A DNA stretch of 64,000 nt from Runella slithyformis DSM 19594. Its GTDB lineage: Bacteria > Bacteroidota > Bacteroidia > Cytophagales > Spirosomataceae. Position 1 is the first letter of the stretch. Every line of letters begins with the position of its first letter. The position numbers and the translations under genes are program-made. A model generated the notes under the pieces. The model was not told the DNA's origin. It was given only the letters and a program-made list of their open reading frames with translations, and did no database searches. The stretch spans positions 1,673,501-1,737,500 of the forward strand of contig NC_015703.1 in assembly GCF_000218895.1 (NCBI RefSeq), given 5' to 3'. Positions 1 through 64,000 of the stretch are shown here, piece after piece.

Positions 1-56
1 AGTTATGAATGATACTACCGCATTATCATATACCTACCCTACAAGGGGGAATTGAT

Positions 57-752
57 TCATCGCATCAATTCCCGCAGCACCTCCAGCGATCGTATCTCAC
101 CCAGTCCTTCCAAATGAATTTTGAAGTAAAAAAGAAGGGTATCCAGCAACTTTCCTCTTCGCTGCCGATCCAATGACAGAGGATATTCGAAAGGCATCAA
201 AATGAGATTTTGCATGGCCTCGCGCGCGAGTGCATCAAGCGTATGAGGATAGAGATTTTCTTTGAGCTGTTGCTCCATCTCATGGACGGTTTCGGCCCCA
301 AAACCCAAATAGAAGGCAAATTTTGCCAAAAATTGGAGATGAAAATTCTCAAAATGTTCGTTGGCCTCTTCCAAAAAGATGATTCCTTCCATCAAAAAAT
401 GAAACAGCGGCGGGTTGGCTTCTTCTTCGCGCAAGGTTTTGACCAGCATTTCGGTCTCAAACAGCGCAATGCTTGATTTGACAAAATCAAAAGGTAAACT
501 CCGAAACGGCAAACTACACTTTACTTCTGCCAGGCGATGAATGGTTTGCTCTTTATTTTTATGATAAACCACCAGGTCCAATAAAGTGAGCGGTTGAAAG
601 AGCGCAATGCGATTGGTTTTGGACTTGGCACTGCGGATGCCGTTGACGATGTAGCTTTGAATCCCAAAATCTTCGGTGTAAATTTTAACAATAATGGAAG
701 TTTCGCGGTAGCGAATATAATTGAGGACAATACCGCGTGTTTTGTGGAGCAT
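57..752 (-). CDS. recO: DNA repair protein RecO
   Basis: RecO works with RecF and RecR to load RecA on SSB-coated single-stranded DNA in recombinational repair, and it anneals complementary strands. The 231-aa product opens with MLHKTRGIVLNYIRYRETS, the usual start of the RecO OB-fold, followed by the helical C-terminal half; length is normal for the family. The reading frame is open for about 150 further codons upstream, but that part runs antisense into argB and does not look like RecO, so the ATG at 752 is the supported start. Only one cysteine is present, so I see no zinc finger of the kind found in some RecO proteins. It is divergent from argB with about 45 bp between the starts. Confidence 0.92.
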   Translation of the reverse strand: MLHKTRGIVLNYIRYRETSIIVKIYTEDFGIQSYIVNGIRSAKSKTNRIALFQPLTLLDLVVYHKNKEQTIHRLAEVKCSLPFRSLPFDFVKSSIALFETEMLVKTLREEEANPPLFHFLMEGIIFLEEANEHFENFHLQFLAKFAFYLGFGAETVHEMEQQLKENLYPHTLDALAREAMQNLILMPFEYPLSLDRQRRGKLLDTLLFYFKIHLEGLGEIRSLEVLRELMR

Positions 753-757
753 GAGTG

Positions 758-765
758 TAACTTTG
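758..765 (+). promoter_or_regulatory. Candidate -7 promoter element for argB
   Basis: TAACTTTG matches the Bacteroidota -7 consensus TAnnTTTG and sits about 32 nt before the argB ATG. A TTTG lies upstream at 741-744, but the 13-nt spacing is shorter than the usual 17-21, so only the -7 element is convincing. Confidence 0.4.
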
Positions 766-797
766 AAGCGAAAATAACACAAAATGTACAGATTCTT

Positions 798-1607
798 ATG
801 AAACCAAAGCTCTATGTGGTCAAGATTGGCGGAAATATAATCGACAATGCTGACGCGCTTCGTTCTTTTCTGACCTCCTTTGCGGCGTTGAAAGGCAATA
901 AGATCCTGCTCCACGGAGGAGGAAAAATCGCTACGCAAGTGGCTGAAAAGCTGGGAATCCCCACCGAGATGGTCGAAGGACGTCGCATTACCGATCATGC
1001 CATGCTTGATGTTGTCACGATGGTATACGGAGGATTGGTGAATAAAAACATAGTGGCTACGCTTCAGTCGTTGGGCAGCAACGCCATCGGGTTGACGGGC
1101 GCGGATGCCGGCCTCATTCGGGCGCACAAACGCCCCGTCAATGACCAAGTCGACCCCGCGATCGATTACGGTTTTGTGGGAGATATTGATGCCGTCAACG
1201 GCAAACAATTGACCGCATTTTTAAAAAGTAAACTGCTCCCCATCATTGCTCCGCTGACCTTTGACCCAAGCTTGGGCGTAATGCTCAACACCAACGCCGA
1301 CACCATGGCTTCGGCCGTGGCCGTTGGGCTCTCCGAAGTGTATGACGTTAATCTGGTCTATTGTTTTGAAAAGAACGGCGTATTGCTCGATGCCGACAAT
1401 GACGATACCGTCATTCCCGTATTGACCCCTGAACTTTATGCTACCTGCAAAACCGCAGGAGCCATTTATAAAGGCATGATCCCGAAGTTGGACAATGCCT
1501 TCGCCGCCCTGCGCAACGGCGTGGCGGAAGTGACGATCTGCCACGCCGACCAACTTCGGCAGGCCCTCACAAAAAAAACCGCGGGGACCAAACTGACCCT
1601 TGGGTAG
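798..1607 (+). CDS. argB: Acetylglutamate kinase (arginine biosynthesis)
   Basis: ArgB phosphorylates N-acetyl-L-glutamate, the second step of cyclic or linear arginine biosynthesis, in the cytoplasm. The 269-aa protein has the amino-acid-kinase landmarks in order: KIGGN near the N-terminus, the glycine loop LLHGGGKIATQVAEKLG, GLTGADAGLI in the middle, and the C-terminal GMIPKLDNAFAALRNGV that binds nucleotide and substrate. The frame is open further upstream, but those codons overlap recO antisense; the ATG at 798 gives the normal length. No other arg genes are next to it. Some Bacteroidetes use N-succinyl instead of N-acetyl intermediates, and the sequence does not let me decide which acyl group is used here. 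Confidence 0.93.
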   Translation: MKPKLYVVKIGGNIIDNADALRSFLTSFAALKGNKILLHGGGKIATQVAEKLGIPTEMVEGRRITDHAMLDVVTMVYGGLVNKNIVATLQSLGSNAIGLTGADAGLIRAHKRPVNDQVDPAIDYGFVGDIDAVNGKQLTAFLKSKLLPIIAPLTFDPSLGVMLNTNADTMASAVAVGLSEVYDVNLVYCFEKNGVLLDADNDDTVIPVLTPELYATCKTAGAIYKGMIPKLDNAFAALRNGVAEVTICHADQLRQALTKKTAGTKLTLG

Positions 1608-1664
1608 CATAACTCACCGTTATCCATTTTCCAATATTTCCATTTTCCAATACTCTTTAAACAC

Positions 1665-2126
1665 ATGACTCCCGAACAAAACCTTGCCAATCTGGGCATT
1701 ACCCTTCCTTCTCCTCCCGCCAAAGGCGGCGTGTATACCCCCGTCGTTGTGACGGGCAACTTAGCCTACGTTTCCGGCCACATTTCCTTAGACCTCGACG
1801 GCAGCCTGATCGCCGGCAAAGTAGGCCGCGACCTGACGGCCGAAGAGGCCAAAGAAGCAGCCCGCAAAACGGGGTATCTGTTGCTCGCCACGCTGCGCTC
1901 TTATTTCGGCAGCTTGGACAAAATCAACAAAGTGGTGAAGATATTAGGTATGATCAACGCCGTTCCCGAATTTGAGCAACATGCCTTTGTGATGAACGGA
2001 TGCAGCGAATTATTTGCCGAAATCTGGGGCGACGAAAAAGGCGTAGGTGCCCGCAGCGCCGTAGGTATGGGCTCGCTGCCGCGCATGTGCGCCATTGAAA
2101 TCGAAGTGATTTTTGAATTGGCCTAA
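1665..2126 (+). CDS. RidA/YjgF family protein
   Basis: RidA-family proteins are small cytoplasmic trimers; classical RidA hydrolyses reactive enamine/imine intermediates made by PLP enzymes. This 153-aa member is longer than classical RidA (about 128 aa) and resembles the YjgF/UK114-like subgroup that starts with an extra helix and a LPSPPAKGG-type segment. The substrate-binding arginine is recognisable in GARSAVGMGSLPR near the C-terminus, followed by the IEIEVIFE strand. It lies 57 bp after argB on the same strand and could be co-transcribed. The catalytic activity of this subgroup is not established, so deaminase function is only an inference. Confidence 0.85.
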   Translation: MTPEQNLANLGITLPSPPAKGGVYTPVVVTGNLAYVSGHISLDLDGSLIAGKVGRDLTAEEAKEAARKTGYLLLATLRSYFGSLDKINKVVKILGMINAVPEFEQHAFVMNGCSELFAEIWGDEKGVGARSAVGMGSLPRMCAIEIEVIFELA

Positions 2127-2137
2127 CGCTTATACGA

Positions 2138-2229
2138 GTTATCCGTTAACAGTTAATTGAATAAAAACCAACCGGTACGTACCGACTAAATTGTTTACTC
2201 GACGGACGGTTTTACTGTTAACGGATAAC
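2138..2229. repeat. 16-bp perfect inverted repeat between ridA-like gene and sprA
   Basis: GTTATCCGTTAACAGT at 2138-2153 is exactly complementary to ACTGTTAACGGATAAC at 2214-2229, with a 60-nt spacer. It lies between two convergent genes, so it may act as a bidirectional terminator, but the long spacer and lack of a T tract are unlike a simple terminator. It may be a copy of a dispersed repeat. Confidence 0.6.
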
Positions 2230-2238
2230 GGTTCCGGC

Positions 2239-5200
2239 TTACAACTCCGCAACATTAAACCGCACCTGTATTCCGCCCGCCGTGGTAGCCCTCCTGAAAG
2301 AGTTAAGCACGTACGGATTATTGAATGTGCGGTCAAAATAGAGTTGCAGACTCCATAATTTGCTGACGGTATAGCTTAGCTGCGGCCGCAGTTGGAAGTT
2401 ATAGTTGCCCGCAATGGCCGTAGGAGGCTCGTCAAAGCGGCGCTGAATGGCCCGCGTATCCCGAATGGTAAAGTTACACTGAAATTGCAGGTCATTTTTC
2501 AGTTTTTTAAACTCTCCATTGATACGGAACGGAATCCGTACATTGTTACGGGTCAGGCCCAAGGTAATGGTGACGTCACGGTTAAATAACTCGGCCACCT
2601 GCGAATTGGACAGGTTGAGCGATACATTTCGGTCCTGATTGTACGCAAAACGCATATCGATCTTGTTTTGTGTCCGTGCCCGAACGGCAATTAACGGCGA
2701 AAATTTCTCCGACAGTGAAATGGTACTCATCACAAAAATAGGAACGGCACTGCCGTTTTCGCCCGACAACAGCGCCAGTTGGTAATCCCGATTATCAAGC
2801 GTCAGGTACCTGGTATAGAGCTCGTTATAATCCAACGAAGAAGTAAAGCTTCCCACACTGTACGTAGATTGGTAGTTATGCTCCACGGTAAACGCACTGA
2901 AGACCTTCTTAAACCCGGGCAACTGCGAAAGGCCGTTATAATCTACCCGCCAATTGGGCAACGGAAAGCCCAAAAAGGGATTGACACGGGCTTTGGCAGG
3001 GTCTTTTTTCGGGTCGCGTCCGTTGTAAGCGGCAAAAAAGGCTGCGATCAGCACATCCTGTGAATTTTTGTTATATTCTCCTCCTTTGTATTCCGGGTTA
3101 GTGCGTTGTTTTTCCGTAAGAATTTTGACAAAATCCTCGCGATACGCTTTGAATTGCTCAAAAATAGGCGAGCTGTTATCGTCATTGATCTTGGCAAACG
3201 CCGTACGAAACGACATGAACGACATCTGGAAGTTACCGGTCCTGACCGGGCTTTGGATTTGGTACATGTCACGGTTGGTTGAATCACTGACCCGATAAAA
3301 CATCCGGTATTCATCGCCGCGAGTCAATTGGGCGCTGATCTGAATTCTAAAATCTTTGAACGGCTCCAAACGGGTATTAATTCTGAACGTCCGGTTGTCG
3401 GTCTGCACAAAAGGCACGTTCAGCATGGTACTTTTCGTCAGATTTCCTTTCGCCGCCGCATCGTAAAGGACCTTGGTGCTTTGTTTGCCCACGATAAATC
3501 CTGTCAGCGAAGTAGGGCGGGTACCGTCCATTCCCCAAAAACCCGGATTGGAAGGCAAAAACCCGGGCAGGGTGGTGGTGACCATCCGGGTATAATCCAC
3601 GTCTATTCCGCGCACGGTCATGAGCAGGCGCGTCAGGTTTTTGAGTACTTTGCTGGGCTCCCGGCTGATCTCTTCGTCGTCACCGGGACTGCGGGCAAAG
3701 TTTTTACGCGGAGGAGAAGGATTATTGGCAAAACGCAGATAGCGCAGTTTATTGTACAGCTTCACAAAATCGACTTTTCCCCGAATCCCCTGCTCCCGGC
3801 CATTGCGAAGGATATTTCCCAGAAGGAAATTGTCAGAATCGGTCAGTCGGTAGCCGCCCGCCTGAAACGCCGGATTCTGGCTTGCACCATATCCATAACT
3901 ACCGGTATTACCCATGCCAAAACCATTGCTCCCTCCAAACGATGACATGCCCGACGAAAAGGATGAGCCCGATAAATTCGATGAATTATACACAGACCCG
4001 GTAGAATAATAAGAGGTAATCGGCGAAAACTGGTACATGATGTTATGACTGTAATCGGCCGTCATCCAGTCCAACAAGGGAATTTTTTCGAGCGGCAGGC
4101 GGTAGGTCAGGCGTATTTTCTGGTCGAAATTTTTCATTCGTCCCAAGCTTCTGAAATTACGCCAAACGATATCCTGTTTGGTTTGTGTATTGATATCACC
4201 TTCCGGCTCGTCCACCACGGCATTGGCCAAAGCGCTGTAGCTCAACACCACATTTTTGGTCAGGTTCCAGGAGAGGTCATAGCCTCGGTTGAACAGAAAA
4301 TATTTTTCAAACAAAGGAGCCTGATTGGCATCCGTCAGGTCGGCACTACGATAGAGCGTACGGATAAAACTCCGATCGGCATCAAACCGGATGGCTATTT
4401 GAGTAGGAAGCAATGAAAGGTTGAAATCTTTCAAAAGTTCCAAATAAGGCCGTTCCAGGCTTTTCACCGTACGGAAAGGCTCCCAAGAGCGCTGCGGGAA
4501 GCCGTACTGGTAGATGATTCCGCCTCGGTATTGGCGCTGGGCATAATCGGCAATGGTGCTGGTGCGCCGGGTTTGTTCATTATAGGCATACGTAAACGCC
4601 AAATTTTCAAAGTCCCAGAAGTGACGCTTGGCGTTGGGACCTACTTTGGTTTTACGTACGTTGGAAAAGTTAAACCCGCGCCGCTCGGCCCGTTCCGTTG
4701 TGGCGTTTTCGAGCTGCGCCCGCCGGGGGTCATTTTCGGCGTAGTTCGCCAACGACATCGCCAAAGGCGTATCCGGGTCATAAGGGTTAAAATGCGGTCT
4801 TACGTCGCGCAGGTCGTAGTTGACGTACAACGGAATTTTAAACCCCCATTTTTCGGGCAAAAACTTATCCAACGCTAAGGCTGCCGAAAGGTTAAATTCA
4901 CGGGTATTGTCGCGGGAGCGGTCGGTGAGTTTTTGCTGAACTCCGCCAAACCCGAACGTCGTATATTTTCCGGCCATCTGTACCGTTCCCAGATCCGCCA
5001 GTTTAATGTCGGCCCGGGCAACGGCCGCCGTCCCCGACTGATTGTCAAAGCCCTGTACGTGCATTTCGTTGACCCAAATACAAAAACTTTTGGGTTGCTG
5101 GTCGGGAGTACGCGGATTGCGCATACCGATCATGATCACCATCACGTTGCTCAGGTCAGGACGCCCCACTACCGTAATCCGATAGACGCGGCCCAATGCA

Positions 5201-8200
5201 TCCTGTTTAGTGACGGTATACGGCGCGGAGATCGCACCACTCGCCTGGCGGTCGCGCTCGGCTTTGGCCTCAATCAGCCACGGAATCTCAATGTCTATTT
5301 CATTTTGCTGCGGCCAAACGCGTTCCGGATCGTCGACGTTCGGCGGCGTGGCCTGTAAATTCGTCACCTCAATTTCGTAGTAATGTTCCGACACATCCGT
5401 TCCCAAACGCATAAACGCCGATACCTGACCGTTTTCATTTTGGTCATTCTGCATGTGGACAAACATTTTGAGGCGTTCGCGGAAAAGCAGGTTTTGGCTC
5501 GTCACGTTCTTGAAGGCCGCTCTGGAATCGCCATCCCGCAGGTTGGTCACGCAAAGGCTCATGGCCTGTTCGTTCAGCGGACGTTGGTTGGGCGTGGTGT
5601 AGTCTACATCGCGTTGCCATCCCGGAGGCACGGCATACAGGTTTCTTCCCTGCCCGCCGGAATTACCCGGGGCGCTGTTTTCTTCCACGCTGACGGTCGC
5701 GATCTTAAATTGGGCATCGTACGGCTCAGGTACTTCCTGCAATCCGCGGGCGTTGAGGTCGCCGGTATATTTACGGTATTGCGTGGCCACCATTTGAAGT
5801 TGTGCAAAACGCAACACGACGGGCTGTTCCCAATCGGTCATGTACATGCGCACAAAACGAATGGATTTGAAGCCGTTGATATTGCCCACTTTACGCGTAA
5901 ATTCCCGTACGGGAATCCGAAACAGGTACCAGTTTACTTCTTCACGGGCTCCGTTGGGGGCGCTTACTTTATCTACAATGTACGGTTTTCCAACGTCCAG
6001 CTGTCCGGGTTTAAGGTCTACTTCGTATTCATAATACGCTTCCTGATCGTTGATGGTATTATCGGTATTCAGGTCTTCTCCATCCGGCAGGTTGGTGGCG
6101 GCGGGTGTCACTTCGTTGTTGCTCTGAAACTCGGGCGTGTTGTTTTCTACACCCATAAAGTTTTTATAGCGTTCTACGATCTTCTTATTGGCGCTGTCGG
6201 CTTTGGCGCTGAAATAAAATTCAAAGTCATCGCCCGCAGGGTCAGTAAGAATTTGATTGCGAGCTTCCGTTTTGAGCGTGGGCGGCAGGTTCTGAAGGAA
6301 GTTTTGGTGGAAGGTCCGTTCTTCGGCATTGCTCAACCCATCCAATCCAATGTCCTGTTTTGAACGGGCACCCGGCTCATTGGTAAAGGCATTGATAATA
6401 TATTGCTGACGCGTTGAATAGCCCCAAGCCGATTGGGCCACGTTAGGCGTTTGCGTTCCGCCGGCTGTAGTTCTTTTTTCGTCGATCGGCAAGCCGTTCT
6501 CAAAATCATAGCGGCCGTTTTTGACCACATCTTCCGAAATCTCGCCCAGGTTAAAATAGAGCTTTCCCCCCGTAGTGTTATTGGTATTGGTTACTCCATC
6601 ACGAATTATCCCGTTGGGTCCTTCTTTGAAAGGATCCATCAACCAAAACTCCAGAATTTCAACGTTCGCATTGTCAAAATCTACGTCTGAACCAATGGCT
6701 CGGGTAATGGCCCCAAAGTTTTTGCGCGGGTTTCGGAGCCTACCGTCGGGATCAAGGTCGGTATTAAAATTATACATTCCCCGTTCGCGCGGGAAATAGG
6801 CCACATCCAGAATATTTTCGGGCAAATTGACCAGATATTGACCGCGTCCTTTAAAGATATCCTGCGGGGTAAAAAGCCGTTCGTAGAAATTGTTAAAGTC
6901 CTGCGTCGTGATATTAGGTCTGAAACTCAAGCCTGCCTGCGCCTGGGGCGAGAACGTAATGTCAATGGTATAAGCGGATATTTTAGCGCGGTTATAGGCA
7001 TATTCCAGCGGATTGGCAGGCGTGCCCTGCGGAAATTGCTGCGGCGTGCCGCCCATCCGCCAGCGCGTAGGCTGACGGGTGAGGTCAAATTGGGTACGCG
7101 CCGATTCAAAATCATCGACCATGATACGGTTTCTGACCTGCGGGTGCAGGCCCGCAAACGACTGCGCGATCTCTCCCTGAAACTGAATGCCGGAAATCTC
7201 TTTGGTTTGCAGCAGCGGCAGTTTATCCAGCAACTTTGTCAGAAAACGGGACTCTTTGCGGAAAGTGAGGTCGGCCCCGATGATGCTGTTATTGACGGGG
7301 TCGTTGCCCAGCGCGGCGCGGGTCAGAAAGCCCGGCGGCGTTTCGCGCATGTTCATGGCGGTCATACCGATCTGCATGTCCCGATTGACCACGTAGTTGA
7401 GGCGGGTTCCGAACAATCGACGAATCTGATTCTGAAACAGGTCGGGTTGCTCATAACATATTTCAATGTCCCGTCCTGAATTGACCACGCTTTCGTTGAT
7501 CAAACGTACCGAACCGGATTGCCCCTCAACGGCATAGTCGATACCCTGCTGCAGCTGCACTCCGCCGGCACGCACGGTCACTGATTTTTCCGATACCCCA
7601 AACGGTAACTGCACCGCTGCTCCTCCCGAAGAACCCTGAAAACTTCCTTTTAAGAAGTATTTGTTTTTTTCGGTGACCTGCTGCGCATCAATTTGTGTGG
7701 TACGATACAGTTCGTTGAAAACGTATTTATTGGCCAATACCTGATCGCTGCTGAACTGCTTTGCCAAATTTGACCCAAAAGGCTCTAACACCGGGAAAAT
7801 AATGCGCCCAAAACGACTGTCAATGGTGACGTTATCTACAAAGTCAAAATTTCCGTCTCCAATGGCTTTGCCCGAATTGTCCAAGACGGGATCATTGAGC
7901 GGATTGAGTTTATCTAAGCCCATCACGCGCAACAGCGGCACGTTGGCGATCGGCCCTTCCTGTAAGTTGGGATTATCAATACCGGTCAAGTCATCTTTAT
8001 AAATCACCCGCATCTGAAAGTTTTGCCGTCCTACCTGCGTGGTATTCAATGAGTAAATGTTTTTCATCATCAAATTCCACATCGGGTGATTTGTGTTGTT
8101 ACGAATCGTCGATGATTTCAACAGTTTCAACACCAATACCTCATCGTCGCGGCGGGCCTGATAATCTTCGGTGAGCTCCCCTACTTTATATTTTTGTCCG

Positions 8201-9840
8201 TTGAGCGTATATTCATAGGCCACGGCCAGGATCTCATCATTGCGCAGCGGTGTCAACAATGAAATGTAGCCCAATTCCGGCTGGAACTTAAATTCTCTTT
8301 CGTTGAGTTTACGGGCCCCTCTCAACAGATCATAATCATCGCCGCGACGCAGGTTATAGCGGCTGTCGAGCGCAAAACTCGTTTTATCCGCTTCGCGAAG
8401 TTCATTATCAGACGTTACCCGCTGGAATAGACCGTTGCTTTTGTTATTGACGGGCTGGGCAGCCGCGATGGGGGCCAGGTTTGGATTGGTGCTGTTGACG
8501 GGCGCCGACTCTCCCAAATCGGAAAAACCTACGATGTTGCGCAGGGTTTCGGTGTTGTTGGTTCGGTTGGTAACGTACACCTCCAAACGGGTGATGGTCA
8601 CCCCTGACATGATCATCGGCAGATTGCTCAGCCAGCGTTCATAATTGTTTCTGAAAAAATACGACAGAAAGAAGTGGCGGTTTTCATCGTAGGCGTCGGC
8701 CCGAAGTTCAAACGGGCGATTTTGCACCCCGCCGCGCAGCGTAATACACTGCTGTTTAGAGCGTTGTTGCGAAGCCACTAGGGTGGTGGTCAAGCGCCCA
8801 AACCGCAGATCGACCTTCGCCCCGAACAGGTTCTGTACGCCGGGAATCAACTGCGACGGGATTTGCCAGTTGATATTTCCCGCCTGAATTCCCTGAATGA
8901 TGCTTTCATTTTCGGGAATATAATTTTGCGGTCCGGCTCCCAGCCCCCCGAACGGATTCTGACTGAGCCCGCCGTTAAGGCCGCCATTCTGCCCTAAACC
9001 CTGCGCTCCGTTTTGCCCCAACCCGGCCGCATTGGGAAGATTGGATGCATTGGGAAGATTGGCAGAATTGGTAGGAAGGTTGCCCGGACGGTAATCCAGT
9101 TTGAACTGATTCTCAAAATTAAAACTCGACTTGGTATCAAAGTTGGTCAGCATTCCCAGCTTATCGCCGATCTTCCCGTTGAAGTTAATATTGATTTGCT
9201 CATTAAACAGAAAGTTCGTCGATCTCCTCTGACGGATAGGCACTTGCGGATTGTCAATGTTTTGGTGCAACACACCGAAGTCCAGCAGCACAAACCCATT
9301 GGGCTTAAAATCAACGAGATTGCTGCCGAAGATGCGGTCAAGGCCCGGAGGCAAGTCCAGTTTAGGCAACACCCCCCGGGCACCGAGCGCTCCTTTGCCA
9401 TCCTGTTTGGAAGAATAATCGCGCCAAAGGTAGTTAAAGACCCGTTTGTCCTGAAGTTTTTGAAAATCTTCGTAACTCATGGTCAACGGATCACGATAAT
9501 TGAGAGGCGGCAGCTTCACGTCGCCGATCCGCTCATAGATCGTAATACGGCCATTGGTATCCAACCTGAAATCATTGGAAAGGGCCTTGGGCTCTTTCAG
9601 AAAAAAGGTAGAACGGGGCGGAGTATAAATAAAGCGGTTACCGATGCGATCATTCCACCGCGAATAGAGCAATCGCCGACTTTGGCGGTCGTTGCGGCTT
9701 GTATCCTGAACGGCAGGTCGACGGTTGGTCGGTTGTTGAGCAACCCCTATTGACACAGACAGCCACAGAGCCGCTAAAAGCCCGATGGTAATGTATGATT
9801 CAGTAGAGATAAGGTAAAGCTGTTTTCTGATAATTCCCAC
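2239..9840 (-). CDS. sprA: SprA/Sov, outer-membrane translocon of the type IX secretion system
   Basis: SprA is the giant outer-membrane beta-barrel through which T9SS cargo crosses the outer membrane; in gliding Bacteroidetes it is needed for surface adhesin secretion. The product is 2533 aa, slightly longer than the roughly 2400 aa usual for the family. It begins with a signal peptide ending near VSIGVAQQ, and the frame starts with GTG at 9840, three codons after an in-frame TGA, so no earlier start is possible. Many aromatic and arginine-rich strands and a final RFNVAEL fit an outer-membrane barrel. Two low-complexity stretches stand out: an Asn/Gly/Leu-rich one near residues 255-305 and a Ser/Gly/Tyr-rich one near residues 1945-1990. 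The common neighbour ruvA is not adjacent. Confidence 0.96.
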   Translation of the reverse strand: MGIIRKQLYLISTESYITIGLLAALWLSVSIGVAQQPTNRRPAVQDTSRNDRQSRRLLYSRWNDRIGNRFIYTPPRSTFFLKEPKALSNDFRLDTNGRITIYERIGDVKLPPLNYRDPLTMSYEDFQKLQDKRVFNYLWRDYSSKQDGKGALGARGVLPKLDLPPGLDRIFGSNLVDFKPNGFVLLDFGVLHQNIDNPQVPIRQRRSTNFLFNEQININFNGKIGDKLGMLTNFDTKSSFNFENQFKLDYRPGNLPTNSANLPNASNLPNAAGLGQNGAQGLGQNGGLNGGLSQNPFGGLGAGPQNYIPENESIIQGIQAGNINWQIPSQLIPGVQNLFGAKVDLRFGRLTTTLVASQQRSKQQCITLRGGVQNRPFELRADAYDENRHFFLSYFFRNNYERWLSNLPMIMSGVTITRLEVYVTNRTNNTETLRNIVGFSDLGESAPVNSTNPNLAPIAAAQPVNNKSNGLFQRVTSDNELREADKTSFALDSRYNLRRGDDYDLLRGARKLNEREFKFQPELGYISLLTPLRNDEILAVAYEYTLNGQKYKVGELTEDYQARRDDEVLVLKLLKSSTIRNNTNHPMWNLMMKNIYSLNTTQVGRQNFQMRVIYKDDLTGIDNPNLQEGPIANVPLLRVMGLDKLNPLNDPVLDNSGKAIGDGNFDFVDNVTIDSRFGRIIFPVLEPFGSNLAKQFSSDQVLANKYVFNELYRTTQIDAQQVTEKNKYFLKGSFQGSSGGAAVQLPFGVSEKSVTVRAGGVQLQQGIDYAVEGQSGSVRLINESVVNSGRDIEICYEQPDLFQNQIRRLFGTRLNYVVNRDMQIGMTAMNMRETPPGFLTRAALGNDPVNNSIIGADLTFRKESRFLTKLLDKLPLLQTKEISGIQFQGEIAQSFAGLHPQVRNRIMVDDFESARTQFDLTRQPTRWRMGGTPQQFPQGTPANPLEYAYNRAKISAYTIDITFSPQAQAGLSFRPNITTQDFNNFYERLFTPQDIFKGRGQYLVNLPENILDVAYFPRERGMYNFNTDLDPDGRLRNPRKNFGAITRAIGSDVDFDNANVEILEFWLMDPFKEGPNGIIRDGVTNTNNTTGGKLYFNLGEISEDVVKNGRYDFENGLPIDEKRTTAGGTQTPNVAQSAWGYSTRQQYIINAFTNEPGARSKQDIGLDGLSNAEERTFHQNFLQNLPPTLKTEARNQILTDPAGDDFEFYFSAKADSANKKIVERYKNFMGVENNTPEFQSNNEVTPAATNLPDGEDLNTDNTINDQEAYYEYEVDLKPGQLDVGKPYIVDKVSAPNGAREEVNWYLFRIPVREFTRKVGNINGFKSIRFVRMYMTDWEQPVVLRFAQLQMVATQYRKYTGDLNARGLQEVPEPYDAQFKIATVSVEENSAPGNSGGQGRNLYAVPPGWQRDVDYTTPNQRPLNEQAMSLCVTNLRDGDSRAAFKNVTSQNLLFRERLKMFVHMQNDQNENGQVSAFMRLGTDVSEHYYEIEVTNLQATPPNVDDPERVWPQQNEIDIEIPWLIEAKAERDRQASGAISAPYTVTKQDALGRVYRITVVGRPDLSNVMVIMIGMRNPRTPDQQPKSFCIWVNEMHVQGFDNQSGTAAVARADIKLADLGTVQMAGKYTTFGFGGVQQKLTDRSRDNTREFNLSAALALDKFLPEKWGFKIPLYVNYDLRDVRPHFNPYDPDTPLAMSLANYAENDPRRAQLENATTERAERRGFNFSNVRKTKVGPNAKRHFWDFENLAFTYAYNEQTRRTSTIADYAQRQYRGGIIYQYGFPQRSWEPFRTVKSLERPYLELLKDFNLSLLPTQIAIRFDADRSFIRTLYRSADLTDANQAPLFEKYFLFNRGYDLSWNLTKNVVLSYSALANAVVDEPEGDINTQTKQDIVWRNFRSLGRMKNFDQKIRLTYRLPLEKIPLLDWMTADYSHNIMYQFSPITSYYSTGSVYNSSNLSGSSFSSGMSSFGGSNGFGMGNTGSYGYGASQNPAFQAGGYRLTDSDNFLLGNILRNGREQGIRGKVDFVKLYNKLRYLRFANNPSPPRKNFARSPGDDEEISREPSKVLKNLTRLLMTVRGIDVDYTRMVTTTLPGFLPSNPGFWGMDGTRPTSLTGFIVGKQSTKVLYDAAAKGNLTKSTMLNVPFVQTDNRTFRINTRLEPFKDFRIQISAQLTRGDEYRMFYRVSDSTNRDMYQIQSPVRTGNFQMSFMSFRTAFAKINDDNSSPIFEQFKAYREDFVKILTEKQRTNPEYKGGEYNKNSQDVLIAAFFAAYNGRDPKKDPAKARVNPFLGFPLPNWRVDYNGLSQLPGFKKVFSAFTVEHNYQSTYSVGSFTSSLDYNELYTRYLTLDNRDYQLALLSGENGSAVPIFVMSTISLSEKFSPLIAVRARTQNKIDMRFAYNQDRNVSLNLSNSQVAELFNRDVTITLGLTRNNVRIPFRINGEFKKLKNDLQFQCNFTIRDTRAIQRRFDEPPTAIAGNYNFQLRPQLSYTVSKLWSLQLYFDRTFNNPYVLNSFRRATTAGGIQVRFNVAEL

Positions 9841-10021
9841 GATTCTTCAGCGGTCTGGGTACTCAAATCCTTAACGGCTAAAACCTTGCCAATCGTCTCT
9901 GAGCGATAAACTATTTTTAAGAAAGTGGGGTAAAGATAGAAATCAAGGCACGACAAACGCAATTTTCGGCAAAAAAAGGCATATTTGGACGAAGAATTAG
10001 CTTAAACCATACAGACAAGAA

Positions 10022-10045
10022 GAGACCGCCCGTTAAGACAGTCTC
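10022..10045 (-). terminator. Strand-specific hairpin after purH
   Basis: Read on the minus strand this 24-nt segment folds into a 10-bp stem (GAGACTGTCT with GGGCGGTCTC, including three G-T pairs) closed by a TAAC loop, followed by TTCTTG. On the plus strand the wobble pairs become mismatches, so it suits the purH transcript only. The T tract is weak. Confidence 0.45.
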
Positions 10046-10067
10046 ATTCTTTTCAACGGTGGGTCTG

Positions 10068-11606
10068 TCAGTGTTTAAAGTGCCGCACACCCGTCGTCAC
10101 CATTGCCATGTCATTGGCATCGCAGTAATTAATGGATTCCTGATCGCGAATAGACCCTCCCGGCTGCACAACGGCCGTGACCCCCGCCAAACGGGCGATC
10201 TCCACGCAATCGGCAAAAGGGAAGAAGGCATCCGAAGCCATGACCGAGCCTTTCAGTTCAAATCCAAAAGCAAGGGCCTTGTCAATGGCCTGACGCAGCG
10301 CATCCACGCGGGAAGTTTGGCCCGTTCCGCTCGCAATGAGGCGGTTTTCGGTAGCCAGCACAATCGTATTTGACTTGGTGTGCTTACACACTTTCAACGC
10401 AAACTCCAGCGCCCGCACTTCCGATTCCGTAGGTGCTTTTACGGTCACCGTTTTGAATTGCGACGCGGTTTCCACCACAATGTCTTTGTCCTGCTCCAAC
10501 ACTCCGTTCAGAATAGTTTTGAACATCTTCATGGGCAGGCCCACGGTTTTACGCTGCAGTAAAATGCGGTTTTTCTTGGATTGCAGCAACGCCAGCGCTT
10601 CGGGCTCGTACGCCGGAGCGATCAGAATTTCCATGAACAGTTTGTTCAATTCCTCCGCCGTATCCATGTCAACGGTTGCATTGGTGATGATGACCCCTCC
10701 AAACGCAGAAACGGGATCGCAGGCCAAAGCCGTCAGATAAGCTTCTTTAGCGGTAGGGGCCGTGGCCACCCCGCAGGCATTGGTGTGCTTGATGATGGCA
10801 AAGGTCGGTTCGGTGCCAAACTCATCGATCAGCGCCACACACGCATCCACATCGACCAGGTTATTGTAAGACAATTCTTTTCCGTGCAGTTTATCAAACA
10901 TCGCCTCCAGATCGCCGTAAAACGTGGCCGACTGGTGGGGGTTTTCACCGTAGCGCAGCGAATTTTGGGGCAATTCGGTAAAGGCATAAATATTGGAGGT
11001 CAACGCCGGCGTACCGCCCGACTGATGCACAAACCATTGATTGATGGCCGTATCGTAATGACTGGTGGTGGCAAAGGCCTCCAACGCATAACGACGGCGG
11101 TCTGACAGCTCGGTAGCGCAGCCTTTTTCGGTCAGAATCGAAAGAATATCGGCGTATTGCGTCCGCGACGATACGATGAGGGAATCCTGAAAGTTTTTGG
11201 CCCCCGCCCGAATCAGTGAGATACCTCCAATGTCGATCTTCTCGATAATGTCTTCATCGCTCGCTCCCGAGGCCACGGTTTCTTCAAACGGATACAGATC
11301 TACCACGACCAGATCAATGGCCGGAATATTGAACTGCGCCGCCTGCGCCACATCTCCCTCGTCTTCGCGACGGTACAGAATACCGCCAAATACCGCAGGG
11401 TGCAGGGTCTTGACCCGGCCGCCGAAAATAGACGGATAGCCCGTGAGGTCTTCCACCGCCGTTACGGGAATACCCATGTTTTCGATGAACGTTTGGGTAC
11501 CACCCGTCGAATACAGTTTGACACCGTTTTGGTGGAGAAGTTTAACAATAGGTTCGAGACCGTCTTTGTAATAGACAGAAAGTAAAGCCGATTGAATTTT
11601 TTTCAT
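10068..11606 (-). CDS. purH: Bifunctional AICAR formyltransferase/IMP cyclohydrolase
   Basis: PurH carries out the last two steps of de novo purine synthesis: formylation of AICAR with 10-formyl-THF, then ring closure to IMP. The 512-aa product has the N-terminal cyclohydrolase (MGS-like) domain with LYSTGGTQTFIENMG and the FGGRVKTLHPAVFGGIL segment, and the C-terminal transformylase domain with the catalytic Lys-His in IIKHTNACGVA. The ATG at 11606 (MKKIQSALLSVYYKDG) matches the family start; an ATG 30 nt upstream would add ten atypical residues. The gene stands alone between sprA and an MFS transporter gene, all on the minus strand, with hairpins on either side. Confidence 0.96.
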   Translation of the reverse strand: MKKIQSALLSVYYKDGLEPIVKLLHQNGVKLYSTGGTQTFIENMGIPVTAVEDLTGYPSIFGGRVKTLHPAVFGGILYRREDEGDVAQAAQFNIPAIDLVVVDLYPFEETVASGASDEDIIEKIDIGGISLIRAGAKNFQDSLIVSSRTQYADILSILTEKGCATELSDRRRYALEAFATTSHYDTAINQWFVHQSGGTPALTSNIYAFTELPQNSLRYGENPHQSATFYGDLEAMFDKLHGKELSYNNLVDVDACVALIDEFGTEPTFAIIKHTNACGVATAPTAKEAYLTALACDPVSAFGGVIITNATVDMDTAEELNKLFMEILIAPAYEPEALALLQSKKNRILLQRKTVGLPMKMFKTILNGVLEQDKDIVVETASQFKTVTVKAPTESEVRALEFALKVCKHTKSNTIVLATENRLIASGTGQTSRVDALRQAIDKALAFGFELKGSVMASDAFFPFADCVEIARLAGVTAVVQPGGSIRDQESINYCDANDMAMVTTGVRHFKH

Positions 11607-11730
11607 TGAATGGAGAGCTTGCGCACGATTGATCATATATCGGGGGGAATGAATTCAATATCCTGACGAACAAATCGTTAGTGCAGCCAAAGCGGTTAAT
11701 TAACAACTGATTACATCACTGATAAAAATG

Positions 11731-11750
11731 AAGCCGCAAAATTACGGCTT
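11731..11750 (-). terminator. Hairpin terminator after MFS transporter gene
   Basis: AAGCCG and CGGCTT form a 6-bp stem with an 8-nt loop; on the minus strand it is followed by CATTTTTATC. It lies about 45 nt past the end of the MFS gene and upstream of purH. The minus-strand loop reads TAATTTTG, which also matches the -7 promoter consensus for purH, so the site could have either role. Confidence 0.5.
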
Positions 11751-11796
11751 TTAATGTTAGAAAAGGAAAAATGAAAAAGAAAAGCTGTCAAATGAT

Positions 11797-12951
11797 CTAT
11801 ATTCTCCGCGACGCCGTCAGGCCAAAGACACCTCCCAGCGCCAGTACCGATACTGCCGAATGCCCATAGGCGTTAAAAAGCCATTGGGTAATATACAGGC
11901 TGGGAATAGTAATGAAGAAACCGATCGAAGTCACCAGCGTTATGGCCGTAGCTCGGTAATTGGCGGGAGCATTAAGCGAAACCAACGTGGAAAACTGCGG
12001 CGAATCTCCGGCCACGCTGATTCCCCAAATCAACATAAAAACCGAAAAAATCACCCTCGAAAAATAAGGCAAAAAAACGCAGAGAATACAGCAAATGCAC
12101 GAAAGCAGCAGGGCAACCCAAGCCGTACGATGACTTCCCCACCACAGAGAAAGCTCTCCCGTCAACACACACCCCAACGTGCCCGAAGCAATGACACAAA
12201 AAGATAAGAACGACACCGGAAGTGCCTGATGCGTAAGTTGATTATAGGAAGCAATGATCACCGGAACAAAGGCCCAAAAGGTATATAGCTCAAACATATG
12301 TCCGAAATACCCAAAAGCCGAGCGTCGAAAGGCGGCATCTTTAAATACATCGCGCAACACGGTGGGATTAAAACGCCCCGCCACCCGCCGAAAAGGGCCG
12401 TCTTTTACCCAAAGGCCGATCACCGCCCCCCCTGAAACCGCCAAAGCCGAGGTGCAGTAAATCACGTATTCCCAAGGCAATGTGTAGGAAAATGATTTAA
12501 GAATATACGGAAAGGCCGTTCCGAGTACCAATGCGCCCACCAAATACCCCAACGCTTTGCCCAGTCCTGTTTCGTACCAATCACTGCAAATTTTCATGCC
12601 TACCGGGTACACACCGGCCAGAAAGAAGCCAACCCCCAACCGGGCGGTAAATAAGCCTTCAAGCGACCGATAACTGACCCACACGCTCAAATTACACACC
12701 GCCGCCAGAATGGCTGAAACCATAAAAACCCGCACGGGAGAAAAACGATCGGCAATGGAAAAATACGAATAGAAAAGCGTTCCCAGTACAAACCCCAGCT
12801 GAACGGCTGTGGTCATGGTAGGCATAAAAGCGGCCGTTTGGGGATGAAAAGTCTGCAACGTCTGCATCACTGCGTTGACGGCAAACCAAAGCGATGTACC
12901 GGCAAATTGCGCCGCCACCACAAGCGGAAGGAGGTAATAGGGTCGTTTCAT
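11797..12951 (-). CDS. MFS transporter
   Basis: This is a 384-aa multi-pass inner-membrane protein of the major facilitator superfamily. About twelve hydrophobic segments can be counted, beginning with YYLLPLVVAAQFAGTSLWFA. The loop after the second helix (FSIADRFSPVRVF) resembles the family's loop-2-3 motif, and a conserved Arg appears in FTARLGVGFFLAGVYPVG. The substrate cannot be told from the sequence and no metabolic genes adjoin it; purH downstream is unrelated in role and separated by a hairpin. It is somewhat short for MFS, with an abrupt end at TASRRI after the last helix. Confidence 0.85.
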   Translation of the reverse strand: MKRPYYLLPLVVAAQFAGTSLWFAVNAVMQTLQTFHPQTAAFMPTMTTAVQLGFVLGTLFYSYFSIADRFSPVRVFMVSAILAAVCNLSVWVSYRSLEGLFTARLGVGFFLAGVYPVGMKICSDWYETGLGKALGYLVGALVLGTAFPYILKSFSYTLPWEYVIYCTSALAVSGGAVIGLWVKDGPFRRVAGRFNPTVLRDVFKDAAFRRSAFGYFGHMFELYTFWAFVPVIIASYNQLTHQALPVSFLSFCVIASGTLGCVLTGELSLWWGSHRTAWVALLLSCICCILCVFLPYFSRVIFSVFMLIWGISVAGDSPQFSTLVSLNAPANYRATAITLVTSIGFFITIPSLYITQWLFNAYGHSAVSVLALGGVFGLTASRRI

Positions 12952-13049
12952 GGGTTTAGAACGGCAATGTTACCAAAGAATAAAGGATTCTTCAAAAGGA
13001 AATAGATTTTGGAGGATTTTTACTTTCATAAAAAACTTCTTTTCCTTCC

Positions 13050-13895
13050 ATGACCTTCTGTAAAACTGTGTTCATGCTCGGTTTCCTTTGGCTTTGCGGC
13101 ATGCCGATGTCGTATGCTCAATCCTCTGAACCGGATATTTTCCAAGCGCTTCCCCACGAAAAACAACTCAGTACGTTTAGCGGCTTCCCCTGTGCTTCGT
13201 TTGTCTTCAACGGTCGGCAGGCCAAGGTCGTGAAGCCCCTCAAAACGGCACAGAATGCGCCTTGGGTATGGCGGGCGCGCTTTTGGGGGCACGAGCCGCA
13301 GGCCGACAGCACCCTGTTGGCCTGCGGATTTCACGTAGTGTATTGCGACGTAGCCGAGCTCTACGGCAACGCACAGGCCATTGAGATCTGGAATCAATTT
13401 TACGACTTTCTGCACCAAGCGGGGCTTTCTCCCAAAGTCGCCCTGGAGGGGTTCAGTCGCGGGGGTATCTATGCGTACAATTGGGCCATCGCCAATCCCG
13501 AAAAAGTATCCTGTGTCTACGCCGATGCGCCCGTGCTTGACCTGAAAAGTTGGCCCGGCGGCAAAGGTCGCAGTCCGGGCAGCCCGAAAGACTGGGAGCT
13601 GTTTAAGCAGGATTACAATCTCAAAACGGAAGAAGAGGCCATGCAATTCAAAGGAAGTCCGCTCGACAACGTCGATAAGATCGTCAAAGGCGGCTATCCC
13701 ATGCTGCACGTATGCGGCGATGCCGACGATGTGGTGCCGATCGAAGAAAACACGACACTGTTTGAGCAGCGTGTCAAAGCACTCGGCGGCAACATCACCG
13801 TCATTCATAAGCCCGGCGTAAATCACCACCCACACAGCCTGAAAGACCCCTCTCCCATCGTGGCGTTTATCTTACGCGCTGCATGGAGGGATTAG
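13050..13895 (+). CDS. Secreted alpha/beta-hydrolase
   Basis: The 281-aa product has an N-terminal signal peptide ending near MSYAQS, so it should act in the periplasm or outside the cell. The fold is alpha/beta hydrolase: a nucleophile elbow GFSRGG supplies the serine, an aspartate follows in CGDADDVVP, and the histidine lies in VNHHPHS near the C-terminus, completing a Ser-Asp-His triad. The pattern resembles esterases and peptidases of the prolyl-oligopeptidase/acetylxylan-esterase clan, but the substrate is not recognisable. It is followed 16 bp later by an M15 peptidase gene on the same strand, so the two probably share a transcript. Confidence 0.82.
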   Translation: MTFCKTVFMLGFLWLCGMPMSYAQSSEPDIFQALPHEKQLSTFSGFPCASFVFNGRQAKVVKPLKTAQNAPWVWRARFWGHEPQADSTLLACGFHVVYCDVAELYGNAQAIEIWNQFYDFLHQAGLSPKVALEGFSRGGIYAYNWAIANPEKVSCVYADAPVLDLKSWPGGKGRSPGSPKDWELFKQDYNLKTEEEAMQFKGSPLDNVDKIVKGGYPMLHVCGDADDVVPIEENTTLFEQRVKALGGNITVIHKPGVNHHPHSLKDPSPIVAFILRAAWRD

Positions 13896-13911
13896 TCTGC
13901 ACCCCTGAAAA

Positions 13912-14751
13912 ATGAAATCATCGCCCGTCTTAAATAGCCTTTTGAGGCTACCGGCCATCGTCAGTTCACGAACTTTCAGGCCGTTTTTGATCCGTAAAAA
14001 TCCGCGATGCACCGCCCCTGCATTATCCGCGTTCTTATTATGTTGTTCAACGGCATACGCCCAATCCGAATACCTCAAAGCCTATCCCGCCCACATCGCA
14101 CGGGTGACCAAAAATGAGATCATTTGGAAAGATTCAACGGTTATGCCTTTTGACGACGGGCAAAGAAAATCATTTGCCCAACTTCTGGAAAACGCTGACC
14201 CGGAAGACCAGTTGGTGCAACGCTACCCTACGTCAGGCGCTCCAAAGCCTCCTTCAGTGAATCAGGACCCGGGGCGTTTTCGTTATGAGCCTTTTTTTCG
14301 AAAGATGTACGGAAATACCGAAGCCGAAGTACGTAAAAACCTGGTCGAGATCATCTGGCTGCCTAACACCCTGAAAAAACCACTTTTGGTCACGAAAATA
14401 AACAACGTTGATAAACAGTTGCAGGCCGTTTCTGACGAATTGGAACGGCATCCCGAACTGTTGAAATACGTCAACGATCCTGCCGGCACCTTTTCGTGGC
14501 GCGTCATCAGCGGCACCAACCGGCTCAGTATGCACAGCTACGGCACCGCCATCGACATCAATCTCAGCCTCTCGCATTATTGGCAATGGGACTGCCATTG
14601 CAAAGATGAAACCCTACCGCTCACCTACCGCAACCTCATCGCCGTCAAGGTGGTAGAAATCTTTGAAAAACACGGCTTTATCTGGGGCGGCAAATGGTAC
14701 CATTACGATACCATGCACTTCGAATACCGGCCCGAATTATTGCTGAAATGA
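13912..14751 (+). CDS. M15 family D-Ala-D-Ala carboxypeptidase-like protein
   Basis: M15 peptidases are zinc enzymes that trim peptidoglycan peptides in the periplasm. The C-terminal third carries the signature: SMHSYGTAIDIN supplies the first His and the Asp ligands, and WYHYDTMHFEYRPEL supplies the final His and the catalytic region. The N-terminus is unusual, with about 35 polar and basic residues before a hydrophobic stretch ending at STAYAQS, which looks like a signal peptide; translation may therefore start further in, though no closer Met fits well. Length 279 aa. It shares a likely transcript with the hydrolase gene 16 bp upstream, suggesting a wall-remodelling pair, although that is inference. 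Confidence 0.85.
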   Translation: MKSSPVLNSLLRLPAIVSSRTFRPFLIRKNPRCTAPALSAFLLCCSTAYAQSEYLKAYPAHIARVTKNEIIWKDSTVMPFDDGQRKSFAQLLENADPEDQLVQRYPTSGAPKPPSVNQDPGRFRYEPFFRKMYGNTEAEVRKNLVEIIWLPNTLKKPLLVTKINNVDKQLQAVSDELERHPELLKYVNDPAGTFSWRVISGTNRLSMHSYGTAIDINLSLSHYWQWDCHCKDETLPLTYRNLIAVKVVEIFEKHGFIWGGKWYHYDTMHFEYRPELLLK

Positions 14752-14781
14752 TTTGACAATGTGAAAGCACAGGGTTCTGAC

Positions 14782-14988
14782 CGCTCGTTGGGATTTGTAA
14801 TCCTTCGCTCGTTGGGATTTGTAATCCCAACGGATACTGACTCAGGATTTGTAATCCATTCATCACTTCGCTCGTTGGGATTTGCAATCCCAACGGATAC
14901 TGACTCAGGATTTATAATCCATTCATCACTTCGCTCGTTGGGATTTGCAATCCCAACGGATACTGAATCAGGATTTATAATCCATTCA
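14782..14988. repeat. Left REP-like palindrome array (63-bp period) beside the RAYT gene
   Basis: Three full copies of a 63-bp unit start at 14806, 14869 and 14932, preceded by a partial copy at 14782. Each unit holds a 21-bp palindrome (GTTGGGATT, 3-nt loop, AATCCCAAC at 14811-14831, 14874-14894 and 14937-14957) and a 13-bp one (GGATT, loop, AATCC at 14845-14857, 14908-14920 and 14971-14983). Loops are TGT, TGC or TAT. The array precedes the transposase gene and shares its GGATT-NNN-AATCC core with the array on the other side. Confidence 0.9.
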
Positions 14989-15055
14989 TAATCATGATAG
15001 AGAAAATAAGCCTGAAGATGACGGTCGCCGGTACAGGTCGTCTAAACGATAAACG

Positions 15056-15598
15056 ATGGGCTTAAAAAATAAAATCAGCGAAGGGCATACGTACTTTTTA
15101 ACTATGACCGTGGTGGATTGGGTAGATGTTTTCACTCGTCCGATGTACAAAACTATTATTATTGACTCTCTTCGATATTGCCAAAAAGAGAAAGGATTGG
15201 AAATATACGCATGGGTATTGATGACCAATCACCTACATTTATTAGCCTCTGCCACAGAGGGATATAATCTTTCAGATATTCTCCGTGATTTTAAGAAATT
15301 TACGTCCAAAAAAATAGTGGAAACAGTCGTCAAAGAAACGGAAAGCCGAAAGCAATGGATGTTGTATCGCTTTAATTATCATGGTTTTTGGCATCCGAAA
15401 AATCAACAGTTTAAATTTTGGCAAGACGGAAATGAAGCGAAAGAGATTCACAGTAATGACTTCCTGTTTCAAAAGCTGCATTACATACACGATAATCCTG
15501 TCAGAGCCGGTATTGTTGAGTTTCCCGAAGAATATCTGTATAGTTCAGCACGCACCTATGTGGGTAAAAAAGGACTGATAGACGTGATTGTTGTGTGA
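15056..15598 (+). CDS. REP-associated tyrosine transposase (RAYT, Y1/HUH family)
   Basis: RAYTs are single-copy, domesticated relatives of IS200/IS605 transposases that nick single-stranded DNA at REP palindromes. The 180-aa protein has the metal-binding HUH pair as NHLHLL (His59, His61) and the nucleophilic tyrosine in KLHYIHDNPVRAG (Tyr143), with the FYGHGFWH-like segment NYHGFWHPKN between them. Length fits the family. The gene is AT-richer than its neighbours and lies between two palindrome arrays with the same core in opposite orientation, as expected for a RAYT with its own REPs. There are no IS-type terminal features or second ORF, so this is not an ordinary IS200 element. All three catalytic residues are intact, so it is probably functional. 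Confidence 0.9.
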   Translation: MGLKNKISEGHTYFLTMTVVDWVDVFTRPMYKTIIIDSLRYCQKEKGLEIYAWVLMTNHLHLLASATEGYNLSDILRDFKKFTSKKIVETVVKETESRKQWMLYRFNYHGFWHPKNQQFKFWQDGNEAKEIHSNDFLFQKLHYIHDNPVRAGIVEFPEEYLYSSARTYVGKKGLIDVIVV

Positions 15599-15604
15599 AT
15601 TTTC

Positions 15605-15752
15605 GGATTATAAATCCTTCTCAGACGGGTTCGGGATTGCAAATCCCGAACAGCATTAGATTACAAATCCCGAACAGCATTAGAGTACAAATCCCGAACA
15701 GCATTAGATTACAAATCCCGAACAGCATTAGATTACAAATCCCGAACAGCGG
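15605..15752. repeat. Right REP-like palindrome array (24-bp period) beside the RAYT gene
   Basis: It begins with GGATT-ATA-AATCC (15605-15617) and a perfect 23-bp palindrome with 10-bp arms GTTCGGGATT/AATCCCGAAC and loop GCA (15629-15651). Four further copies of a 24-bp direct repeat follow; the AAATCCCG motif recurs at 15641, 15665, 15689, 15713 and 15737. Loops ATA, GCA and ACA are the reverse complements of the left-array loops TAT, TGC and TGT, so the array is inverted relative to the left one. Confidence 0.9.
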
Positions 15753-15767
15753 AAAGAGTAATACATC

Positions 15768-15797
15768 ACCCGTCAGGCATTGAAAAACCTGACGGGT
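15768..15797 (-). terminator. Hairpin after pruA
   Basis: ACCCGTCAGG (15768-15777) pairs perfectly with CCTGACGGGT (15788-15797) around a 10-nt loop, extendable by up to three pairs. It lies 17 bp beyond the pruA stop. No T tract follows on the minus strand, so it may equally be a dispersed repeat at the edge of the RAYT locus. Confidence 0.55.
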
Positions 15798-15813
15798 GGT
15801 ATGCGGTATTACC

Positions 15814-17445
15814 CTATTCTAGCGCCAAAAACGGATAGCGATAGTCTACCGGCGAAACAAAGGTTTCTTTGATGGTGCGCGGGGAAACCCAGCGCAACAG
15901 GTTCAGCATCGATCCGGCCTTGTCGTTAGTTCCCGAAGCCCGTGCCCCACCAAACGGCTGCTGACCTACCACGGCACCGGTAGGCTTATCGTTAATGTAA
16001 AAATTTCCGGCGGCGTTCACCAGCTTTTTGCTTGCCTGCTCAATCACGTAGCGGTCTTGAGCAAAAATAGAACCCGTCAGGGCATAAGGAGAGGTTTTGT
16101 CTACGAGTTCGAGTGTTTGTTCGAATTGATCCGGCTCGTATACATAGATGGAAAGCACCGGTCCGAAGATTTCTTCACACATGGTCGTATACATGGGATC
16201 GGTGGTAAGAAGTACGGTAGGCTCGATGAAATAGCCCGTTGATTTATCGTGATTTCCCCCGGCGATGACCGTTACGCGAGGATCCTTTTTGGCATTTTCT
16301 ATATAACCGGCAATTTTATCGAACGACTTTTCGTCAATAACGGCGTTGATAAAATTGGAAAAATCTTCCGTACCGCCCATTTTCATGCTTGCCAGATCAG
16401 CAATCATATACTCTTTCACTTCGTCCCACAGGTTGGACGGAATGTAGGCCCTCGAAGCCGCCGAGCATTTTTGTCCCTGGTACTCAAATGCCCCGCGCAC
16501 CAGTCCCACCGCTACAGCTTTGGCATCGGCCGATGAATGCGCTACCACAAAGTCTTTACCGCCCGTTTCGCCCACGATGCGCGGGAAGGATTTATAAAGT
16601 GACAGATTATCGCCAATGGTTTTCCAAATGTGCTGAAACACCTTTGTGCTTCCTGTAAAGTGAATACCTGCAAAGTCCGGATGACTCAGGATCACATCAC
16701 CGGCTACGGGGCCATCCACGTAAATCAGGTTGATGACGCCATCGGGCACCCCGGCTTCTTTGAATACTTTCATCAATACATTGGCTGCGTACACCTGCGT
16801 GAGGGCAGGTTTCCACACACACACATTCCCCATCAGGGCCGCCGATGCGGGCAGGTTGCCGGCAATAGCCGTAAAGTTGAAAGGCGTCAGCGCAAAGACA
16901 AACCCTTCCAGCGGACGATGCTCCAAACGGTTCCAGACCCCGTCGGACGATTGCGGCTGCTCGCCGTATATCTGAGCAGCATAGTGCACATTAAAACGCA
17001 GAAAATCAATCATTTCGCAAGCTGCGTCAATTTCCGCCTGATAGGCATTTTTAGATTGACCGAGCATGGTGGCGGCGTTGATTTCGGCGCGGTACGGCCC
17101 CGCCAGCAGATCCGCCGCTTTCAGGAAAATAGCCGCGCGGTGTTCCCAACTTAAATCAGCCCATTTTTGTCGCGCCGCCAAGGCCGCCTCAATGGCTTTG
17201 GTCACGTGCGAAGCATCACCCAACGAATAATACCCCAATACGTGTTGATGGTCGTGGGGAGGCGTCACGACATGTTTATCGGCCGTCATGATCTCCTCAC
17301 TGCCGATGTACATCGGTATCTCAATCTGTCTGCTGCGGGCTTCAGTAAGGGCCGCTTTAAGTGCTGCACGTTCGGGCGAATGGGGTGCGTATGATTTGAC
17401 GGGTTCGTTCTTTGGAACGGGTACGTTGAAAAATCCGGTAGCCAT
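15814..17445 (-). CDS. pruA: L-glutamate gamma-semialdehyde (1-pyrroline-5-carboxylate) dehydrogenase
   Basis: This NAD-dependent enzyme oxidises glutamate semialdehyde to glutamate, the second step of proline breakdown. The 543-aa product belongs to the aldehyde dehydrogenase superfamily in its single-enzyme PruA form, without the proline dehydrogenase domain of PutA. It shows the catalytic glutamate in VGETGGKDFVV, the catalytic cysteine in YQGQKCSAASRAYIP, the substrate-binding ALTPFNFTAIAGN segment and the C-terminal INDKPTGAVVGQQPFGGARASGTN. The start MATGFFNVPVP is typical for Bacteroidetes. A proline dehydrogenase gene is not adjacent. It lies 73 bp after a prolyl oligopeptidase gene on the same strand, which would supply proline-containing peptides. 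Confidence 0.95.
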   Translation of the reverse strand: MATGFFNVPVPKNEPVKSYAPHSPERAALKAALTEARSRQIEIPMYIGSEEIMTADKHVVTPPHDHQHVLGYYSLGDASHVTKAIEAALAARQKWADLSWEHRAAIFLKAADLLAGPYRAEINAATMLGQSKNAYQAEIDAACEMIDFLRFNVHYAAQIYGEQPQSSDGVWNRLEHRPLEGFVFALTPFNFTAIAGNLPASAALMGNVCVWKPALTQVYAANVLMKVFKEAGVPDGVINLIYVDGPVAGDVILSHPDFAGIHFTGSTKVFQHIWKTIGDNLSLYKSFPRIVGETGGKDFVVAHSSADAKAVAVGLVRGAFEYQGQKCSAASRAYIPSNLWDEVKEYMIADLASMKMGGTEDFSNFINAVIDEKSFDKIAGYIENAKKDPRVTVIAGGNHDKSTGYFIEPTVLLTTDPMYTTMCEEIFGPVLSIYVYEPDQFEQTLELVDKTSPYALTGSIFAQDRYVIEQASKKLVNAAGNFYINDKPTGAVVGQQPFGGARASGTNDKAGSMLNLLRWVSPRTIKETFVSPVDYRYPFLALE

Positions 17446-17518
17446 AATTTGGTCAATGTGTAAAGATGAAAGTGTAAAAAAAAGTCTAACAGAGGAATAC
17501 CGCGGTGTGAAGGATAAA

Positions 17519-19621
17519 CTACTTCCAGGTCAGTCCCATGTTATAAAACATAAAAGCGTAAATGTCCGCCGTTTGTTCCAACGACTTGGCCGTATTGCTT
17601 GCGCCGTGTCCACTGTTGACATCAACGCGAATCAAAAGGGGATTGGTCGTGGACTTAGCCGCTTTTTCCTGCAACTCAGCAATGTATTTAAACGAGTGTG
17701 CCGGCACTACACGATCGTCGTGATCGGCAGTGGTGACGAGCGTGGCAGGATAATTAACCCCTTCTTTGATATTATGTAACGGCGAATAAGCGTATAAATT
17801 TTTGAAATCCCCGGCATTGTCACTGCTGCCGTAATCGGCAATCCAGTTCCAGCCGATGGTAAATTTATGGAAACGAAGCATATCCATTACGCCCACCTGC
17901 GGAAAAGCCACTTTGGCCAACTCAGGCCGCTGATTCATGACCGCTCCGACCAATAAGCCCCCGTTGGAACCGCCGCGCAACGCCAAACGGGCATTGGAGG
18001 TATATTTTTCCCTGATCAGGTACTCCCCCGCCGCGATAAAATCGTCGAATACATTTTGTTTTTGAAGGCGCATGCCCGCTTCGTGCCATTTGTCTCCGTA
18101 TTCGGCCCCACCGCGCAGGTTGGCCTGGGCATACACACCGCCATTGTCTAAGAAAGGAATCAGTACCGGGCTGAATGAGGCCGTCAGGCTGATGTTGAAG
18201 CCACCGTAACCGTACAAAATGGTAGGGTGAGTACCGTCCAATTTCAGTCCTTTTTTGTACACAATGAACATCGGGATCTTGGTACCGTCTTTGCTCGGGT
18301 AAAACACCTGTTTGGTTTCATAATCAGCCGGGGTGAAAGCTACTTCGGGATTACGAAATACGCTGCTTTTGCGCGTGGCAATCTCATAACTGAAAATCGT
18401 GGGCGGGTAATTGAACGATGAAAACGTATAAAAAACCGTTTTATCCTCTTTCTCACCGCCAAAACCACTCGCCGAACCCAGCCCGGGAAGCGCCACTTCG
18501 TTTTCGAGTTTGCCGTTCAGGTCATACACATACACACGGGTAGTCACATCTTTGAGATAGGTCACAAAGAGCTTACCGCCGGCGGTACCTGCACCCTGCA
18601 ACGGTTCGGGCTTTTCCGGAATAATTTCTTTCCAATCTTTCTCGTCCGGCTTAGCCGGGTCAAAAAGGAAGATACGCTCGTTTTTTGCTTTTTTATTGGT
18701 TTGCAGCAAAAACGCATTGCCTACATTATCCACTACCGAAAACTTATCATTAGTGATCTCGGCCACGATCGGTTTAAAGGCTTTTTGACCGCTTTTGCGA
18801 TAATAGAGCGCATTTCCATCTTTTCCTTTTCCTCGGTCTGAAATATTCAGGAATGCAAAGCGCTCATCTTCACTGACATACACTCCATGAAAACGCTGCG
18901 GATTGGTTTTGTCTTCATAAACCAACTCATCGGCGGCCTGCTCAGTACCGACTTTATGGAAAAATACCTGATGGTTTTCATTTTTGGCCGCCAGCGCACT
19001 GCCTTCCGGCTTGGGATAACGGCTGTAATAAAACCCATTACCCTGCCACGAAGCGCCCGAAACTTTTACCCACTCAATTTTGTCGGAGAGCATTTTGAGG
19101 GTTTTCATATCCATCACTTGGTATTCCTGCCAATCGGAACCACCTTTGGAAAAACCGCATACGGCATAATCACCATTTTTGGAAAGACTGAACACCGTCA
19201 GGCGCGTGGTGCCGTCGGCAGAAAGTTTGTTGGGATCAAGCACTTCTTCGGGCGTGCCGTTGATGCCCTTCTGACGATAGAGAACCGACTGATTTTGGAG
19301 TCCGTTGTTTTTGTAGAAATAAAAATACCCTCCTTTGCGGCGCGGAGAGGAATATTTGGGATAATTATAGATCTTTTCCAGCTGTTGTTTAATAAGACCG
19401 CGATAGGGAATCTTTTCCAGATACCCGAAGCTGACCTTGTTTTGCTCCGTTACCCAGGCTTTGGTATCGGCGGCATTATCATCTTCGAGCCAACGGTACG
19501 GATCGGCCACTTTGGTACCGTGGTAATCATCGGTCTGATCGACCTTGCGGGTAGCGGGATACTTCATTTGAGCGTGTGCTGTAACGGATAAAAGAGCAAA
19601 AAACAAAAGGAGGATTTTCAT
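17519..19621 (-). CDS. Prolyl oligopeptidase family serine peptidase (S9A), secreted
   Basis: S9A prolyl oligopeptidases cut short peptides after proline. The 700-aa product has an N-terminal signal peptide (LLLFFALLSVTAHAQ), a seven-bladed propeller that filters substrate size, and a C-terminal alpha/beta-hydrolase domain. The triad is visible: Ser in RGGSNGGLL (about residue 552), Asp in DHDDRVVP and His in SGHGASN. The DPYRWLEDD motif near the N-terminus is typical. I chose the ATG at 19621, where the signal peptide begins; an upstream ATG at 19654 would add eleven residues. It may be co-transcribed with pruA downstream, linking proline-peptide cleavage and proline oxidation. Confidence 0.93.
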   Translation of the reverse strand: MKILLLFFALLSVTAHAQMKYPATRKVDQTDDYHGTKVADPYRWLEDDNAADTKAWVTEQNKVSFGYLEKIPYRGLIKQQLEKIYNYPKYSSPRRKGGYFYFYKNNGLQNQSVLYRQKGINGTPEEVLDPNKLSADGTTRLTVFSLSKNGDYAVCGFSKGGSDWQEYQVMDMKTLKMLSDKIEWVKVSGASWQGNGFYYSRYPKPEGSALAAKNENHQVFFHKVGTEQAADELVYEDKTNPQRFHGVYVSEDERFAFLNISDRGKGKDGNALYYRKSGQKAFKPIVAEITNDKFSVVDNVGNAFLLQTNKKAKNERIFLFDPAKPDEKDWKEIIPEKPEPLQGAGTAGGKLFVTYLKDVTTRVYVYDLNGKLENEVALPGLGSASGFGGEKEDKTVFYTFSSFNYPPTIFSYEIATRKSSVFRNPEVAFTPADYETKQVFYPSKDGTKIPMFIVYKKGLKLDGTHPTILYGYGGFNISLTASFSPVLIPFLDNGGVYAQANLRGGAEYGDKWHEAGMRLQKQNVFDDFIAAGEYLIREKYTSNARLALRGGSNGGLLVGAVMNQRPELAKVAFPQVGVMDMLRFHKFTIGWNWIADYGSSDNAGDFKNLYAYSPLHNIKEGVNYPATLVTTADHDDRVVPAHSFKYIAELQEKAAKSTTNPLLIRVDVNSGHGASNTAKSLEQTADIYAFMFYNMGLTWK

Positions 19622-19651
19622 GAACAATAGTATATTAGGTGAAGTGTTCGA

Positions 19652-19659
19652 CAAAAATA
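19652..19659 (-). promoter_or_regulatory. Candidate -7 element for prolyl oligopeptidase gene
   Basis: On the minus strand this reads TATTTTTG, a full match to TAnnTTTG, about 30 nt before the ATG at 19621. No TTTG is found at the proper upstream spacing. A second TATTTTTG occurs at 19692-19699. Confidence 0.4.
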
Positions 19660-19663
19660 AAGA

Positions 19664-19691
19664 ATGTCGCCCTCTTGTAAGAGAACGACAT
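19664..19691. terminator. Interrupted hairpin upstream of prolyl oligopeptidase gene
   Basis: ATGTCG and CGACAT enclose a second stem, CTCTT and AAGAG, separated by two-base internal bulges. On the minus strand it is followed by a T-rich run (TTCTTTATTTTTG). It could be a secondary terminator for the lipoprotein gene or a leader structure. Confidence 0.4.
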
Positions 19692-19796
19692 CAAAAATAG
19701 TGGGATTAGTCCCGAATATACGGGCAACATAGAAATTCACATAAAGTTTCTGTAAGGTAAAATAGGCCTAAAATGCAGGAAGAGGGATGTCAACAA

Positions 19797-19824
19797 AAAA
19801 CCGCTCTCTTACGAAAGCGGTTTT
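19797..19824 (-). terminator. Rho-independent terminator after lipoprotein gene
   Basis: AAAACCGCT and AGCGGTTTT form a 9-bp stem with a 10-nt loop; on the minus strand it ends in TTTTTTG. It lies 31 bp beyond the stop of the lipoprotein gene transcribed in the same direction. Confidence 0.82.
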
Positions 19825-19854
19825 AAAATAATCTTTATAAAGTCAGGCAAATCG

Positions 19855-20310
19855 CTAGGGGGATACCAACGTATAATTATTAATGGTTCCGCCGGTTTTT
19901 TGGCTTCCGGAGGTACGCGTGATCACAAATTCCGTTTCGCTTGCCGAATTAATGGTAAACTGAATGGTACCGCTCGTGCCGGTAGGCTGCGGAGTAAGGC
20001 TTTTCAGGATCAGACTGTTTCCGGAAGCCGTTTCCTGCACTTCCCATTGACCGGTAAAGGTATTGCCGTCAAATTCTTTTAACGTCACCGAGGTAGGACT
20101 GCTCAGATCCAATCGAAAGTTCAGGTATCCCGGTGTGGGGTTGGTTGCCACGCCTTTGGTATACACTACACTTGAGCCATGTTTTATCAATTGTGCACTC
20201 CACACCCGCCCGATCACTTCGCTTAAAGGTTTAGGTTTAGGCTTACAGCTTGAGACCATCACGGTGCCTGCAACTGCAATCATTACTAAAACCGTAAAAA
20301 TACGTTTCAT
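19855..20310 (-). CDS. Hypothetical lipoprotein
   Basis: The 151-aa product starts with a lipoprotein signal peptide, MKRIFTVLVMIAVAGTVMVS, with a lipobox SSC at about residue 22, so it should be lipid-anchored in the envelope. The mature part is short, rich in Ser, Thr and Gly, and looks all-beta, with segments such as NFRLDLSSPTSVTLKEF and GTIQFTINSASETEFVI that suggest a lipocalin-like or small beta-sandwich fold. I do not recognise a family. It is a single-gene unit: a strong terminator follows and more than 200 bp of non-coding sequence precede it. Confidence 0.75.
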   Translation of the reverse strand: MKRIFTVLVMIAVAGTVMVSSCKPKPKPLSEVIGRVWSAQLIKHGSSVVYTKGVATNPTPGYLNFRLDLSSPTSVTLKEFDGNTFTGQWEVQETASGNSLILKSLTPQPTGTSGTIQFTINSASETEFVITRTSGSQKTGGTINNYTLVSP

Positions 20311-20460
20311 AAATAGTTACTATTTTAAGTAAAATTGATTCTCCACACTAAGCTTACTATACAAAACCCACGCCAAAGGTTTAATATTGCGCCCGAATAT
20401 CAGTTTTTTTCAAAAAACTTGCAAGCTTTCTGAACGAAACCTCTTCAAAGGCCTTTTGCG

Positions 20461-20474
20461 TTGGTTATAACCAA
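20461..20474. promoter_or_regulatory. 14-bp perfect palindrome in an intergenic region
   Basis: TTGGTTATAACCAA lies between the lipoprotein gene and the NTF2-like gene, 52 nt past the end of the latter. It could be an operator half-site pair or chance; no further support is visible. Confidence 0.25.
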
Positions 20475-20526
20475 GACGAAAAAAAGAACGGATGCGTTGC
20501 ACCAACACCTTTTTTTTGATAAAAAC

Positions 20527-20982
20527 TTACTTTTCCGGCAAGCGAAGCGACTGCCAGGTCACCATTTGCCAGCCTTTTTTTCGCTTTATATATACGTCTG
20601 TAAAACGAAAACGCGTATTCAGTGACTGCCCGTTGCTGAGCACTTTGGCCGAGCAAACGCCCGTGATAACGGCAGTTTTATCATAAATACGCACCTTCAC
20701 TTCTTCGGGGGTCATTTCGTTATAGATCAGTTTTCCATCCTTCATGGATTGGATGAATGAGGCTTTGGTATCGATCAGGGCGTTGGAGTGGCAATAGACC
20801 AGATCTTCACCCAATACCTGATCCAGGTATGCATAATCTTTGCTTACCAACGCCGCAAAACGTTTTTTCTCTATATCGGCCACGAGCGTCTCTTTGGACG
20901 TTTGCGACAGAGCCACGTAGCTTTTAAATACCCAGAGCAGTAAAATGGCCGCCACCGGTGTCAGCCTTGACATATTTTTCAT
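20527..20982 (-). CDS. NTF2-like (DUF4440/SnoaL-type) exported protein
   Basis: The product of about 151 aa has an N-terminal signal peptide (AAILLLWVFKSYVALSQ) and then a cystatin-like NTF2 fold typical of DUF4440: an initial helix ADIEKKRFAALVSKDYAYLDQVL, then strands EDLVYCHSNALIDTKASF and TRFRFTDVYIKRKKGWQMVTWQ. Such domains bind small ligands or act as simple enzymes; the function here is unknown. Starts at 21012, 20988 and 20982 are possible; the last gives the cleanest signal peptide. It follows the GMC oxidoreductase gene by 4-34 bp on the same strand, so the two almost certainly form an operon and may work on the same periplasmic substrate. Confidence 0.8.
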   Translation of the reverse strand: MKNMSRLTPVAAILLLWVFKSYVALSQTSKETLVADIEKKRFAALVSKDYAYLDQVLGEDLVYCHSNALIDTKASFIQSMKDGKLIYNEMTPEEVKVRIYDKTAVITGVCSAKVLSNGQSLNTRFRFTDVYIKRKKGWQMVTWQSLRLPEK

Positions 20983-21016
20983 AGACATTAAAATTAACGG
21001 AAAACAATTCACAAAA

Positions 21017-22729
21017 CTACAAATTCTTCTTTTTCATTTCCTGCACCGCATGATTGGCCGCCCGGGCCGTAAATGCCATGAAGGTCAGGGACGGATTCTG
21101 CGTACCGATCGAGGTCATGGCCGCACCATCCGTGACAAACACATTTTTACAGGCGTGCAATTGATTCCACTTATTGACCAGCGACGTTTTAGGATCTGCA
21201 CCCATACGTACGCCGCCCATTTCGTGGATATCCAAGCCGGGGTTACGCTTGTCGTCTACCAAACGAATGTTTTTAAAGCTTGCCTTATCCAGCATTTCCG
21301 CTACCGTTGTATGAAAATGGTTAATGATTTTAAGGTCATTCTCATCATAGCCAACGGAAGTAATCAACTGCGGAATGCCGTATTTGTCTTTTTGATCAGG
21401 ACTCAGGCGCAGATGATTTTCAAATTTCGGAATGGTTTCGGCCTGAATCTGAACATACAGGCTCCACGGCCCGGGCTGACTGTTCTTTTCTTTCCAATCA
21501 GCCCCGAAACCTTCCTGACCGGCGGCATGTCCCCAACCGCCGCGCGCTGCGCTTAAAGCCACCAGATACCCGCGCAAAAAATCGGTTTCCTGCCTGTGGA
21601 CGTTCTGATAGCGCGGCATAAAACCCGACGTAGGTCGGCGGCCAAAGTAATATTGATCTTCAAAGCCGTCAATAGTGGCATACACATTTCCACGATAATT
21701 ATGAAACGCGACAAAATGCCCCAGCAGCCCGTTGTCATTTCCCAATCCCGCCGAAAAACGATTGGAAGTAGAATTGAGCAGGATTTGGTTACTTGCCAAA
21801 CAGGAAGCATTCAGAAAAATGATCTTTGCGTAATACTCGATCACTTCTTTGGTGTTGGCATCAATGATGCGAACGCCCGAAGCTTTGCCCAATTTTTCAT
21901 CATATATAATGGAATGAACCACCGAATGAGGTCGCAGCGTGAGTTTGCCGGTCTTTCGGGCCGCCGGCAGCGTAGCCGACTGCGAACTGAAATACGCTCC
22001 GTACGGACAGCCTCGGTAGCACAAATGCCGGGCCTGACACTGTCCCCGGCCAAGGGCCGTATGCCAAGGTTGGGGCTTGGTCAAATGCGCACAACGGCCA
22101 ATGATCAGATGGCGGTCGGTATAGTGGGCGTTCAGCGATTTTTGCAGGTGCTTTTCTACGCAGTTCAATTCCCATGGGGGTAAAAATTCCCCATCGGGCA
22201 ACCCTTCCAGTCCGTCTTTGTTTCCGCTGATCCCCGCAAAGCGCTCTACGTAACTGTACCAGGGTGCCATCTCGTCGTAGGTCACGGGCCACGGAACGGC
22301 AAAGCCATCGCGAGCGGGTCCTTCAAAGTCAAATTTACTCCAACGCTGCACCTGTCGCGCCCACAAAAGTGATTTTCCTCCCACCTGATACGCCCGAATC
22401 CAGTCAAACGGTTTTTCCTGGATATAAGGCTGCTCGGCATCTTTGGTGAAAAACTGCTGCGTAGCCTCATCGAGCGCGTAGCATTTACTCGCGATGGGGT
22501 TTTCTTCCCTGAACGACGGCGGAAGGCGATTATGGTGCTCAAACTCCCACGGATTTTTCATGGCCGTGGGATAATCCGTAATGTGATTGACGTCACGGCC
22601 TCGCTCCAGCACCAGCGTGCGCAGGCCTTTTTCACAAAGCTCTTTGGCTGCCCACCCGCCCGAGATCCCCGAACCGATCACGATGGCATCGAAGGTATTT
22701 TGTTTTTGGGCGTTGATATTCAGATACAT
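21017..22729 (-). CDS. GMC family oxidoreductase
   Basis: GMC oxidoreductases are FAD enzymes that oxidise alcohol groups, in this subgroup often sugars or glycosides. The 570-aa product has the Rossmann motif VIGSGISGGWAAKEL near the N-terminus, a cysteine-rich motif RHLCYRGCPYGAY in the middle, a catalytic-region His in DIHEMGGVRMG, and the C-terminal FAD-contact segment GTQNPSLTFMAF. There is no signal peptide of the Sec or clear Tat type. In Bacteroidetes such proteins are often encoded with a gluconate-2-dehydrogenase subunit-3-like protein; none is seen here, and instead an NTF2-like exported protein follows within a few bases. Confidence 0.9.
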   Translation of the reverse strand: MYLNINAQKQNTFDAIVIGSGISGGWAAKELCEKGLRTLVLERGRDVNHITDYPTAMKNPWEFEHHNRLPPSFREENPIASKCYALDEATQQFFTKDAEQPYIQEKPFDWIRAYQVGGKSLLWARQVQRWSKFDFEGPARDGFAVPWPVTYDEMAPWYSYVERFAGISGNKDGLEGLPDGEFLPPWELNCVEKHLQKSLNAHYTDRHLIIGRCAHLTKPQPWHTALGRGQCQARHLCYRGCPYGAYFSSQSATLPAARKTGKLTLRPHSVVHSIIYDEKLGKASGVRIIDANTKEVIEYYAKIIFLNASCLASNQILLNSTSNRFSAGLGNDNGLLGHFVAFHNYRGNVYATIDGFEDQYYFGRRPTSGFMPRYQNVHRQETDFLRGYLVALSAARGGWGHAAGQEGFGADWKEKNSQPGPWSLYVQIQAETIPKFENHLRLSPDQKDKYGIPQLITSVGYDENDLKIINHFHTTVAEMLDKASFKNIRLVDDKRNPGLDIHEMGGVRMGADPKTSLVNKWNQLHACKNVFVTDGAAMTSIGTQNPSLTFMAFTARAANHAVQEMKKKNL

Positions 22730-22924
22730 ATTATTAAATCTCTTTTATGATACAATGAGAAAAACCTGCTTCCAAAACCCGAAGGTAACAAGATTTAAGG
22801 AGGGAAGAAACAGGGTGGGTGTGTAAATATTTCCACAAATCTTTCCCTTACCGGCATACTTTTTTAATAAGTGCCGATGAACGCAATGTATTTGCCTCAG
22901 CAATTGAAATAAACTAATCTCTCC

Positions 22925-23785
22925 ATGAAAATGAAACGATTCATCGTTGCTTCCGTCGCTTCTCTGGCCCTGGTGGTTGCCTGCCAAAAAGTACCCCTCA
23001 CGGGCCGTAATCAGTTGATGCTGATCAACAGTAAAGAGCTCTTACCCATGAGTTTTACCAGTTATAAAGAAGTCCTTGATACCAGTACGGTACTTAGAAA
23101 CGGCGCTCAGGTCGAAATGGTCAAACGCGCGGGCCAACGCATCCGGAAATCAGTCGAAGAATATATGGCCGCCCATAACTACGCGCAGGTATTGGAAGGG
23201 TTTCAATGGGAATTTAACGTGATCGAAAACAAAACCGTGAACGCGTGGTGTATGCCGGGAGGAAAGGTCGTCTTTTATACGGGCATATTGCCGATCTGCC
23301 GTGATGAAACGGGAGTGGCCGTGGTGATGGGGCACGAAATATCGCATGCCATTGCCAGCCACGGCGCCGAGCGCATGAGTCAGGGATTATTGGCGCAGGG
23401 CGCATTGACCGCCGGTCAGGTTGGCTTAGGAGTCGCAATGGCCAACAAACCGCAGGAAACCCAAAATACCTGGATGGGGCTGTATGGAATGGCCGCACCT
23501 GCTGCGGCTAACGTGGGGTATATTTTGCCCAACAGCCGCAATCAGGAAAGTGAAGCCGACCGCCTTGGGCTGACCTTCATGGCAATGGCAGGCTATGACC
23601 CCCGCGCGGCGGTCGATTTTTGGCAACGTATGGCACAGGCAAGCGGCGGACAAAAACCTCCTCAGTGGCTCTCTACCCACCCTGCCGACAACAGCCGTGT
23701 ATCCAACCTACAAAAGTTGATGCCGGATGCCATTAAGCTGTATAACAAATCAACGGGAAATACCAAATCAACCGGAAGACGATAA
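22925..23785 (+). CDS. M48 family metalloprotease, lipoprotein
   Basis: M48 zinc proteases of this type (LoiP/BepA-like) act in the periplasm on misfolded outer-membrane proteins. The 286-aa product has a lipoprotein signal peptide with lipobox VVAC at about residue 20, the zinc motif HEISH (first His about residue 137) and the third ligand in ESEADRLG. The core includes NAWCMPGGKVVFYTGIL, characteristic of the family. After the catalytic domain the protein ends with STHPADNSRVSNL, also conserved, and a short basic Ser/Thr-rich tail. Unlike BepA it has no TPR domain. It is a single gene followed by a strong hairpin. Confidence 0.92.
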   Translation: MKMKRFIVASVASLALVVACQKVPLTGRNQLMLINSKELLPMSFTSYKEVLDTSTVLRNGAQVEMVKRAGQRIRKSVEEYMAAHNYAQVLEGFQWEFNVIENKTVNAWCMPGGKVVFYTGILPICRDETGVAVVMGHEISHAIASHGAERMSQGLLAQGALTAGQVGLGVAMANKPQETQNTWMGLYGMAAPAAANVGYILPNSRNQESEADRLGLTFMAMAGYDPRAAVDFWQRMAQASGGQKPPQWLSTHPADNSRVSNLQKLMPDAIKLYNKSTGNTKSTGRR

Positions 23786-23802
23786 TAATAACGTCGGCAT
23801 CT

Positions 23803-23850
23803 AACGTCGGCGAGGTTTTGAACGGCAGGCGCCCAGCCCTCGCCGACGTT
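23803..23850. repeat. REP-like hairpin, 13-bp perfect stem
   Basis: AACGTCGGCGAGG (23803-23815) is exactly complementary to CCTCGCCGACGTT (23838-23850), loop 22 nt and GC-rich. A partial copy of the arm, AACGTCGGC, precedes it at about 23790. It lies between convergent genes and probably terminates both transcripts, but its size and partial duplication suggest a dispersed repeat. Confidence 0.7.
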
Positions 23851-23861
23851 ACAATGTTTTC

Positions 23862-24293
23862 TTAATCTTTCATCAATCGTGCTCTGATGGCCTCCGGAAT
23901 GGGGGCTTTCTTTTTTTGCGCATAATCATAAAACACCACCCGAGCGAGCCCTTCAGCGGCAATGCGCTCATGACGGGTGCTGAGGACCAACTGCTGAAGC
24001 TGAATACTGAACTCATCTACCGAGCCCGTCTTGACCTGCGAAGCCACCACCACTGTATCCGGATAAGTGACGGGGAATTTATACCGACAGTTTATTTCGG
24101 CCAAAATCGGCCCAACTCCCTCGGGAAGTGCGGCCAGCTGCAAAAAATCACTGAAAAACCGAATCCGCCCCGACTCCATATAGCGCAGATACGAAACATT
24201 ATTGACATGCTGCATGGCGTCCATGTCTCCCCACTGCACCGGAAGTTCGAGGTAAGACGGATAGTCTTTGATAAACTCCTGAATAAAAAGCAT
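23862..24293 (-). CDS. Acyl-CoA thioesterase, 4HBT hotdog fold
   Basis: The 143-aa product is a single hotdog domain of the 4-hydroxybenzoyl-CoA thioesterase class, which hydrolyses acyl-CoA thioesters in the cytoplasm. The active-site aspartate is in QWGDMDAMQHVNNVSYLRYM, the pattern shared by YbgC/FadM-like enzymes, followed by the long helix and a NCRYKFPVTYPD strand. The acyl chain preference cannot be read from the sequence. It ends next to a strong bidirectional hairpin and lies 11 bp downstream of the RDD gene on the same strand, so the two are probably co-transcribed. Confidence 0.88.
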   Translation of the reverse strand: MLFIQEFIKDYPSYLELPVQWGDMDAMQHVNNVSYLRYMESGRIRFFSDFLQLAALPEGVGPILAEINCRYKFPVTYPDTVVVASQVKTGSVDEFSIQLQQLVLSTRHERIAAEGLARVVFYDYAQKKKAPIPEAIRARLMKD

Positions 24294-24304
24294 GTACTGT
24301 ATCG

Positions 24305-25015
24305 TTACGTGTTTTCCTGTGCGGCCAGATGCGTATAATCATTGACAATGGTTAGCAGAAAGGTGCGCGGCTCTCCTATATTGTTGACAGAAAGCACATT
24401 GGATACTTTTTCGGCCGTTTGCTGCGTCAATTCTTCATTCCGCCTTCTCAGAACCTGACGGATGGTTTCAATATCCCGGTCATTCAGTTGAGCGGCTTCT
24501 GCATAGGTTACTTTATAATCTTCGGGCAGTTCCTGATATACTACCTGGCTCAGATTCACCCGTTTGGTGGTTTTTATAACGGTAGTTCCCGCCGCAATAT
24601 CGCCGACCCGTTGTCCTTTTCCATTGGCGGCTATTGCGATGATGGCCACCAACGGGGTAAAAATACCCGTATCAATAATCAATAGCAGCCAACGGAGCAG
24701 GTAAGCGCTGAGCGTTGGCTTACTTCCATCCAATCGTACTACCCGGATATTCATGGCCCGTTTTCCCAGTGTTTGCCCGTTCAAAAAATATTCACTCACC
24801 AGCGGATACAGCATAATAGGAAGAATAACGGTCAGCATCACAAAGAAAATGGATTGATTTTCGCCGAATTTCAGCACCGAAAATAAGCCAAGCCATGCGA
24901 TCGCCCACCCCAAAGAAATCAATCGGTCGATAATTGTGGCCAAAATACGGTCGCCGAGACTGGCCGGCTCATACTCTAATTCAACATTTTGAGAAGTTTG
25001 GATTCGGACAGACAT
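24305..25015 (-). CDS. RDD family membrane protein
   Basis: RDD proteins are small inner-membrane proteins named for conserved Arg-Asp-Asp residues; their role is mostly unknown. The 236-aa product has the RDD core at ASLGDRILATIIDRLISLGW, then three to four membrane segments, and GQTLGKRAMNIRVVRLDG between them, as is typical. About 90 cytoplasmic residues follow, with a charged helix (DRDIETIRQVLRRRNEELTQ). The ATG at 25015 (MSVRIQTSQNVELEYEPAS) fits family starts better than one 72 nt upstream. It is divergent from the SpoIIM gene; an RDD/SpoIIM pair is a recurrent arrangement in Bacteroidetes and Actinobacteria. Confidence 0.88.
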   Translation of the reverse strand: MSVRIQTSQNVELEYEPASLGDRILATIIDRLISLGWAIAWLGLFSVLKFGENQSIFFVMLTVILPIMLYPLVSEYFLNGQTLGKRAMNIRVVRLDGSKPTLSAYLLRWLLLIIDTGIFTPLVAIIAIAANGKGQRVGDIAAGTTVIKTTKRVNLSQVVYQELPEDYKVTYAEAAQLNDRDIETIRQVLRRRNEELTQQTAEKVSNVLSVNNIGEPRTFLLTIVNDYTHLAAQENT

Positions 25016-25125
25016 TTTTTCGGATGGAAAAGGATGAATTCGTGAATGAGTGAATAGTTTTTTATAACTTTTCCGCAAAATAGACAATTCGTTTATTTAC
25101 TCATTCCAACATTTGTTCATTTTTA

Positions 25126-26073
25126 ATGAAAGAAGCTGTTTTTGTCAAACGAAATACGGAAAAGTGGCAGGAGTATGAATCGACTCCCGCCCACGACCCC
25201 GACCGACTTACAGAGCGGTTCATTGAACTGACCGATGACCTTTCGTACGCCCGTACCTTTTATCCCAACGCTACCGTAACGCGTTATCTCAACGGCGTGG
25301 CTTCACAATTTCACCAAAAATTGTATGCCAATCGCCGCGAAGACCGCAACCGCATTGCCGCATTTTGGAAACATGAACTTCCGCTGTTGATGTTTGAATC
25401 GCGTTTCAGGCTTTTGTATTCATTTTTGTTTTTTATCGGAGCCTGTATTCTGGGCTGGATATCGGCTGCTCACGATGATACCTACGTGCGGCTCATCATG
25501 GGTGATGATTATGTGAACCAAACCCTCGAAAATATCAAAAACGGTGATCCGCTGGCTATTTACGGCGGCACCGGCCAAGCAGATATGTTCATGCAGATTA
25601 CCGTCAACAACATTAAAGTGTCTTTTGCTGCCTTTGCGTTGGGGGCTTTTTTCTCGTTTGGCACCATTGCCATTCTTTTTCAGAACGGTATCATGCTGGG
25701 AGCATTTCAGTATTTTTTCTTCGAGCGCGATTTGCTTTTAGCCTCTGTTTTGAAAATATGGATTCACGGCACGCTCGAAATCTCCGCCATTGTGATCGCG
25801 GGCGGGGCCGGTCTGGTCATGGGTCACAGCTTACTTTTCCCCGGTACCTACAGCCGGCTCGAATCCTTTAGGCAAGGTGCCAAAAAAGGGATGAAGATCG
25901 TCATCGGGTTAGTACCCGTTTTTGTCGCGGCCGGTTTTTTGGAAAGTTTTATTACGCGTCTTACCCTGCACCCTGTAGCAAGCAGCGCCATTATCCTTGT
26001 ATCCGCCGTCTTTATCGTGTGGTATTTTGTACTTTACCCCCGAAAGGTACACCGGGAATCCATGTCCGCTTAG
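25126..26073 (+). CDS. Stage II sporulation protein M (SpoIIM/DUF95) family membrane protein
   Basis: The 315-aa product has an N-terminal soluble helical part of about 95 residues, then five to six membrane helices. It matches the SpoIIM/DUF95 family found widely outside spore formers; segments such as QITVNNIKVSFAAFALG and HGTLEISAIVIAGGAGLVMG are characteristic. In Bacillus SpoIIM helps peptidoglycan hydrolases at engulfment, but its role in non-sporulating Bacteroidetes is not known. It lies head to head with the RDD gene (110 bp apart) and 35 bp before a second membrane protein on the same strand. The usual further partners (MoxR ATPase, DUF58) are absent. Confidence 0.9.
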   Translation: MKEAVFVKRNTEKWQEYESTPAHDPDRLTERFIELTDDLSYARTFYPNATVTRYLNGVASQFHQKLYANRREDRNRIAAFWKHELPLLMFESRFRLLYSFLFFIGACILGWISAAHDDTYVRLIMGDDYVNQTLENIKNGDPLAIYGGTGQADMFMQITVNNIKVSFAAFALGAFFSFGTIAILFQNGIMLGAFQYFFFERDLLLASVLKIWIHGTLEISAIVIAGGAGLVMGHSLLFPGTYSRLESFRQGAKKGMKIVIGLVPVFVAAGFLESFITRLTLHPVASSAIILVSAVFIVWYFVLYPRKVHRESMSA

Positions 26074-26108
26074 CCGCCTGTCATATAACCTTCTAAACCG
26101 CCTAATCA

Positions 26109-26996
26109 ATGAAACCGCCTATCGTATTACAGCAGGAACGTGATTTTGGACAGAAAATCAATGTAACCGTTGAATTCATCATCCAAAATTTTAAGCCGTT
26201 GATGCTTTCACTTTTGTACATTGCGGGCCCGCCGGCGCTCATCGGAGGCTTTTTTATGGGAGCTTACCAGTCCAATATGATCACCCTCCAACAGCGGATT
26301 CTGAAGCCCGAAAGCGGCGACAGCGCTCTGGCAGGCATTTATTCCATGGGGTCTTCCATGCTCCTACTGGCCCTTTTTTTAGGGGCCGCCGGTCTGGCGG
26401 CTACGCTCACAGTGAATGCTTATTTGATTGAATACGAAAAAGGAAACCGCAGCATTACTCCCGAAACCATCTGGAGTCGGGTGAAAGAATACATCGGTAA
26501 AGGAATCGGATTCAGCATTGTGATGGTGGCATTTGTAGTTGTTGCCACGATGTTTTTTATTATTCCCGGCATCTATGTCGGCATAGTACTCTCGCTTATG
26601 TATATGGTAATGATGCGCGAAAACCTTGGCTTGGAAGCCACATTCCGGCGGTGTTTTTACCTGATAAACGATAAATGGTGGTCTACCTTCGGGCTGCTCA
26701 TCATCATGGGAATCATCTCGGGTATTCTGGGCTACGTATTTCAGATTCCGTCGATGATCATTACGTTTTCCTCCATTCTCCAAATCGGCGACGGCATCAA
26801 TGACTTCTGGACCACCGTGAGCGGTGTCATTGCAACCGTCGGCTCGGTGCTGGTACGCTCTTTGGTGCTGGTAGCCATCGGTTTTCAATATTATAATTTA
26901 GTGGAACGCCGCGACGGTTCGGGCATTTTGGGAGCCATTGACGACATCGGCAAAAATGATACCCCGAGAATCGACCGCCGCGAAGAAGAGTTTTAG
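26109..26996 (+). CDS. Multi-pass membrane protein of unknown function
   Basis: The 295-aa product has about six hydrophobic segments, the first near LMLSLLYIAGPPALIGGFFMGAY and the central ones around FSIVMVAFVVVATMFFIIPGIYVGI. The PGIYVGIVLSLM pattern followed by an ENLGLEATFRRCFYLINDKWW segment is reminiscent of the membrane domains seen in glycerophosphoryl-diester-phosphodiesterase-type and DUF975-like proteins. The C-terminus is cytoplasmic and acidic. I infer a role with SpoIIM because the gene follows it by 35 bp in the same direction and such membrane proteins are frequent in the RDD/SpoIIM module. A 10-bp inverted repeat follows the stop. Confidence 0.7.
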   Translation: MKPPIVLQQERDFGQKINVTVEFIIQNFKPLMLSLLYIAGPPALIGGFFMGAYQSNMITLQQRILKPESGDSALAGIYSMGSSMLLLALFLGAAGLAATLTVNAYLIEYEKGNRSITPETIWSRVKEYIGKGIGFSIVMVAFVVVATMFFIIPGIYVGIVLSLMYMVMMRENLGLEATFRRCFYLINDKWWSTFGLLIIMGIISGILGYVFQIPSMIITFSSILQIGDGINDFWTTVSGVIATVGSVLVRSLVLVAIGFQYYNLVERRDGSGILGAIDDIGKNDTPRIDRREEEF

Positions 26997-27001
26997 CCGG
27001 C

Positions 27002-27050
27002 ATCCCAAGCGGCATTCCATCGCCTGATTTTCGCGGTTCACGCTTGGGAT
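27002..27050 (+). terminator. 10-bp inverted repeat after the SpoIIM operon
   Basis: ATCCCAAGCG (27002-27011) pairs perfectly with CGCTTGGGAT (27041-27050), loop 29 nt. It separates the SpoIIM operon from the kinase gene. The tail TATTTTG gives only a modest T tract. Confidence 0.5.
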
Positions 27051-27147
27051 CACGTATTTTGTCCAGTAAAGCCAGGGTTCGGAAGCTTTATTTCAGACAT
27101 TGCGCCCTGATCGTACAACGTATTATGCTTCAAACCGTTATCGGTAC

Positions 27148-28584
27148 ATGAAATCGGCCTCACGCGACCAAATCTATGAAGACCTCCAAAAGGCGCATAC
27201 CAACTTCCGAAAAACCGAGCTGGCAGGCGTTGACTTGAGCGGATTAGACTTATCGGGGGCCGATTTCCGATTTTCGGAGCTTTCAGGGGCTAATTTCAGT
27301 CATTCGATCTTACGAAAAACAAACCTGAGCTTTTGCAACCTCAACGATACCAATTTTGAAAATGCCGATCTGACCGATGCCAATCTGAGTTTTTCGTCGT
27401 TGGCGGGGGCCAATCTCACCAACGCTAAGATCGCCGGGGCCCGTTTTAATTTTTCGGGCATCAGCCAACGCAACCCAACCGATCGTTTTGCATCCCTTAC
27501 GCATTTTTTGTACCGCACGGGCTGGTTTGGCACGGTGATCGGTATTTTTATCGGTGCGTTCATTTACTACGGAGTCAGTGCGGTCATTTTTTTTACCCAC
27601 CGGATCTTTACCGCTTCAGATCCGCTGCTGGCGATGCTCAACCAATACATTGTCGGCAATAATATTTCGGGCGGCATCATTACAGTTCTTATCACGAATT
27701 GGCTCTCCGGTACCTTGGAACGATATTTCAAAGCGGCATGGGTGCAGCATTTGGTGCTGTCGTTCATTTCAGGAACGGGTTACCTGGCCTTAACGACCTT
27801 TTCGTATTTTCAATTCGGCAATAAAATTATTGGAGACGTATTAGAGAAATTTCCCAATCAGATCACCCAAAGTGCCCCTTGGTACGTATATGCGTTATGT
27901 CCCATCTTTGTCGCCAATGTATTTCATTATTTCCAAAAACAGGGAAAGCGACTTACGCTCAAAATCACCGAGCAGGAACTTCAATTGTCAGAACTGGAAA
28001 AATCAAAAACCAAAGCCGAGCTGGAAGCGCTCCAGGCAAAGATCAACCCTCATTTTCTGTACAATTCTCTCAACAGTATCGCAAGCCTCGTCCATATAGA
28101 CCCCGACAAAGCCGAGCAAATGACGCTGCTGCTTTCAAAATTGTTTCGGTACGTGACCAATAAAAATGCGGATTACTTTGACACACTGGCCAATGAATTG
28201 GAAATGGCGGCCACGTACCTTGAAATTGAGCAGGTGCGTTTCGGCGATCGCCTTTCCTTCAAAATCATCGTTCGGGACGAATCCCTCAAAAACGTACCAG
28301 TACCGCGCTTTCTGATTCAGCCGGTTGTAGAAAATGCCGTTAAACATGGCATTGCGCGCATTGCCGACCGCGGTGTCATTGAAGTCAGGGTAACGAAAGA
28401 ACAAAACCTGTTGCGCATTACGGTACACGATAACGGGCCTGCTTTTCCCGAACCTATCAGCGGCGGCTACGGATTACAGAGTATTCAAAACAAACTCAGG
28501 CTCTTATACGGCGACAAAGCCGCCTTATCCCTTCAAAATCTTCCCGTCAAACAAGTTATTCTCGACCTGCCTTTGAAGCCATGA
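27148..28584 (+). CDS. Pentapeptide-repeat/LytS-type sensor histidine kinase
   Basis: The 478-aa product fuses three parts. Residues of about 18-105 are pentapeptide repeats of the A(D/N)LXX type (DLSGLDLSGADF, GANFSH, NADLTDANLSF, GANLTNAKI), which form a right-handed quadrilateral helix. Four membrane helices follow. Then comes a coiled coil and a His_kinase (LytS/YehU) domain with the phospho-acceptor in INPHFLYNSLNS (His302), the N box PVVENAVKHG and glycine box GGYGLQSIQNKL. Such kinases normally sit beside a LytTR response regulator, but none is here. I chose the ATG at 27148 over a TTG 48 nt upstream. The repeats lie before the membrane segments, so they are probably cytoplasmic, as is the kinase. 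Confidence 0.9.
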   Translation: MKSASRDQIYEDLQKAHTNFRKTELAGVDLSGLDLSGADFRFSELSGANFSHSILRKTNLSFCNLNDTNFENADLTDANLSFSSLAGANLTNAKIAGARFNFSGISQRNPTDRFASLTHFLYRTGWFGTVIGIFIGAFIYYGVSAVIFFTHRIFTASDPLLAMLNQYIVGNNISGGIITVLITNWLSGTLERYFKAAWVQHLVLSFISGTGYLALTTFSYFQFGNKIIGDVLEKFPNQITQSAPWYVYALCPIFVANVFHYFQKQGKRLTLKITEQELQLSELEKSKTKAELEALQAKINPHFLYNSLNSIASLVHIDPDKAEQMTLLLSKLFRYVTNKNADYFDTLANELEMAATYLEIEQVRFGDRLSFKIIVRDESLKNVPVPRFLIQPVVENAVKHGIARIADRGVIEVRVTKEQNLLRITVHDNGPAFPEPISGGYGLQSIQNKLRLLYGDKAALSLQNLPVKQVILDLPLKP

Positions 28585-28616
28585 TTGGTAAGTCGTAAAA
28601 TAAAAGCCTAATTTTG
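28585..28616 (+). promoter_or_regulatory. Candidate promoter of the RluA-family gene
   Basis: TAATTTTG at 28609-28616 matches the -7 consensus, with TTG at 28585-28587 21 nt upstream. The start codon lies about 100 nt downstream. Between them CGTGTC (28650-28655) and GACACG (28666-28671) form a small hairpin followed by a T-rich run, which may end transcription from the kinase gene. Confidence 0.4.
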
Positions 28617-28722
28617 TGGTAATTCATTTCATAACGCACCGGTTTGAGACGTGTCCGGAATTTTCGACACGCTTCTTTTGGTTTCTGTTTTATTCTCCCA
28701 CAATCCCAGTTCACCTCCGTAA

Positions 28723-29445
28723 ATGACGAAATTTGATTTTAAAGATTTGATATTGTTTGAAAACGAAGATTACATCGTTATCAACAAACCGCCGCACGTA
28801 GCCACGATCAATGAGCGCACCGCCGACAAGTCGGTCAGTATCCTGCGGATGGCGAAAGAATACAGTTTTGATGCGCAGGTAGGACACCGCCTGGACAAAG
28901 AGACCTCCGGCGCATTGGCCATTGCCAAAAACCCCGAAGCGTATCGGCATTTGGCCATGCAGTTTGAGCATCGCGAAGTCACCAAACGCTACCATGCGGT
29001 GGCTAACGGCCTGCACGATTTCGACAGCATTTCGGTATTTTTGCCTATTTCCCCCCTCAAAGACGGCACAGCAGTTAAGATAGACCGTCAAAAAGGCAAA
29101 GCTGCCGAAACCGTTTTTTTTACGCTCAAAGCCTTTCGTCGGCATACCTTGGTGGAATGCATTCCCATCACGGGCCGTATGCACCAGATCCGTATCCACT
29201 TACAATGCCTCAAAGCACCCATCGTGTGCGACCCGACCTACGGTGGTGCCAATGTGCTTTTATCTACGTTAAAAAGGGATTACAAATTAAAGCAGGAAAC
29301 CGAAGAACGTCCCATCATGCAACGGGTGGCTCTGCACGCATTTTCACTTTCGTTTCGGTTGATGAACGGCGAAACCATCAAAGTAGAAGCCCCTTATCCC
29401 AAAGACTTTGCGGTATTGGTGAAATTGCTGGAGAAGAACAGCTAA
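28723..29445 (+). CDS. RluA family pseudouridine synthase
   Basis: RluA-type enzymes convert uridine to pseudouridine in rRNA or tRNA. The 240-aa product has the catalytic aspartate in HRLDKETSG (motif II), motif I in YIVINKPPHVATI, and the C-terminal ITGRMHQIRIHL motif. It lacks the N-terminal S4 RNA-binding domain of RluC/RluD, so it is closest in layout to RluA or to the short Bacteroidetes paralogues; the modified position cannot be told. The insertion at LKRDYKLKQETEERPIMQ is typical of those. It is a single gene with its own promoter and shares a strong bidirectional terminator with the convergent glyA gene. Confidence 0.93.
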   Translation: MTKFDFKDLILFENEDYIVINKPPHVATINERTADKSVSILRMAKEYSFDAQVGHRLDKETSGALAIAKNPEAYRHLAMQFEHREVTKRYHAVANGLHDFDSISVFLPISPLKDGTAVKIDRQKGKAAETVFFTLKAFRRHTLVECIPITGRMHQIRIHLQCLKAPIVCDPTYGGANVLLSTLKRDYKLKQETEERPIMQRVALHAFSLSFRLMNGETIKVEAPYPKDFAVLVKLLEKNS

Positions 29446-29450
29446 AAAAA

Positions 29451-29483
29451 CAGCAGGCAGCCATAAAATATGACTGCCTGCTG
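29451..29483. terminator. Strong bidirectional terminator between RluA-family gene and glyA
   Basis: CAGCAGGCAG (29451-29460) and CTGCCTGCTG (29474-29483) pair perfectly; after one mismatch the stem continues with CATA and TATG, loop AAA. On the minus strand it is followed by TTTTTTT, on the plus strand by ATATATATT. Confidence 0.9.
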
Positions 29484-29508
29484 ATATATATTACTAATAA
29501 AATAGTTC

Positions 29509-30795
29509 TTATAAATACAACGGCACTTTTGCCATCCAGTTGTTTACTTCCTGTTTTACCGCTTCGATCTTAGCGTCGTTTTCGGCATTCATCAATACGG
29601 TATCCATCAGGTCTACGATGCGCTCCATGTCGGCTTCTTTGAGGCCGCGAGTGGTCATGGCGGGGGTTCCGACACGCATTCCCGAGGTGACCATCGGCGA
29701 TTTGGTATCAAACGGCACCATGTTTTTATTGACCGTAATATCGGCTTTGATCAGCGTGTTTTCGGCCAATTTGCCTGTCAGGCCCTTAGAACTTAAATCA
29801 ATCAGCAGCAGGTGGTTGTCGGTACCTCCCGAAATGATTTTATAGCCTTTCTCAACAAACGCGGTGGCCATGGCCTGTGCATTTTTGCGCACCTGCACGG
29901 CATATTCGGCATAATCATCGCTTAATGCTTCCCCAAAAGCCACGGCTTTAGCTGCGATCACATGCTCCAACGGCCCGCCCTGCGTACCCGGGAATACCCC
30001 CGAATCCAGCAAAGACGACATCATACGAATCTCTCCTTTGGGCGTAGTGATTCCGAAGGGGTTGGCAAAATCATTGCGCAGCATGATCACCCCGCCGCGC
30101 GGACCGCGCAGGGTTTTGTGCGTAGTAGTGGTTACGATATGGCAATGTTCCAGCGGATCGTTCAATAAACCTTTGGCAATCAGGCCGGCCGGGTGTGAAA
30201 TATCCGCCAAAAGAACCGCCCCTATCTGATCGGCAATGGCCCGCAGACGCACATAATCCCAGTCACGGCTGTAGGCCGAAGCACCGCAGATGATCATTTT
30301 AGGACGCTCTTTCAGGGCAGTGACCTCTACTTTATCCCAATCGATCAAGCCGGTTTCCTGCTCCACTCCGTAAAAGAATGGCTGAAAATATTTACCCGAA
30401 ATATTGACCGGCGACCCGTGCGTCAGGTGACCGCCGTGTGCCAGATTGAAACCTAAGATTTTATCACCGGGTTGCAGGCACGCCAAAAAAACGGCGGTAT
30501 TGGCCTGTGCGCCTGAGTGGGGCTGTACATTGGCCCAGGAAGCACCAAACAATTCTTTGAGACGATCAATTGCAATCTGTTCGATCTGATCCACTACCTC
30601 GCAGCCACCGTAGTAACGTTTGCCGGGCAAGCCCTCGGCGTACTTATTGGTCAACACGCTTCCCTGTGCTTCCATTACCTGCTGAGAAGTAAAGTTTTCG
30701 GAAGCAATCAGTTCAATACCCGACTCTTGACGGTGGTGTTCTTTGGCGATCAGATCAAATATTTGGGTGTCGCGCCCTGTTGTCGTAGCAACCAT
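29509..30795 (-). CDS. glyA: Serine hydroxymethyltransferase
   Basis: GlyA is a PLP enzyme that interconverts serine and glycine while charging tetrahydrofolate with a one-carbon unit, the main source of 5,10-methylene-THF for purine and thymidylate synthesis. The 428-aa product has all the family marks: [13 protein letters not shown] at the N-terminus, [17 protein letters not shown], and the PLP lysine in [14 protein letters not shown] (Lys227). Length is normal. It is transcribed alone, with a consensus -7 element 51 nt upstream and a strong terminator 26 bp past the stop. Confidence 0.97.
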
Positions 30796-30845
30796 TGGAT
30801 TTACAATTTGGGATTTACGAAATACAAAATGGGGAAATGTTTGCG

Positions 30846-30853
30846 CAAAGGTA
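30846..30853 (-). promoter_or_regulatory. Candidate -7 element for glyA
   Basis: On the minus strand this reads TACCTTTG, a full TAnnTTTG match, 51 nt before the glyA ATG. No clear TTTG lies at the expected -33 distance. Confidence 0.5.
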
Positions 30854-30900
30854 CAAAGACGCGTTAAAACTTACAGCGTTATTCTGTAAACCTTTGAAAT

Positions 30901-31476
30901 TCATATCAACTTAAACGACATTCGGTGGTGCTGACACGGCCCGAACTCTTCAATGGCCCGTCGATGAATCGGCGTAGGATAGCCCACATTCTGCGCCCAG
31001 CCGTAGTGCGGAAACTCTTCCGAAAGGCGCTCCATGAGATCGTCACGGTAGGTTTTGGCCAAAACGGATGCTGCCGCAATACTCATAAATTTTGAATCCC
31101 CTTTGATGATACAGGTATGAGGCAAAAACGGATACGGCGTAAAGCGATTTCCGTCGACCAACAAATGCTCGGGGCGCAGCGTCAGTTGATCTACGGCACG
31201 GTGCATGGCCAGAAAACTCGCCCTCAAAATGTTGATCTCATCAATTTCCCCGTTGGAGACTTCCGCTACGGCCCACGCCAAGGCTGCTTCAGCGATCTCA
31301 TTGCGCAATTGATTTCGCTGCGCTTTGGTCAGTTGCTTGGAATCATTGAGCAAAGGGTTCAGGTAGTGTTTAGGTAAAACAACGGCCGCCGCCACTACGG
31401 GGCCCGCCAGGCATCCGCGGCCTACTTCATCCAGCCCTGCTTCAATGAGATGCGGATGATAAAAAGGTTGCAGCAT
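30901..31476 (-). CDS. rnhB: Ribonuclease HII
   Basis: RNase HII cleaves the RNA strand of RNA-DNA hybrids and single ribonucleotides misincorporated in DNA. The 191-aa product carries the catalytic carboxylates: Asp-Glu in AGLDEVGRGCLAGP, Asp in LLVDGN, and the Asp in IIKGDSKF that starts the last catalytic stretch, followed by ASVLAKTYRD. Length is normal. It is divergent from the polysaccharide-export operon, with about 160 bp between starts, and lies 105 bp before glyA on the same strand. Confidence 0.95.
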   Translation of the reverse strand: MLQPFYHPHLIEAGLDEVGRGCLAGPVVAAAVVLPKHYLNPLLNDSKQLTKAQRNQLRNEIAEAALAWAVAEVSNGEIDEINILRASFLAMHRAVDQLTLRPEHLLVDGNRFTPYPFLPHTCIIKGDSKFMSIAAASVLAKTYRDDLMERLSEEFPHYGWAQNVGYPTPIHRRAIEEFGPCQHHRMSFKLI

Positions 31477-31575
31477 GTTGTTTTCGGAAGATAAAACGTT
31501 TCATAATAGAACAGACTTTCCCGGCCAAATAAACGTATATAATCGCAGGTCAGCCTTCCTGTGTCTGCGGGCAAT

Positions 31576-31606
31576 TTTGGTCCGGCGGGCAATTTACTTA
31601 ATTTTG
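31576..31606 (+). promoter_or_regulatory. Consensus Bacteroidota promoter of the polysaccharide-export operon
   Basis: TTTG at 31576-31579, a 19-nt spacer, and TAATTTTG at 31599-31606 match both elements and the spacing of the primary sigma-factor (sigma-ABfr type) consensus exactly. Transcription should begin near 31613, about 26 nt before the first ATG. This is the clearest promoter in the window. Confidence 0.78.
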
Positions 31607-31638
31607 TTTCGAGGTTATATCTCCTCTCCTTTTTTGCC

Positions 31639-32427
31639 ATGCGCTTAACATTCTTATTTATACTCTTTTGTTTTCAGGTTTTGGCCCAAAAAAGTGCCCC
31701 GGATACCCTAAAAACGAATCAAACTATCATTACCAATCATTTTGGCCTCCCAAGAGATACTTCAGTGTATCGGATCAAAATCGGTGATAAACTCCGCATT
31801 CAAAACCTGAATGCCCTTGAGATCATTTACCCGCAGGGAGGAAACCTCTCGGTAGGAACCTCCCCCATGACGAACGGGCAAGCAGGGAGCTCACCGGCAT
31901 ACGTGGCAACGGTAGACTTAAAAGGCCAAATCATTTTGCCCCAAATAGGAAGAGCCAAAGTAGCCGGGCTCACCAAAGCGGAAGTGGTGGCAGAAATAGA
32001 ACGACGCTATGAACAACTCATCAACAACCCCGTTTTTGACGTTGAAATCATCAATCTACGCATCAAAGTGCTTGGAGCCGTTTCCCGGCAGGGAGTCATT
32101 ATATTGGAAGAAGAAAAAATTACCCTTGGTGAAGTCATTGCCCTATCCGGTGGCATTGACTTTACTACCGCCGACAACACCATAAAACTGATTCGTACCC
32201 GCTCCGGTATGCAGCAGGCAATAAACTACGACGTTCGAAATTTAAACGACCCTACTGTAGCCAACATCCCGATTTTTGACGGTGATTACGTTTTTATACC
32301 CCCATCCAAAAGCAGTTTACAGGTAGTAAAAACCCAAAAGATATCCAGTATTCTCCAACCGGTAGCACTGACCCTTAATGCGATAGCGATCTTATTGGGT
32401 CTTTACATAACCATCAGCAGGAATTAA
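31639..32427 (+). CDS. Polysaccharide biosynthesis/export protein (Wza-like)
   Basis: Wza-type proteins form the outer-membrane channel for capsule or exopolysaccharide export. The 262-aa product has a signal peptide (RLTFLFILFCFQVLAQ) with signal peptidase I character: no lipobox cysteine follows, unlike classical Wza. A Poly_export domain begins at YRIKIGDKLRIQNLNALE, followed by an SLBB-type domain with INLRIKVLGAVSRQGVI and LGEVIALSGGI. A C-terminal hydrophobic helix, LTLNAIAILLGLYITISRN, could be the membrane-spanning part. The ATG at 31639 fits the promoter and signal peptide; the frame is open upstream from a GTG at 31561. It is first of three genes with the phosphatase and kinase. Confidence 0.88.
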   Translation: MRLTFLFILFCFQVLAQKSAPDTLKTNQTIITNHFGLPRDTSVYRIKIGDKLRIQNLNALEIIYPQGGNLSVGTSPMTNGQAGSSPAYVATVDLKGQIILPQIGRAKVAGLTKAEVVAEIERRYEQLINNPVFDVEIINLRIKVLGAVSRQGVIILEEEKITLGEVIALSGGIDFTTADNTIKLIRTRSGMQQAINYDVRNLNDPTVANIPIFDGDYVFIPPSKSSLQVVKTQKISSILQPVALTLNAIAILLGLYITISRN

Positions 32428-32432
32428 TCATC

Positions 32433-33179
32433 ATGGCTTTATTTTCGTTTTTAAAAGGTCCCAAAAGCAACCCCTCACTGCCCCTGTCGCTGGCGAGTTT
32501 GGAGAGCGATTGGCACTGCCATGTACTCCCGGGAATTGATGATGGCTGCCAAAACGAAGCTCAGAGTTTGGAAATGCTGTTGTGTTATACAGCGATGGGC
32601 ATCAAAAAAATAGTGGCAACCCCTCACGTACGGGCCGATTTTTATAAAAATACCCACACAACTATCTCCGCAGCCTTTCAAAAAGTACAGCATCTTATTC
32701 AAACGCATAACCTGCCGTTGCTCATGGAAGCATCAGCAGAGTACTATGCCGATGAGAATTTTTTCCAACTCATCACTGAGAATCAATTAATGCCCATTGA
32801 TAATCAATACATTTTGTTTGAATTGCCCATGCAAAACCCCGGTTTGTGGGGAACTAAAATGATAGAAATGCTTCAAAAAAAAGGCTATACCCCGCTGTTG
32901 GCGCATCCTGAGCGCTATCGGTATTGGCACAATAAACCGCAGGAATGGAGCCTTTGGAAAAACACCGGTGTGTGTTTTCAGCTTAATCTTTTATCACTGA
33001 CGGGTTATTATGGGGCCGCTGAACGCCGGGCCGCCGAACAACTGCTCGAAGCAGATTATATTGATGCCGTCGGAACGGACGCCCACGGGGTGCGGCATTT
33101 GCAAAAATTAAATGAATTGACGCAAAATTCTCTCTTTGACAACCTACAACAATTACCTTTGCTCAACCGGTTGGGCTAA
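32433..33179 (+). CDS. CpsB/YwqE-type PHP tyrosine phosphatase
   Basis: This family of metal-dependent PHP phosphatases removes phosphate from the tyrosine kinase that controls polysaccharide chain length. The 248-aa product shows the metal-binding motifs in order: SDWHCHVLPGIDDG near residue 25, VATPHVR, LLAHPERYRYW, and AVGTDAHGVRH near the C-terminus. There is no signal peptide, consistent with a cytoplasmic enzyme acting on the kinase tail. It begins 5 bp after the Wza-like gene and ends 20 bp before the Wzc-like gene, so the three are one operon. The N-terminal extension MALFSFLKGPKS is typical of Bacteroidetes members. Confidence 0.92.
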   Translation: MALFSFLKGPKSNPSLPLSLASLESDWHCHVLPGIDDGCQNEAQSLEMLLCYTAMGIKKIVATPHVRADFYKNTHTTISAAFQKVQHLIQTHNLPLLMEASAEYYADENFFQLITENQLMPIDNQYILFELPMQNPGLWGTKMIEMLQKKGYTPLLAHPERYRYWHNKPQEWSLWKNTGVCFQLNLLSLTGYYGAAERRAAEQLLEADYIDAVGTDAHGVRHLQKLNELTQNSLFDNLQQLPLLNRLG

Positions 33180-33199
33180 AAAGTTTTGGTGACGCCTCT

Positions 33200-35650
33200 A
33201 TGCTGAATGAGAATAAATCGCGGGACAGGTATGCAGAAGTATCCGCAAACATTGATGTGAAACGCATTATGCGAGTCCTTTGGAGTCGCTGGTATTGGAT
33301 TTTGGGGGCCTTGACCGTTACAACCGCCGGGTGCCTTATCTTTTTACAAATGGCCAAGCCGCGCTACGTGGCCGAGGTACTTTTAAGGTACAATGATAAG
33401 CAAACGGAATTTGATGAGCTCAACAAAATCATTCAACCCGATGCCGGTGTGCAGGAATACCTGACCGAAAAGTACGTTATCAAATCCGAAGAAGTCATCA
33501 ACGGTGCCTTGGAGCGACTGAAGTATCCCTTTACGTTTTATACCGAATCCACTTTCCTGACAGAAGACGTGTACCCTTTTAAGCCGTTTACGGCCGATAT
33601 CGTTTCGTACGAATCGAGCGAATACGAGTACGGGACGTTTGAAATTCAACCCGGTGGGGTAATTACCTACAAAGCTGAATCCGGTGAAGAAATTAAGCGT
33701 TTTGACTTGGCTAAAGATACGGTGATTGCCGTCAAAGGTCTTTCTTTTAAAGTCAATTCAGTAGCTACATTCACGCAGGAATATGGATTTACATACAATG
33801 ACATTTATGCCATGCGCGAACGCATGGACAGCCAAATTCACGTGGATGAAGCTGAGCATAATATGCCGATCCTGACCATTTCTTTTACGTATCATAATCG
33901 AAAATTTACGCAGGATTTTTTGCAAAAACTGATTGAGTCCTACCAAAGATACGACCTCGAACAAAAGAAGCGCTCATCCAACCTGACCATTGATTTTATT
34001 CGTGAACAAATCAAAATATACTTTGATGCGTTAAGAAAATCTTCTTCCGAACTGGAAAAATACAAACAGGGACGCTCAGTGCCTAACCTTCAGGCATCTA
34101 TGTCGGATGTAATGGGGCAAATTACGGGTCTCAAAACTCAAAAGAATCTCCTTGAAATTCAGAAATCGTACATCAATCTCTTGGAACAGAGTCTTTCCAA
34201 CCGATTTGAACCCATCAACATCGGTACCATCGGGCTTGATAACAACAGTGATGGAATGCTGGTACGGTTAGTGTCGGAATTGAACAAACTTATTTTGGAC
34301 CGTAAAGGATTGACCATTGGTAAAAATCTGAGTGTCAATAACCCTGTTGTCAAGGCCGCCGACGATGAAATTGAACGCATGCGTGAACAAATTTTGAGCA
34401 ATATCAAGGTACAGCGCCAAAAAAACGACGGAACGCTCAAAATCATTAACGGAAATCTTTCTCTGCTCGAAAGTCGTCTGAACGCCCTGCCTTCCGTGGA
34501 GCGTGAGTTAAGTTATCTTCAAAATGACCGTGATGTCAACGAAAAGATCTATTTACTGCTCATCAATAAAGAAATAGAAACCTCCATCATGAAGGCCGGC
34601 ATGCTGCCTTCATTTACGGTACTGACCCGAACAGACTCGTATAAGGTCTATCCCAGAGGTGCCCGATTATTGATGCTGTCGGTTTTGTTTGGCCTGCTGA
34701 TTGGGCTTGGCTCCATTTTCCTCGTCCGCTATCTCAACGGGAAGTTTACCGAAATACCCAAAATCGGCCAAAACAGCCATGTCAAACTGCTCGGGACCAT
34801 TCACCGATATCAGGAAAAAGTGCAGAACAACGAAAAAGACCTCCTGCATTTTCTGGACAACCGCTCACTTTTTGCCGAGTCGGTCAACAACGTACGTACT
34901 AATTTAAACTTCCTTGTCATCGACTCCAATACCAAAGGCAAACTTCTGGTCATTACCTCTGAAGTATCCGGCGAAGGAAAGTCATTTGTAACGCTCAATT
35001 TGGCTACATCACTGACCAAAGTCGGCAAGAAAGTACTGATCATTGTTTCAGACCTGCGCCGCTCAAAACTTCATAAATTTTTCAATAACAACAACAGGAT
35101 AGGGTTAAGCACCTTCCTGACGGGCAAAGCGGATGATTACCGAAAAGTGATCCGGCATTCCGTCATTGAAGGGTTAGACTATGTCCCTGCGGGCCCGGTC
35201 CCGTTCAACCCTACCGAACTCATTCAAAACGAACGTTTCGAAAATATGATTGAGGCATGTCGGCAAGAATATGACTTTGTGCTGATAGATACGGCCCCCA
35301 TCGGTTTGGTATCTGATAACATTCCTCTGCTTCGCAAAAGCGACCTGGTTATTTTTATCATTCGCTGGCTGTACTCAAACGAAGAAGCCTATTTGCTGGC
35401 CGATCAAATCGCCGATGAACTTGAACTCAAATCCGTTGGGGTGATCGTTAATGATTTTTACCGCGATGACCTGTATGCATCGCTCGCTTCGGCTTCGTAT
35501 TATGCTTCCAAGGGCTATGGATACAATTATAAATACACCTACGATTACTACGGAAAGTCCAATGGGTATTATACCGACGAAAGCACCAAAGAGAAATCCC
35601 TGCTAAAAAGGGGCTTTCACCGGGTTATAAAGCTGTTTCAGCGTACGTAA
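33200..35650 (+). CDS. Wzc-like polysaccharide co-polymerase/tyrosine autokinase
   Basis: BY-kinases of this type set capsule or EPS chain length through cycles of tyrosine phosphorylation. The 816-aa product has an N-terminal Wzz domain with a first membrane helix (about residues 33-52), a long periplasmic coiled coil, a second helix (LLMLSVLFGLLIGLGSIFL, about residues 492-510), and a cytoplasmic kinase domain with Walker A EVSGEGKS (Lys594), Walker A' VLIIVSDLRR and Walker B FVLIDTAP. Walker A' has Ser in place of the first Asp usually seen. The C-terminal tail holds a dense tyrosine cluster (YGYNYKYTYDYYGKSNGYY), the autophosphorylation sites. The partner phosphatase is encoded just upstream. 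Confidence 0.94.
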   Translation: MLNENKSRDRYAEVSANIDVKRIMRVLWSRWYWILGALTVTTAGCLIFLQMAKPRYVAEVLLRYNDKQTEFDELNKIIQPDAGVQEYLTEKYVIKSEEVINGALERLKYPFTFYTESTFLTEDVYPFKPFTADIVSYESSEYEYGTFEIQPGGVITYKAESGEEIKRFDLAKDTVIAVKGLSFKVNSVATFTQEYGFTYNDIYAMRERMDSQIHVDEAEHNMPILTISFTYHNRKFTQDFLQKLIESYQRYDLEQKKRSSNLTIDFIREQIKIYFDALRKSSSELEKYKQGRSVPNLQASMSDVMGQITGLKTQKNLLEIQKSYINLLEQSLSNRFEPINIGTIGLDNNSDGMLVRLVSELNKLILDRKGLTIGKNLSVNNPVVKAADDEIERMREQILSNIKVQRQKNDGTLKIINGNLSLLESRLNALPSVERELSYLQNDRDVNEKIYLLLINKEIETSIMKAGMLPSFTVLTRTDSYKVYPRGARLLMLSVLFGLLIGLGSIFLVRYLNGKFTEIPKIGQNSHVKLLGTIHRYQEKVQNNEKDLLHFLDNRSLFAESVNNVRTNLNFLVIDSNTKGKLLVITSEVSGEGKSFVTLNLATSLTKVGKKVLIIVSDLRRSKLHKFFNNNNRIGLSTFLTGKADDYRKVIRHSVIEGLDYVPAGPVPFNPTELIQNERFENMIEACRQEYDFVLIDTAPIGLVSDNIPLLRKSDLVIFIIRWLYSNEEAYLLADQIADELELKSVGVIVNDFYRDDLYASLASASYYASKGYGYNYKYTYDYYGKSNGYYTDESTKEKSLLKRGFHRVIKLFQRT

Positions 35651-36057
35651 ATGCTTACCAAACCTGACAGCTTTCGTTAAATTCGGCCGTCACTTCATCT
35701 TCACAAAAGGTTTCATTTGAGCAGTGAGCGCCTTACAGCGTACAAATGCTTTTCGCTTTTCTGCACGATTTCGGGGGCGCTGCTCCAAATGGGCCCGTCA
35801 GGCACTTAACATTTGATTTTTATTTCTTTTTGGCATTGTTGTTGTTTAGCTTCCGTTAAGTTGGCAAGGAAAAGGTCTGAATCCTCCGTTAATTCATGAG
35901 GTAAAAGGCATAATGAATCCATTTTGAGCCCTTTGAATGTGCTAAATGACATCTCAGTGAAAAGAAGACACATCGACTTATAACCAACCCATTAAGAAAA
36001 TAATTAAAATTTATAGGAATAAATGGATAGAATTAAGGAAAAAAATAAATAGTTCTT
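35651..36057. other. Non-coding stretch after the export operon
   Basis: About 400 bp without a convincing ORF on either strand. I see no tRNA-like sequence, strong hairpin or ordered repeat. The last 100 bp become A-rich ahead of the TPR gene promoter. The first half is GC-richer and could be a decayed gene remnant, but I could not recognise one. Confidence 0.4.
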
Positions 36058-36086
36058 TTTGACTTCCAACAGTTTTCCTAATTTTG
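36058..36086 (+). promoter_or_regulatory. Bacteroidota promoter of the TPR protein gene
   Basis: TTTG at 36058-36061, a 17-nt spacer and TAATTTTG at 36079-36086 match the -33/-7 consensus. The ATG codons at 36105 and 36111 lie just downstream, giving a very short leader. Confidence 0.62.
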
Positions 36087-36110
36087 CACTCCAATTTGAA
36101 ATCAATGGTA

Positions 36111-36806
36111 ATGAGCAACAAAGACACAGATTCCGGTTTAGAGTTCTTGGAAAGCCCTGAAGGCTTGGCGGGTGAGTTAACCAAATTCGAGAAAAATCTC
36201 GAAAAAAATCGTAATATCTTTTTTATTGTAGGTGGCGTAATAATTGCAGCTTTGGCAGGATGGTTTGGCTATCACTGGTACGTAAGCAGTCAGGACGAAC
36301 AGGCACAAGCCGTTTTATTCAACCCTGTTTTTGCGATAGAAGCCGATTCTTTGAACAAAGCACTTAAAGGCAGCGGCGGGAACCCCGGCTTATTGGCCAT
36401 TGCCGATGAATACAGTGCTACTCCTGCCGGAAATCTGGCCTCTTTTTATGCCGGTACCGCGCTTTTGAAACAGGGAAAATTTGACGAAGCCATTGAGCGT
36501 TTAAAATCATTCAGTTCTTCTGATCTGCTCGTTCAGGCACGCGCTTATTCACTCATCGGTGATGCCTATATGGAGAAAAACAACGCCGAAGAAGCCATAA
36601 GCTATTACCAAAAAGCCGTTGATTATAAGCCTAATGCGTATTTTACGCCTATGTACATGATCAAATTGGGAATCGCCTACGAGAAAGCGAAGAAAAATCA
36701 GGAAGCCATTGAAGTATATGGCAACCTCATCGAAAAATACCCGCAATCATCGGAAGTGCTGAATGCGAAGAAATTTAAGGGCTTGCTCGAAAGTGCAGCA
36801 GAGTAA
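36111..36806 (+). CDS. TPR-containing membrane-anchored protein (YfgM-like)
   Basis: The product of about 231 aa starts with 35-40 cytoplasmic residues, then one membrane helix (NIFFIVGGVIIAALAGWFGYHWY) and a periplasmic part with three to four tetratricopeptide repeats, e.g. GKFDEAIERLKSFSS, ARAYSLIGDAYMEKNNAEEAI and YQKAVDYKPNA. The layout resembles YfgM/TPR_21 proteins that link the Sec translocon to periplasmic chaperones, and this is the best guess for its role. ATG codons at 36105 and 36111 are both possible, as the -7 element lies only about 20 nt upstream. It is a single-gene unit with its own promoter and a strong terminator. Confidence 0.85.
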   Translation: MSNKDTDSGLEFLESPEGLAGELTKFEKNLEKNRNIFFIVGGVIIAALAGWFGYHWYVSSQDEQAQAVLFNPVFAIEADSLNKALKGSGGNPGLLAIADEYSATPAGNLASFYAGTALLKQGKFDEAIERLKSFSSSDLLVQARAYSLIGDAYMEKNNAEEAISYYQKAVDYKPNAYFTPMYMIKLGIAYEKAKKNQEAIEVYGNLIEKYPQSSEVLNAKKFKGLLESAAE

Positions 36807-36830
36807 AATACAATGAAAAAGTAAATTCGG

Positions 36831-36873
36831 GTGAAGGATAGAGCAAATCGTGGCTTTATCCTTCACTTTTTTT
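36831..36873 (+). terminator. Rho-independent terminator after the TPR gene
   Basis: GTGAAGGATA (36831-36840) and TATCCTTCAC (36857-36866) form a perfect 10-bp stem, loop 16 nt, followed directly by seven T residues. It lies 24 bp past the TPR gene stop. Confidence 0.92.
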
Positions 36874-36907
36874 ATAATCATTCTAACAAACATTGACCAA
36901 TAAAACT

Positions 36908-37822
36908 ATGAGTTTATTAACAGTAGGCTCAGTGGCTTTTGATGCTATTGAGACCCCATTCGGAAAAACGGATAAAATTGTGGGGGGAGCTGCCACTTAC
37001 ATTACACTTACCGCCTCCTATTTCACTAAGAAGAATAATATCATCGGAGTGGTAGGCGGTGATTTTCCGAAAGAAATGATTGATACTCTCGAAAAACACG
37101 GCGTCAATACGGAAGGGCTGGAAATTAAGCCTGAAGGAAAAACATTCTTTTGGTCGGGCAAATACCACAATGATATGAATACCCGCGATACGTTGGATAC
37201 TCAACTCAATGTTTTTGGTGATTTTGACCCTACGATTCCCGCTTCTTATCAGGATTGCGAATATTTAATGCTGGGCAACATGGTGCCGGCACTTCAGATG
37301 ACCGTTTTGAATCGCCTTCATAGCCGCCCTAAGTTTGTCATGCTGGATACCATGAACTTATGGATGAATATTGCACTGGATGACCTGAAAGCGGTCATTG
37401 CAAAAGCAGACTGTTTGACCATCAACGACGAAGAAGCACGTATCCTCTCCGGAGACTATTCCTTGCGCCGTGCCGCCAAGACGATAATGGCAATGGGCCC
37501 TAAAACATTGATCATTAAGAAAGGCGAACACGGAGCACTGCTGTTTCAGGGCGATCAGGTATTTTTCTGCCCGGCCTTACCGCTTGAAGACGTATTTGAC
37601 CCCACCGGTGCCGGCGATACCTTTGCGGGTGGATTTATCGGCTACCTTGCCAGCACCGACGATATCAGCTTTGACAACATGAAGCGCGCCATCGTGTACG
37701 GTTCGGCCATGGCTTCATTCTGCGTAGAGAAATTTGGCTCTGAACGAATCGTTGGCCTGACACAGGAAGAAATTACCACCCGCGTGCAGGAATTTGTGCA
37801 ATTGGCGCATTTTCAGATCTGA
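36908..37822 (+). CDS. PfkB family carbohydrate kinase
   Basis: PfkB/ribokinase-type enzymes phosphorylate sugars or nucleosides using ATP. The 304-aa product has the N-terminal GGAATYITLTASYF (substrate-binding Gly-Gly) and the C-terminal signature DPTGAGDTFAGGFIGYL with the catalytic Asp. The LTINDEEARILSG segment is typical of the fold. Its substrate cannot be identified; comparable genes in Bacteroidetes are often annotated only as sugar kinase. The start at 36908 (ATG) follows a TTG-initiated frame by five codons. A strong terminator lies on either side, so it is monocistronic. Confidence 0.88.
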   Translation: MSLLTVGSVAFDAIETPFGKTDKIVGGAATYITLTASYFTKKNNIIGVVGGDFPKEMIDTLEKHGVNTEGLEIKPEGKTFFWSGKYHNDMNTRDTLDTQLNVFGDFDPTIPASYQDCEYLMLGNMVPALQMTVLNRLHSRPKFVMLDTMNLWMNIALDDLKAVIAKADCLTINDEEARILSGDYSLRRAAKTIMAMGPKTLIIKKGEHGALLFQGDQVFFCPALPLEDVFDPTGAGDTFAGGFIGYLASTDDISFDNMKRAIVYGSAMASFCVEKFGSERIVGLTQEEITTRVQEFVQLAHFQI

Positions 37823-37829
37823 TTTTCAC

Positions 37830-37880
37830 CCCGATAGGATACGAATATTCATTTCTTCGATCCTATCGGGTTTCTTTTTT
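37830..37880 (+). terminator. Rho-independent terminator after the PfkB gene
   Basis: CCCGATAGGAT (37830-37840) and ATCCTATCGGG (37860-37870) form a perfect 11-bp stem followed by TTTCTTTTTT. It begins seven bp after the stop codon. Confidence 0.92.
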
Positions 37881-37908
37881 AGAATATTGATTTAGCGAGA
37901 ATATCAGG

Positions 37909-38754
37909 ATGAAAGAGGAAATTTATTCAAAAGTAATGACCTATATCTTCCTGCTCTTAATGGCTTTGTTCGCGGTTAAATGGGGTGTTAAAATTGTATT
38001 CAGAAATTCTTCCAACCGTAAAATACTTTTTCGTTTTTGGGCTTTTGTTCGTAAACCCTATTATTCAGAAAATACTGTACTTTCTTCCATGCCCCCTCTG
38101 CGTTGGTTATGGCAATTATTCAAAGTTTATTTCGGCTTTTCTGCTTTAATAGTTACCATTTCTTTAACAACAACAAAACTTATTGAATACTTAACCTCGG
38201 GGAACTTTAATCAGGACCATAGTTTTGATTCCATTTATGAGGTACTTTTTTTCACTGTTATACTTGCTCCCTTTCTAGAAGAAGGAACCTTTAGACTTCC
38301 TCTGCGATTATCTGCTTTCAGTTTAGCCTCGTCAATTGGAATCGGGGGAGTTTTATTCATTTTTCTTACTATGCCTTCGTGGCTTGCAGAGTTTAATATT
38401 ATTTTAGTAGCCTTGGTTGTGCTTTGCCTGCTATGTATTCCAACATTCTATTTATTAAATCTTCAACCGGCTGTACTTGATTGGCTTCATCCAAGATTTA
38501 AAAAACATTTTCGTTGGATTTATTATTTTTCTTCTGTTGCTTTCGGGTTTGCACACCTCAACAATTTTAGTGATTTAACCCTTTATCATTATCTATTTAT
38601 TCCTATATTGACGTTACCACAGCTTTATTCGGGTTTTTTCTTTGGCTATGCCCGAATGCGTTATGGGTTTTGGTATGGTATCGGACTTCATACCCTTAAC
38701 AATTTATCAGCTGCATTTGTGTATATATTCACACATATAACCGAACTGTTGTAA
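37909..38754 (+). CDS. CPBP family intramembrane metalloprotease
   Basis: CPBP (CAAX-protease/bacteriocin-processing) enzymes are membrane glutamic-type proteases linked to peptide processing or bacteriocin immunity. The 281-aa product has about seven hydrophobic helices and the family motifs: EEGTFR (Glu124-Glu125-xxx-Arg129), FGFAHLNNF and LHTLNNLSAAF with the conserved His and Asn residues. All catalytic positions are intact. Base composition is clearly lower in GC than neighbours: two sampled 60-nt lines have 32 and 37 percent, against 63 percent in one from hemB next door. This suggests recent transfer, or simply the Phe/Leu/Ile-rich coding content. It ends 30 bp before hemB. Confidence 0.85.
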   Translation: MKEEIYSKVMTYIFLLLMALFAVKWGVKIVFRNSSNRKILFRFWAFVRKPYYSENTVLSSMPPLRWLWQLFKVYFGFSALIVTISLTTTKLIEYLTSGNFNQDHSFDSIYEVLFFTVILAPFLEEGTFRLPLRLSAFSLASSIGIGGVLFIFLTMPSWLAEFNIILVALVVLCLLCIPTFYLLNLQPAVLDWLHPRFKKHFRWIYYFSSVAFGFAHLNNFSDLTLYHYLFIPILTLPQLYSGFFFGYARMRYGFWYGIGLHTLNNLSAAFVYIFTHITELL

Positions 38755-38784
38755 GAATCAATTAAAAAACTGAGAAATCAACTC

Positions 38785-39765
38785 ATGAACTACTCCATCA
38801 TTCGCCGTCCGCGTCGCAATCGACAATCGGAGGCCATTCGAGCTTTGGTTCAGGAAACGACCGTTTCCGTCAATGACCTTATCTATCCCATGTTTCTTCT
38901 GGATGGGCAAGGCATCAAAAGTGAGGTCAAATCCATGCCGGGTATTTACCGTTATTCGCTGGATACACTGTTGGAAGAACTGAAAGAAGTCACAGACTTA
39001 GGCATCAAATGCATTGATCTGTTTCCCAATTATGCCGAAGATAAGAAAGATAAATATGCCACCGAGAGCTATCGGGAAGGCACATTTTATCTGGACGCGC
39101 TGAAAGCGGTAAAAGATCACTTTCCGGAGTTGGCCTTGATGACCGACATTGCTATGGACCCGTACAGCAGCGACGGCCACGATGGATTGGTGGAAAACGG
39201 TAAAATTCTAAACGACGAAACCCTTGAGATTCTGGGGAAAATGGCCGTTGCGCAGGCACGCGCCGGCGCTGATATTCTGGGGCCAAGCGATATGATGGAC
39301 GGGCGCGTTGGCTACATCCGCCAAGCCTTGGATGCCGAAGGCTTTACCAACGTCAGCATCATGTCGTACTCCGTCAAATTTGCCAGCGCCTTTTACGGTC
39401 CTTTCCGCGATGCGCTGGATTCGGCTCCGCGTTTCGGCGATAAAAAAACCTATCAGATGAATCCCGCCAACGTGCGCGAAGCCCTCATCGAAGCCGCCTT
39501 GGATTATGAAGAAGGAGCTGACTTTTTGATGGTCAAACCTGCACTCGCGTATTTGGATGTCATTAAGACCTTAGATCAGAATTTTGACCTGCCGATTGCG
39601 GCGTATAACGTATCCGGCGAATACGCAATGCTCAAAGCAGCGGCCCAAAACGGGTGGCTGGACGGAGACCGCGCCATGCTCGAAACACTGCTTTCGATTC
39701 GGAGAGCCGGCGCCAAAATTATCCTGACATACTTTGCCAAAGAATTTGCCCTTCTGCAAGCGTAA
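38785..39765 (+). CDS. hemB: Porphobilinogen synthase (delta-aminolevulinate dehydratase)
   Basis: HemB condenses two 5-aminolevulinate molecules into porphobilinogen, an early step of haem synthesis. The 326-aa product has both active-site lysines: Lys198 in MSYSVKFASAFYGPFRD and Lys251 in MVKPALAYLDVI. The metal region reads DIAMDPYSSDGHDGLV: the three cysteines of the zinc-dependent enzymes are replaced by Ala/Asp, as in magnesium-dependent forms. Length is normal. No other hem gene is adjacent. It may be read through from the CPBP gene 30 bp upstream, since no terminator separates them. Confidence 0.96.
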   Translation: MNYSIIRRPRRNRQSEAIRALVQETTVSVNDLIYPMFLLDGQGIKSEVKSMPGIYRYSLDTLLEELKEVTDLGIKCIDLFPNYAEDKKDKYATESYREGTFYLDALKAVKDHFPELALMTDIAMDPYSSDGHDGLVENGKILNDETLEILGKMAVAQARAGADILGPSDMMDGRVGYIRQALDAEGFTNVSIMSYSVKFASAFYGPFRDALDSAPRFGDKKTYQMNPANVREALIEAALDYEEGADFLMVKPALAYLDVIKTLDQNFDLPIAAYNVSGEYAMLKAAAQNGWLDGDRAMLETLLSIRRAGAKIILTYFAKEFALLQA

Positions 39766-39806
39766 ACGGCAACAATTTTCGGCTTTTATAAGCGTTTAGA
39801 CATGTA

Positions 39807-39849
39807 TTAAGGTTAAAAGGGTATCTTCATCTTATCTTTTTAACCTTAA
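39807..39849. repeat. 12-bp AT-rich inverted repeat before the FAS1 gene
   Basis: TTAAGGTTAAAA (39807-39818) is exactly complementary to TTTTAACCTTAA (39838-39849), loop 19 nt. It lies 41 bp after hemB and could be its terminator, with a weak tail, or a binding site for the next gene's regulation. Confidence 0.5.
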
Positions 39850-39885
39850 CTGTTTGTTATAACATCTAAGCATCATTTTTACGTA

Positions 39886-40827
39886 ATGAAAAAATTCATC
39901 GGTTGCTTTTTTCTAATCGCTTTGGCCTTCATGGGCTGCCGTCAGGATGAGCCACAACCTAAAAGCATTTCGGATATTTTATTGGGGGAAAATAATCTCA
40001 CCATATTGCGGGCGGCTATCACGCACGCGGGCCTGCAGGATGCGTTTAAGACCAGCACCGTAACGCTCTTTGCGCCAACAGATGAGGGCTTCAAAGCGGC
40101 CGGGTATGCCGATGCTTCGGCCATTACGGCCTTACCACCCGAACAGGTCCGGGCCTTGATCACCAACCATGTCATCACGTCCAATTACCCATCATCCGTT
40201 ATGAAGTTGGGTGCACTAAACCCCGTCAGTATGCTGTCAAGGGCACGGCTTTATTTGAGTTTTATCGACGGCATTGCGTACTTAAATCAAGCCCGCGCCA
40301 ATAAATTGGACTTGGCAGCCACCAATGGAGTCGTACACGTCATCAATGGCGTGGTTCCAATCCCGTTGCACAGTTTGGGACAACTTCTTAAAACCACGCC
40401 CGAGTTCAGTCTGTTTCGTGCGGCGCTTATGAAAGCCGTTGGAAGTGATGCGCGGTTGAAAGTATTTACGGATTCTACAGGAGCAAACCCTTTGGACCCT
40501 TCTTACACCATTTTTCTACCTACCAATTCGGCCATGGAAGCCGCCGGACTTACGTTGGCAAGAATCAACTCCTCAGCTGTTTCTTCGGCATCATTGGCCA
40601 ATTTAGTTTCCTACCATATTGTCTTGAGCCGTTTTTTTTCACCCAATCTGCCTTCCGGCAACCTTCCTATGTTTGATGCATCATTTACTACGTTTGTTGC
40701 TAAGTCTTCGACGGGCATAAAAATAACGGGTCGAGGTGCTCCTGCTACACCCGCTAATGTCACCAAAGCCGATGTCACAGCGACCAATGGAGTGATTTAC
40801 GTTATTGACCGTGTTTTGTCTCCTTAG
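39886..40827 (+). CDS. Lipoprotein with two fasciclin (FAS1) domains
   Basis: FAS1 domains mediate cell adhesion and protein binding outside the cell. The 313-aa product has a lipoprotein signal peptide with lipobox FMGC at about residue 18, then two FAS1 domains. The first runs over about residues 35-160 (TVTLFAPTDEGFKAAGY, ATNGVVHVINGVVPIP); the second over about 160-313 (YTIFLPTNSAMEAAGL, ATNGVIYVIDRVLSP). Both have the H1/H2-like conserved stretches. Surface location in the outer membrane is likely but not proven. Similar lipoproteins are common in Cytophagia. It is probably monocistronic, although a secreted 166-aa protein follows 61 bp later. Confidence 0.9.
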   Translation: MKKFIGCFFLIALAFMGCRQDEPQPKSISDILLGENNLTILRAAITHAGLQDAFKTSTVTLFAPTDEGFKAAGYADASAITALPPEQVRALITNHVITSNYPSSVMKLGALNPVSMLSRARLYLSFIDGIAYLNQARANKLDLAATNGVVHVINGVVPIPLHSLGQLLKTTPEFSLFRAALMKAVGSDARLKVFTDSTGANPLDPSYTIFLPTNSAMEAAGLTLARINSSAVSSASLANLVSYHIVLSRFFSPNLPSGNLPMFDASFTTFVAKSSTGIKITGRGAPATPANVTKADVTATNGVIYVIDRVLSP

Positions 40828-40888
40828 ATCGGGAACATAATTGCCTTGGAAATTGTATTAAACCTGTTGCCAATCAATCCATAAAAGC

Positions 40889-41389
40889 ATGAAAAGTTTA
40901 GTCGCTGCCCTTGTCCTGTCTTCTGTTGTTCTCACCGGATTTGTAAAATCCGAACAAACGTCTGAATCAGGCGATAAATTTCGTTATCGGGCACTCACCG
41001 GAAACAATCCCGTAAAGATCACCTGGGAAACCCTCCGTGACGTTACTTTCAAGAAAAAATGGTATCCGGAAGAATCTGTGTACATGCTGTACCCAACGTT
41101 CGGGCCAAATGTGAACAAACTCAACGGAAAGGAAGTATTGCTGACCGGCTACATCCTGCCGATTGATGTGGAATCAAACTTATATGCCCTTTCGGCCTTT
41201 CCGTTCAGTGCGTGTTTCTTCTGCGGAGGTGCGGGTCCGGAATCAGTGGTCGGCTTGAAATTCAAGAAAAACGGGCGCAAATTCAAAACCGACGAGCGCC
41301 ATACCCTGCGCGGCGTAATGAAACTCAATGCGGACAATATTTACGAACTGAATTATAACATTGAAGGCGCTGAAATCGCGGAAGAGTAA
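40889..41389 (+). CDS. Exported protein with CFFCGGAGPE motif, unknown function
   Basis: The 166-aa product has a signal peptide (SLVAALVLSSVVLTGFVKS) and one conspicuous motif, SACFFCGGAGPESVVGL, whose two cysteines (CFFC) look like a metal- or redox-active pair. Around it is a small OB-fold-like pattern: LNGKEVLLTGYILPID before it and LRGVMKLNADNIYELNYNI after it. The layout recalls DUF3299-type envelope proteins, but the assignment is tentative. It follows the FAS1 gene on the same strand and its stop lies only 5 bp from the convergent pbpC stop, with no space for a terminator. Confidence 0.7.
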   Translation: MKSLVAALVLSSVVLTGFVKSEQTSESGDKFRYRALTGNNPVKITWETLRDVTFKKKWYPEESVYMLYPTFGPNVNKLNGKEVLLTGYILPIDVESNLYALSAFPFSACFFCGGAGPESVVGLKFKKNGRKFKTDERHTLRGVMKLNADNIYELNYNIEGAEIAEE

Positions 41390-41394
41390 GATTT

Positions 41395-43716
41395 CTATTG
41401 AGTCAGCACATTGATAAATACATCTGCATTGCGCCCTTTATCGTCACTGCAGGATATTTTTACCTTACCCACAGGAGGCTTTATAAACAGAGCTGCCTGT
41501 GGGTTTGCTTTTTGTACCAATTTGTCATTGACGTACCAATACACTTCCCGCACATCGTTGGCGGCCTGACAGGCCAATTGCAGTTGCTGCCCTTCCAAAA
41601 AGTACTCGCTGCCATCGTTTGGGCTGGTAATAATAGGCGCCCCAATGTCAAATACCCTCGTACAATTGGGATTATGCGGCGGAATCCGTTGATATGGAAT
41701 GCGATTCAGTTCATTGTACGCGATGAGTCCCGGAGCCAGATTTATATATAACTTTCGCACATAGCCGCTGTCCGGGAGGCACTGTGTGCAGTAGGATATC
41801 TTAGCGGTTTGATCGGTCAATACCCATTTTAAATGTTGGCATCGACGGGTGGGCGAAATACCCATAATGGCATAATCCAGTACTTGGTGCGTACAAAACT
41901 CGGCCGGCAGGTCGCCGCTTTCGGCACATACTTTTCGGCGGGTAATGTCGGCGGCAGGCTTGAACCAACCCGTCGGGGAATTGTAATCGATGGCGTTAAA
42001 AACATCGAACAATAGCGGAGTGGCGATATTGGCTCCGTTGAGTTCCGGCACCCCCATTCCCGAAAAATTACCCACCCAAACCCCTACCGTATAACGGCGG
42101 TTGTAGCCAATGCTCCAGGCGTCTTTCTTGCCGTACGAAGTGCCCGTTTTCCACGCGATACGCGGCAGATGGTAGGTATTGTCAAAATTATTGGGCAAAT
42201 CCGGCCGCGTTATTTGGGTCAATATAGTAGTGATCAAATACGCGGACTCGGGCGAAATGAGCACCTCTCCTTTTGCTTTTTCGGCTTCCTTTGTATAATT
42301 CAGTCCGTGCATTTTCCCATCATTGGCAAAGGCCGTAAAAAGACGCGTCAGCTCTTCCAGCGTGACACCGCATCCTCCCAGAATCATGGACAATCCTAAA
42401 TCCTTTGATTGCTTTTTTACGGTCTGGAAGTCCGCTTTTTTTAGATAATTGATCAAAACCCCCGGGGTCATGTCTTTCAGTACTTTGACGGCCGGAATGT
42501 TGAGCGAATTGGCTAAGGCAAATTCAATACTGACCTTACCGTTGAAACGGCGGTCGAAGTTTTCGGGCTCAAATCCGCCGAAATTGGTCGGTACGTCATT
42601 GACCGCCGACTTGGGGGTAATCATTCCTTTATCAAAAGCGATAGCGTAGAGCAAAGGCTTTAAGGTGCTTCCCGGCGAACGGATCGCTTTGATGCCGTCA
42701 ACCTGTCCCCCGTCGTACGAATTGTTGAAATCAGCCGAGCCTACGTAGGTTTCTACCTGCATGGTTTCGTTGTTGATTACCATTACCGCAGCATTGTGGA
42801 TGTTCATGCTTTGCAGCCGATTCACGTAGTTGCGAGTCATCTGCTCTACCTGCGCCTGTCGGGTCGGCAGAATCGCCGTTCGAATGATGGGCGTATTCTT
42901 TTGTTCATTTTTCAGGCGGAAAGCCAGATGAGGCACCCATTTGGGCGCTTCGCGACGATAAGCGTTCAGGGGCTCATTGATGGCATCGGCAATGATCTGT
43001 TTGTCAAACAGCCCGTCCCGTTCAAATCGTTTGAGCCATTTGTTGCGTTCCTGAACAATGAAGGTGTTTTTTCGACCCAATCGCAAACTGGAAGGACGGT
43101 TAGGAATAATGGTCAGGGTAGTGATCTCGGCGAGGCTCAGCAACTGCGGCAGCTTTCCGAAATACAATAATGAGGCCGACTTCATGCCTTCAATATTGCT
43201 TCCGTAGGGAATCAGATTGAGGTACAGTTGCAGAATTTCATCTTTAGAATAATGCAGTTCCAACTGCATAGCCCTGAAAAGCTCAATCCCTTTACTCAAA
43301 TAGGTACGTTTGCGAGGCTCCAGTAAACGCACCACCTGCATGGTGATCGTAGAAGCGCCCGAACTCCGTCGCCCGGTCACCGTATTTTTGACCAAAGCAC
43401 GTCCTAAGGCAATCGGGTTGAAACCCGGATGAAAATAAAAAAAGCGGTCTTCCTTTTGGAGAATCGTTTGACGAAGTAAGGGCGTGATCTCGTCCGGCTC
43501 GGTATACAGTCGCCATTTGTCATGATCGTTCAGAAAAGCATGCAGGATCGTGCCGTCGGCCGCCACCACAAGGGTAGAATAACTAGGCGCCACCTTAAAA
43601 GGAAGGGCCGCATCCAGTACGATAAAAAGAAGAAAGGGGCTTGCCAAAAGCCAAAAGCGACGAGACCGAAGCCATTTTTTCAGGACATTAAACGCTTTCT
43701 GACGCCGCTTTTCCAT
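41395..43716 (-). CDS. pbpC: Penicillin-binding protein 1C
   Basis: PBP1C is a bifunctional inner-membrane peptidoglycan synthase. The 773-aa product has an N-terminal membrane helix (WLLASPFLLFIVLDAAL), a GT51 glycosyltransferase domain with EDRFFYFHPGFNP (catalytic Glu) and SSGASTITMQ, then a transpeptidase domain with SPGSTLKP (Ser-xx-Lys), SLNIP (Ser-x-Asn) and KTGTS. The C-terminal part (about residues 680-773) is a BiPBP-type domain with ITSPNDGSEYFLEGQQLQL. In many bacteria pbpC is next to an alpha-2-macroglobulin gene (yfhM); none is seen here. A DUF4286 gene lies 43 bp upstream on the same strand. Confidence 0.95.
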   Translation of the reverse strand: MEKRRQKAFNVLKKWLRSRRFWLLASPFLLFIVLDAALPFKVAPSYSTLVVAADGTILHAFLNDHDKWRLYTEPDEITPLLRQTILQKEDRFFYFHPGFNPIALGRALVKNTVTGRRSSGASTITMQVVRLLEPRKRTYLSKGIELFRAMQLELHYSKDEILQLYLNLIPYGSNIEGMKSASLLYFGKLPQLLSLAEITTLTIIPNRPSSLRLGRKNTFIVQERNKWLKRFERDGLFDKQIIADAINEPLNAYRREAPKWVPHLAFRLKNEQKNTPIIRTAILPTRQAQVEQMTRNYVNRLQSMNIHNAAVMVINNETMQVETYVGSADFNNSYDGGQVDGIKAIRSPGSTLKPLLYAIAFDKGMITPKSAVNDVPTNFGGFEPENFDRRFNGKVSIEFALANSLNIPAVKVLKDMTPGVLINYLKKADFQTVKKQSKDLGLSMILGGCGVTLEELTRLFTAFANDGKMHGLNYTKEAEKAKGEVLISPESAYLITTILTQITRPDLPNNFDNTYHLPRIAWKTGTSYGKKDAWSIGYNRRYTVGVWVGNFSGMGVPELNGANIATPLLFDVFNAIDYNSPTGWFKPAADITRRKVCAESGDLPAEFCTHQVLDYAIMGISPTRRCQHLKWVLTDQTAKISYCTQCLPDSGYVRKLYINLAPGLIAYNELNRIPYQRIPPHNPNCTRVFDIGAPIITSPNDGSEYFLEGQQLQLACQAANDVREVYWYVNDKLVQKANPQAALFIKPPVGKVKISCSDDKGRNADVFINVLTQ

Positions 43717-43759
43717 ACAGGAGACTCTTTCAGCAGGGTTACAGTTTGTTTGATGGAGT

Positions 43760-44062
43760 TTATACCTCTTCCAACAAGGTTCTGAAAGATACGTACCTAT
43801 TCAGAAAACGAACATGATGTTTATCCTGAAAAACTTTCGCATGCAGTTGATCGTACGTAAAATAGTCTTCCATGGTCTGAAAATAATATTGACATGAAAA
43901 GGTGGTTCCTTCGTTATCAATCTCGGTCAGCAGCCGTAAAATCTTATTGCCCATCGGCAGGCCTGTGGCCATGATTTCGGGAATGTGCACCTTTTTCATC
44001 CATTGCAGCCATTCCAATTCCAGGGATTTATCTATGTTTACCGTTACACTGTGCAGAATCAT
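43760..44062 (-). CDS. DUF4286 family protein
   Basis: The 100-aa protein begins MILHSVTVNIDKSLELEWLQ, the standard start of DUF4286, a Bacteroidetes family with a ferredoxin-like/dimeric alpha-beta barrel pattern: strand, helix (WLQWMKKVHIPEIMATG), strand (TTFSCQYYFQTMEDY), helix. Function is not known. I chose the ATG at 44062; an upstream one adds eleven residues unlike the family. It precedes pbpC by 43 bp on the same strand, so they may be co-transcribed. Confidence 0.85.
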   Translation of the reverse strand: MILHSVTVNIDKSLELEWLQWMKKVHIPEIMATGLPMGNKILRLLTEIDNEGTTFSCQYYFQTMEDYFTYDQLHAKVFQDKHHVRFLNRYVSFRTLLEEV

Positions 44063-44229
44063 ATTGGTCTGTTTTTTGTTTTCTAAGTAACGCAATATTT
44101 AAAAAAATGAGCGATTATTCGTCACCACAAAAAAATAATCTTGATTTCTTGGGCGTTTCAGGGGAAAACAGTAGCTTTATCAACTGCTCCGGCAGTCTAA
44201 AGCGTCCCTCCGATTTCAAGACCTGTCCA

Positions 44230-44934
44230 ATGGACTACAAGGCACTGAGAGAATTGGTCAGACAGGGTGAAGGCAAATACCTGGAGTTTAAACTCAAGAC
44301 CAATCACCCCGAAAAAATCGTCCGAGAGGTAGTGGCTTTTGCCAATACTGACGGCGGACGCCTCCTCATCGGCATCGGCGACGACCGCAGCATCAAGGGC
44401 CTCAAGTACGTAGACGAGGACGAATACCTGCTCACACGGGCCATCGAAAAATACTGTTCTCCGGGTATTGAATACTCCATTGACCGTATTCCCATCGGCG
44501 AAGAACGGGATGTGCTGGTGTTTACAGTGTATCCCAGCAAAGGCCGCCCGCATTATGTGTTGCAGGAAACGGACACTCCGCGGGTGAACACCACCTTCGT
44601 GCGCAAAAAATACGTTCCACCCAAAAACAGTACACAGGTACGTAAAGCCTACGTGCGAGTAGCCGACAAATCCATTCAGGCAAGTTGGGAAATGCGGGAG
44701 ATCCTGCGCCGCAAAAGCGACGACCGCAATGTCCGGTTTCAGTACGGAGACAAAGAACGAAAGCTTATGCAGCATTTGGACCAACACCGAACAGTGACTG
44801 TCGATATGTTTGCCAGTATTGCCAACATTCCGCGCAATCTTGCCTCCAAAACGCTTGTGCTGTTGGTCTTAGCCAATGTGCTCGAAGTGCATCCGGACGA
44901 GGTAGTTGACCATTTTACCATGGCGGCTTTTTGA
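44230..44934 (+). CDS. AlbA_2/Schlafen-type putative DNA- or RNA-binding protein
   Basis: The product of about 234 aa carries an AlbA_2 (divergent AAA_4) domain: MDYKALRELVRQGEGKYLEFKLK, VVAFANTDGGRLLIGIGDD and the HYVLQETD segment. Its C-terminal 70 residues look like a winged helix (RTVTVDMFASIANIPRNLAS). Such proteins are often regulators or nucleic-acid-binding factors with no defined target. The open frame starts at 44107, but the 41 extra residues are not family-like, and a TTG-N20-TAGCTTTA promoter-like pair at 44149-44179 lies inside them, so I prefer the ATG at 44230. It is followed by a strong hairpin. Confidence 0.85.
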   Translation: MDYKALRELVRQGEGKYLEFKLKTNHPEKIVREVVAFANTDGGRLLIGIGDDRSIKGLKYVDEDEYLLTRAIEKYCSPGIEYSIDRIPIGEERDVLVFTVYPSKGRPHYVLQETDTPRVNTTFVRKKYVPPKNSTQVRKAYVRVADKSIQASWEMREILRRKSDDRNVRFQYGDKERKLMQHLDQHRTVTVDMFASIANIPRNLASKTLVLLVLANVLEVHPDEVVDHFTMAAF

Positions 44935-44944
44935 TAAAACAAAA

Positions 44945-44973
44945 ATCCATCATCCTCAGCAAGGATGATGGAT
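44945..44973. terminator. 11-bp hairpin after the AlbA_2 gene
   Basis: ATCCATCATCC (44945-44955) and GGATGATGGAT (44963-44973) form a perfect stem, loop 7 nt. On the minus strand a T-rich tail follows (TTTTTGTTTT), so it can also end transcription from the permease gene, although that stop is about 170 bp away. Confidence 0.8.
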
Positions 44974-45140
44974 CATATACTACCTAAACCTCTACCATTA
45001 TATTTCTTTCTGAAATACTCCAGATTAAAATATCCGGCTGTACTTCTAATAACTTAGGGAAATGAAAATTTGTTCCGCAAGCTCCAAAAACACCCGATTT
45101 TACCGCTAAGCCCCCGAATACAACAGCTTTATGGAACATT

Positions 45141-46793
45141 TTAAGCTATTTTACTTTTACGATACCCATAGCCAAAATAGATGAGCAGCCCGGCGGCCAT
45201 CCACCCAAAAAACACAAACCATGAGTTGACCGGAATTTCGATCATCAGATAGCTGCAGCACAACACGCCCAATACAGGAATCAAAGACCACTTTCGGAGA
45301 AAACCAAAAACAGAAAACGCAAAAGAAAGTAAAGTAAAGATCAGGAACAGGTATTCCTGATGCTGTTCATTGCCAAAATGAGAAAACGCTCCAATGATTC
45401 TTTCACGCGTAAAAAAGGCAAACGCAAGCCATAAGGCAGGAATAATGAATTGGCCATTGATATACGGCAAACTGAACGATTTTTTACCCGTTGGACTTTC
45501 TCTGGGCAACACTAAAACCCCACCGCAAACCAGCACAAACGCAAACAGGGTGCCGATACTTGTCAGGTCCGTTACCAGTGAGGCATCCATGAACAACGCC
45601 GGAATAGCCACCAAAAAGCCCGTCATAATGGTGGCAAACGAGGGAGTACTGTACTTGGGGTGAATTCTGCTGAACGCCTTTGGCAATAATCCATCCCGGC
45701 TCATGCTCATCCAGATACGCGGTTGGCCGATCTGAAATACCAGCAATACACTCGTAGCCGCCACTACGGCACTGACCGACACAAAATAGCCTACCTTCGG
45801 TTGTCCTATTTTATCAAACACATACGCTAAAGGGTCGGCCACCCCCTGAAATTCCGAGTAATTGACCATCCCCGTAATGACGAGTGCAATGACAATGTAA
45901 ATGATGGTACAGATGAGCAACGAATAAATCATACCCCTGGGCAAATCTCGCTGTGGATTGGCACATTCTTCGGCCGTTGTAGAGATAGCATCAAAGCCGA
46001 TATACGCAAAAAATACGGCCGAAACGCCTTTCAGCACCCCACCGAATTCGTTGGGAAAGAACGGTGTCCAATTGTCAGTATTAATAAAAAATACGCCTAC
46101 GACCACCACCAGCAGCAACACCATAAGCTTTAAACCTACCATGGCATTGGCGCTTTTCTTACTTTCTTTGATCCCGATATAGGCCAGGATCGTAACCAAT
46201 ATCACGATGACAAAAGCGGGTAAATTAAAGATCAGCCTTGTGTCTCCCACCATAGGCGCGGCCGTCCAGGCCAGACTTTCGAGTGGCTTACCTGCTGCCT
46301 GTGCCGCTTCATAAAGCTTCAAAGCCGTGGTGGTATCAGTGACCATCCAGCGCGGCAATATAATGCCGACTCCCTGTAAAATATTATCAAAATAGCTGCT
46401 CCACGAGATCGCCACAACGATATTTCCGATGGCATATTCCAGAATCAGCGACCACCCGATGATCCAGGCAACCACCTCACCAAACGTGACGTACGAATAC
46501 GTATAAGCGCTGCCGGATACGGGCACGCGCGAGGCAAATTCTGCATAACATAATGCGGTAAAGCCACACGTAATGGCCGTAATGACGAATAGAAAAATAA
46601 CACCCGGCCCACCGTCATAGGCCGCCGCACCGATCGTCGAAAAAATCCCCGCTCCGATCACCGCCGCAATTCCCATCGATACTAAATCGCGAACCCCCAG
46701 AATTTTGGACATCCCTCCGTTGGCATGGCTTTCAGCGTCGGCATTTTTCAGAATTTGCTCCAGTGACTTTTTTCGAAAAAGGGAATTGTTCAT
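45141..46793 (-). CDS. APC-superfamily amino acid permease (CAT-like)
   Basis: The 550-aa product is an inner-membrane amino-acid/cation symporter or exchanger of the APC superfamily. It has 12-14 hydrophobic segments and the family's first-helix motif GIAAVIGAGIFSTIGAAA, then FSALCYAEFASRVPVSGSAY-like (here GFTALCYAEFASRVPVSGSA), and FFAYIGFDAISTTAEE in helix 6, all typical of the cationic amino-acid transporter (CAT) subgroup. The C-terminal pair of helices is an extension seen in this group. The substrate is not certain. It is transcribed alone; a TIGR04282-type gene lies 83 bp upstream on the same strand. Confidence 0.9.
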   Translation of the reverse strand: MNNSLFRKKSLEQILKNADAESHANGGMSKILGVRDLVSMGIAAVIGAGIFSTIGAAAYDGGPGVIFLFVITAITCGFTALCYAEFASRVPVSGSAYTYSYVTFGEVVAWIIGWSLILEYAIGNIVVAISWSSYFDNILQGVGIILPRWMVTDTTTALKLYEAAQAAGKPLESLAWTAAPMVGDTRLIFNLPAFVIVILVTILAYIGIKESKKSANAMVGLKLMVLLLVVVVGVFFINTDNWTPFFPNEFGGVLKGVSAVFFAYIGFDAISTTAEECANPQRDLPRGMIYSLLICTIIYIVIALVITGMVNYSEFQGVADPLAYVFDKIGQPKVGYFVSVSAVVAATSVLLVFQIGQPRIWMSMSRDGLLPKAFSRIHPKYSTPSFATIMTGFLVAIPALFMDASLVTDLTSIGTLFAFVLVCGGVLVLPRESPTGKKSFSLPYINGQFIIPALWLAFAFFTRERIIGAFSHFGNEQHQEYLFLIFTLLSFAFSVFGFLRKWSLIPVLGVLCCSYLMIEIPVNSWFVFFGWMAAGLLIYFGYGYRKSKIA

Positions 46794-46876
46794 AGGAAGT
46801 GTTGTTTAGGGTTCAGCTTATTTTTAAGGCGGGTAAAAATAGGAATTATTACGACAAATCTCTTCAAAAACTAATA

Positions 46877-47515
46877 TTATGGTGTAGAAACAGCACGTAC
46901 ATAATCCTCCCACGTATCAATGTCAGACAGCGTTTCCAATAAGAAATAATTGTTATTCAAACCGTTATTACCTGTACTCATCTGTGCTAAATCAGCGATG
47001 GTTTCGTTCAGCAGCGAAGGCTGACTCCATGACTTATTTTCAAACAGATTTTGGTGAAGCTGTTTCATTCCCAGTAAATAATACCCTCCATCATCGGCCG
47101 GACCAATGACGACTTCATGGTTTTCCAAGGCCGCAAAAGCCATTGACAGATGCGCCTCCCGAATGGCTAAACAATCACTGCCGACGATCACCACGCGCGC
47201 TGAAGATGCCAGCTCTGCCTCAAAAGCCATTTTCATTCTGTCTCCCAGATCAGGGCTGTCATATTGGCGTTTTTTCGCGAAATGAGGTTCTTTCCAAAGG
47301 TCATTGGCATTGATAAAATCGCCATAATAAATAATAACATGTTTTTGGGCCGCTCCTTCGGATTGAGCCACCCATTCATTGATGATGCTTTTGGTATGTT
47401 GAAGCAGTTCCTCATACACTTCAACGGCTTTTTCATTGCCGACGGTGGCCGCTACCCGCGTCTTTACTTTACCTGCGATGGGGTTTTTAACAAAAACAAT
47501 AAGTGAGCAAATCAT
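46877..47515 (-). CDS. TIGR04282-type (DUF2064) glycosyltransferase-like protein
   Basis: The 212-aa protein belongs to the GT-A-fold family named for arsenosugar biosynthesis (TIGR04282), whose wider function is unknown. It starts with IVFVKNPIAGKVKTRVAATVG, where KTR is the nucleotide-loop motif, then VVIVGSDCLAIREAHL with the metal-binding Asp, and VIGPADDGGYYLLGMKQ. No radical-SAM or other arsenosugar genes are nearby, so the family name should not be taken as function. It is divergent from the DUF3857 gene with about 78 bp between starts. Confidence 0.82.
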   Translation of the reverse strand: MICSLIVFVKNPIAGKVKTRVAATVGNEKAVEVYEELLQHTKSIINEWVAQSEGAAQKHVIIYYGDFINANDLWKEPHFAKKRQYDSPDLGDRMKMAFEAELASSARVVIVGSDCLAIREAHLSMAFAALENHEVVIGPADDGGYYLLGMKQLHQNLFENKSWSQPSLLNETIADLAQMSTGNNGLNNNYFLLETLSDIDTWEDYVRAVSTP

Positions 47516-47593
47516 TCGTTTGGGTTGGATAGTTGAAAGAAAGATAGTAAGATTGATAAAAAAACAGAATACCTGAGCCGTTAAAACCTATTT

Positions 47594-49546
47594 ATGAAAC
47601 ATTTTTGTTGGATAGCCCTTATCCTCATCACCGCCACATCATACGCCCAAGACGTTGCCTTTAAGAAAATCATTGAAAATCAAAAGGTTGACCCCACACT
47701 CGCTACCCTCACCGAAGCCGAGCAGAATGAATCGGGGGTATTGCTGCGCAACCGACTTTTCATTGAATATACGTTTGATTCATTGGGGCAGTTTGCCTGC
47801 ATTCAGGGAATTTATAAACGAATCCGCATCAATGACTCCAAAGCCATTGAAATGTACAATAAAATCGTGCTGCCCGTTCCCAATACCAACGATCTGCTTT
47901 ATTTGAAGGCCAGAAGTATCAGCAAAAACGGTACCGTCAAAGAGGTTGGACTGGAAGCGGTCAAAGAACTGGAAGAACAGGGTCGGGTGTATAAAATTCT
48001 GGCCGTAGAAGGTCTTGAAACGGGCGGAGAGTTGGAATACATCACTTTGTTCAGACGCAACAGTACCCTGTTTGGCTCCGAAATCCTGCAAAGTGATATT
48101 CCCGTTCGCAGTTCTGAATTGAAGATCATTACCCCGTCTTACCTGCAATTTGAGGCTAAAGTATACAATGCCCCTGCGTCTATCCGGACAGATACGCTGA
48201 ATGATAAGCGTACGATGACCGTTTTAGTCAATGACCTCAAACCCATTCACGAAGAGAAATATGCCAATATCAAAGCAAACCTGGTGCGGGCTGATTATAA
48301 ATTATCGTACAACATCAGCCGCAGCGAAGATCGTCTTTATACGTGGCAAAGTGCCGCCGAAACCTTTTTTGATTATTTAAGAACCGGTCTGGACGAATCC
48401 AAAAAAGACGTAAATGCCCTGTTGGTAAAAGAAAAGATCAAGGGACTCGCGCCCGAATTGGCCATTAAAAAATTTGAAAATTATGCCAAAACCAACATTG
48501 CGGTCAAGGAAGAAGAAGACGCGGAAACCGCCTCCGAAATCCTGAAAAAGCAATATGCTTCCAAAGCGGGCATGATGCGCCTGTACATTACAGCGCTGGA
48601 ATCGCTCAATATTCCGTATGAAATCGTGGTCGGCACCAGTCGCGCCAACGCCGTTTTTGACAAAGAATTTGATTCGTGGAGCTTTTTGGATGAATATCTG
48701 CTCTATTTTCCCGCTACAAAGAAATTTCTTGATCCAAACAGTCCTATCCTTCGGTATGGCATGATCGATCAGTTTATGGAAGGAAACTATGCGCTGTTTA
48801 TCAAAAAGAAAAAAGAAGGCATAGAAATCCTTCCCGAGGGTGAAATTCGGTTTATTCCTTTCTCAACAATCGCCGATAATCACGATGATCTGGCCATTGA
48901 AGTGTCTTTCTCTCCCACGATGGATCAGGTACAGGGCAAAGTGACCCGTCAGATGACCGGGCACCAGGCCGCCCAACTGCGTCCTTATTATCATTTTGTC
49001 AAGGCTGAGGAAGAACGTAAAAATTTAACAAATGAGGTGATTAAATCAACGCTCAAACCTGACGTGACCTACACCAATGTGCTCATCAAAAATACGAACC
49101 TTAACAGTGATGAAGCGTTTAAGCCCTTTATTTTAAGCACCGATATCGTGTTAAAAAGTGTAGTGGAACGGGCCGGCAAAAAATACCTGTTTAAAGTCGG
49201 GGAGCTGATCGGGCCGCAAGTTGAAATGTACAATGAAGGAGCCCGTCAGTTTGCGATCGACATGGGCAACGCCCACTCGTACAAACGGGTTTTGAAAATT
49301 CACATCCCGGCAGGCTATAAAGTAAGCGGGCTGGAAAGCCTGAAACGCCACATTACGGATGGCAAAACTGAGTCTATCCTGGGCTTTATCTCTGATTATA
49401 AGTTGGAAGGCGGTCTTTTGACCGTGACCATTGATGAGTACTACAAGCAGGTTTTACAACCGATTGACACGTATGATTCCTTCCAAAAGATCATCAACGC
49501 GGCGGCAGACTTCAACAAAGTGACGCTGTTGTTGGAGAAAAACTAA
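47594..49546 (+). CDS. DUF3857 protein with degenerate transglutaminase-like domain
   Basis: The 650-aa product has a signal peptide (WIALILITATSYAQ) and an N-terminal DUF3857 beta-sandwich (about residues 40-260), followed by a region that aligns in pattern with a transglutaminase-like core. The catalytic cysteine context, usually GDC, reads YASKAGMMRLYITALESL here, and the expected His lies in FDSWSFLDEYLLYF, where it is absent, so the domain is probably inactive. The last 200 residues are again beta-rich. The family is common in Bacteroidetes and may bind polysaccharide or protein in the periplasm; no function is established. A 10-bp palindrome follows the gene. Confidence 0.85.
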   Translation: MKHFCWIALILITATSYAQDVAFKKIIENQKVDPTLATLTEAEQNESGVLLRNRLFIEYTFDSLGQFACIQGIYKRIRINDSKAIEMYNKIVLPVPNTNDLLYLKARSISKNGTVKEVGLEAVKELEEQGRVYKILAVEGLETGGELEYITLFRRNSTLFGSEILQSDIPVRSSELKIITPSYLQFEAKVYNAPASIRTDTLNDKRTMTVLVNDLKPIHEEKYANIKANLVRADYKLSYNISRSEDRLYTWQSAAETFFDYLRTGLDESKKDVNALLVKEKIKGLAPELAIKKFENYAKTNIAVKEEEDAETASEILKKQYASKAGMMRLYITALESLNIPYEIVVGTSRANAVFDKEFDSWSFLDEYLLYFPATKKFLDPNSPILRYGMIDQFMEGNYALFIKKKKEGIEILPEGEIRFIPFSTIADNHDDLAIEVSFSPTMDQVQGKVTRQMTGHQAAQLRPYYHFVKAEEERKNLTNEVIKSTLKPDVTYTNVLIKNTNLNSDEAFKPFILSTDIVLKSVVERAGKKYLFKVGELIGPQVEMYNEGARQFAIDMGNAHSYKRVLKIHIPAGYKVSGLESLKRHITDGKTESILGFISDYKLEGGLLTVTIDEYYKQVLQPIDTYDSFQKIINAAADFNKVTLLLEKN

Positions 49547-49584
49547 AAGTCTCATCAGGAATATATAACTTTGTTTTCCAATCA

Positions 49585-49608
49585 AAATCGTACAACTCTG
49601 TACGATTT
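49585..49608. promoter_or_regulatory. 10-bp-arm palindrome upstream of the SPOR lipoprotein gene
   Basis: AAATCGTACA (49585-49594) and TGTACGATTT (49599-49608) are perfect complements around ACTC. It lies about 36 nt before the ATG at 49644. The right arm holds TACGATTTG, one base longer than the -7 consensus. With no T tract it looks more like an operator or leader hairpin than a terminator. Confidence 0.45.
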
Positions 49609-49643
49609 GGGCCTAAACATTGTTCACTTTTACCCGGCTTACA

Positions 49644-50180
49644 ATGAACTTGAAATTTTTTGCTTTTTTGCTGGTTTCAGCTTCTGTATTCGTTGGCTGC
49701 GCTTCTTCCAAACCCGTGCGCCCTACGACCACTGCTGATGCCTATAGCAATTATGACGAAGATTTGTCAGCCGTACGACCTAAATACAAAGAGCCTACAC
49801 CTGCCGAAGCCGCCAAAAAGCCGGAGGTAAAACGGGTTTTGTCTGACCAGCCGCTGCATGTGAATCGTAAATTGGATGCCGTTGTCGATACCATTGCTTC
49901 CAAAAACCGGGCCATTCGTTTCGCTTCAGGCTATCGTATTCAGATCTATGTGGGCAATATTCGTAAAGAAGCCGACGACGCCCGCTTGTTTTCCTATCAG
50001 AATTTTCCGGAATTAAACCCATATCTGGTCTATAACCAACCCACTTACCGTGTACGAATCGGTGATTTTATGACACGTCTGGAAGCGGAACGGTATCTTC
50101 AACAAGTACGCGGTCGCTATGAAAGTGCGGTTATTTTGGCCGAAAAGATTGATTTAAAGAAAAGTTTATTGGTAAAATAG
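49644..50180 (+). CDS. SPOR domain-containing lipoprotein
   Basis: The 178-aa product has a lipoprotein signal peptide with lipobox FVGC at about residue 19, then a flexible Pro/Thr/Ala-rich linker and a C-terminal SPOR domain: GYRIQIYVGNIRKEADDARL, QPTYRVRIGDFMTRLEAERYLQQV. SPOR domains bind denuded peptidoglycan glycans at division sites, so this protein may be an envelope factor tied to cell division or wall remodelling. The ATG at 49644 is preferred because it puts the signal peptide at the N-terminus; the frame is open eight codons earlier from a TTG. The gmd gene follows 34 bp later on the same strand. Confidence 0.87.
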   Translation: MNLKFFAFLLVSASVFVGCASSKPVRPTTTADAYSNYDEDLSAVRPKYKEPTPAEAAKKPEVKRVLSDQPLHVNRKLDAVVDTIASKNRAIRFASGYRIQIYVGNIRKEADDARLFSYQNFPELNPYLVYNQPTYRVRIGDFMTRLEAERYLQQVRGRYESAVILAEKIDLKKSLLVK

Positions 50181-50214
50181 CCACGTCTATTATTCAGTTG
50201 TTCAATAGTAATAT

Positions 50215-51330
50215 ATGAGAAAACGCGCATTAATTACAGGAATTACCGGTCAGGACGGTGCTTATCTGGCTGAGTTCTTATTACAAAAGGGCTACGAAGT
50301 GCATGGTATCAAGCGCAGAAGTTCTTTGTTTAATACCCAGCGGATCGATCATCTCTACTCCGACCCGCACGAAACTGACGTCCGTCTGATTCTGCATTAC
50401 GGCGACCTTTCCGACTCTACCAATATTATTCGTCTGATTCAGGAGATTCAGCCGGATGAAATCTATAACCTTGGGGCGCAATCGCACGTACGCGTGAGCT
50501 TTGAAGAGCCTGAATACACCGCGCAGGTGGATGGTCTGGGCACCATGCGTATTTTGGAAGCCGTCAGGCTGTTGGGAATGACGCAGAAAACGCGCATTTA
50601 TCAGGCTTCCACTTCCGAACTCTATGGATTGGTGCAGGCCGTTCCACAATCGGAAACCACTCCTTTTTACCCGCGTTCACCGTATGCAGTTGCCAAATTA
50701 TACGGATACTGGATCACGGTCAATTACCGCGAAGCCTACAACATGTACGCCGTCAACGGGATTTTGTTCAATCACGAATCTCCTTTACGCGGTGAAACGT
50801 TCGTTACGCGCAAGATCACCCGCGCTGTAGCACGGATCGCGTTGGGATTACAGGAAAAAGTTTTTTTGGGCAACCTGGATGCGCAGCGTGACTGGGGCCA
50901 CGCCAAAGATTACATCGAAGCCATGTGGCTGATGCTTCAGCAGGATACGCCCGAAGATTTTGTCATTGCCACGGGAGTAACGACCCGCATCCGCGATTTT
51001 GTGCGTATGGCTTTTGAAGAAGTAGGGATTGAGCTTGAGTTTACGGGCGAAGGCGTAGATGAAAAAGCCATTGTTTCCAAATGCAACAACCCTGACTATC
51101 AACTTCCGATCGGCAAGGAAGTGGTGGGAATTGACCCGCGTTATTTCCGCCCTACCGAAGTGGAATTACTCATCGGTGACCCCACCAAGGCCAATACCAA
51201 ATTAGGCTGGATTCCTAAATACGATTTGCCCGCTTTGGTGAAAGAAATGATCGAATCCGATTTGGATATATTCAAACGTGACCAAATTTTGGAACGTGAA
51301 GGACACCGTCCGCTGAATTATTACGAATAA
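50215..51330 (+). CDS. gmd: GDP-mannose 4,6-dehydratase
   Basis: Gmd converts GDP-mannose to GDP-4-keto-6-deoxy-mannose, the first step to GDP-fucose, GDP-rhamnose and related sugars of surface polysaccharides. The 371-aa product is a short-chain dehydrogenase/reductase of the extended type: [18 protein letters not shown] (NADP-binding), [10 protein letters not shown] with the catalytic Ser/Thr-Glu, and [20 protein letters not shown] with the YxxxK pair. Identity marks include [17 protein letters not shown] and [17 protein letters not shown]. The usual partner fcl (GDP-fucose synthase) is not next to it. It follows the SPOR gene closely and ends at a hairpin shared with rlmB. Confidence 0.96.
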
Positions 51331-51348
51331 CGGACTGAACTTTTAGGA

Positions 51349-51393
51349 GAAACAGTTCACAGTAAAGGAAAACCTCCGGCTATGAACTGTTTC
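51349..51393. terminator. Bidirectional hairpin between gmd and rlmB
   Basis: GAAACAGTTCA (51349-51359) and TGAACTGTTTC (51383-51393) form a perfect 11-bp stem, loop 23 nt, between convergent genes. T tails are short on both strands. Confidence 0.65.
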
Positions 51394-51406
51394 TATTTCA
51401 ACCAGG

Positions 51407-52201
51407 TTACTGCATACGTTGCCGCGCGGCTTCATAGATGACCATTCCTGCCGCGACCGACACATTCAGTGACGCGACTTTCCCTTTCATCGGGATTTTG
51501 ATATTCATATTCGTCCGACGAATCAGTTCAGGCGAAACCCCGTCTTCTTCCGAGCCCATGATGATGGCGGTAGGCGTTGTGAAATCAACATTCGTCAAAA
51601 TCTGGGCGGCTTTTTCGGTACAGGCAATGACCTGTACTCCGCTGTCCTGCAAATACTGTACGGTATCTATCAAATTATTTTCCCGACATACCGGCAAGTG
51701 GCTCAATGCTCCTGACGACGTTTTGAGGGCATCGCTATTGATCTGAGCGGCTCCGCGCATCGGGACCACGATCGCATGTACGCCCATACATTCTGCCGAA
51801 CGGGCAATGGCCCCAAAATTGCGTACATCCGTGATGCGGTCCAGCATCAGGAGCAAAGGCACTTCGCCCTTTTCAAAAATCCCCGCCAATAGATTGTGCA
51901 GCGATACATAACGGATAGCCGACATAAAGGCAATAACGCCCTGATGATTTTTACGGGTAATTTGGTTCAGTTTTTCCATCGGAACGCGCTGAACGGGAAT
52001 CCCCCGCTCAATGGCCATTTCCAGAATATCCGCAAAACTTTGCTCCCGAAACACAATGATTTTATCTATCTCCTGCCCTGCTTTCAGGGCTTCCAGTACC
52101 GGTTGAGTACCAAAAACCAGTTCTTTCTCCCGGGTTTTATCAACGGGTTTTGTGGTATGAATCGTCCTTTTCTTAGGATATTCGTTTCTTTCAAATGCCA
52201 T
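51407..52201 (-). CDS. rlmB: 23S rRNA (guanosine-2'-O-)-methyltransferase RlmB (TrmH family)
   Basis: RlmB methylates the ribose of G2251 in 23S rRNA. The 264-aa product has the N-terminal L30e-like substrate domain starting at LVFGTQPVLEALKAG and the SPOUT knot at the C-terminus: DRITDVRNFGAIARSAEC, IIMGSEEDGVS and IPMKGKVASLNVSVAAG. Length is normal, with about 25 extra N-terminal basic residues. It starts 1-2 bp after the O-methyltransferase gene stop (52203), so the two are co-transcribed. Family members target different RNAs, so the exact site is inferred. Confidence 0.92.
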   Translation of the reverse strand: MAFERNEYPKKRTIHTTKPVDKTREKELVFGTQPVLEALKAGQEIDKIIVFREQSFADILEMAIERGIPVQRVPMEKLNQITRKNHQGVIAFMSAIRYVSLHNLLAGIFEKGEVPLLLMLDRITDVRNFGAIARSAECMGVHAIVVPMRGAAQINSDALKTSSGALSHLPVCRENNLIDTVQYLQDSGVQVIACTEKAAQILTNVDFTTPTAIIMGSEEDGVSPELIRRTNMNIKIPMKGKVASLNVSVAAGMVIYEAARQRMQ

Positions 52202-52202
52202 A

Positions 52203-53243
52203 TTATTCCATTTTTTTGGCTATCACCATCGCCATGCCGGGAATGGTAAAGTAGCGAATCGTTTTATATATTTTTAGTCCTGCGGCCCGTTGCCACGCCT
52301 GAATTTCCTGTACCGTCCAATTGCCCGAAGTACTGGTCAGCCCAAAGAACAGGCTGCTGGAACTGCCCACCAACTCAGGTTTGCCTGACAACGCAGGACG
52401 AATAAACTCATTGACAATAAAGATACCGCCTTTTCGCAAACTGCGCGCTACCCGCGCCGTCAGCTCCTCATTTTGTGCTTCCGTAAAATGGTGCGCCACG
52501 TTAGACAAAAGCACGGCATCGTAGCGATTTTCCCCCAAATCATCCGTCAGTGCATTTCCTGCCCGGAAGGTGATCCTACTCCGAACATCCTCCGGAAGTG
52601 ATGACTTTTCAATGGCTTCGGGTAAATCCAGAATCGTTGCTTCCAGATTGGGTAATTTGCAACAGAGAGCGGCGGCATATTGACCGTTGGCTCCGCCAAT
52701 ATCCAGCAAATGCGTCGCTTTTTTGGAAATAGGGACTCTTTTTTCAAACTCCCTCACTTCCGACTTGGCCACCGCCTGCATGGCATCCTGATATAGCTGC
52801 CATTGGTTTTCATCAAACACCTCATGCGACTCCATTCCCTGCCCGGTGCGAAGGTATTGGCCCAACTGACTTACCCAATCCCAGGCCACCCGATTGTTGT
52901 ACACCGCAATGGCATGCACCGAATGTGAACTTTCGGAAACAATCCATTTCTGAGCCATAGCCGTTAATCGGAATTTGTCGTCCTCATACGTCAAATACTC
53001 CATCGACACCAACAATGTCAGCAATTGGGCCGTAGGGCGCGGATGCCACCGGCAGGCTTCAGCAATACTTTCCGACGTATTTTTTCCCTGATGGATGGCG
53101 TCAAAAACTCCCGCGTCTGCTGCTTCCATCACGGCTTTGGCCATGATAAAATACATCTGAACGTGTAACAGCGGGATAGGCACCTGATTGGTTTTCAGGG
53201 CCAGCCATTCCAACGGATTTTCGGGAGCGACACGGAGTTGCAT
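52203..53243 (-). CDS. SAM-dependent O-methyltransferase, family 2 type
   Basis: The 346-aa product has the two-domain layout of small-molecule O-methyltransferases (hydroxyneurosporene/plant COMT type): an N-terminal dimerisation winged-helix domain (ESIAEACRWHPRPTAQLLTLL) and a C-terminal Rossmann domain with motif I LLDIGGANGQYAAAL, the acidic TILDLPE loop and NVAHHF before IFIVNEF. The substrate is not recognisable; no biosynthetic cluster is near. It is unusual to find it translationally adjacent to rlmB (1-bp gap), and co-transcription is probably incidental. It lies 101 bp from the rpmA stop. Confidence 0.85.
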   Translation of the reverse strand: MQLRVAPENPLEWLALKTNQVPIPLLHVQMYFIMAKAVMEAADAGVFDAIHQGKNTSESIAEACRWHPRPTAQLLTLLVSMEYLTYEDDKFRLTAMAQKWIVSESSHSVHAIAVYNNRVAWDWVSQLGQYLRTGQGMESHEVFDENQWQLYQDAMQAVAKSEVREFEKRVPISKKATHLLDIGGANGQYAAALCCKLPNLEATILDLPEAIEKSSLPEDVRSRITFRAGNALTDDLGENRYDAVLLSNVAHHFTEAQNEELTARVARSLRKGGIFIVNEFIRPALSGKPELVGSSSSLFFGLTSTSGNWTVQEIQAWQRAAGLKIYKTIRYFTIPGMAMVIAKKME

Positions 53244-53287
53244 ATAATACCGGTTAGCGGTAAGCCATAAAATTGTTTTTCAGCAAA

Positions 53288-53317
53288 AAACCCGTCTGAA
53301 TAATTTCAGACGGGTTT
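53288..53317 (-). terminator. Rho-independent terminator after rpmA
   Basis: AAACCCGTCTGAA (53288-53300) and TTCAGACGGGTTT (53305-53317) form a perfect 13-bp stem with a 4-nt loop; on the minus strand a run of six T follows. It lies 27 bp past the rpmA stop. Confidence 0.93.
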
Positions 53318-53344
53318 ATGCCAAGTTTTTTCTGTAAAAAAAGC

Positions 53345-53614
53345 TTATGCTTCGGCTACTTCAGGCAATTCAATGTGAACGAATGACTTGTTGTCACGTC
53401 CGCGAGAGAATTTCACTGTACCGTTTGCCAAGGCAAATAACGTATAGTCACGGCCAACACCTACGTTGCGGCCCGGGTGGTATTTAGTACCACGCTGACG
53501 CACGATGATGTTACCGGCTGTAGCAGGCTGGCCACCGTAGATTTTAACGCCGAGGCGCTTACTTTCCGATTCACGACCGTTTTTAGAACTACCTACACCT
53601 TTCTTGTGTGCCAT
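53345..53614 (-). CDS. rpmA: 50S ribosomal protein L27
   Basis: The 89-aa protein begins [20 protein letters not shown] and contains [22 protein letters not shown], the invariant core of L27, whose N-terminus reaches the peptidyl-transferase centre. No N-terminal extension needing proteolysis (as in Firmicutes) is present. It follows rplU by 43 bp, the standard rplU-rpmA operon, and ends at a strong terminator. Confidence 0.97.
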
Positions 53615-53657
53615 TTCTTTGGTATTTTAAAATTTTAAAATGCGATTAGTTAAGGAA

Positions 53658-53969
53658 TTAGCCGACGATTGCGTCAATTTTCACTTTCGTCAATGATTGA
53701 CGGTGACCGTTTTTCTTCACGTAGCCTTTGCGACGTTTTTTCTTGAAAACGATCACTTTTTCCCCTTTAAGGTGCTCAATGATCGTGGCTTTTACGGTGG
53801 CACCGGTTACCGTCGGTGCGCCAATGCTGATGGTTCCTTCGTTGTCCACCAACAATACTTTTTCAAATACGAGCGCAGCGTCCACATCACCTTCCAAACG
53901 ATTGGTAAAGATTTGTTGGCCCTCTTCAACTTTAAATTGCTGTCCCGCGATTTCTACGATTGCGTACAT
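53658..53969 (-). CDS. rplU: 50S ribosomal protein L21
   Basis: The 103-aa protein starts MYAIVEIAGQQFKVEEGQQI, the standard L21 N-terminus, and ends with a basic segment containing VFKKKRRKGYVKKNGHRQSL that contacts 23S rRNA. The frame extends ten codons upstream, but the ATG at 53969 matches the family. A promoter-like pair lies 40-70 nt upstream, and rpmA follows in the same operon. Confidence 0.97.
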   Translation of the reverse strand: MYAIVEIAGQQFKVEEGQQIFTNRLEGDVDAALVFEKVLLVDNEGTISIGAPTVTGATVKATIIEHLKGEKVIVFKKKRRKGYVKKNGHRQSLTKVKIDAIVG

Positions 53970-54009
53970 GTTATTTTCGATTAAAACAGTTTTTTCCAAA
54001 AATGGAGTG

Positions 54010-54040
54010 CAAAAATAGCGGTTTCGGGAAAAATTACCAA
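54010..54040 (-). promoter_or_regulatory. Candidate promoter of rplU-rpmA
   Basis: On the minus strand, TATTTTTG at 54017-54010 matches TAnnTTTG, with TTG at 54040-54038 20 nt upstream. The predicted transcript start is about 35 nt before the rplU ATG. Confidence 0.55.
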
Positions 54041-54085
54041 GCTATTTCAAAAAAATATCGGGTTATCCCGGTCATTTCCCCTGAT

Positions 54086-54901
54086 TTATCTTAAAACCTG
54101 ACACTCAGGGCAATAATACGTAGTGCGACCTCCTACCTGCATCTGTGCAATTTCCACTTTATCGCACGGACAACGTTTGTGTCGCCCGGCATCTTCATAA
54201 GGAGATACGTCCCATTCGCGGGAATGAATGAGGAACTGTTGGGGAAAACGTCCGTAGTTGGCTTCGTGTTCAATGGCCGTTTCGAGTACATATCGCGTGG
54301 CGCTGAAAATACGCTCGATTTCCTCGTCGGTTAGCCGATTACTCAATGTTTCGGGGTGGATTTTAGCCTGAAACAGCACCTCATCCACAATCCAGTTGCC
54401 AATGCCCGCCACCGTACTTTGGTCCAGCAAAACGGGTTTGATAAAACTTTTGCGTTTCCGGAGATTGTACGTTAACTCTTCTACACTTATATCAAGCGCG
54501 TCGGGAGCGATTTTCTTCTTTTTGAGGTAGGCGTCTACGCTTTCTATCAATCCGATGCGTTCAAATTTGCGCGGGCAGATAAAGCCCAAATGGAATCCGG
54601 AGGCAAAAACGAACACGATCCGCGCGTGGCGCGGTCGGTCGAGCGACGAATGATAGTATTCCAGGTCACCCGTCATACCAAAGTGCATGTGGAGCGTAGG
54701 GCCGCCGTCGGTATAAATAAAGAGATTTTTTCCAACCCGTTTGGTACTGACAAAAGTCTGACCGATAAGCATTTCGGTAAGCGTCGCGTAATCGGTGGTG
54801 AGGAGTTTTCGGTCTTCTACCTCAATGGCTTCGATGGGCTGGTGAAGAGAGGTAGCTTCAAAATAGCGTCGATAGGTTTCAACTTCGGGAAGTTCTGGCA
54901 T
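54086..54901 (-). CDS. Formamidopyrimidine-DNA glycosylase family protein (Fpg/Nei)
   Basis: Fpg/Nei glycosylases remove oxidised bases from DNA and nick the abasic site. The 271-aa product begins MPELPEVETYRR, so Pro2 and Glu3 are the catalytic residues after Met removal. It has RVGKNLFIYTD with the conserved lysine, LHMHFGMTG, the helix-two-turns-helix VAGIGNWIVDEVLFQAKIHP, and a C-terminal zinc finger made by CPC and CPEC with an Arg in GGRTTYYC. The ATG at 54901 places Pro2 correctly; an in-frame ATG five codons upstream does not. Preference for 8-oxoG or for oxidised pyrimidines cannot be told. Confidence 0.92.
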   Translation of the reverse strand: MPELPEVETYRRYFEATSLHQPIEAIEVEDRKLLTTDYATLTEMLIGQTFVSTKRVGKNLFIYTDGGPTLHMHFGMTGDLEYYHSSLDRPRHARIVFVFASGFHLGFICPRKFERIGLIESVDAYLKKKKIAPDALDISVEELTYNLRKRKSFIKPVLLDQSTVAGIGNWIVDEVLFQAKIHPETLSNRLTDEEIERIFSATRYVLETAIEHEANYGRFPQQFLIHSREWDVSPYEDAGRHKRCPCDKVEIAQMQVGGRTTYYCPECQVLR

Positions 54902-54998
54902 AGCGTAACGGATCAATAAGTGCTGATAGCTATCAAACTCAAATTCCCGCCATTTTGATTAAACTATCCAATTCTTTTTCTTATTTCCCCATTTCTAT

Positions 54999-55286
54999 TT
55001 ATTCGATCACTTTAGGCACTCTGAAATAGGTTCCATCCTGTGAGGGGGCATTGTAGAGGCCCTGTTCACGCGGCAGATGATCTCCCACTGCATCTTCACG
55101 CATGACATTTATCTCGGAAGAGATGTGCGTCAGGGGGGCTACATTGTCCGTATCGAGTTCATTAAGGTGTTCCATCCAGGAAAGCACATTTTCAAGGCTT
55201 TGGAGTAAAGGGGCTTCTTCTTCGGGCGTGATTTCCAAACGCGCCAGGTTGGCAATTTTATGAAGGGTGGCTTTGTCGATCTGCAT
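54999..55286 (-). CDS. gatC: Asp-tRNA(Asn)/Glu-tRNA(Gln) amidotransferase subunit C
   Basis: GatC is the small stabilising subunit of GatCAB, which amidates misacylated Glu-tRNA(Gln) or Asp-tRNA(Asn). The 95-aa product shows the two-helix N-terminus KIANLARLEITPEEEAPL, then the LENVLSWMEHLNELDTDNV linker and the C-terminal loop with LREDAVGDHLPREQGLYNAP-like sequence (here MREDAVGDHLPREQ) ending in FRVPKVIE. GatA and GatB genes are not adjacent, as is common in Bacteroidetes. It has its own -7 element. Confidence 0.94.
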   Translation of the reverse strand: MQIDKATLHKIANLARLEITPEEEAPLLQSLENVLSWMEHLNELDTDNVAPLTHISSEINVMREDAVGDHLPREQGLYNAPSQDGTYFRVPKVIE

Positions 55287-55300
55287 TGCTCATTTTTTTA

Positions 55301-55308
55301 CAAAATTA
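55301..55308 (-). promoter_or_regulatory. Candidate -7 element for gatC
   Basis: The minus strand reads TAATTTTG, a full consensus match, 15 nt before the gatC ATG, which implies a very short leader. No TTTG is seen at the expected -33 position. Confidence 0.35.
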
Positions 55309-55334
55309 GGACTTTATCCACAATTTGGGTGGAT

Positions 55335-55348
55335 AAGTATTAATACTT
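55335..55348. promoter_or_regulatory. 14-bp perfect AT-rich palindrome between gatC and the 488-aa gene
   Basis: AAGTATTAATACTT lies in the divergent region, 26 nt upstream of the gatC -7 element and about 70 nt before the opposing -7 element. Its position suits an operator acting on either gene, but this is speculative. Confidence 0.3.
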
Positions 55349-55417
55349 TAAGGAATTTGACACCAACGACCCGGCAGTTTATGTCTGTTTGTACGGTGCG
55401 GATTAAGGAGTTTATTG

Positions 55418-55425
55418 TATTTTTG
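55418..55425 (+). promoter_or_regulatory. Candidate -7 element for the 488-aa conserved gene
   Basis: TATTTTTG matches TAnnTTTG. A TTTG lies at 55388-55391, but the spacing of 26 nt is too long. The ATG is about 92 nt downstream. Confidence 0.4.
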
Positions 55426-55516
55426 TCAATACCGGACAACATTTTTCGTTTTCAGGGTATTGTCACAAAAAAACTTGAAAACGTTAAACCCACGGATATC
55501 AACAAACGACTTTTCC

Positions 55517-56983
55517 ATGGACAATAAGTACGATAAAAACCTCGGTACCAAACAAAAAGCCCTTCGTATCAATTTAGACCGCCGTATTTATGGCTCTTTT
55601 GCCGAAATCGGTGCCGGACAGGATACGGCCGCCAATTTCTTTAAGGCCGGCGGCGCCTCGGGAACCATTGCGAAAACCATGTCGGCGTATGACATGAAAT
55701 TCAGCGATGAGATCTATGGTCCTGAGCCGAGTGGGCGCTATGTGGTGGAATCAAGGCTCATGAAAATGATTCAGCACGAGTACGACCTCGTAGAGCAGCG
55801 CCTTGCCGAAAAACGCGGTGCTGACAGTTTATTTTTTGCCTTTGCCAATACCGTTGTCGCCCTCAATTATCAGAAAAGCAACGAAGGCCACGGGTGGCTC
55901 GGTCTGCGGTTTCAGCTTACTCCCCGCGCGCCTTACAATGACGTGGTCATCCACATCAAAATGCTCGACAACGACAGCATCCTGCAACAGCAGGCGTTGG
56001 GAATCATCGGCGTCAATCTGATCTACGGCTGTTTTTTTTACCATAAATCGCCCGAAACGTTACTGGCTTCCCTGATGGATGATCTCAGTCCGGATCGCAT
56101 TCAAATCGACATGATCCGGGTGCAGGGTCCTGACTTTTCGCACGTCGATAATCGTCTGCTGAGCCTGTATCTGGTTAAATACGGCTATACAGAGGTAGCG
56201 ATGTTTGGGCCCGACGGCCAGGTACTACAACCTTCCGAAGCACTTTACAAAAAAAACATCCTGCTCTTACGCGGACGTTTGCGGCCCATTACCAACGTAC
56301 ACATAGATATGCTTCGCAACGGACTTAAACAATTTAAGGCCGAACCCGATGTAGATGAGAAAAAAGTGGTAATGGTGGCTGAGCTTACCCTGCAAAACTT
56401 ACGGGGCGGCGACCACGACATCAACGAAAAAGACTTTTTGGACCGTGTAGATATTCTGATTTCATTGGGCCAAACCGTGATGATCTCCAATTACCACGAA
56501 TACCATCGGCTGGTTGCTTTTCTGGCCAAAACAACCCGCCTGAAAATCGGCCTGGTCTTGGGTATTCCTAATCTGGAATACATTTTTGAAGAAAGTTATT
56601 ACCAAAAACTGCCCGGCGGAATTCTGGAATCGTTTTCGACCCTGTTCAGTCGCAACGTTAAACTTTTTGTATATCCTACCTTTAAGGAAGGTAAAATCAG
56701 CACCTGCCAAAATTTTGTATTGCCGACCAATCTTCAGCCTCTTTTTAACTTTTTGCTCTGCAACGATAAAATCGAAGACATTCGCGATTATAACGAAGAA
56801 AATCTCCGAATTTCGACCGATAGCGTGTTGGAACTGATCAAAAGGGGCGAACCCGGCTGGGAAGACAAAGTGCCCGTAGAAGTGGCCCAAATGATCAAAG
56901 ACAAGTGTCTTTTCGGCTTCCCGTGCGTGGTTTTTGAACCCAAACAGGTGGCACACATCCATCAGGCAGTGGGGAATTTATAA
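55517..56983 (+). CDS. Conserved protein of unknown function (488 aa)
   Basis: The 488-aa protein starts MDNKYDKNLGTKQKALRINL, with FAEIGAGQDTAANFFKAGGA and the ASGTIAKTMSAYDMKFSD segment soon after. These stretches are very well conserved in a family found in Bacteroidetes and, I believe, other phyla, sometimes annotated as nicotinate-nucleotide adenylyltransferase or TonB-dependent receptor without support. I see no HxGH adenylyltransferase motif and no signal peptide or transmembrane helix, so it should be cytoplasmic. The C-terminal half has a mixed alpha/beta pattern with LKIGLVLGIPNLEYIFEESYY. The frame is open 34 codons earlier, but the ATG at 55517 fits. It is 37 bp upstream of the three-repeat secreted protein. 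Confidence 0.8.
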   Translation: MDNKYDKNLGTKQKALRINLDRRIYGSFAEIGAGQDTAANFFKAGGASGTIAKTMSAYDMKFSDEIYGPEPSGRYVVESRLMKMIQHEYDLVEQRLAEKRGADSLFFAFANTVVALNYQKSNEGHGWLGLRFQLTPRAPYNDVVIHIKMLDNDSILQQQALGIIGVNLIYGCFFYHKSPETLLASLMDDLSPDRIQIDMIRVQGPDFSHVDNRLLSLYLVKYGYTEVAMFGPDGQVLQPSEALYKKNILLLRGRLRPITNVHIDMLRNGLKQFKAEPDVDEKKVVMVAELTLQNLRGGDHDINEKDFLDRVDILISLGQTVMISNYHEYHRLVAFLAKTTRLKIGLVLGIPNLEYIFEESYYQKLPGGILESFSTLFSRNVKLFVYPTFKEGKISTCQNFVLPTNLQPLFNFLLCNDKIEDIRDYNEENLRISTDSVLELIKRGEPGWEDKVPVEVAQMIKDKCLFGFPCVVFEPKQVAHIHQAVGNL

Positions 56984-56993
56984 GAGATTGTCT

Positions 56994-57001
56994 TAACTTT
57001 G
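56994..57001 (+). promoter_or_regulatory. Candidate -7 element for the three-repeat secreted protein gene
   Basis: TAACTTTG matches TAnnTTTG and lies 20 nt before the ATG at 57021, implying a short leader. No -33 TTTG is visible at the right distance. Confidence 0.4.
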
Positions 57002-57020
57002 GGGGTCAATCGGAAGAGGT

Positions 57021-58862
57021 ATGTATCAGAAATTATTTATAAGTTGTGTTGTAGTGACTTGGACGAGTCTGGGGGTGTGGTTTGGAAATGACAATATCGT
57101 CCCATTTCAGTACGCAAAAAACGTCCTGCGAGCAGATACTATTACGCCTAAGTTGGTCGGTTTGCAGCGAGATACTACATTTCGGCCTGATTCCGTGATT
57201 GCACCCGAAGTAAAAATCAGTGACCTCTCGTATCTTTCCGTTTGTCCGGGAAGCCCCGTACTGATTCCGTTTACGGCCGAAGGCCCCTTTAAGGACGACA
57301 ATAAGTTCATTGTTCAATTAACAAACGCTTCCGGCAAGTTCGTAAATATTTCAGAGCCGATGAAGGAAGGCCCGGTGGCCGTTACACTTCCGGCCAATCG
57401 CTCGGGAAGTGTATCGGTACGCGTAGTTTCCACCAATCCTGAAATCATCAGCAAACCCACACGCTTAACGATCTTACCGCTTCCTCATGCCCGCATGGAG
57501 TTGGTCGACGGAAGTACAAACACCAAAATCGGACCGGGACAGGCGGCCACTTACCGAGTCATGTTAACCGGTGCAGCCCCCTGGTCGTTTACCGTTTCCG
57601 ACGGTACAACGGTCACTAATACCTTGGTCAATCCATTCACCGCTCAGGTAACCCCCGGCCAAACGAGTTCGTTTAAGGTAACCGGTGTCAACAATGCCTG
57701 CGGAAGCGGCACTACTTCGGGAGAAGTTGTCGTTCAGGTAAGTCAGGACACACTCCCGGTGATTGCACTCAAAGCCATTCCCCGCGTTGGTTTTCGCCTT
57801 TGTACCGCTACGCCTTTTCAGATCAATTTCAGTGCTACCGGAAAATACGAAGCCGGCAACGGCTTCGTGGTTCAGTTAAGTGATACCACCGGGCAGAATT
57901 TTAAAAATATTTCCGATCTGATTCCCCAAAGCCCCATCATGGCCAAGACCCCTGCAGGACTAGTGCCGGGCATTTATAAACTGCGCGTGGTGTCAACGTT
58001 TCCAACCATCATGAGCGATACCGTCGACGTCGCCATTTCGGCTCCTGCCAAAGCGGTTCTTCGCCGAGATACTCTGCAAATAGCCGAAGGTGAATCGACC
58101 AATCTGACGTTGGATTTCAGCGGCGGCGGGCCTTGGTTTGTATTGCTTTCCGACGGTACGTATCAAAATGACATTCGCACGACTCCCTATACCGTAAAAG
58201 TAACTCCTCAAAACCCTACCGCCTATACGATTACCTCTGCCGGTGGATTTTGTGGCGTAGGCGATCTGTCAGGAACCGCGTTTGTCAACGTAAAAATACC
58301 GCCACCCACTATCGCTACGGGAAACCTAAGCGATAAAACAATTTGCTCCGGCACGGAAATCACCGTGCCTTTCAGCAGTACGGGGCGGTTCAATAATGCC
58401 AATAAATTTTTGGTTCAGATCAAAGATACAACGGGGCGTTGGGTGTATTTGCCTACTATCGGCGGTACCAGTTCGTTGCGAGCCAAGATTTTACCGCCTT
58501 ACCTGAAAGATACCCTTACCACACAGCAAGTAAGGGTTATTTCGACCGACCCGCTTGTAGAAGGAACCCCCACCACGATTCAGGTTATGATGCCCAATGC
58601 GGCACAGGCTTCTGTAACGGGCGGTGCGGTGATTCGCCCCGGTGGCGCGGCTCGCCTGAAAGTATCCTTTAAGAACGGGCTCCCTCCGTGGTCATTTGTG
58701 CTCTCTGACGGCACGGCCATCAATGGTACGTTCATCAACCCATATCAAATTACGGTCACGCCCCGCACCACTACGGAGTATAAAGTGGTAATGGTCAATA
58801 ATACCTGCGGAACGGGCACTGCCGACAATACTAATGCTACGATTCGGGTAGAGACAAATTAA
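57021..58862 (+). CDS. Secreted protein with three long tandem beta-sandwich repeats
   Basis: The 613-aa product has an N-terminal signal-like segment (KLFISCVVVTWTSLGVWFG) and then three tandem repeats of about 180 residues. Each repeat has an A half that starts with a cysteine (VCPGSPVLIPF, LCTATPFQINF, ICSGTEITVPF), continues with FxVQL..D/T..G, and closes with RVVSTxP; and a B half with PWSFTVSDGT-like motifs (also PWFVLLSDGT and PWSFVLSDGT) ending in a CG cluster (NACGSGT, GFCGVGDLSG, NTCGTGT). The six Cys probably form one disulfide per repeat. The repeats resemble Ig-like adhesin domains. The C-terminus ends right after the last repeat; no T9SS sorting domain is visible. Function unknown. 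Confidence 0.8.
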   Translation: MYQKLFISCVVVTWTSLGVWFGNDNIVPFQYAKNVLRADTITPKLVGLQRDTTFRPDSVIAPEVKISDLSYLSVCPGSPVLIPFTAEGPFKDDNKFIVQLTNASGKFVNISEPMKEGPVAVTLPANRSGSVSVRVVSTNPEIISKPTRLTILPLPHARMELVDGSTNTKIGPGQAATYRVMLTGAAPWSFTVSDGTTVTNTLVNPFTAQVTPGQTSSFKVTGVNNACGSGTTSGEVVVQVSQDTLPVIALKAIPRVGFRLCTATPFQINFSATGKYEAGNGFVVQLSDTTGQNFKNISDLIPQSPIMAKTPAGLVPGIYKLRVVSTFPTIMSDTVDVAISAPAKAVLRRDTLQIAEGESTNLTLDFSGGGPWFVLLSDGTYQNDIRTTPYTVKVTPQNPTAYTITSAGGFCGVGDLSGTAFVNVKIPPPTIATGNLSDKTICSGTEITVPFSSTGRFNNANKFLVQIKDTTGRWVYLPTIGGTSSLRAKILPPYLKDTLTTQQVRVISTDPLVEGTPTTIQVMMPNAAQASVTGGAVIRPGGAARLKVSFKNGLPPWSFVLSDGTAINGTFINPYQITVTPRTTTEYKVVMVNNTCGTGTADNTNATIRVETN

Positions 58863-58870
58863 AAAGAAAT

Positions 58871-59614
58871 TCAAACCTTTGTTTTCTTGCGGTAATCACC
58901 GCGAGAAAACGTTTTTTCGATGAAGCAATACATCAGAATAAAGAAATAGCGGCTGCCCATTTCTTTGATTTTCAGCTTTGATTCGCCATACTTTCGATTG
59001 GTCCAGCTGTTGGGAACAATGGCAAACGAGTAGCCTCGTACAATCGTTTTGAGCGGCAACTCTACCGTTAAATTAAAATGCGCGGATAAAAAAGGTTTCA
59101 GCCCTTCCATGGTTTCGCGTTTGTATAGCTTAAAGGCATTGGTCGTATCATTGTATTTGACCCCCATAAACATTCGAATGATAAAATTTGCCATTCGATT
59201 GATTACTTTTTTAACGGTTGGATAATCATACACCTTACCGCCCTTGCTCCATCGCGTCCCGAAAACGGCGTCGTAATTTCCCTCCAGCATCTTTTTGTAA
59301 AATTTCACCAAATCTTCCGGGTCGTCTGAAAGATCGGCCATGAAAATCGCTACGCAATCCCCGGAAAAGCGCTCCAGGCCATAACGCACCGCATAGCCAA
59401 ACCCATTGGGCCCTTTGTTGGTTTCGTACACTAAGGTTGGGATCTCTTTTGACAGATTTTCTAAAACCTGCAACGTATTGTCTTTAGAATTATCATTTGT
59501 TACCCGAATTTCGTGGGGTATGTCATGTTTAGACAACGATGCATACAAGGTTTGCAACGTTTGCGGCAATGATTCCTGTTCGTTATAGGCGGGAATGACA
59601 ACGCTAAGCTTCAT
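58871..59614 (-). CDS. Family 2 glycosyltransferase (DPM1-like)
   Basis: The 247-aa product is a GT-A enzyme of the polyprenyl-phosphate-mannose/glucose synthase type. It starts MKLSVVIPAYNEQESLPQTL, has VTNDNSKDNTLQVLE (the usual DDGSxDxT motif with substitutions) and FMADLSDDPEDLVKFY, where the usual DxD is DLSDD. The C-terminal GYSFAIVPNSWTNRKYGESKL fits the DPM1 pattern. No membrane helices follow the catalytic domain. It converges with the three-repeat protein gene, leaving 8 bp between stops. It is the last gene of the glycan cluster on this strand, 83 bp after the next one. Confidence 0.88.
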   Translation of the reverse strand: MKLSVVIPAYNEQESLPQTLQTLYASLSKHDIPHEIRVTNDNSKDNTLQVLENLSKEIPTLVYETNKGPNGFGYAVRYGLERFSGDCVAIFMADLSDDPEDLVKFYKKMLEGNYDAVFGTRWSKGGKVYDYPTVKKVINRMANFIIRMFMGVKYNDTTNAFKLYKRETMEGLKPFLSAHFNLTVELPLKTIVRGYSFAIVPNSWTNRKYGESKLKIKEMGSRYFFILMYCFIEKTFSRGDYRKKTKV

Positions 59615-59697
59615 TTAGTGAGGGAATGACCGACGTTACGGTGCGATTAGGAGATGGTTAAACTGCAACTGTAAAGGCAAAATTGGTTGGTTTTGCA

Positions 59698-60513
59698 TTA
59701 ATTTCCAATTTCTTTGATCAGCCGGTCATATTTTTGAATGGTTTTCAGAACGGTCTCATTATATTGATAGGCCAGCCATTCATTGACATCGACAAACATT
59801 TGGCGTCGATTTCGAAGAAAATACGCATTGGTTACGGCATGTACGTTGCTCAGACCACCGCGATGTTTACGATACGTTCCCATTACTTCGGGTAAATAAC
59901 CGATGTTGCCTCGCGCGGCCAGCTGAATGACCAGCGCCCAATCGCCGGCCGCCGCCCGCTGATGCCAATCGGCGAAATCGTCCGTTCGAAAAAAATTACG
60001 GTACATCAAACTTGCCGTACCTATAAACCAACGGTCGTCCAGAATATCTTCAATGGTTGAAACCGTCTTTTGGTCGGGAGAATTAAAGGAATGACTTGCC
60101 GAGCCATCTTCGTAGATTACCTCCAGATCATGGTGGCAGATCGCAAAATCAGGATGGGCCTCCAAAAAATCAACCTGCCTTTGAAGCTTAAGCGGGTCGG
60201 TCCAGTAATCATCGCCTTCGCACAGCGCAACGTACTCGCCCCGACAGGCTTTCAGTAAAAAGAGTACGTTATTACGTCCTGCAAATTCTTTCGGTTCTTC
60301 AGGACCAAGATTTAAGGGGTGAAGGTACGCCCGGATCTTATCCGGAAACCGCCGGACATATTCTTCAATGATGGCCGGCGCGGTATCGGTCGAGGCATCG
60401 TCGCCGATGACAATTTCAAAGGAAAAATCGGTTTGTTGTCTCAACGCACCGTCCAGCATTTGGGCGATGTATTTTTCGTGATTGAAGGTAGGAACACAAA
60501 CGCTTACTTTCAT
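59698..60513 (-). CDS. Family 2 glycosyltransferase
   Basis: This 271-aa GT-A transferase starts MKVSVCVPTFNHEKYIAQML, with the nucleotide motif VIGDDASTDTAPAII and the metal motif LCEGDDYWTDPLKLQRQVDF. The middle segment QKTVSTIEDILDDRWFIGTASLMYRN, before the acceptor-binding region, closely matches the next gene. Substrate unknown. The start at 60513 overlaps the stop of the upstream gene by 4 bp (ATGA), so the two are translationally coupled. The frame is open 21 codons upstream, but those overlap the neighbour. Confidence 0.9.
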   Translation of the reverse strand: MKVSVCVPTFNHEKYIAQMLDGALRQQTDFSFEIVIGDDASTDTAPAIIEEYVRRFPDKIRAYLHPLNLGPEEPKEFAGRNNVLFLLKACRGEYVALCEGDDYWTDPLKLQRQVDFLEAHPDFAICHHDLEVIYEDGSASHSFNSPDQKTVSTIEDILDDRWFIGTASLMYRNFFRTDDFADWHQRAAAGDWALVIQLAARGNIGYLPEVMGTYRKHRGGLSNVHAVTNAYFLRNRRQMFVDVNEWLAYQYNETVLKTIQKYDRLIKEIGN

Positions 60514-61481
60514 CGCGATAATTCTTTCAGACGGTGGGGCAGCAACGCAAAAAAACTGTATACCTTCACCATCCACTTGGGTAAGATGTAGTCCCGAATG
60601 GTCTCTTTGGTGATTTCTTTATTGGGTTTTGCCAGATACAGGTATTTTAACGCCAGGCCGGTACGGCGAAAATAGCTTTTCTGATATTGACGCGCATCCA
60701 GCAACATACGGTAATAACGGGCAATATTACGTCTGAGTAATGCGTCGTAGGCATGACCCAACTCTTTGTTGATTCCCTCATACATTCGAATGCGATTGTA
60801 TAAAAAACGGGCATCTTTGTAGTGATCTCTAAAACTGGCACCTCCCCGATTTTTACGGTACACAGACATGACTCCGGGCACATATCCAATTGGCCCCTGT
60901 TTGGCTAAAATCACGTAGCGCGGAATATCTCCGCTCGTTGACTGCAAAAACCAGTCCGGGTAATGCATGATCCCGTTTTTAAACATTACGGCCGAGGTGG
61001 CCATAAACCATATCTCATCCTCTCCCACCAGATCTTCTGCGGTAATGACCGTTTTTTGGTCGGGAGGATTCAGCACGTGAGAAGAAGTACCGTCTTCGTA
61101 GGTGATCAGTGCATTATGAAAGCAGGCCGAAAAATCGGGATGCGCTTCCATAAAATCGACTTGCTTTTGGAGCTTGGCGGTATCGGTCCAGTAATCATCC
61201 CCGTCCATGGGTGCGATGTACGTTCCCTGCGCAAGTTTGAGGGTTTCGATGGTATTGAAAAGGCCGTTCTGGCCCAAATTTTTTGGGTGCAAAACGGCCT
61301 TTACCTTCGTTGGATATCGGTTTTGATACTCCTGAATGACTTCCTGCGCACCATCCGTAGAACAATCATCACCCACCAGAATTTCAAAATCGAAATCGGT
61401 CTGCTGGGCAAGAGCACTGTCAATGGCTTTACCGATGAAATTCTTCTGGTTGTAGGTAAGAATGGCGACGCTTACTTTCAT
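60510..61481 (-). CDS. Family 2 glycosyltransferase
   Basis: The 323-aa product is a GT-A enzyme opening with MKVSVAILTYNQKNFIGKAI, with LVGDDCSTDGAQEVIQEYQ and MDGDDYWTDTAKLQKQVDF as nucleotide- and metal-binding motifs. It shares with the following gene many central residues (QKQVDFMEAHPDFSACFHN, YEDGTSSHVLNPPDQKTVIT), so the two arose by duplication. The C-terminal 60 residues contain a helical basic segment (FRRTGLALKYLYLAKPNKEI) that may contact the membrane. It overlaps genes at both ends by 4 bp (ATGA), with the PhyH gene upstream. Confidence 0.9.
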   Translation of the reverse strand: MKVSVAILTYNQKNFIGKAIDSALAQQTDFDFEILVGDDCSTDGAQEVIQEYQNRYPTKVKAVLHPKNLGQNGLFNTIETLKLAQGTYIAPMDGDDYWTDTAKLQKQVDFMEAHPDFSACFHNALITYEDGTSSHVLNPPDQKTVITAEDLVGEDEIWFMATSAVMFKNGIMHYPDWFLQSTSGDIPRYVILAKQGPIGYVPGVMSVYRKNRGGASFRDHYKDARFLYNRIRMYEGINKELGHAYDALLRRNIARYYRMLLDARQYQKSYFRRTGLALKYLYLAKPNKEITKETIRDYILPKWMVKVYSFFALLPHRLKELSR

Positions 61482-62317
61482 TGGACAATCGGGAGCGGTG
61501 ATGCAAAAACTGTTTCCAGTTGTTCTGCGGAGGGGAAGTTAGGGGTAACCAATTCGGGTTCAGGTTTATAAATGTAAGCCATTGGATAACCTCTCTCAAT
61601 AAAAGTGGATTCTGCCAGATTGTTGAAACGTAATTGTACCGACCAACGAATATTACGTGTAGTATTATTGCCGGATTGATGCACCAGAAAGGCCGAGAAA
61701 ATCAGCAGGTCTCCTACCTGAAACTCGGTTTGCACAAAATCTTCATCTTTCAGATCGGCCGTAATTCCTCCCTGATAACCGGAAGTACTGGAAGCCAGCA
61801 AGCCCACTTTATGACTTCTTGGAATCACCTGCAAAGCGCCCAGATCAGCACCCGCATCCACCATCGGAAACCAAATCACCGCACTGTCCAACGACCCTTG
61901 CCCCGTCCGCCAATCCTGGTGGGCGTCGAGTTTCCAGTGCTTGCTGCCATCTTTTGACAGAAAGCGGCTGTTGAACTGCATAGCAGGACGCGCACCGACG
62001 ACAGGCTGTTCTATTCCGACTTCCTTCAAAAGGTTTATGATTTGATCACTTACCCCAAAGCGGTGAAGTGAGAGGCTGTGCTGTACGGTAATCCCCGTAT
62101 TACGAAAGGCAGTAAAGTCTTTTTCAAAAAACTCAAACATCGCACTTTCAAACTCATCGCGATTATTGATATCAACGACCCGGCCCGTTACGCGTTTGAT
62201 CTGAACAGCAAATATTTCACGAGCTTCGCGGTAGATCGTCTCTACCACGCTTTTGTCTAAGAAATTACGAAGGAGCACAAAGCCTTCTTGGCGAAACTGT
62301 TCTACTAATGTTGCCAT
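61478..62317 (-). CDS. Phytanoyl-CoA dioxygenase (PhyH) family protein
   Basis: PhyH-type Fe(II)/2-oxoglutarate dioxygenases hydroxylate small molecules, and members occur in surface-sugar and natural-product clusters. The 279-aa product has the double-stranded beta-helix with the iron ligands HxD in LDAHQDWRTGQGS and a distal His in FLVHQSGNNTTRN, followed by the 2-oxoglutarate Arg in IRWSVQLRF. I chose the ATG at 62317 because MATLVEQFRQEGFVLLRNFL matches family starts; the frame is open 21 codons earlier. It overlaps the next glycosyltransferase gene by 4 bp (ATGA), so the hydroxylation probably concerns the same glycan or its lipid or aglycone, although that is inference. Confidence 0.88.
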   Translation of the reverse strand: MATLVEQFRQEGFVLLRNFLDKSVVETIYREAREIFAVQIKRVTGRVVDINNRDEFESAMFEFFEKDFTAFRNTGITVQHSLSLHRFGVSDQIINLLKEVGIEQPVVGARPAMQFNSRFLSKDGSKHWKLDAHQDWRTGQGSLDSAVIWFPMVDAGADLGALQVIPRSHKVGLLASSTSGYQGGITADLKDEDFVQTEFQVGDLLIFSAFLVHQSGNNTTRNIRWSVQLRFNNLAESTFIERGYPMAYIYKPEPELVTPNFPSAEQLETVFASPLPIVQ

Positions 62318-62423
62318 TTTACTGATTTGTTTGGTTGAACACCCAATTCTAACACACACCTCCTTTTGAAAGAATGACATTGGTCAAAATCAAAAGGTTA
62401 ATTACAACAAACGTTCCAAACGT

Positions 62424-63359
62424 TTACTCTTCCCACACCGCATAGCCAAACCCTGCCGCTCCAAAGCCATTACCATTATAAAGTAAGTACTTCTTCCCAT
62501 TGTGTGTATAGTAGTTAGCGTAGTTAATCATTTGATAATCAAAATCATCCGAATTTTCCGATTTATGAATACCTACCAAATGATCCTTACGCTCCCAATG
62601 CTCTCCATCCACCGATTCGGCATAGCCGAGCCGATAACTTTGATTGCGATCGGTACGGTAATCGCGGGTATGACGGTACGAATAGTACATTTTATAAAGA
62701 CCGTCCTCTTTGAAAACGCTCGGACGGCCTACAGCGTGTAAAAAATCGTCAAAATCAAGCGTAGGTACATCGCTGATATTCCAGTGAATGCCATCATTGG
62801 AGGTAGCCGATTGGCAACGATAGTACGGCTCAGGGTAGCCGTGAATGTACTCACACTTATGCCCCGAAATGTACCACATACGCCATGTACCATCCTCTTC
62901 ACGCATGACCGAAGGCTGAGCGGCCCAGATTGGGTTCTGAATACTGCGGTCCATGATGGGGCCGACAAACATTTTCGTAAACGTCAGACCTCCGTCATGA
63001 CTCACGGCCAACCCCATCGAAAGCCGATAGGAATTGTACGTTCTGTTCCATCCCGTATAATACAGCCAGAGCTCGCCGTTGGGCATATTGACAAACCACG
63101 CCGGCATTGAGCCGGTTTCATCGTACTCCCCCGGCCCGCCTAATTCAAGCACGGGTTTATCATGTATATATAAAATTTTGGTCGGGTCATCGTAGTCCAC
63201 GTCAATAAAGGTAGGCTGCGAATAGCCTTGGTCATTGCGGGACGAAAAATATACGCGTAAAAACTCAGGGTGTTTGTAGGCAAACGGCACCTGCGCGTGC
63301 GAGCGGCTATGCGCCAACGAGCCGTCAGGTTTATAAATTACTCCTTTTTTTATCCACAT
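62424..63359 (-). CDS. Five-bladed beta-propeller glycosidase-like protein
   Basis: The 311-aa protein shows the repeated pattern of GH43/GH32/GH130-type beta-propellers: DETGSMPAWFVNMPNGELWLYYTGWN, SMGLAVSHDGGLTFTK, QPSVMREEDGTWRMWYISG, RPSVFKEDGLYKMYYSYRH and GYAESVDGEHWERK. It has no signal peptide, so it would act in the cytoplasm, as an unusual trait for a secreted-glycan hydrolase. The GxCEY and PEPYY stretches are not family landmarks I know. Proteins like this occur in O-antigen and EPS clusters; the reaction is unknown. It is 106 bp upstream of PhyH and 87 bp downstream of the methyltransferase gene. Confidence 0.72.
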   Translation of the reverse strand: MWIKKGVIYKPDGSLAHSRSHAQVPFAYKHPEFLRVYFSSRNDQGYSQPTFIDVDYDDPTKILYIHDKPVLELGGPGEYDETGSMPAWFVNMPNGELWLYYTGWNRTYNSYRLSMGLAVSHDGGLTFTKMFVGPIMDRSIQNPIWAAQPSVMREEDGTWRMWYISGHKCEYIHGYPEPYYRCQSATSNDGIHWNISDVPTLDFDDFLHAVGRPSVFKEDGLYKMYYSYRHTRDYRTDRNQSYRLGYAESVDGEHWERKDHLVGIHKSENSDDFDYQMINYANYYTHNGKKYLLYNGNGFGAAGFGYAVWEE

Positions 63360-63372
63360 GATTTTGTCAACA

Positions 63373-63441
63373 TTTGTCGTGCTGAAAGCACCTGAAATAC
63401 AACTTATTATGCTAGGCCTTAGACCCTTTCAGGGTGACAAA
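63373..63441. repeat. 69-bp element with twin covarying hairpins and inverted ends
   Basis: The ends are TTTGTC (63373-63378) and GACAAA (63436-63441), exact complements. Just inside each is a 13-bp hairpin with 5-bp stem: GTGCT-GAA-AGCAC (63379-63391) and, read on the minus strand, ACCCT-GAA-AGGGT (63435-63423). Both have the core CTGAAAG but different, fully compensated outer stem pairs. It lies between two genes of the glycan cluster and resembles a dispersed non-autonomous element. Confidence 0.6.
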
Positions 63442-63446
63442 AACGA

Positions 63447-64000
63447 TTATTGTCCACTTTTTTCTGCCCTCAGTTTCCAGTTATCTACAAAATCCTTGCC
63501 GGGGATAGGCAATTCTACGTCAATTTCAGGCGCTTTGGCTGCTACGGTGTATTCCATGACGTAGAAACAGTTCCCGAAAATATAGTGCAGTTTAAAATTT
63601 TCGACGGTGGCGGGCAAATCTTCGTACGGTATTTCGGCGCGGAAGAGCGGATTGGCTTTCCACAGAATCTCGTAAGTAGGCTCTTTACGCAACCACGGGG
63701 CCATACTTTCGTCACCAATCACTACTTTACCGCCCACTTTTACCACACGTGTCAATTCAGCAAATGCTCTTTTGCGCTCTGAAAAAGTATTGATCCCTCC
63801 AAAGTGAAATACCGAATCAAAGGTTCCGTCGGCAAAGGGCAGATATGAGCCATTCCCCAGGAAATAATGAACGTTCACTTCTTTCGGTTGAAGTTTTTGC
63901 GTAGCCAGCCGCAGCATATTGGGCGACAGGTCGGAAAGTACGGCCGTACCGCCGGGGCTGATCTGCTCTATAATCAACGCGGAATCTTTGCCCGTTCCGG
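63447..64000 (-). CDS. Class I SAM-dependent methyltransferase (5' end outside window)
   Basis: The gene runs off the right edge; about 184 codons are visible. The open frame begins beyond 64000: the last bases read GTGKDSALIIEQ in frame with the rest, the end of SAM motif I, so the TTG near 63977 is not the start. Further landmarks are LSDLSPNMLRLATQKLQ (acidic loop), FHFGGINTFSERKRAFAEL and VVKVGGKVVIGDES, all usual for Methyltransf_11/25 domains. The C-terminal 60 residues contain VENFKLHYIFGNCFYVMEYTV. It is the first visible gene of the glycan cluster, on the same strand, and its substrate is unknown. Confidence 0.85.
   Translation of the reverse strand, partial: GTGKDSALIIEQISPGGTAVLSDLSPNMLRLATQKLQPKEVNVHYFLGNGSYLPFADGTFDSVFHFGGINTFSERKRAFAELTRVVKVGGKVVIGDESMAPWLRKEPTYEILWKANPLFRAEIPYEDLPATVENFKLHYIFGNCFYVMEYTVAAKAPEIDVELPIPGKDFVDNWKLRAEKSGQ

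Follow-up and report, generated by a model that had tools for sequence, protein, structure and literature searches.

The locus that we analysed raises the question of how a RAYT, when the palindromes around it lack GTAG, might recognise hairpins and tell one orientation from the other. It spans positions 14783-15750 of the window (the whole 64-kb stretch of DNA under analysis), shows GCT...AGC as inverted ends and is flanked by the genes for an M15 peptidase and a P5C dehydrogenase. A sequence-only reading had described two mirrored arrays of palindromes around the gene and had taken the loop as the mark that orients them; the observation was partly confirmed and its interpretation partly supported by the computational analyses reported here.

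The RAYT gene and its two hairpin arrays

The gene corresponds to an intact open reading frame at 15056-15598 on the plus strand, coding for 180 aa and displaying the motifs NHLH, FWQ and YIHDNP. The translated product scored 110.1 bits against the NCBIfam RAYT equivalog NF047646 (cut-off 80) and 36.4 against Pfam Y1_Tnp (cut-off 23). Its AlphaFold model returned a mean pLDDT of 93.6, and the best solved structure retrieved by profile search was E. coli TnpAREP (4er8, E 1.8e-8). As far as its sequence indicates, the gene is a RAYT, a small domesticated transposase of the TnpAREP-like HUH/Y1 type. The residues H59, H61 and Y143, previously described as intact, were all found in the open reading frame and were invariant in an alignment of 25 homologues. 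In a wider alignment (n = 52) H61 and Y143 were again invariant and H59 was retained in at least 90%, as was S97 of the conserved ESR-x2-W stretch (96-101), in which E96, R98 and W101 were invariant. The W and Q of the window RAYT aligned with W94 and Q95 of E. coli TnpAREP, whereas E100, H101 and R104 of the E. coli protein, the reported GTAG contacts, corresponded to A128, K129 and H132 in the profile alignment.

Similar RAYTs have been grouped by Quentin et al. (2018, PMC6006769) in the Bacteroidetes subclass 2.6, listed there as Bertels group 5. The available portions of that paper describe NH[LIV]H and WQ motifs, a median length of 179 aa and flanking hairpins with "atypical secondary structures" devoid of GT[AG]G, further copies of which occur in the genome. 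The window RAYT resembles subclass 2.6 in its NHLH and WQ motifs, in its length (close to the 179 aa of the subclass) and in its Bacteroidota relatives. Its Y motif reads YIHDNP against the YIH[QN]NP of the subclass, with Q, N, D, E and other residues at this position among the relatives. The distinct Bacteroidota REP family proposed by the sequence-only reading is indeed devoid of GTAG, but its kind is not wholly unknown, since that paper already reports such structures. Those structures were found by hand, according to the same portions, whereas the REPs described here are defined by a loop-polarity rule, a stem of 10 bp and the foot tag GYT. Neither the tag nor the rule is mentioned for subclass 2.6 in the available portions of PMC6006769 (supplement aside), PMC8266576, PMC3733652, PMC2817692 and PMC11194056; the last of these places a RayT gene of Chryseobacteria beside another gene, with no hairpins in the account. 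A literature search by title and start of abstract, with most subscription papers beyond its reach, returned no other paper on subclass 2.6.

The window RAYT is present as one copy. The other RAYTs in the same genome have diverged from it, the next relative being 55% identical; at G000:C4:585610-586104 and 2936039-2936341 we observed, in this order, a RAYT matched in two pieces and a remnant interrupted by a stop codon. A plasmid collection contained 10 records with a RAYT relative, none with more than 60% identity.

The left array, on the plus strand, opens with a truncated unit at 14783-14803, made of a GCT tag, a 10-nt arm, a TGT loop and AATCC, and continues with three pairs of hairpins. 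Hairpin 1, in which GCT precedes a 10-bp stem, recurs at 14807-14832, 14870-14895 and 14933-14958 with the loops TGT, TGC and TGC, and hairpin 2, a short stem whose first copy has CTGA before it, at 14845-14857, 14908-14920 and 14971-14983 with the loops TGT, TAT and TAT. The right array, read on the minus strand, comprises hairpin 2 at 15605-15617 (TAT loop), hairpin 1 at 15629-15654 (GCT, 10-bp stem and TGC loop) and four truncated 24-nt units at 15659-15750, each resembling GCTGTTCGGGATTTGTAATC and one bearing a mismatch. Of the five tagged units on the right, four are truncated 24-nt repeats, as is one unit on the left; they are probably by-products of tandem duplication.

Both arrays had been said to share the core GGATT-NNN-AATCC. 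This was verified for all seven left units, whose loops are TGT (three), TGC (two) and TAT (two); on the right, where four units are truncated, only two of the six carry the exact core, three reading AGATT-ACA-AATCC and one AGAGT-ACA-AATCC. The loops themselves were as previously reported on both sides (7/7 and 6/6), those of the right array being ATA, GCA and four times ACA on the forward strand. Within the window the exact core occurs nine times against 0.13 expected, a count that none of 100 shuffles reached. The claim that the loop alone sets the polarity had to be abandoned, as GCT, unpaired and directly 5' of the 10-bp stem in complete hairpins, is the foot of four left and five right hairpin-1 units and provides a second mark. 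The combined pattern GYT-N6-GATT-TRY-AATC matched four times on the plus strand left of the RAYT gene and five times on the minus strand right of it (one of the five mismatched), and more weakly, with TCT, at 15606. Foot tag and loop therefore both carry the mirror arrangement, and this inverted pattern, together with the NF047646 score, supports the flanking of a RAYT by inverted non-GTAG REPs.

Folding of a complete left pair and of the complete right pair as single-stranded DNA gave -12.4 to -12.9 kcal/mol (z about -5), with a 10-bp, 3-nt-loop hairpin right after GCT and a second short hairpin. Two truncated right units, one of them mismatched, returned -1.9 kcal/mol (z -1.35) and were not clearly above shuffles in stability; the right array is therefore made mostly of half-REPs. 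Loop polarity is direct within each window pair, a REPIN being two inverted REPs that move as a unit.

GT[AG]G directly 5' of the stem is absent from the window units, the foot being GCT in every tagged hairpin-1 unit, and they lack the bulge of the E. coli REP as well as its GTAG. Unpaired CGTC is also absent: the units read GCT-CGTT on the left or GCT-GTTC on the right, and those four bases are paired in complete hairpins. The CGTC-tagged REPs are likewise palindromic repeats without GTAG that also occur in Bacteroidetes, but they are said to have no dedicated transposase (Di Nocera et al. 2013, PMC3733652, available portions). The group 3 REPtron of Stenotrophomonas maltophilia shares the perfect short stem and the 3-nt loop, and differs in its GTAG foot and GCT loop, the first G of which is critical, against a GCT foot and a T-first loop here. 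In that GTAG system cleavage was severely impaired and binding largely lost when the loop was reverse-complemented, an experimental precedent for orientation by the loop. The same source (Corneloup et al. 2021, PMC8266576, available portions) describes a hairpin-loop T that is contacted by the transposases of IS608 and ISDra2.

A search of window positions 14500-16000 against Rfam returned no match at gathering scores. The promoter and terminator scan found two terminator-like sites against 1.7 expected, one of which overlaps the outermost right unit. Beyond the right array, at 15767-15798, the hairpin CACCCGTCAGG...CCTGACGGGTG is possibly the terminator between the converging neighbour genes.

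REP copies in the genome and presence in the genus

The genome-wide search suggested by the sequence-only reading returned 63 places for GGATTNNNAATCC, compared with none for the reversed control, and 50 for GGATTTRYAATC compared with 2, and further copies are thus present. Genome stretches around 50 of the 63 GGATTNNNAATCC places yielded a set, not exhaustive, of 88 hairpin places, from which 49 strand views with GYT 10 nt before the loop were obtained. Their loops were T-first only in 31 views, both T-first and A-last in 13 and A-last only in 5 (23, 13 and 5 outside the RAYT locus). For asymmetric loops, tag and loop agreed 31 times and disagreed 5 times (23 vs 5 outside the RAYT locus), counts to be read against a null of 50:50, since a hairpin entered the list only if one or both of its strands had a T-first loop, and in which copies inside one array are not independent. 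Four of the five disagreements fall in a single array (G000:C4:2158544-2159056). The predicted relation between loop and orientation thus extends to the other copies in this genome.

Pairing of the outer stem was then evaluated. Positions -6 to -10 were Watson-Crick paired in 29-32 of 41 distinct tagged copies against 15-16 expected (31 against 26.5 at -8), and positions -11 to -13 were at chance level. As the copies had been picked on the inner 4-5 bp only, the outer pairs were not part of the selection. CTG stands at +15 to +17 in 28 of 47 distinct tagged copies, and some genome copies read GCT-CGTC, paired as well. The copy number is modest, with 17 dispersed tagged clusters among the stretches analysed. 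Frames of at least 150 aa contain 49 of 76 places (20 of 40 tagged), a result uninformative on intergenic position because the repeat periods of 24, 63 and 102, being multiples of 3, can keep frames open.

Other arrangements were observed in the same genome. REPIN-like inverted hairpin pairs, GCT...AGC, occur at G000:C4:639163-639441 (L114; pair 639164/639194) and at G000:C4:1311418, 1669753 and 3689397, with loops mostly TAA/TTA or TGA/TCA, which are T-first on both strands. Locus L106 (G000:C4:3523276-3523714) consists of tandem 102-bp units with three hairpins apiece, in which CTG, GCC or TCT precedes the 10-nt arm, except for the GCT of the last unit.

These data bear on a reading in which the palindromes are double-stranded operator sites, for instance for RAYT autoregulation, and the loop is a mere spacer. 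The near-perfect dyads that adjoin the RAYT gene on both sides would suit such a role, but the outer arms vary and yet stay complementary out to 10 bp, and this compensation disfavours double-strand operators. Moreover, the copies are dispersed far from the RAYT gene and the asymmetric spacer is tied to a tag outside the stem, so that we regard operators as very improbable.

The presence of the locus in related genomes was also evaluated. The M15 gene was found in 11 of 13 genus genomes, own included, and in the stretches compared a P5C dehydrogenase gene lies beside it in four congeners; none of these four has a RAYT match, and the intergenic sequence compared contains no REP core. A dispersed two-pair array near G000:C4:1080.3k was similarly absent from all five congeners alignable on both sides, the test comprising seven congener stretches of which two aligned on one side only. 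At both sites the absence may reflect loss in the congeners. Beside the REP insertion (L116, about 1955-2035, and L291-L295), several palindromes of the TACGAA...TTCGTA type are conserved in five congeners and are perhaps operators.

Presence or absence of the whole locus as a block, together with membership of the HUH/Y1 family, would also be compatible with an ordinary IS200/IS605 insertion sequence carrying subterminal hairpins. However, the window RAYT reached only 28.5 bits against the IS200 equivalog NF033573, under the cut-off of 55, and shows a Y--NP motif and not the Y--Q of IS200 (PMC6006769, available portions). It is also single-copy, with inverted ends and dispersed solo hairpins; IS608 and ISDra2 are true insertion sequences, whereas the window locus combines inverted REP arrays with such solo copies. 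An ordinary insertion sequence is accordingly a poor candidate, with a very small chance of being correct.

Loop polarity and foot tag across Bacteroidota RAYT loci

Of 150 family genomes, 91 yielded a match with an E-value of 0.001 or less. A scan of named genomes gave at least 593 pattern matches; 405 of those listed encode a relative, and the best 80 of the 405 were used, whose record titles, judging by the names, refer to Bacteroidota taxa. The resulting 131 loci (51 from own and family genomes, 80 named) were reduced to 124 distinct loci by dropping 7 duplicates, and hairpins were searched as perfect stems of at least 7, with additional runs at 6 and 8.

Within 350 bp of the gene, hairpins were T-first in 75 cases and A-last in 28 on the left, and T-first in 23 and A-last in 67 on the right (p 4e-11), with 24 and 30 undecided. 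In the distal control, 700-1500 bp off, the same loci showed no polarity bias (7/5 left, 10/6 right). Net polarity could be assigned on both sides in 36 loci, 27 of which were plus on the left and minus on the right, none the reverse and 9 of the same sign; with stems of at least 6 the figures were 37, 2 and 13 of 52 loci. The commonest loops were TGC and TGT, followed by TCT, TCC, TCCT, TTA and TTCA among others, and the stems are wholly different among loci, e.g. GATT/AATC, GTTC/GAAC and GTC/GAC.

The polarity was replicated on held-out loci from a phylum sample in which 44 of 247 genomes matched. Among the 69 places listed, 2 belonged to the own genome; 61 of the other 67 were used (29 + 32), without the 6 that contained stops, matched only in part or ran into a contig end, and removal of 2 duplicates gave 59 new loci. 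Here the counts were 19/9 on the left and 3/25 on the right (p 2e-5), against 2/4 and 1/2 further out, and both-sided loci were 7 plus-minus, 0 reversed and 2 of the same sign. Greedy clustering of all 183 loci at 60% identity (90 clusters) returned 31/9 left and 5/42 right, with 20 plus-minus, 0 minus-plus and 9 same-sign clusters; at 50% identity (19 clusters) the right side remained biased (1:10, p 0.012) and the left side was not significant (7:2, p 0.18). The asymmetric loop is thus supported as a mark of orientation in both sets of loci and in the 60% clusters, but not as the sole mark.

RAYT similarity and hairpin-arm similarity were correlated over 45 loci (r 0.54, 0 of 5000 permutations), to which shared ancestry alone could contribute. 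In the 150 family genomes, the 10 with GGATT-flanked RAYTs contained a median of 18 pattern copies vs 2 in the other 140, a weak contrast because the flanking arrays are counted, some of the others reach 9-15 and the statistic ignores kinship. Stable hairpins between genes and the terminator-like site in the outermost right unit might recommend a role at the RNA level, in which the palindromes would act as terminators or stabilise mRNA 3' ends, would have piled up by tandem duplication and would be unrelated to the RAYT. This suggestion is hardly tenable, because in many loci the polarity of the loop reverses with respect to the direction in which the gene is transcribed, and Rfam gave no match and the arms diverge together with the RAYTs.

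The foot tag was characterised on the same material. In 137 hairpins oriented by the loop, G, Y and T occupied -13 to -11 from the loop with frequencies of 0.60, 0.76 and 0.69; CT stood at the tag position in 56, whereas only 1 had the mirrored dinucleotide 3' of the stem. Across 251 hairpins of the 124 loci, GYT at the 10-nt offset was found 78 times on the gene-oriented strand and 20 times on the other, compared with 4-11 and 4-19 at offsets 7-9 and 11-17; the 20 on the other strand hardly exceed the 19 at offset 8. T-first loops were present in 93 of 98 tagged strand views against 182 of 404 untagged ones, and of the 37 lineage clusters that contained hairpins, 16 had the tag on the gene-oriented strand, compared with 3-5 at control offsets. 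Since discovery and counting of the tag both relied on the 124 loci, only the 59 held-out loci provide a fresh test, and there GYT at the 10-nt offset did not generalise: on the gene-oriented strand 9 of 81 hairpins had it and on the other strand none, offset 7 gave higher counts (18 and 12), and the association of the tag with a T-first loop was not significant (7/9 vs 81/153, p 0.18). The held-out RAYTs are mostly more distant, and other lineages show feet such as CTC/CTT or GCC before the arm. Several of L269-L286, which are more distant Bacteroidota RAYTs, have CTC or CTT adjoining a 10-nt arm on its 5' side, with loops such as TCT, TCC or TCCC. Guide pairing of the tag gave no prediction of the cleavage site: the motif on the 3' side varies with the lineage (CTGA here; GAGC, GAGAAG and GGTGTC elsewhere) and by eye did not track GCT vs GTT.

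Proposed recognition of the hairpins

On these grounds we consider it likely that the locus is a Bacteroidota REPtron in which the RAYT acts on single-stranded hairpins oriented by the first T of the loop and by the foot tag. In this reading, a RAYT resembling subclass 2.6 lies between two inverted arrays of its own REPs, and related REPs are scattered over the genome. The full REP consists of a 10-bp stem, a 3-nt loop and an unpaired GCT directly 5', often with CTG(A) and a shorter second hairpin downstream. This anatomy and the dispersal of copies are computed results, as are the covarying outer stem, the two concordant polarity marks in this genome, the reversal of loop polarity across RAYT genes and the presence or absence at two sites. 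We infer that the RAYT would bind the hairpin as single-stranded DNA, that it might read the 5' T of the loop, by analogy with the loop T contacted in IS608 and ISDra2, and that the foot tag would take over the place that GTAG has in other REPs. Cleavage would take place nearby, perhaps at a conserved CT, and would copy or move the REPs, so that their spread would be driven by the RAYT.

More tentatively, and with somewhat less than an even chance in our estimate, a stem-independent code might operate Bacteroidota-wide, made of the loop 5' T, a measured distance of about 10 nt and a foot tag that differs between lineages (GYT here, CTY/GCC elsewhere) and would replace GTAG as guide. If such an orientation code is true, the stem could change its sequence freely as the enzyme evolves, and from a new foot tag one would predict a new site of cleavage.

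Recognition of REPs by non-GTAG RAYTs is left open in the available portions of the cited papers. The finding that hairpins of Bacteroidota RAYTs tend to keep a T-first loop even where their stems differ hints at the way in which these enzymes may locate their targets. Should the code hold, it would provide a rule to find and orient Bacteroidota REPs, with a testable prediction on binding and cleavage, and would link REPs to the ends of IS200/IS605 elements, where a loop T is contacted too.
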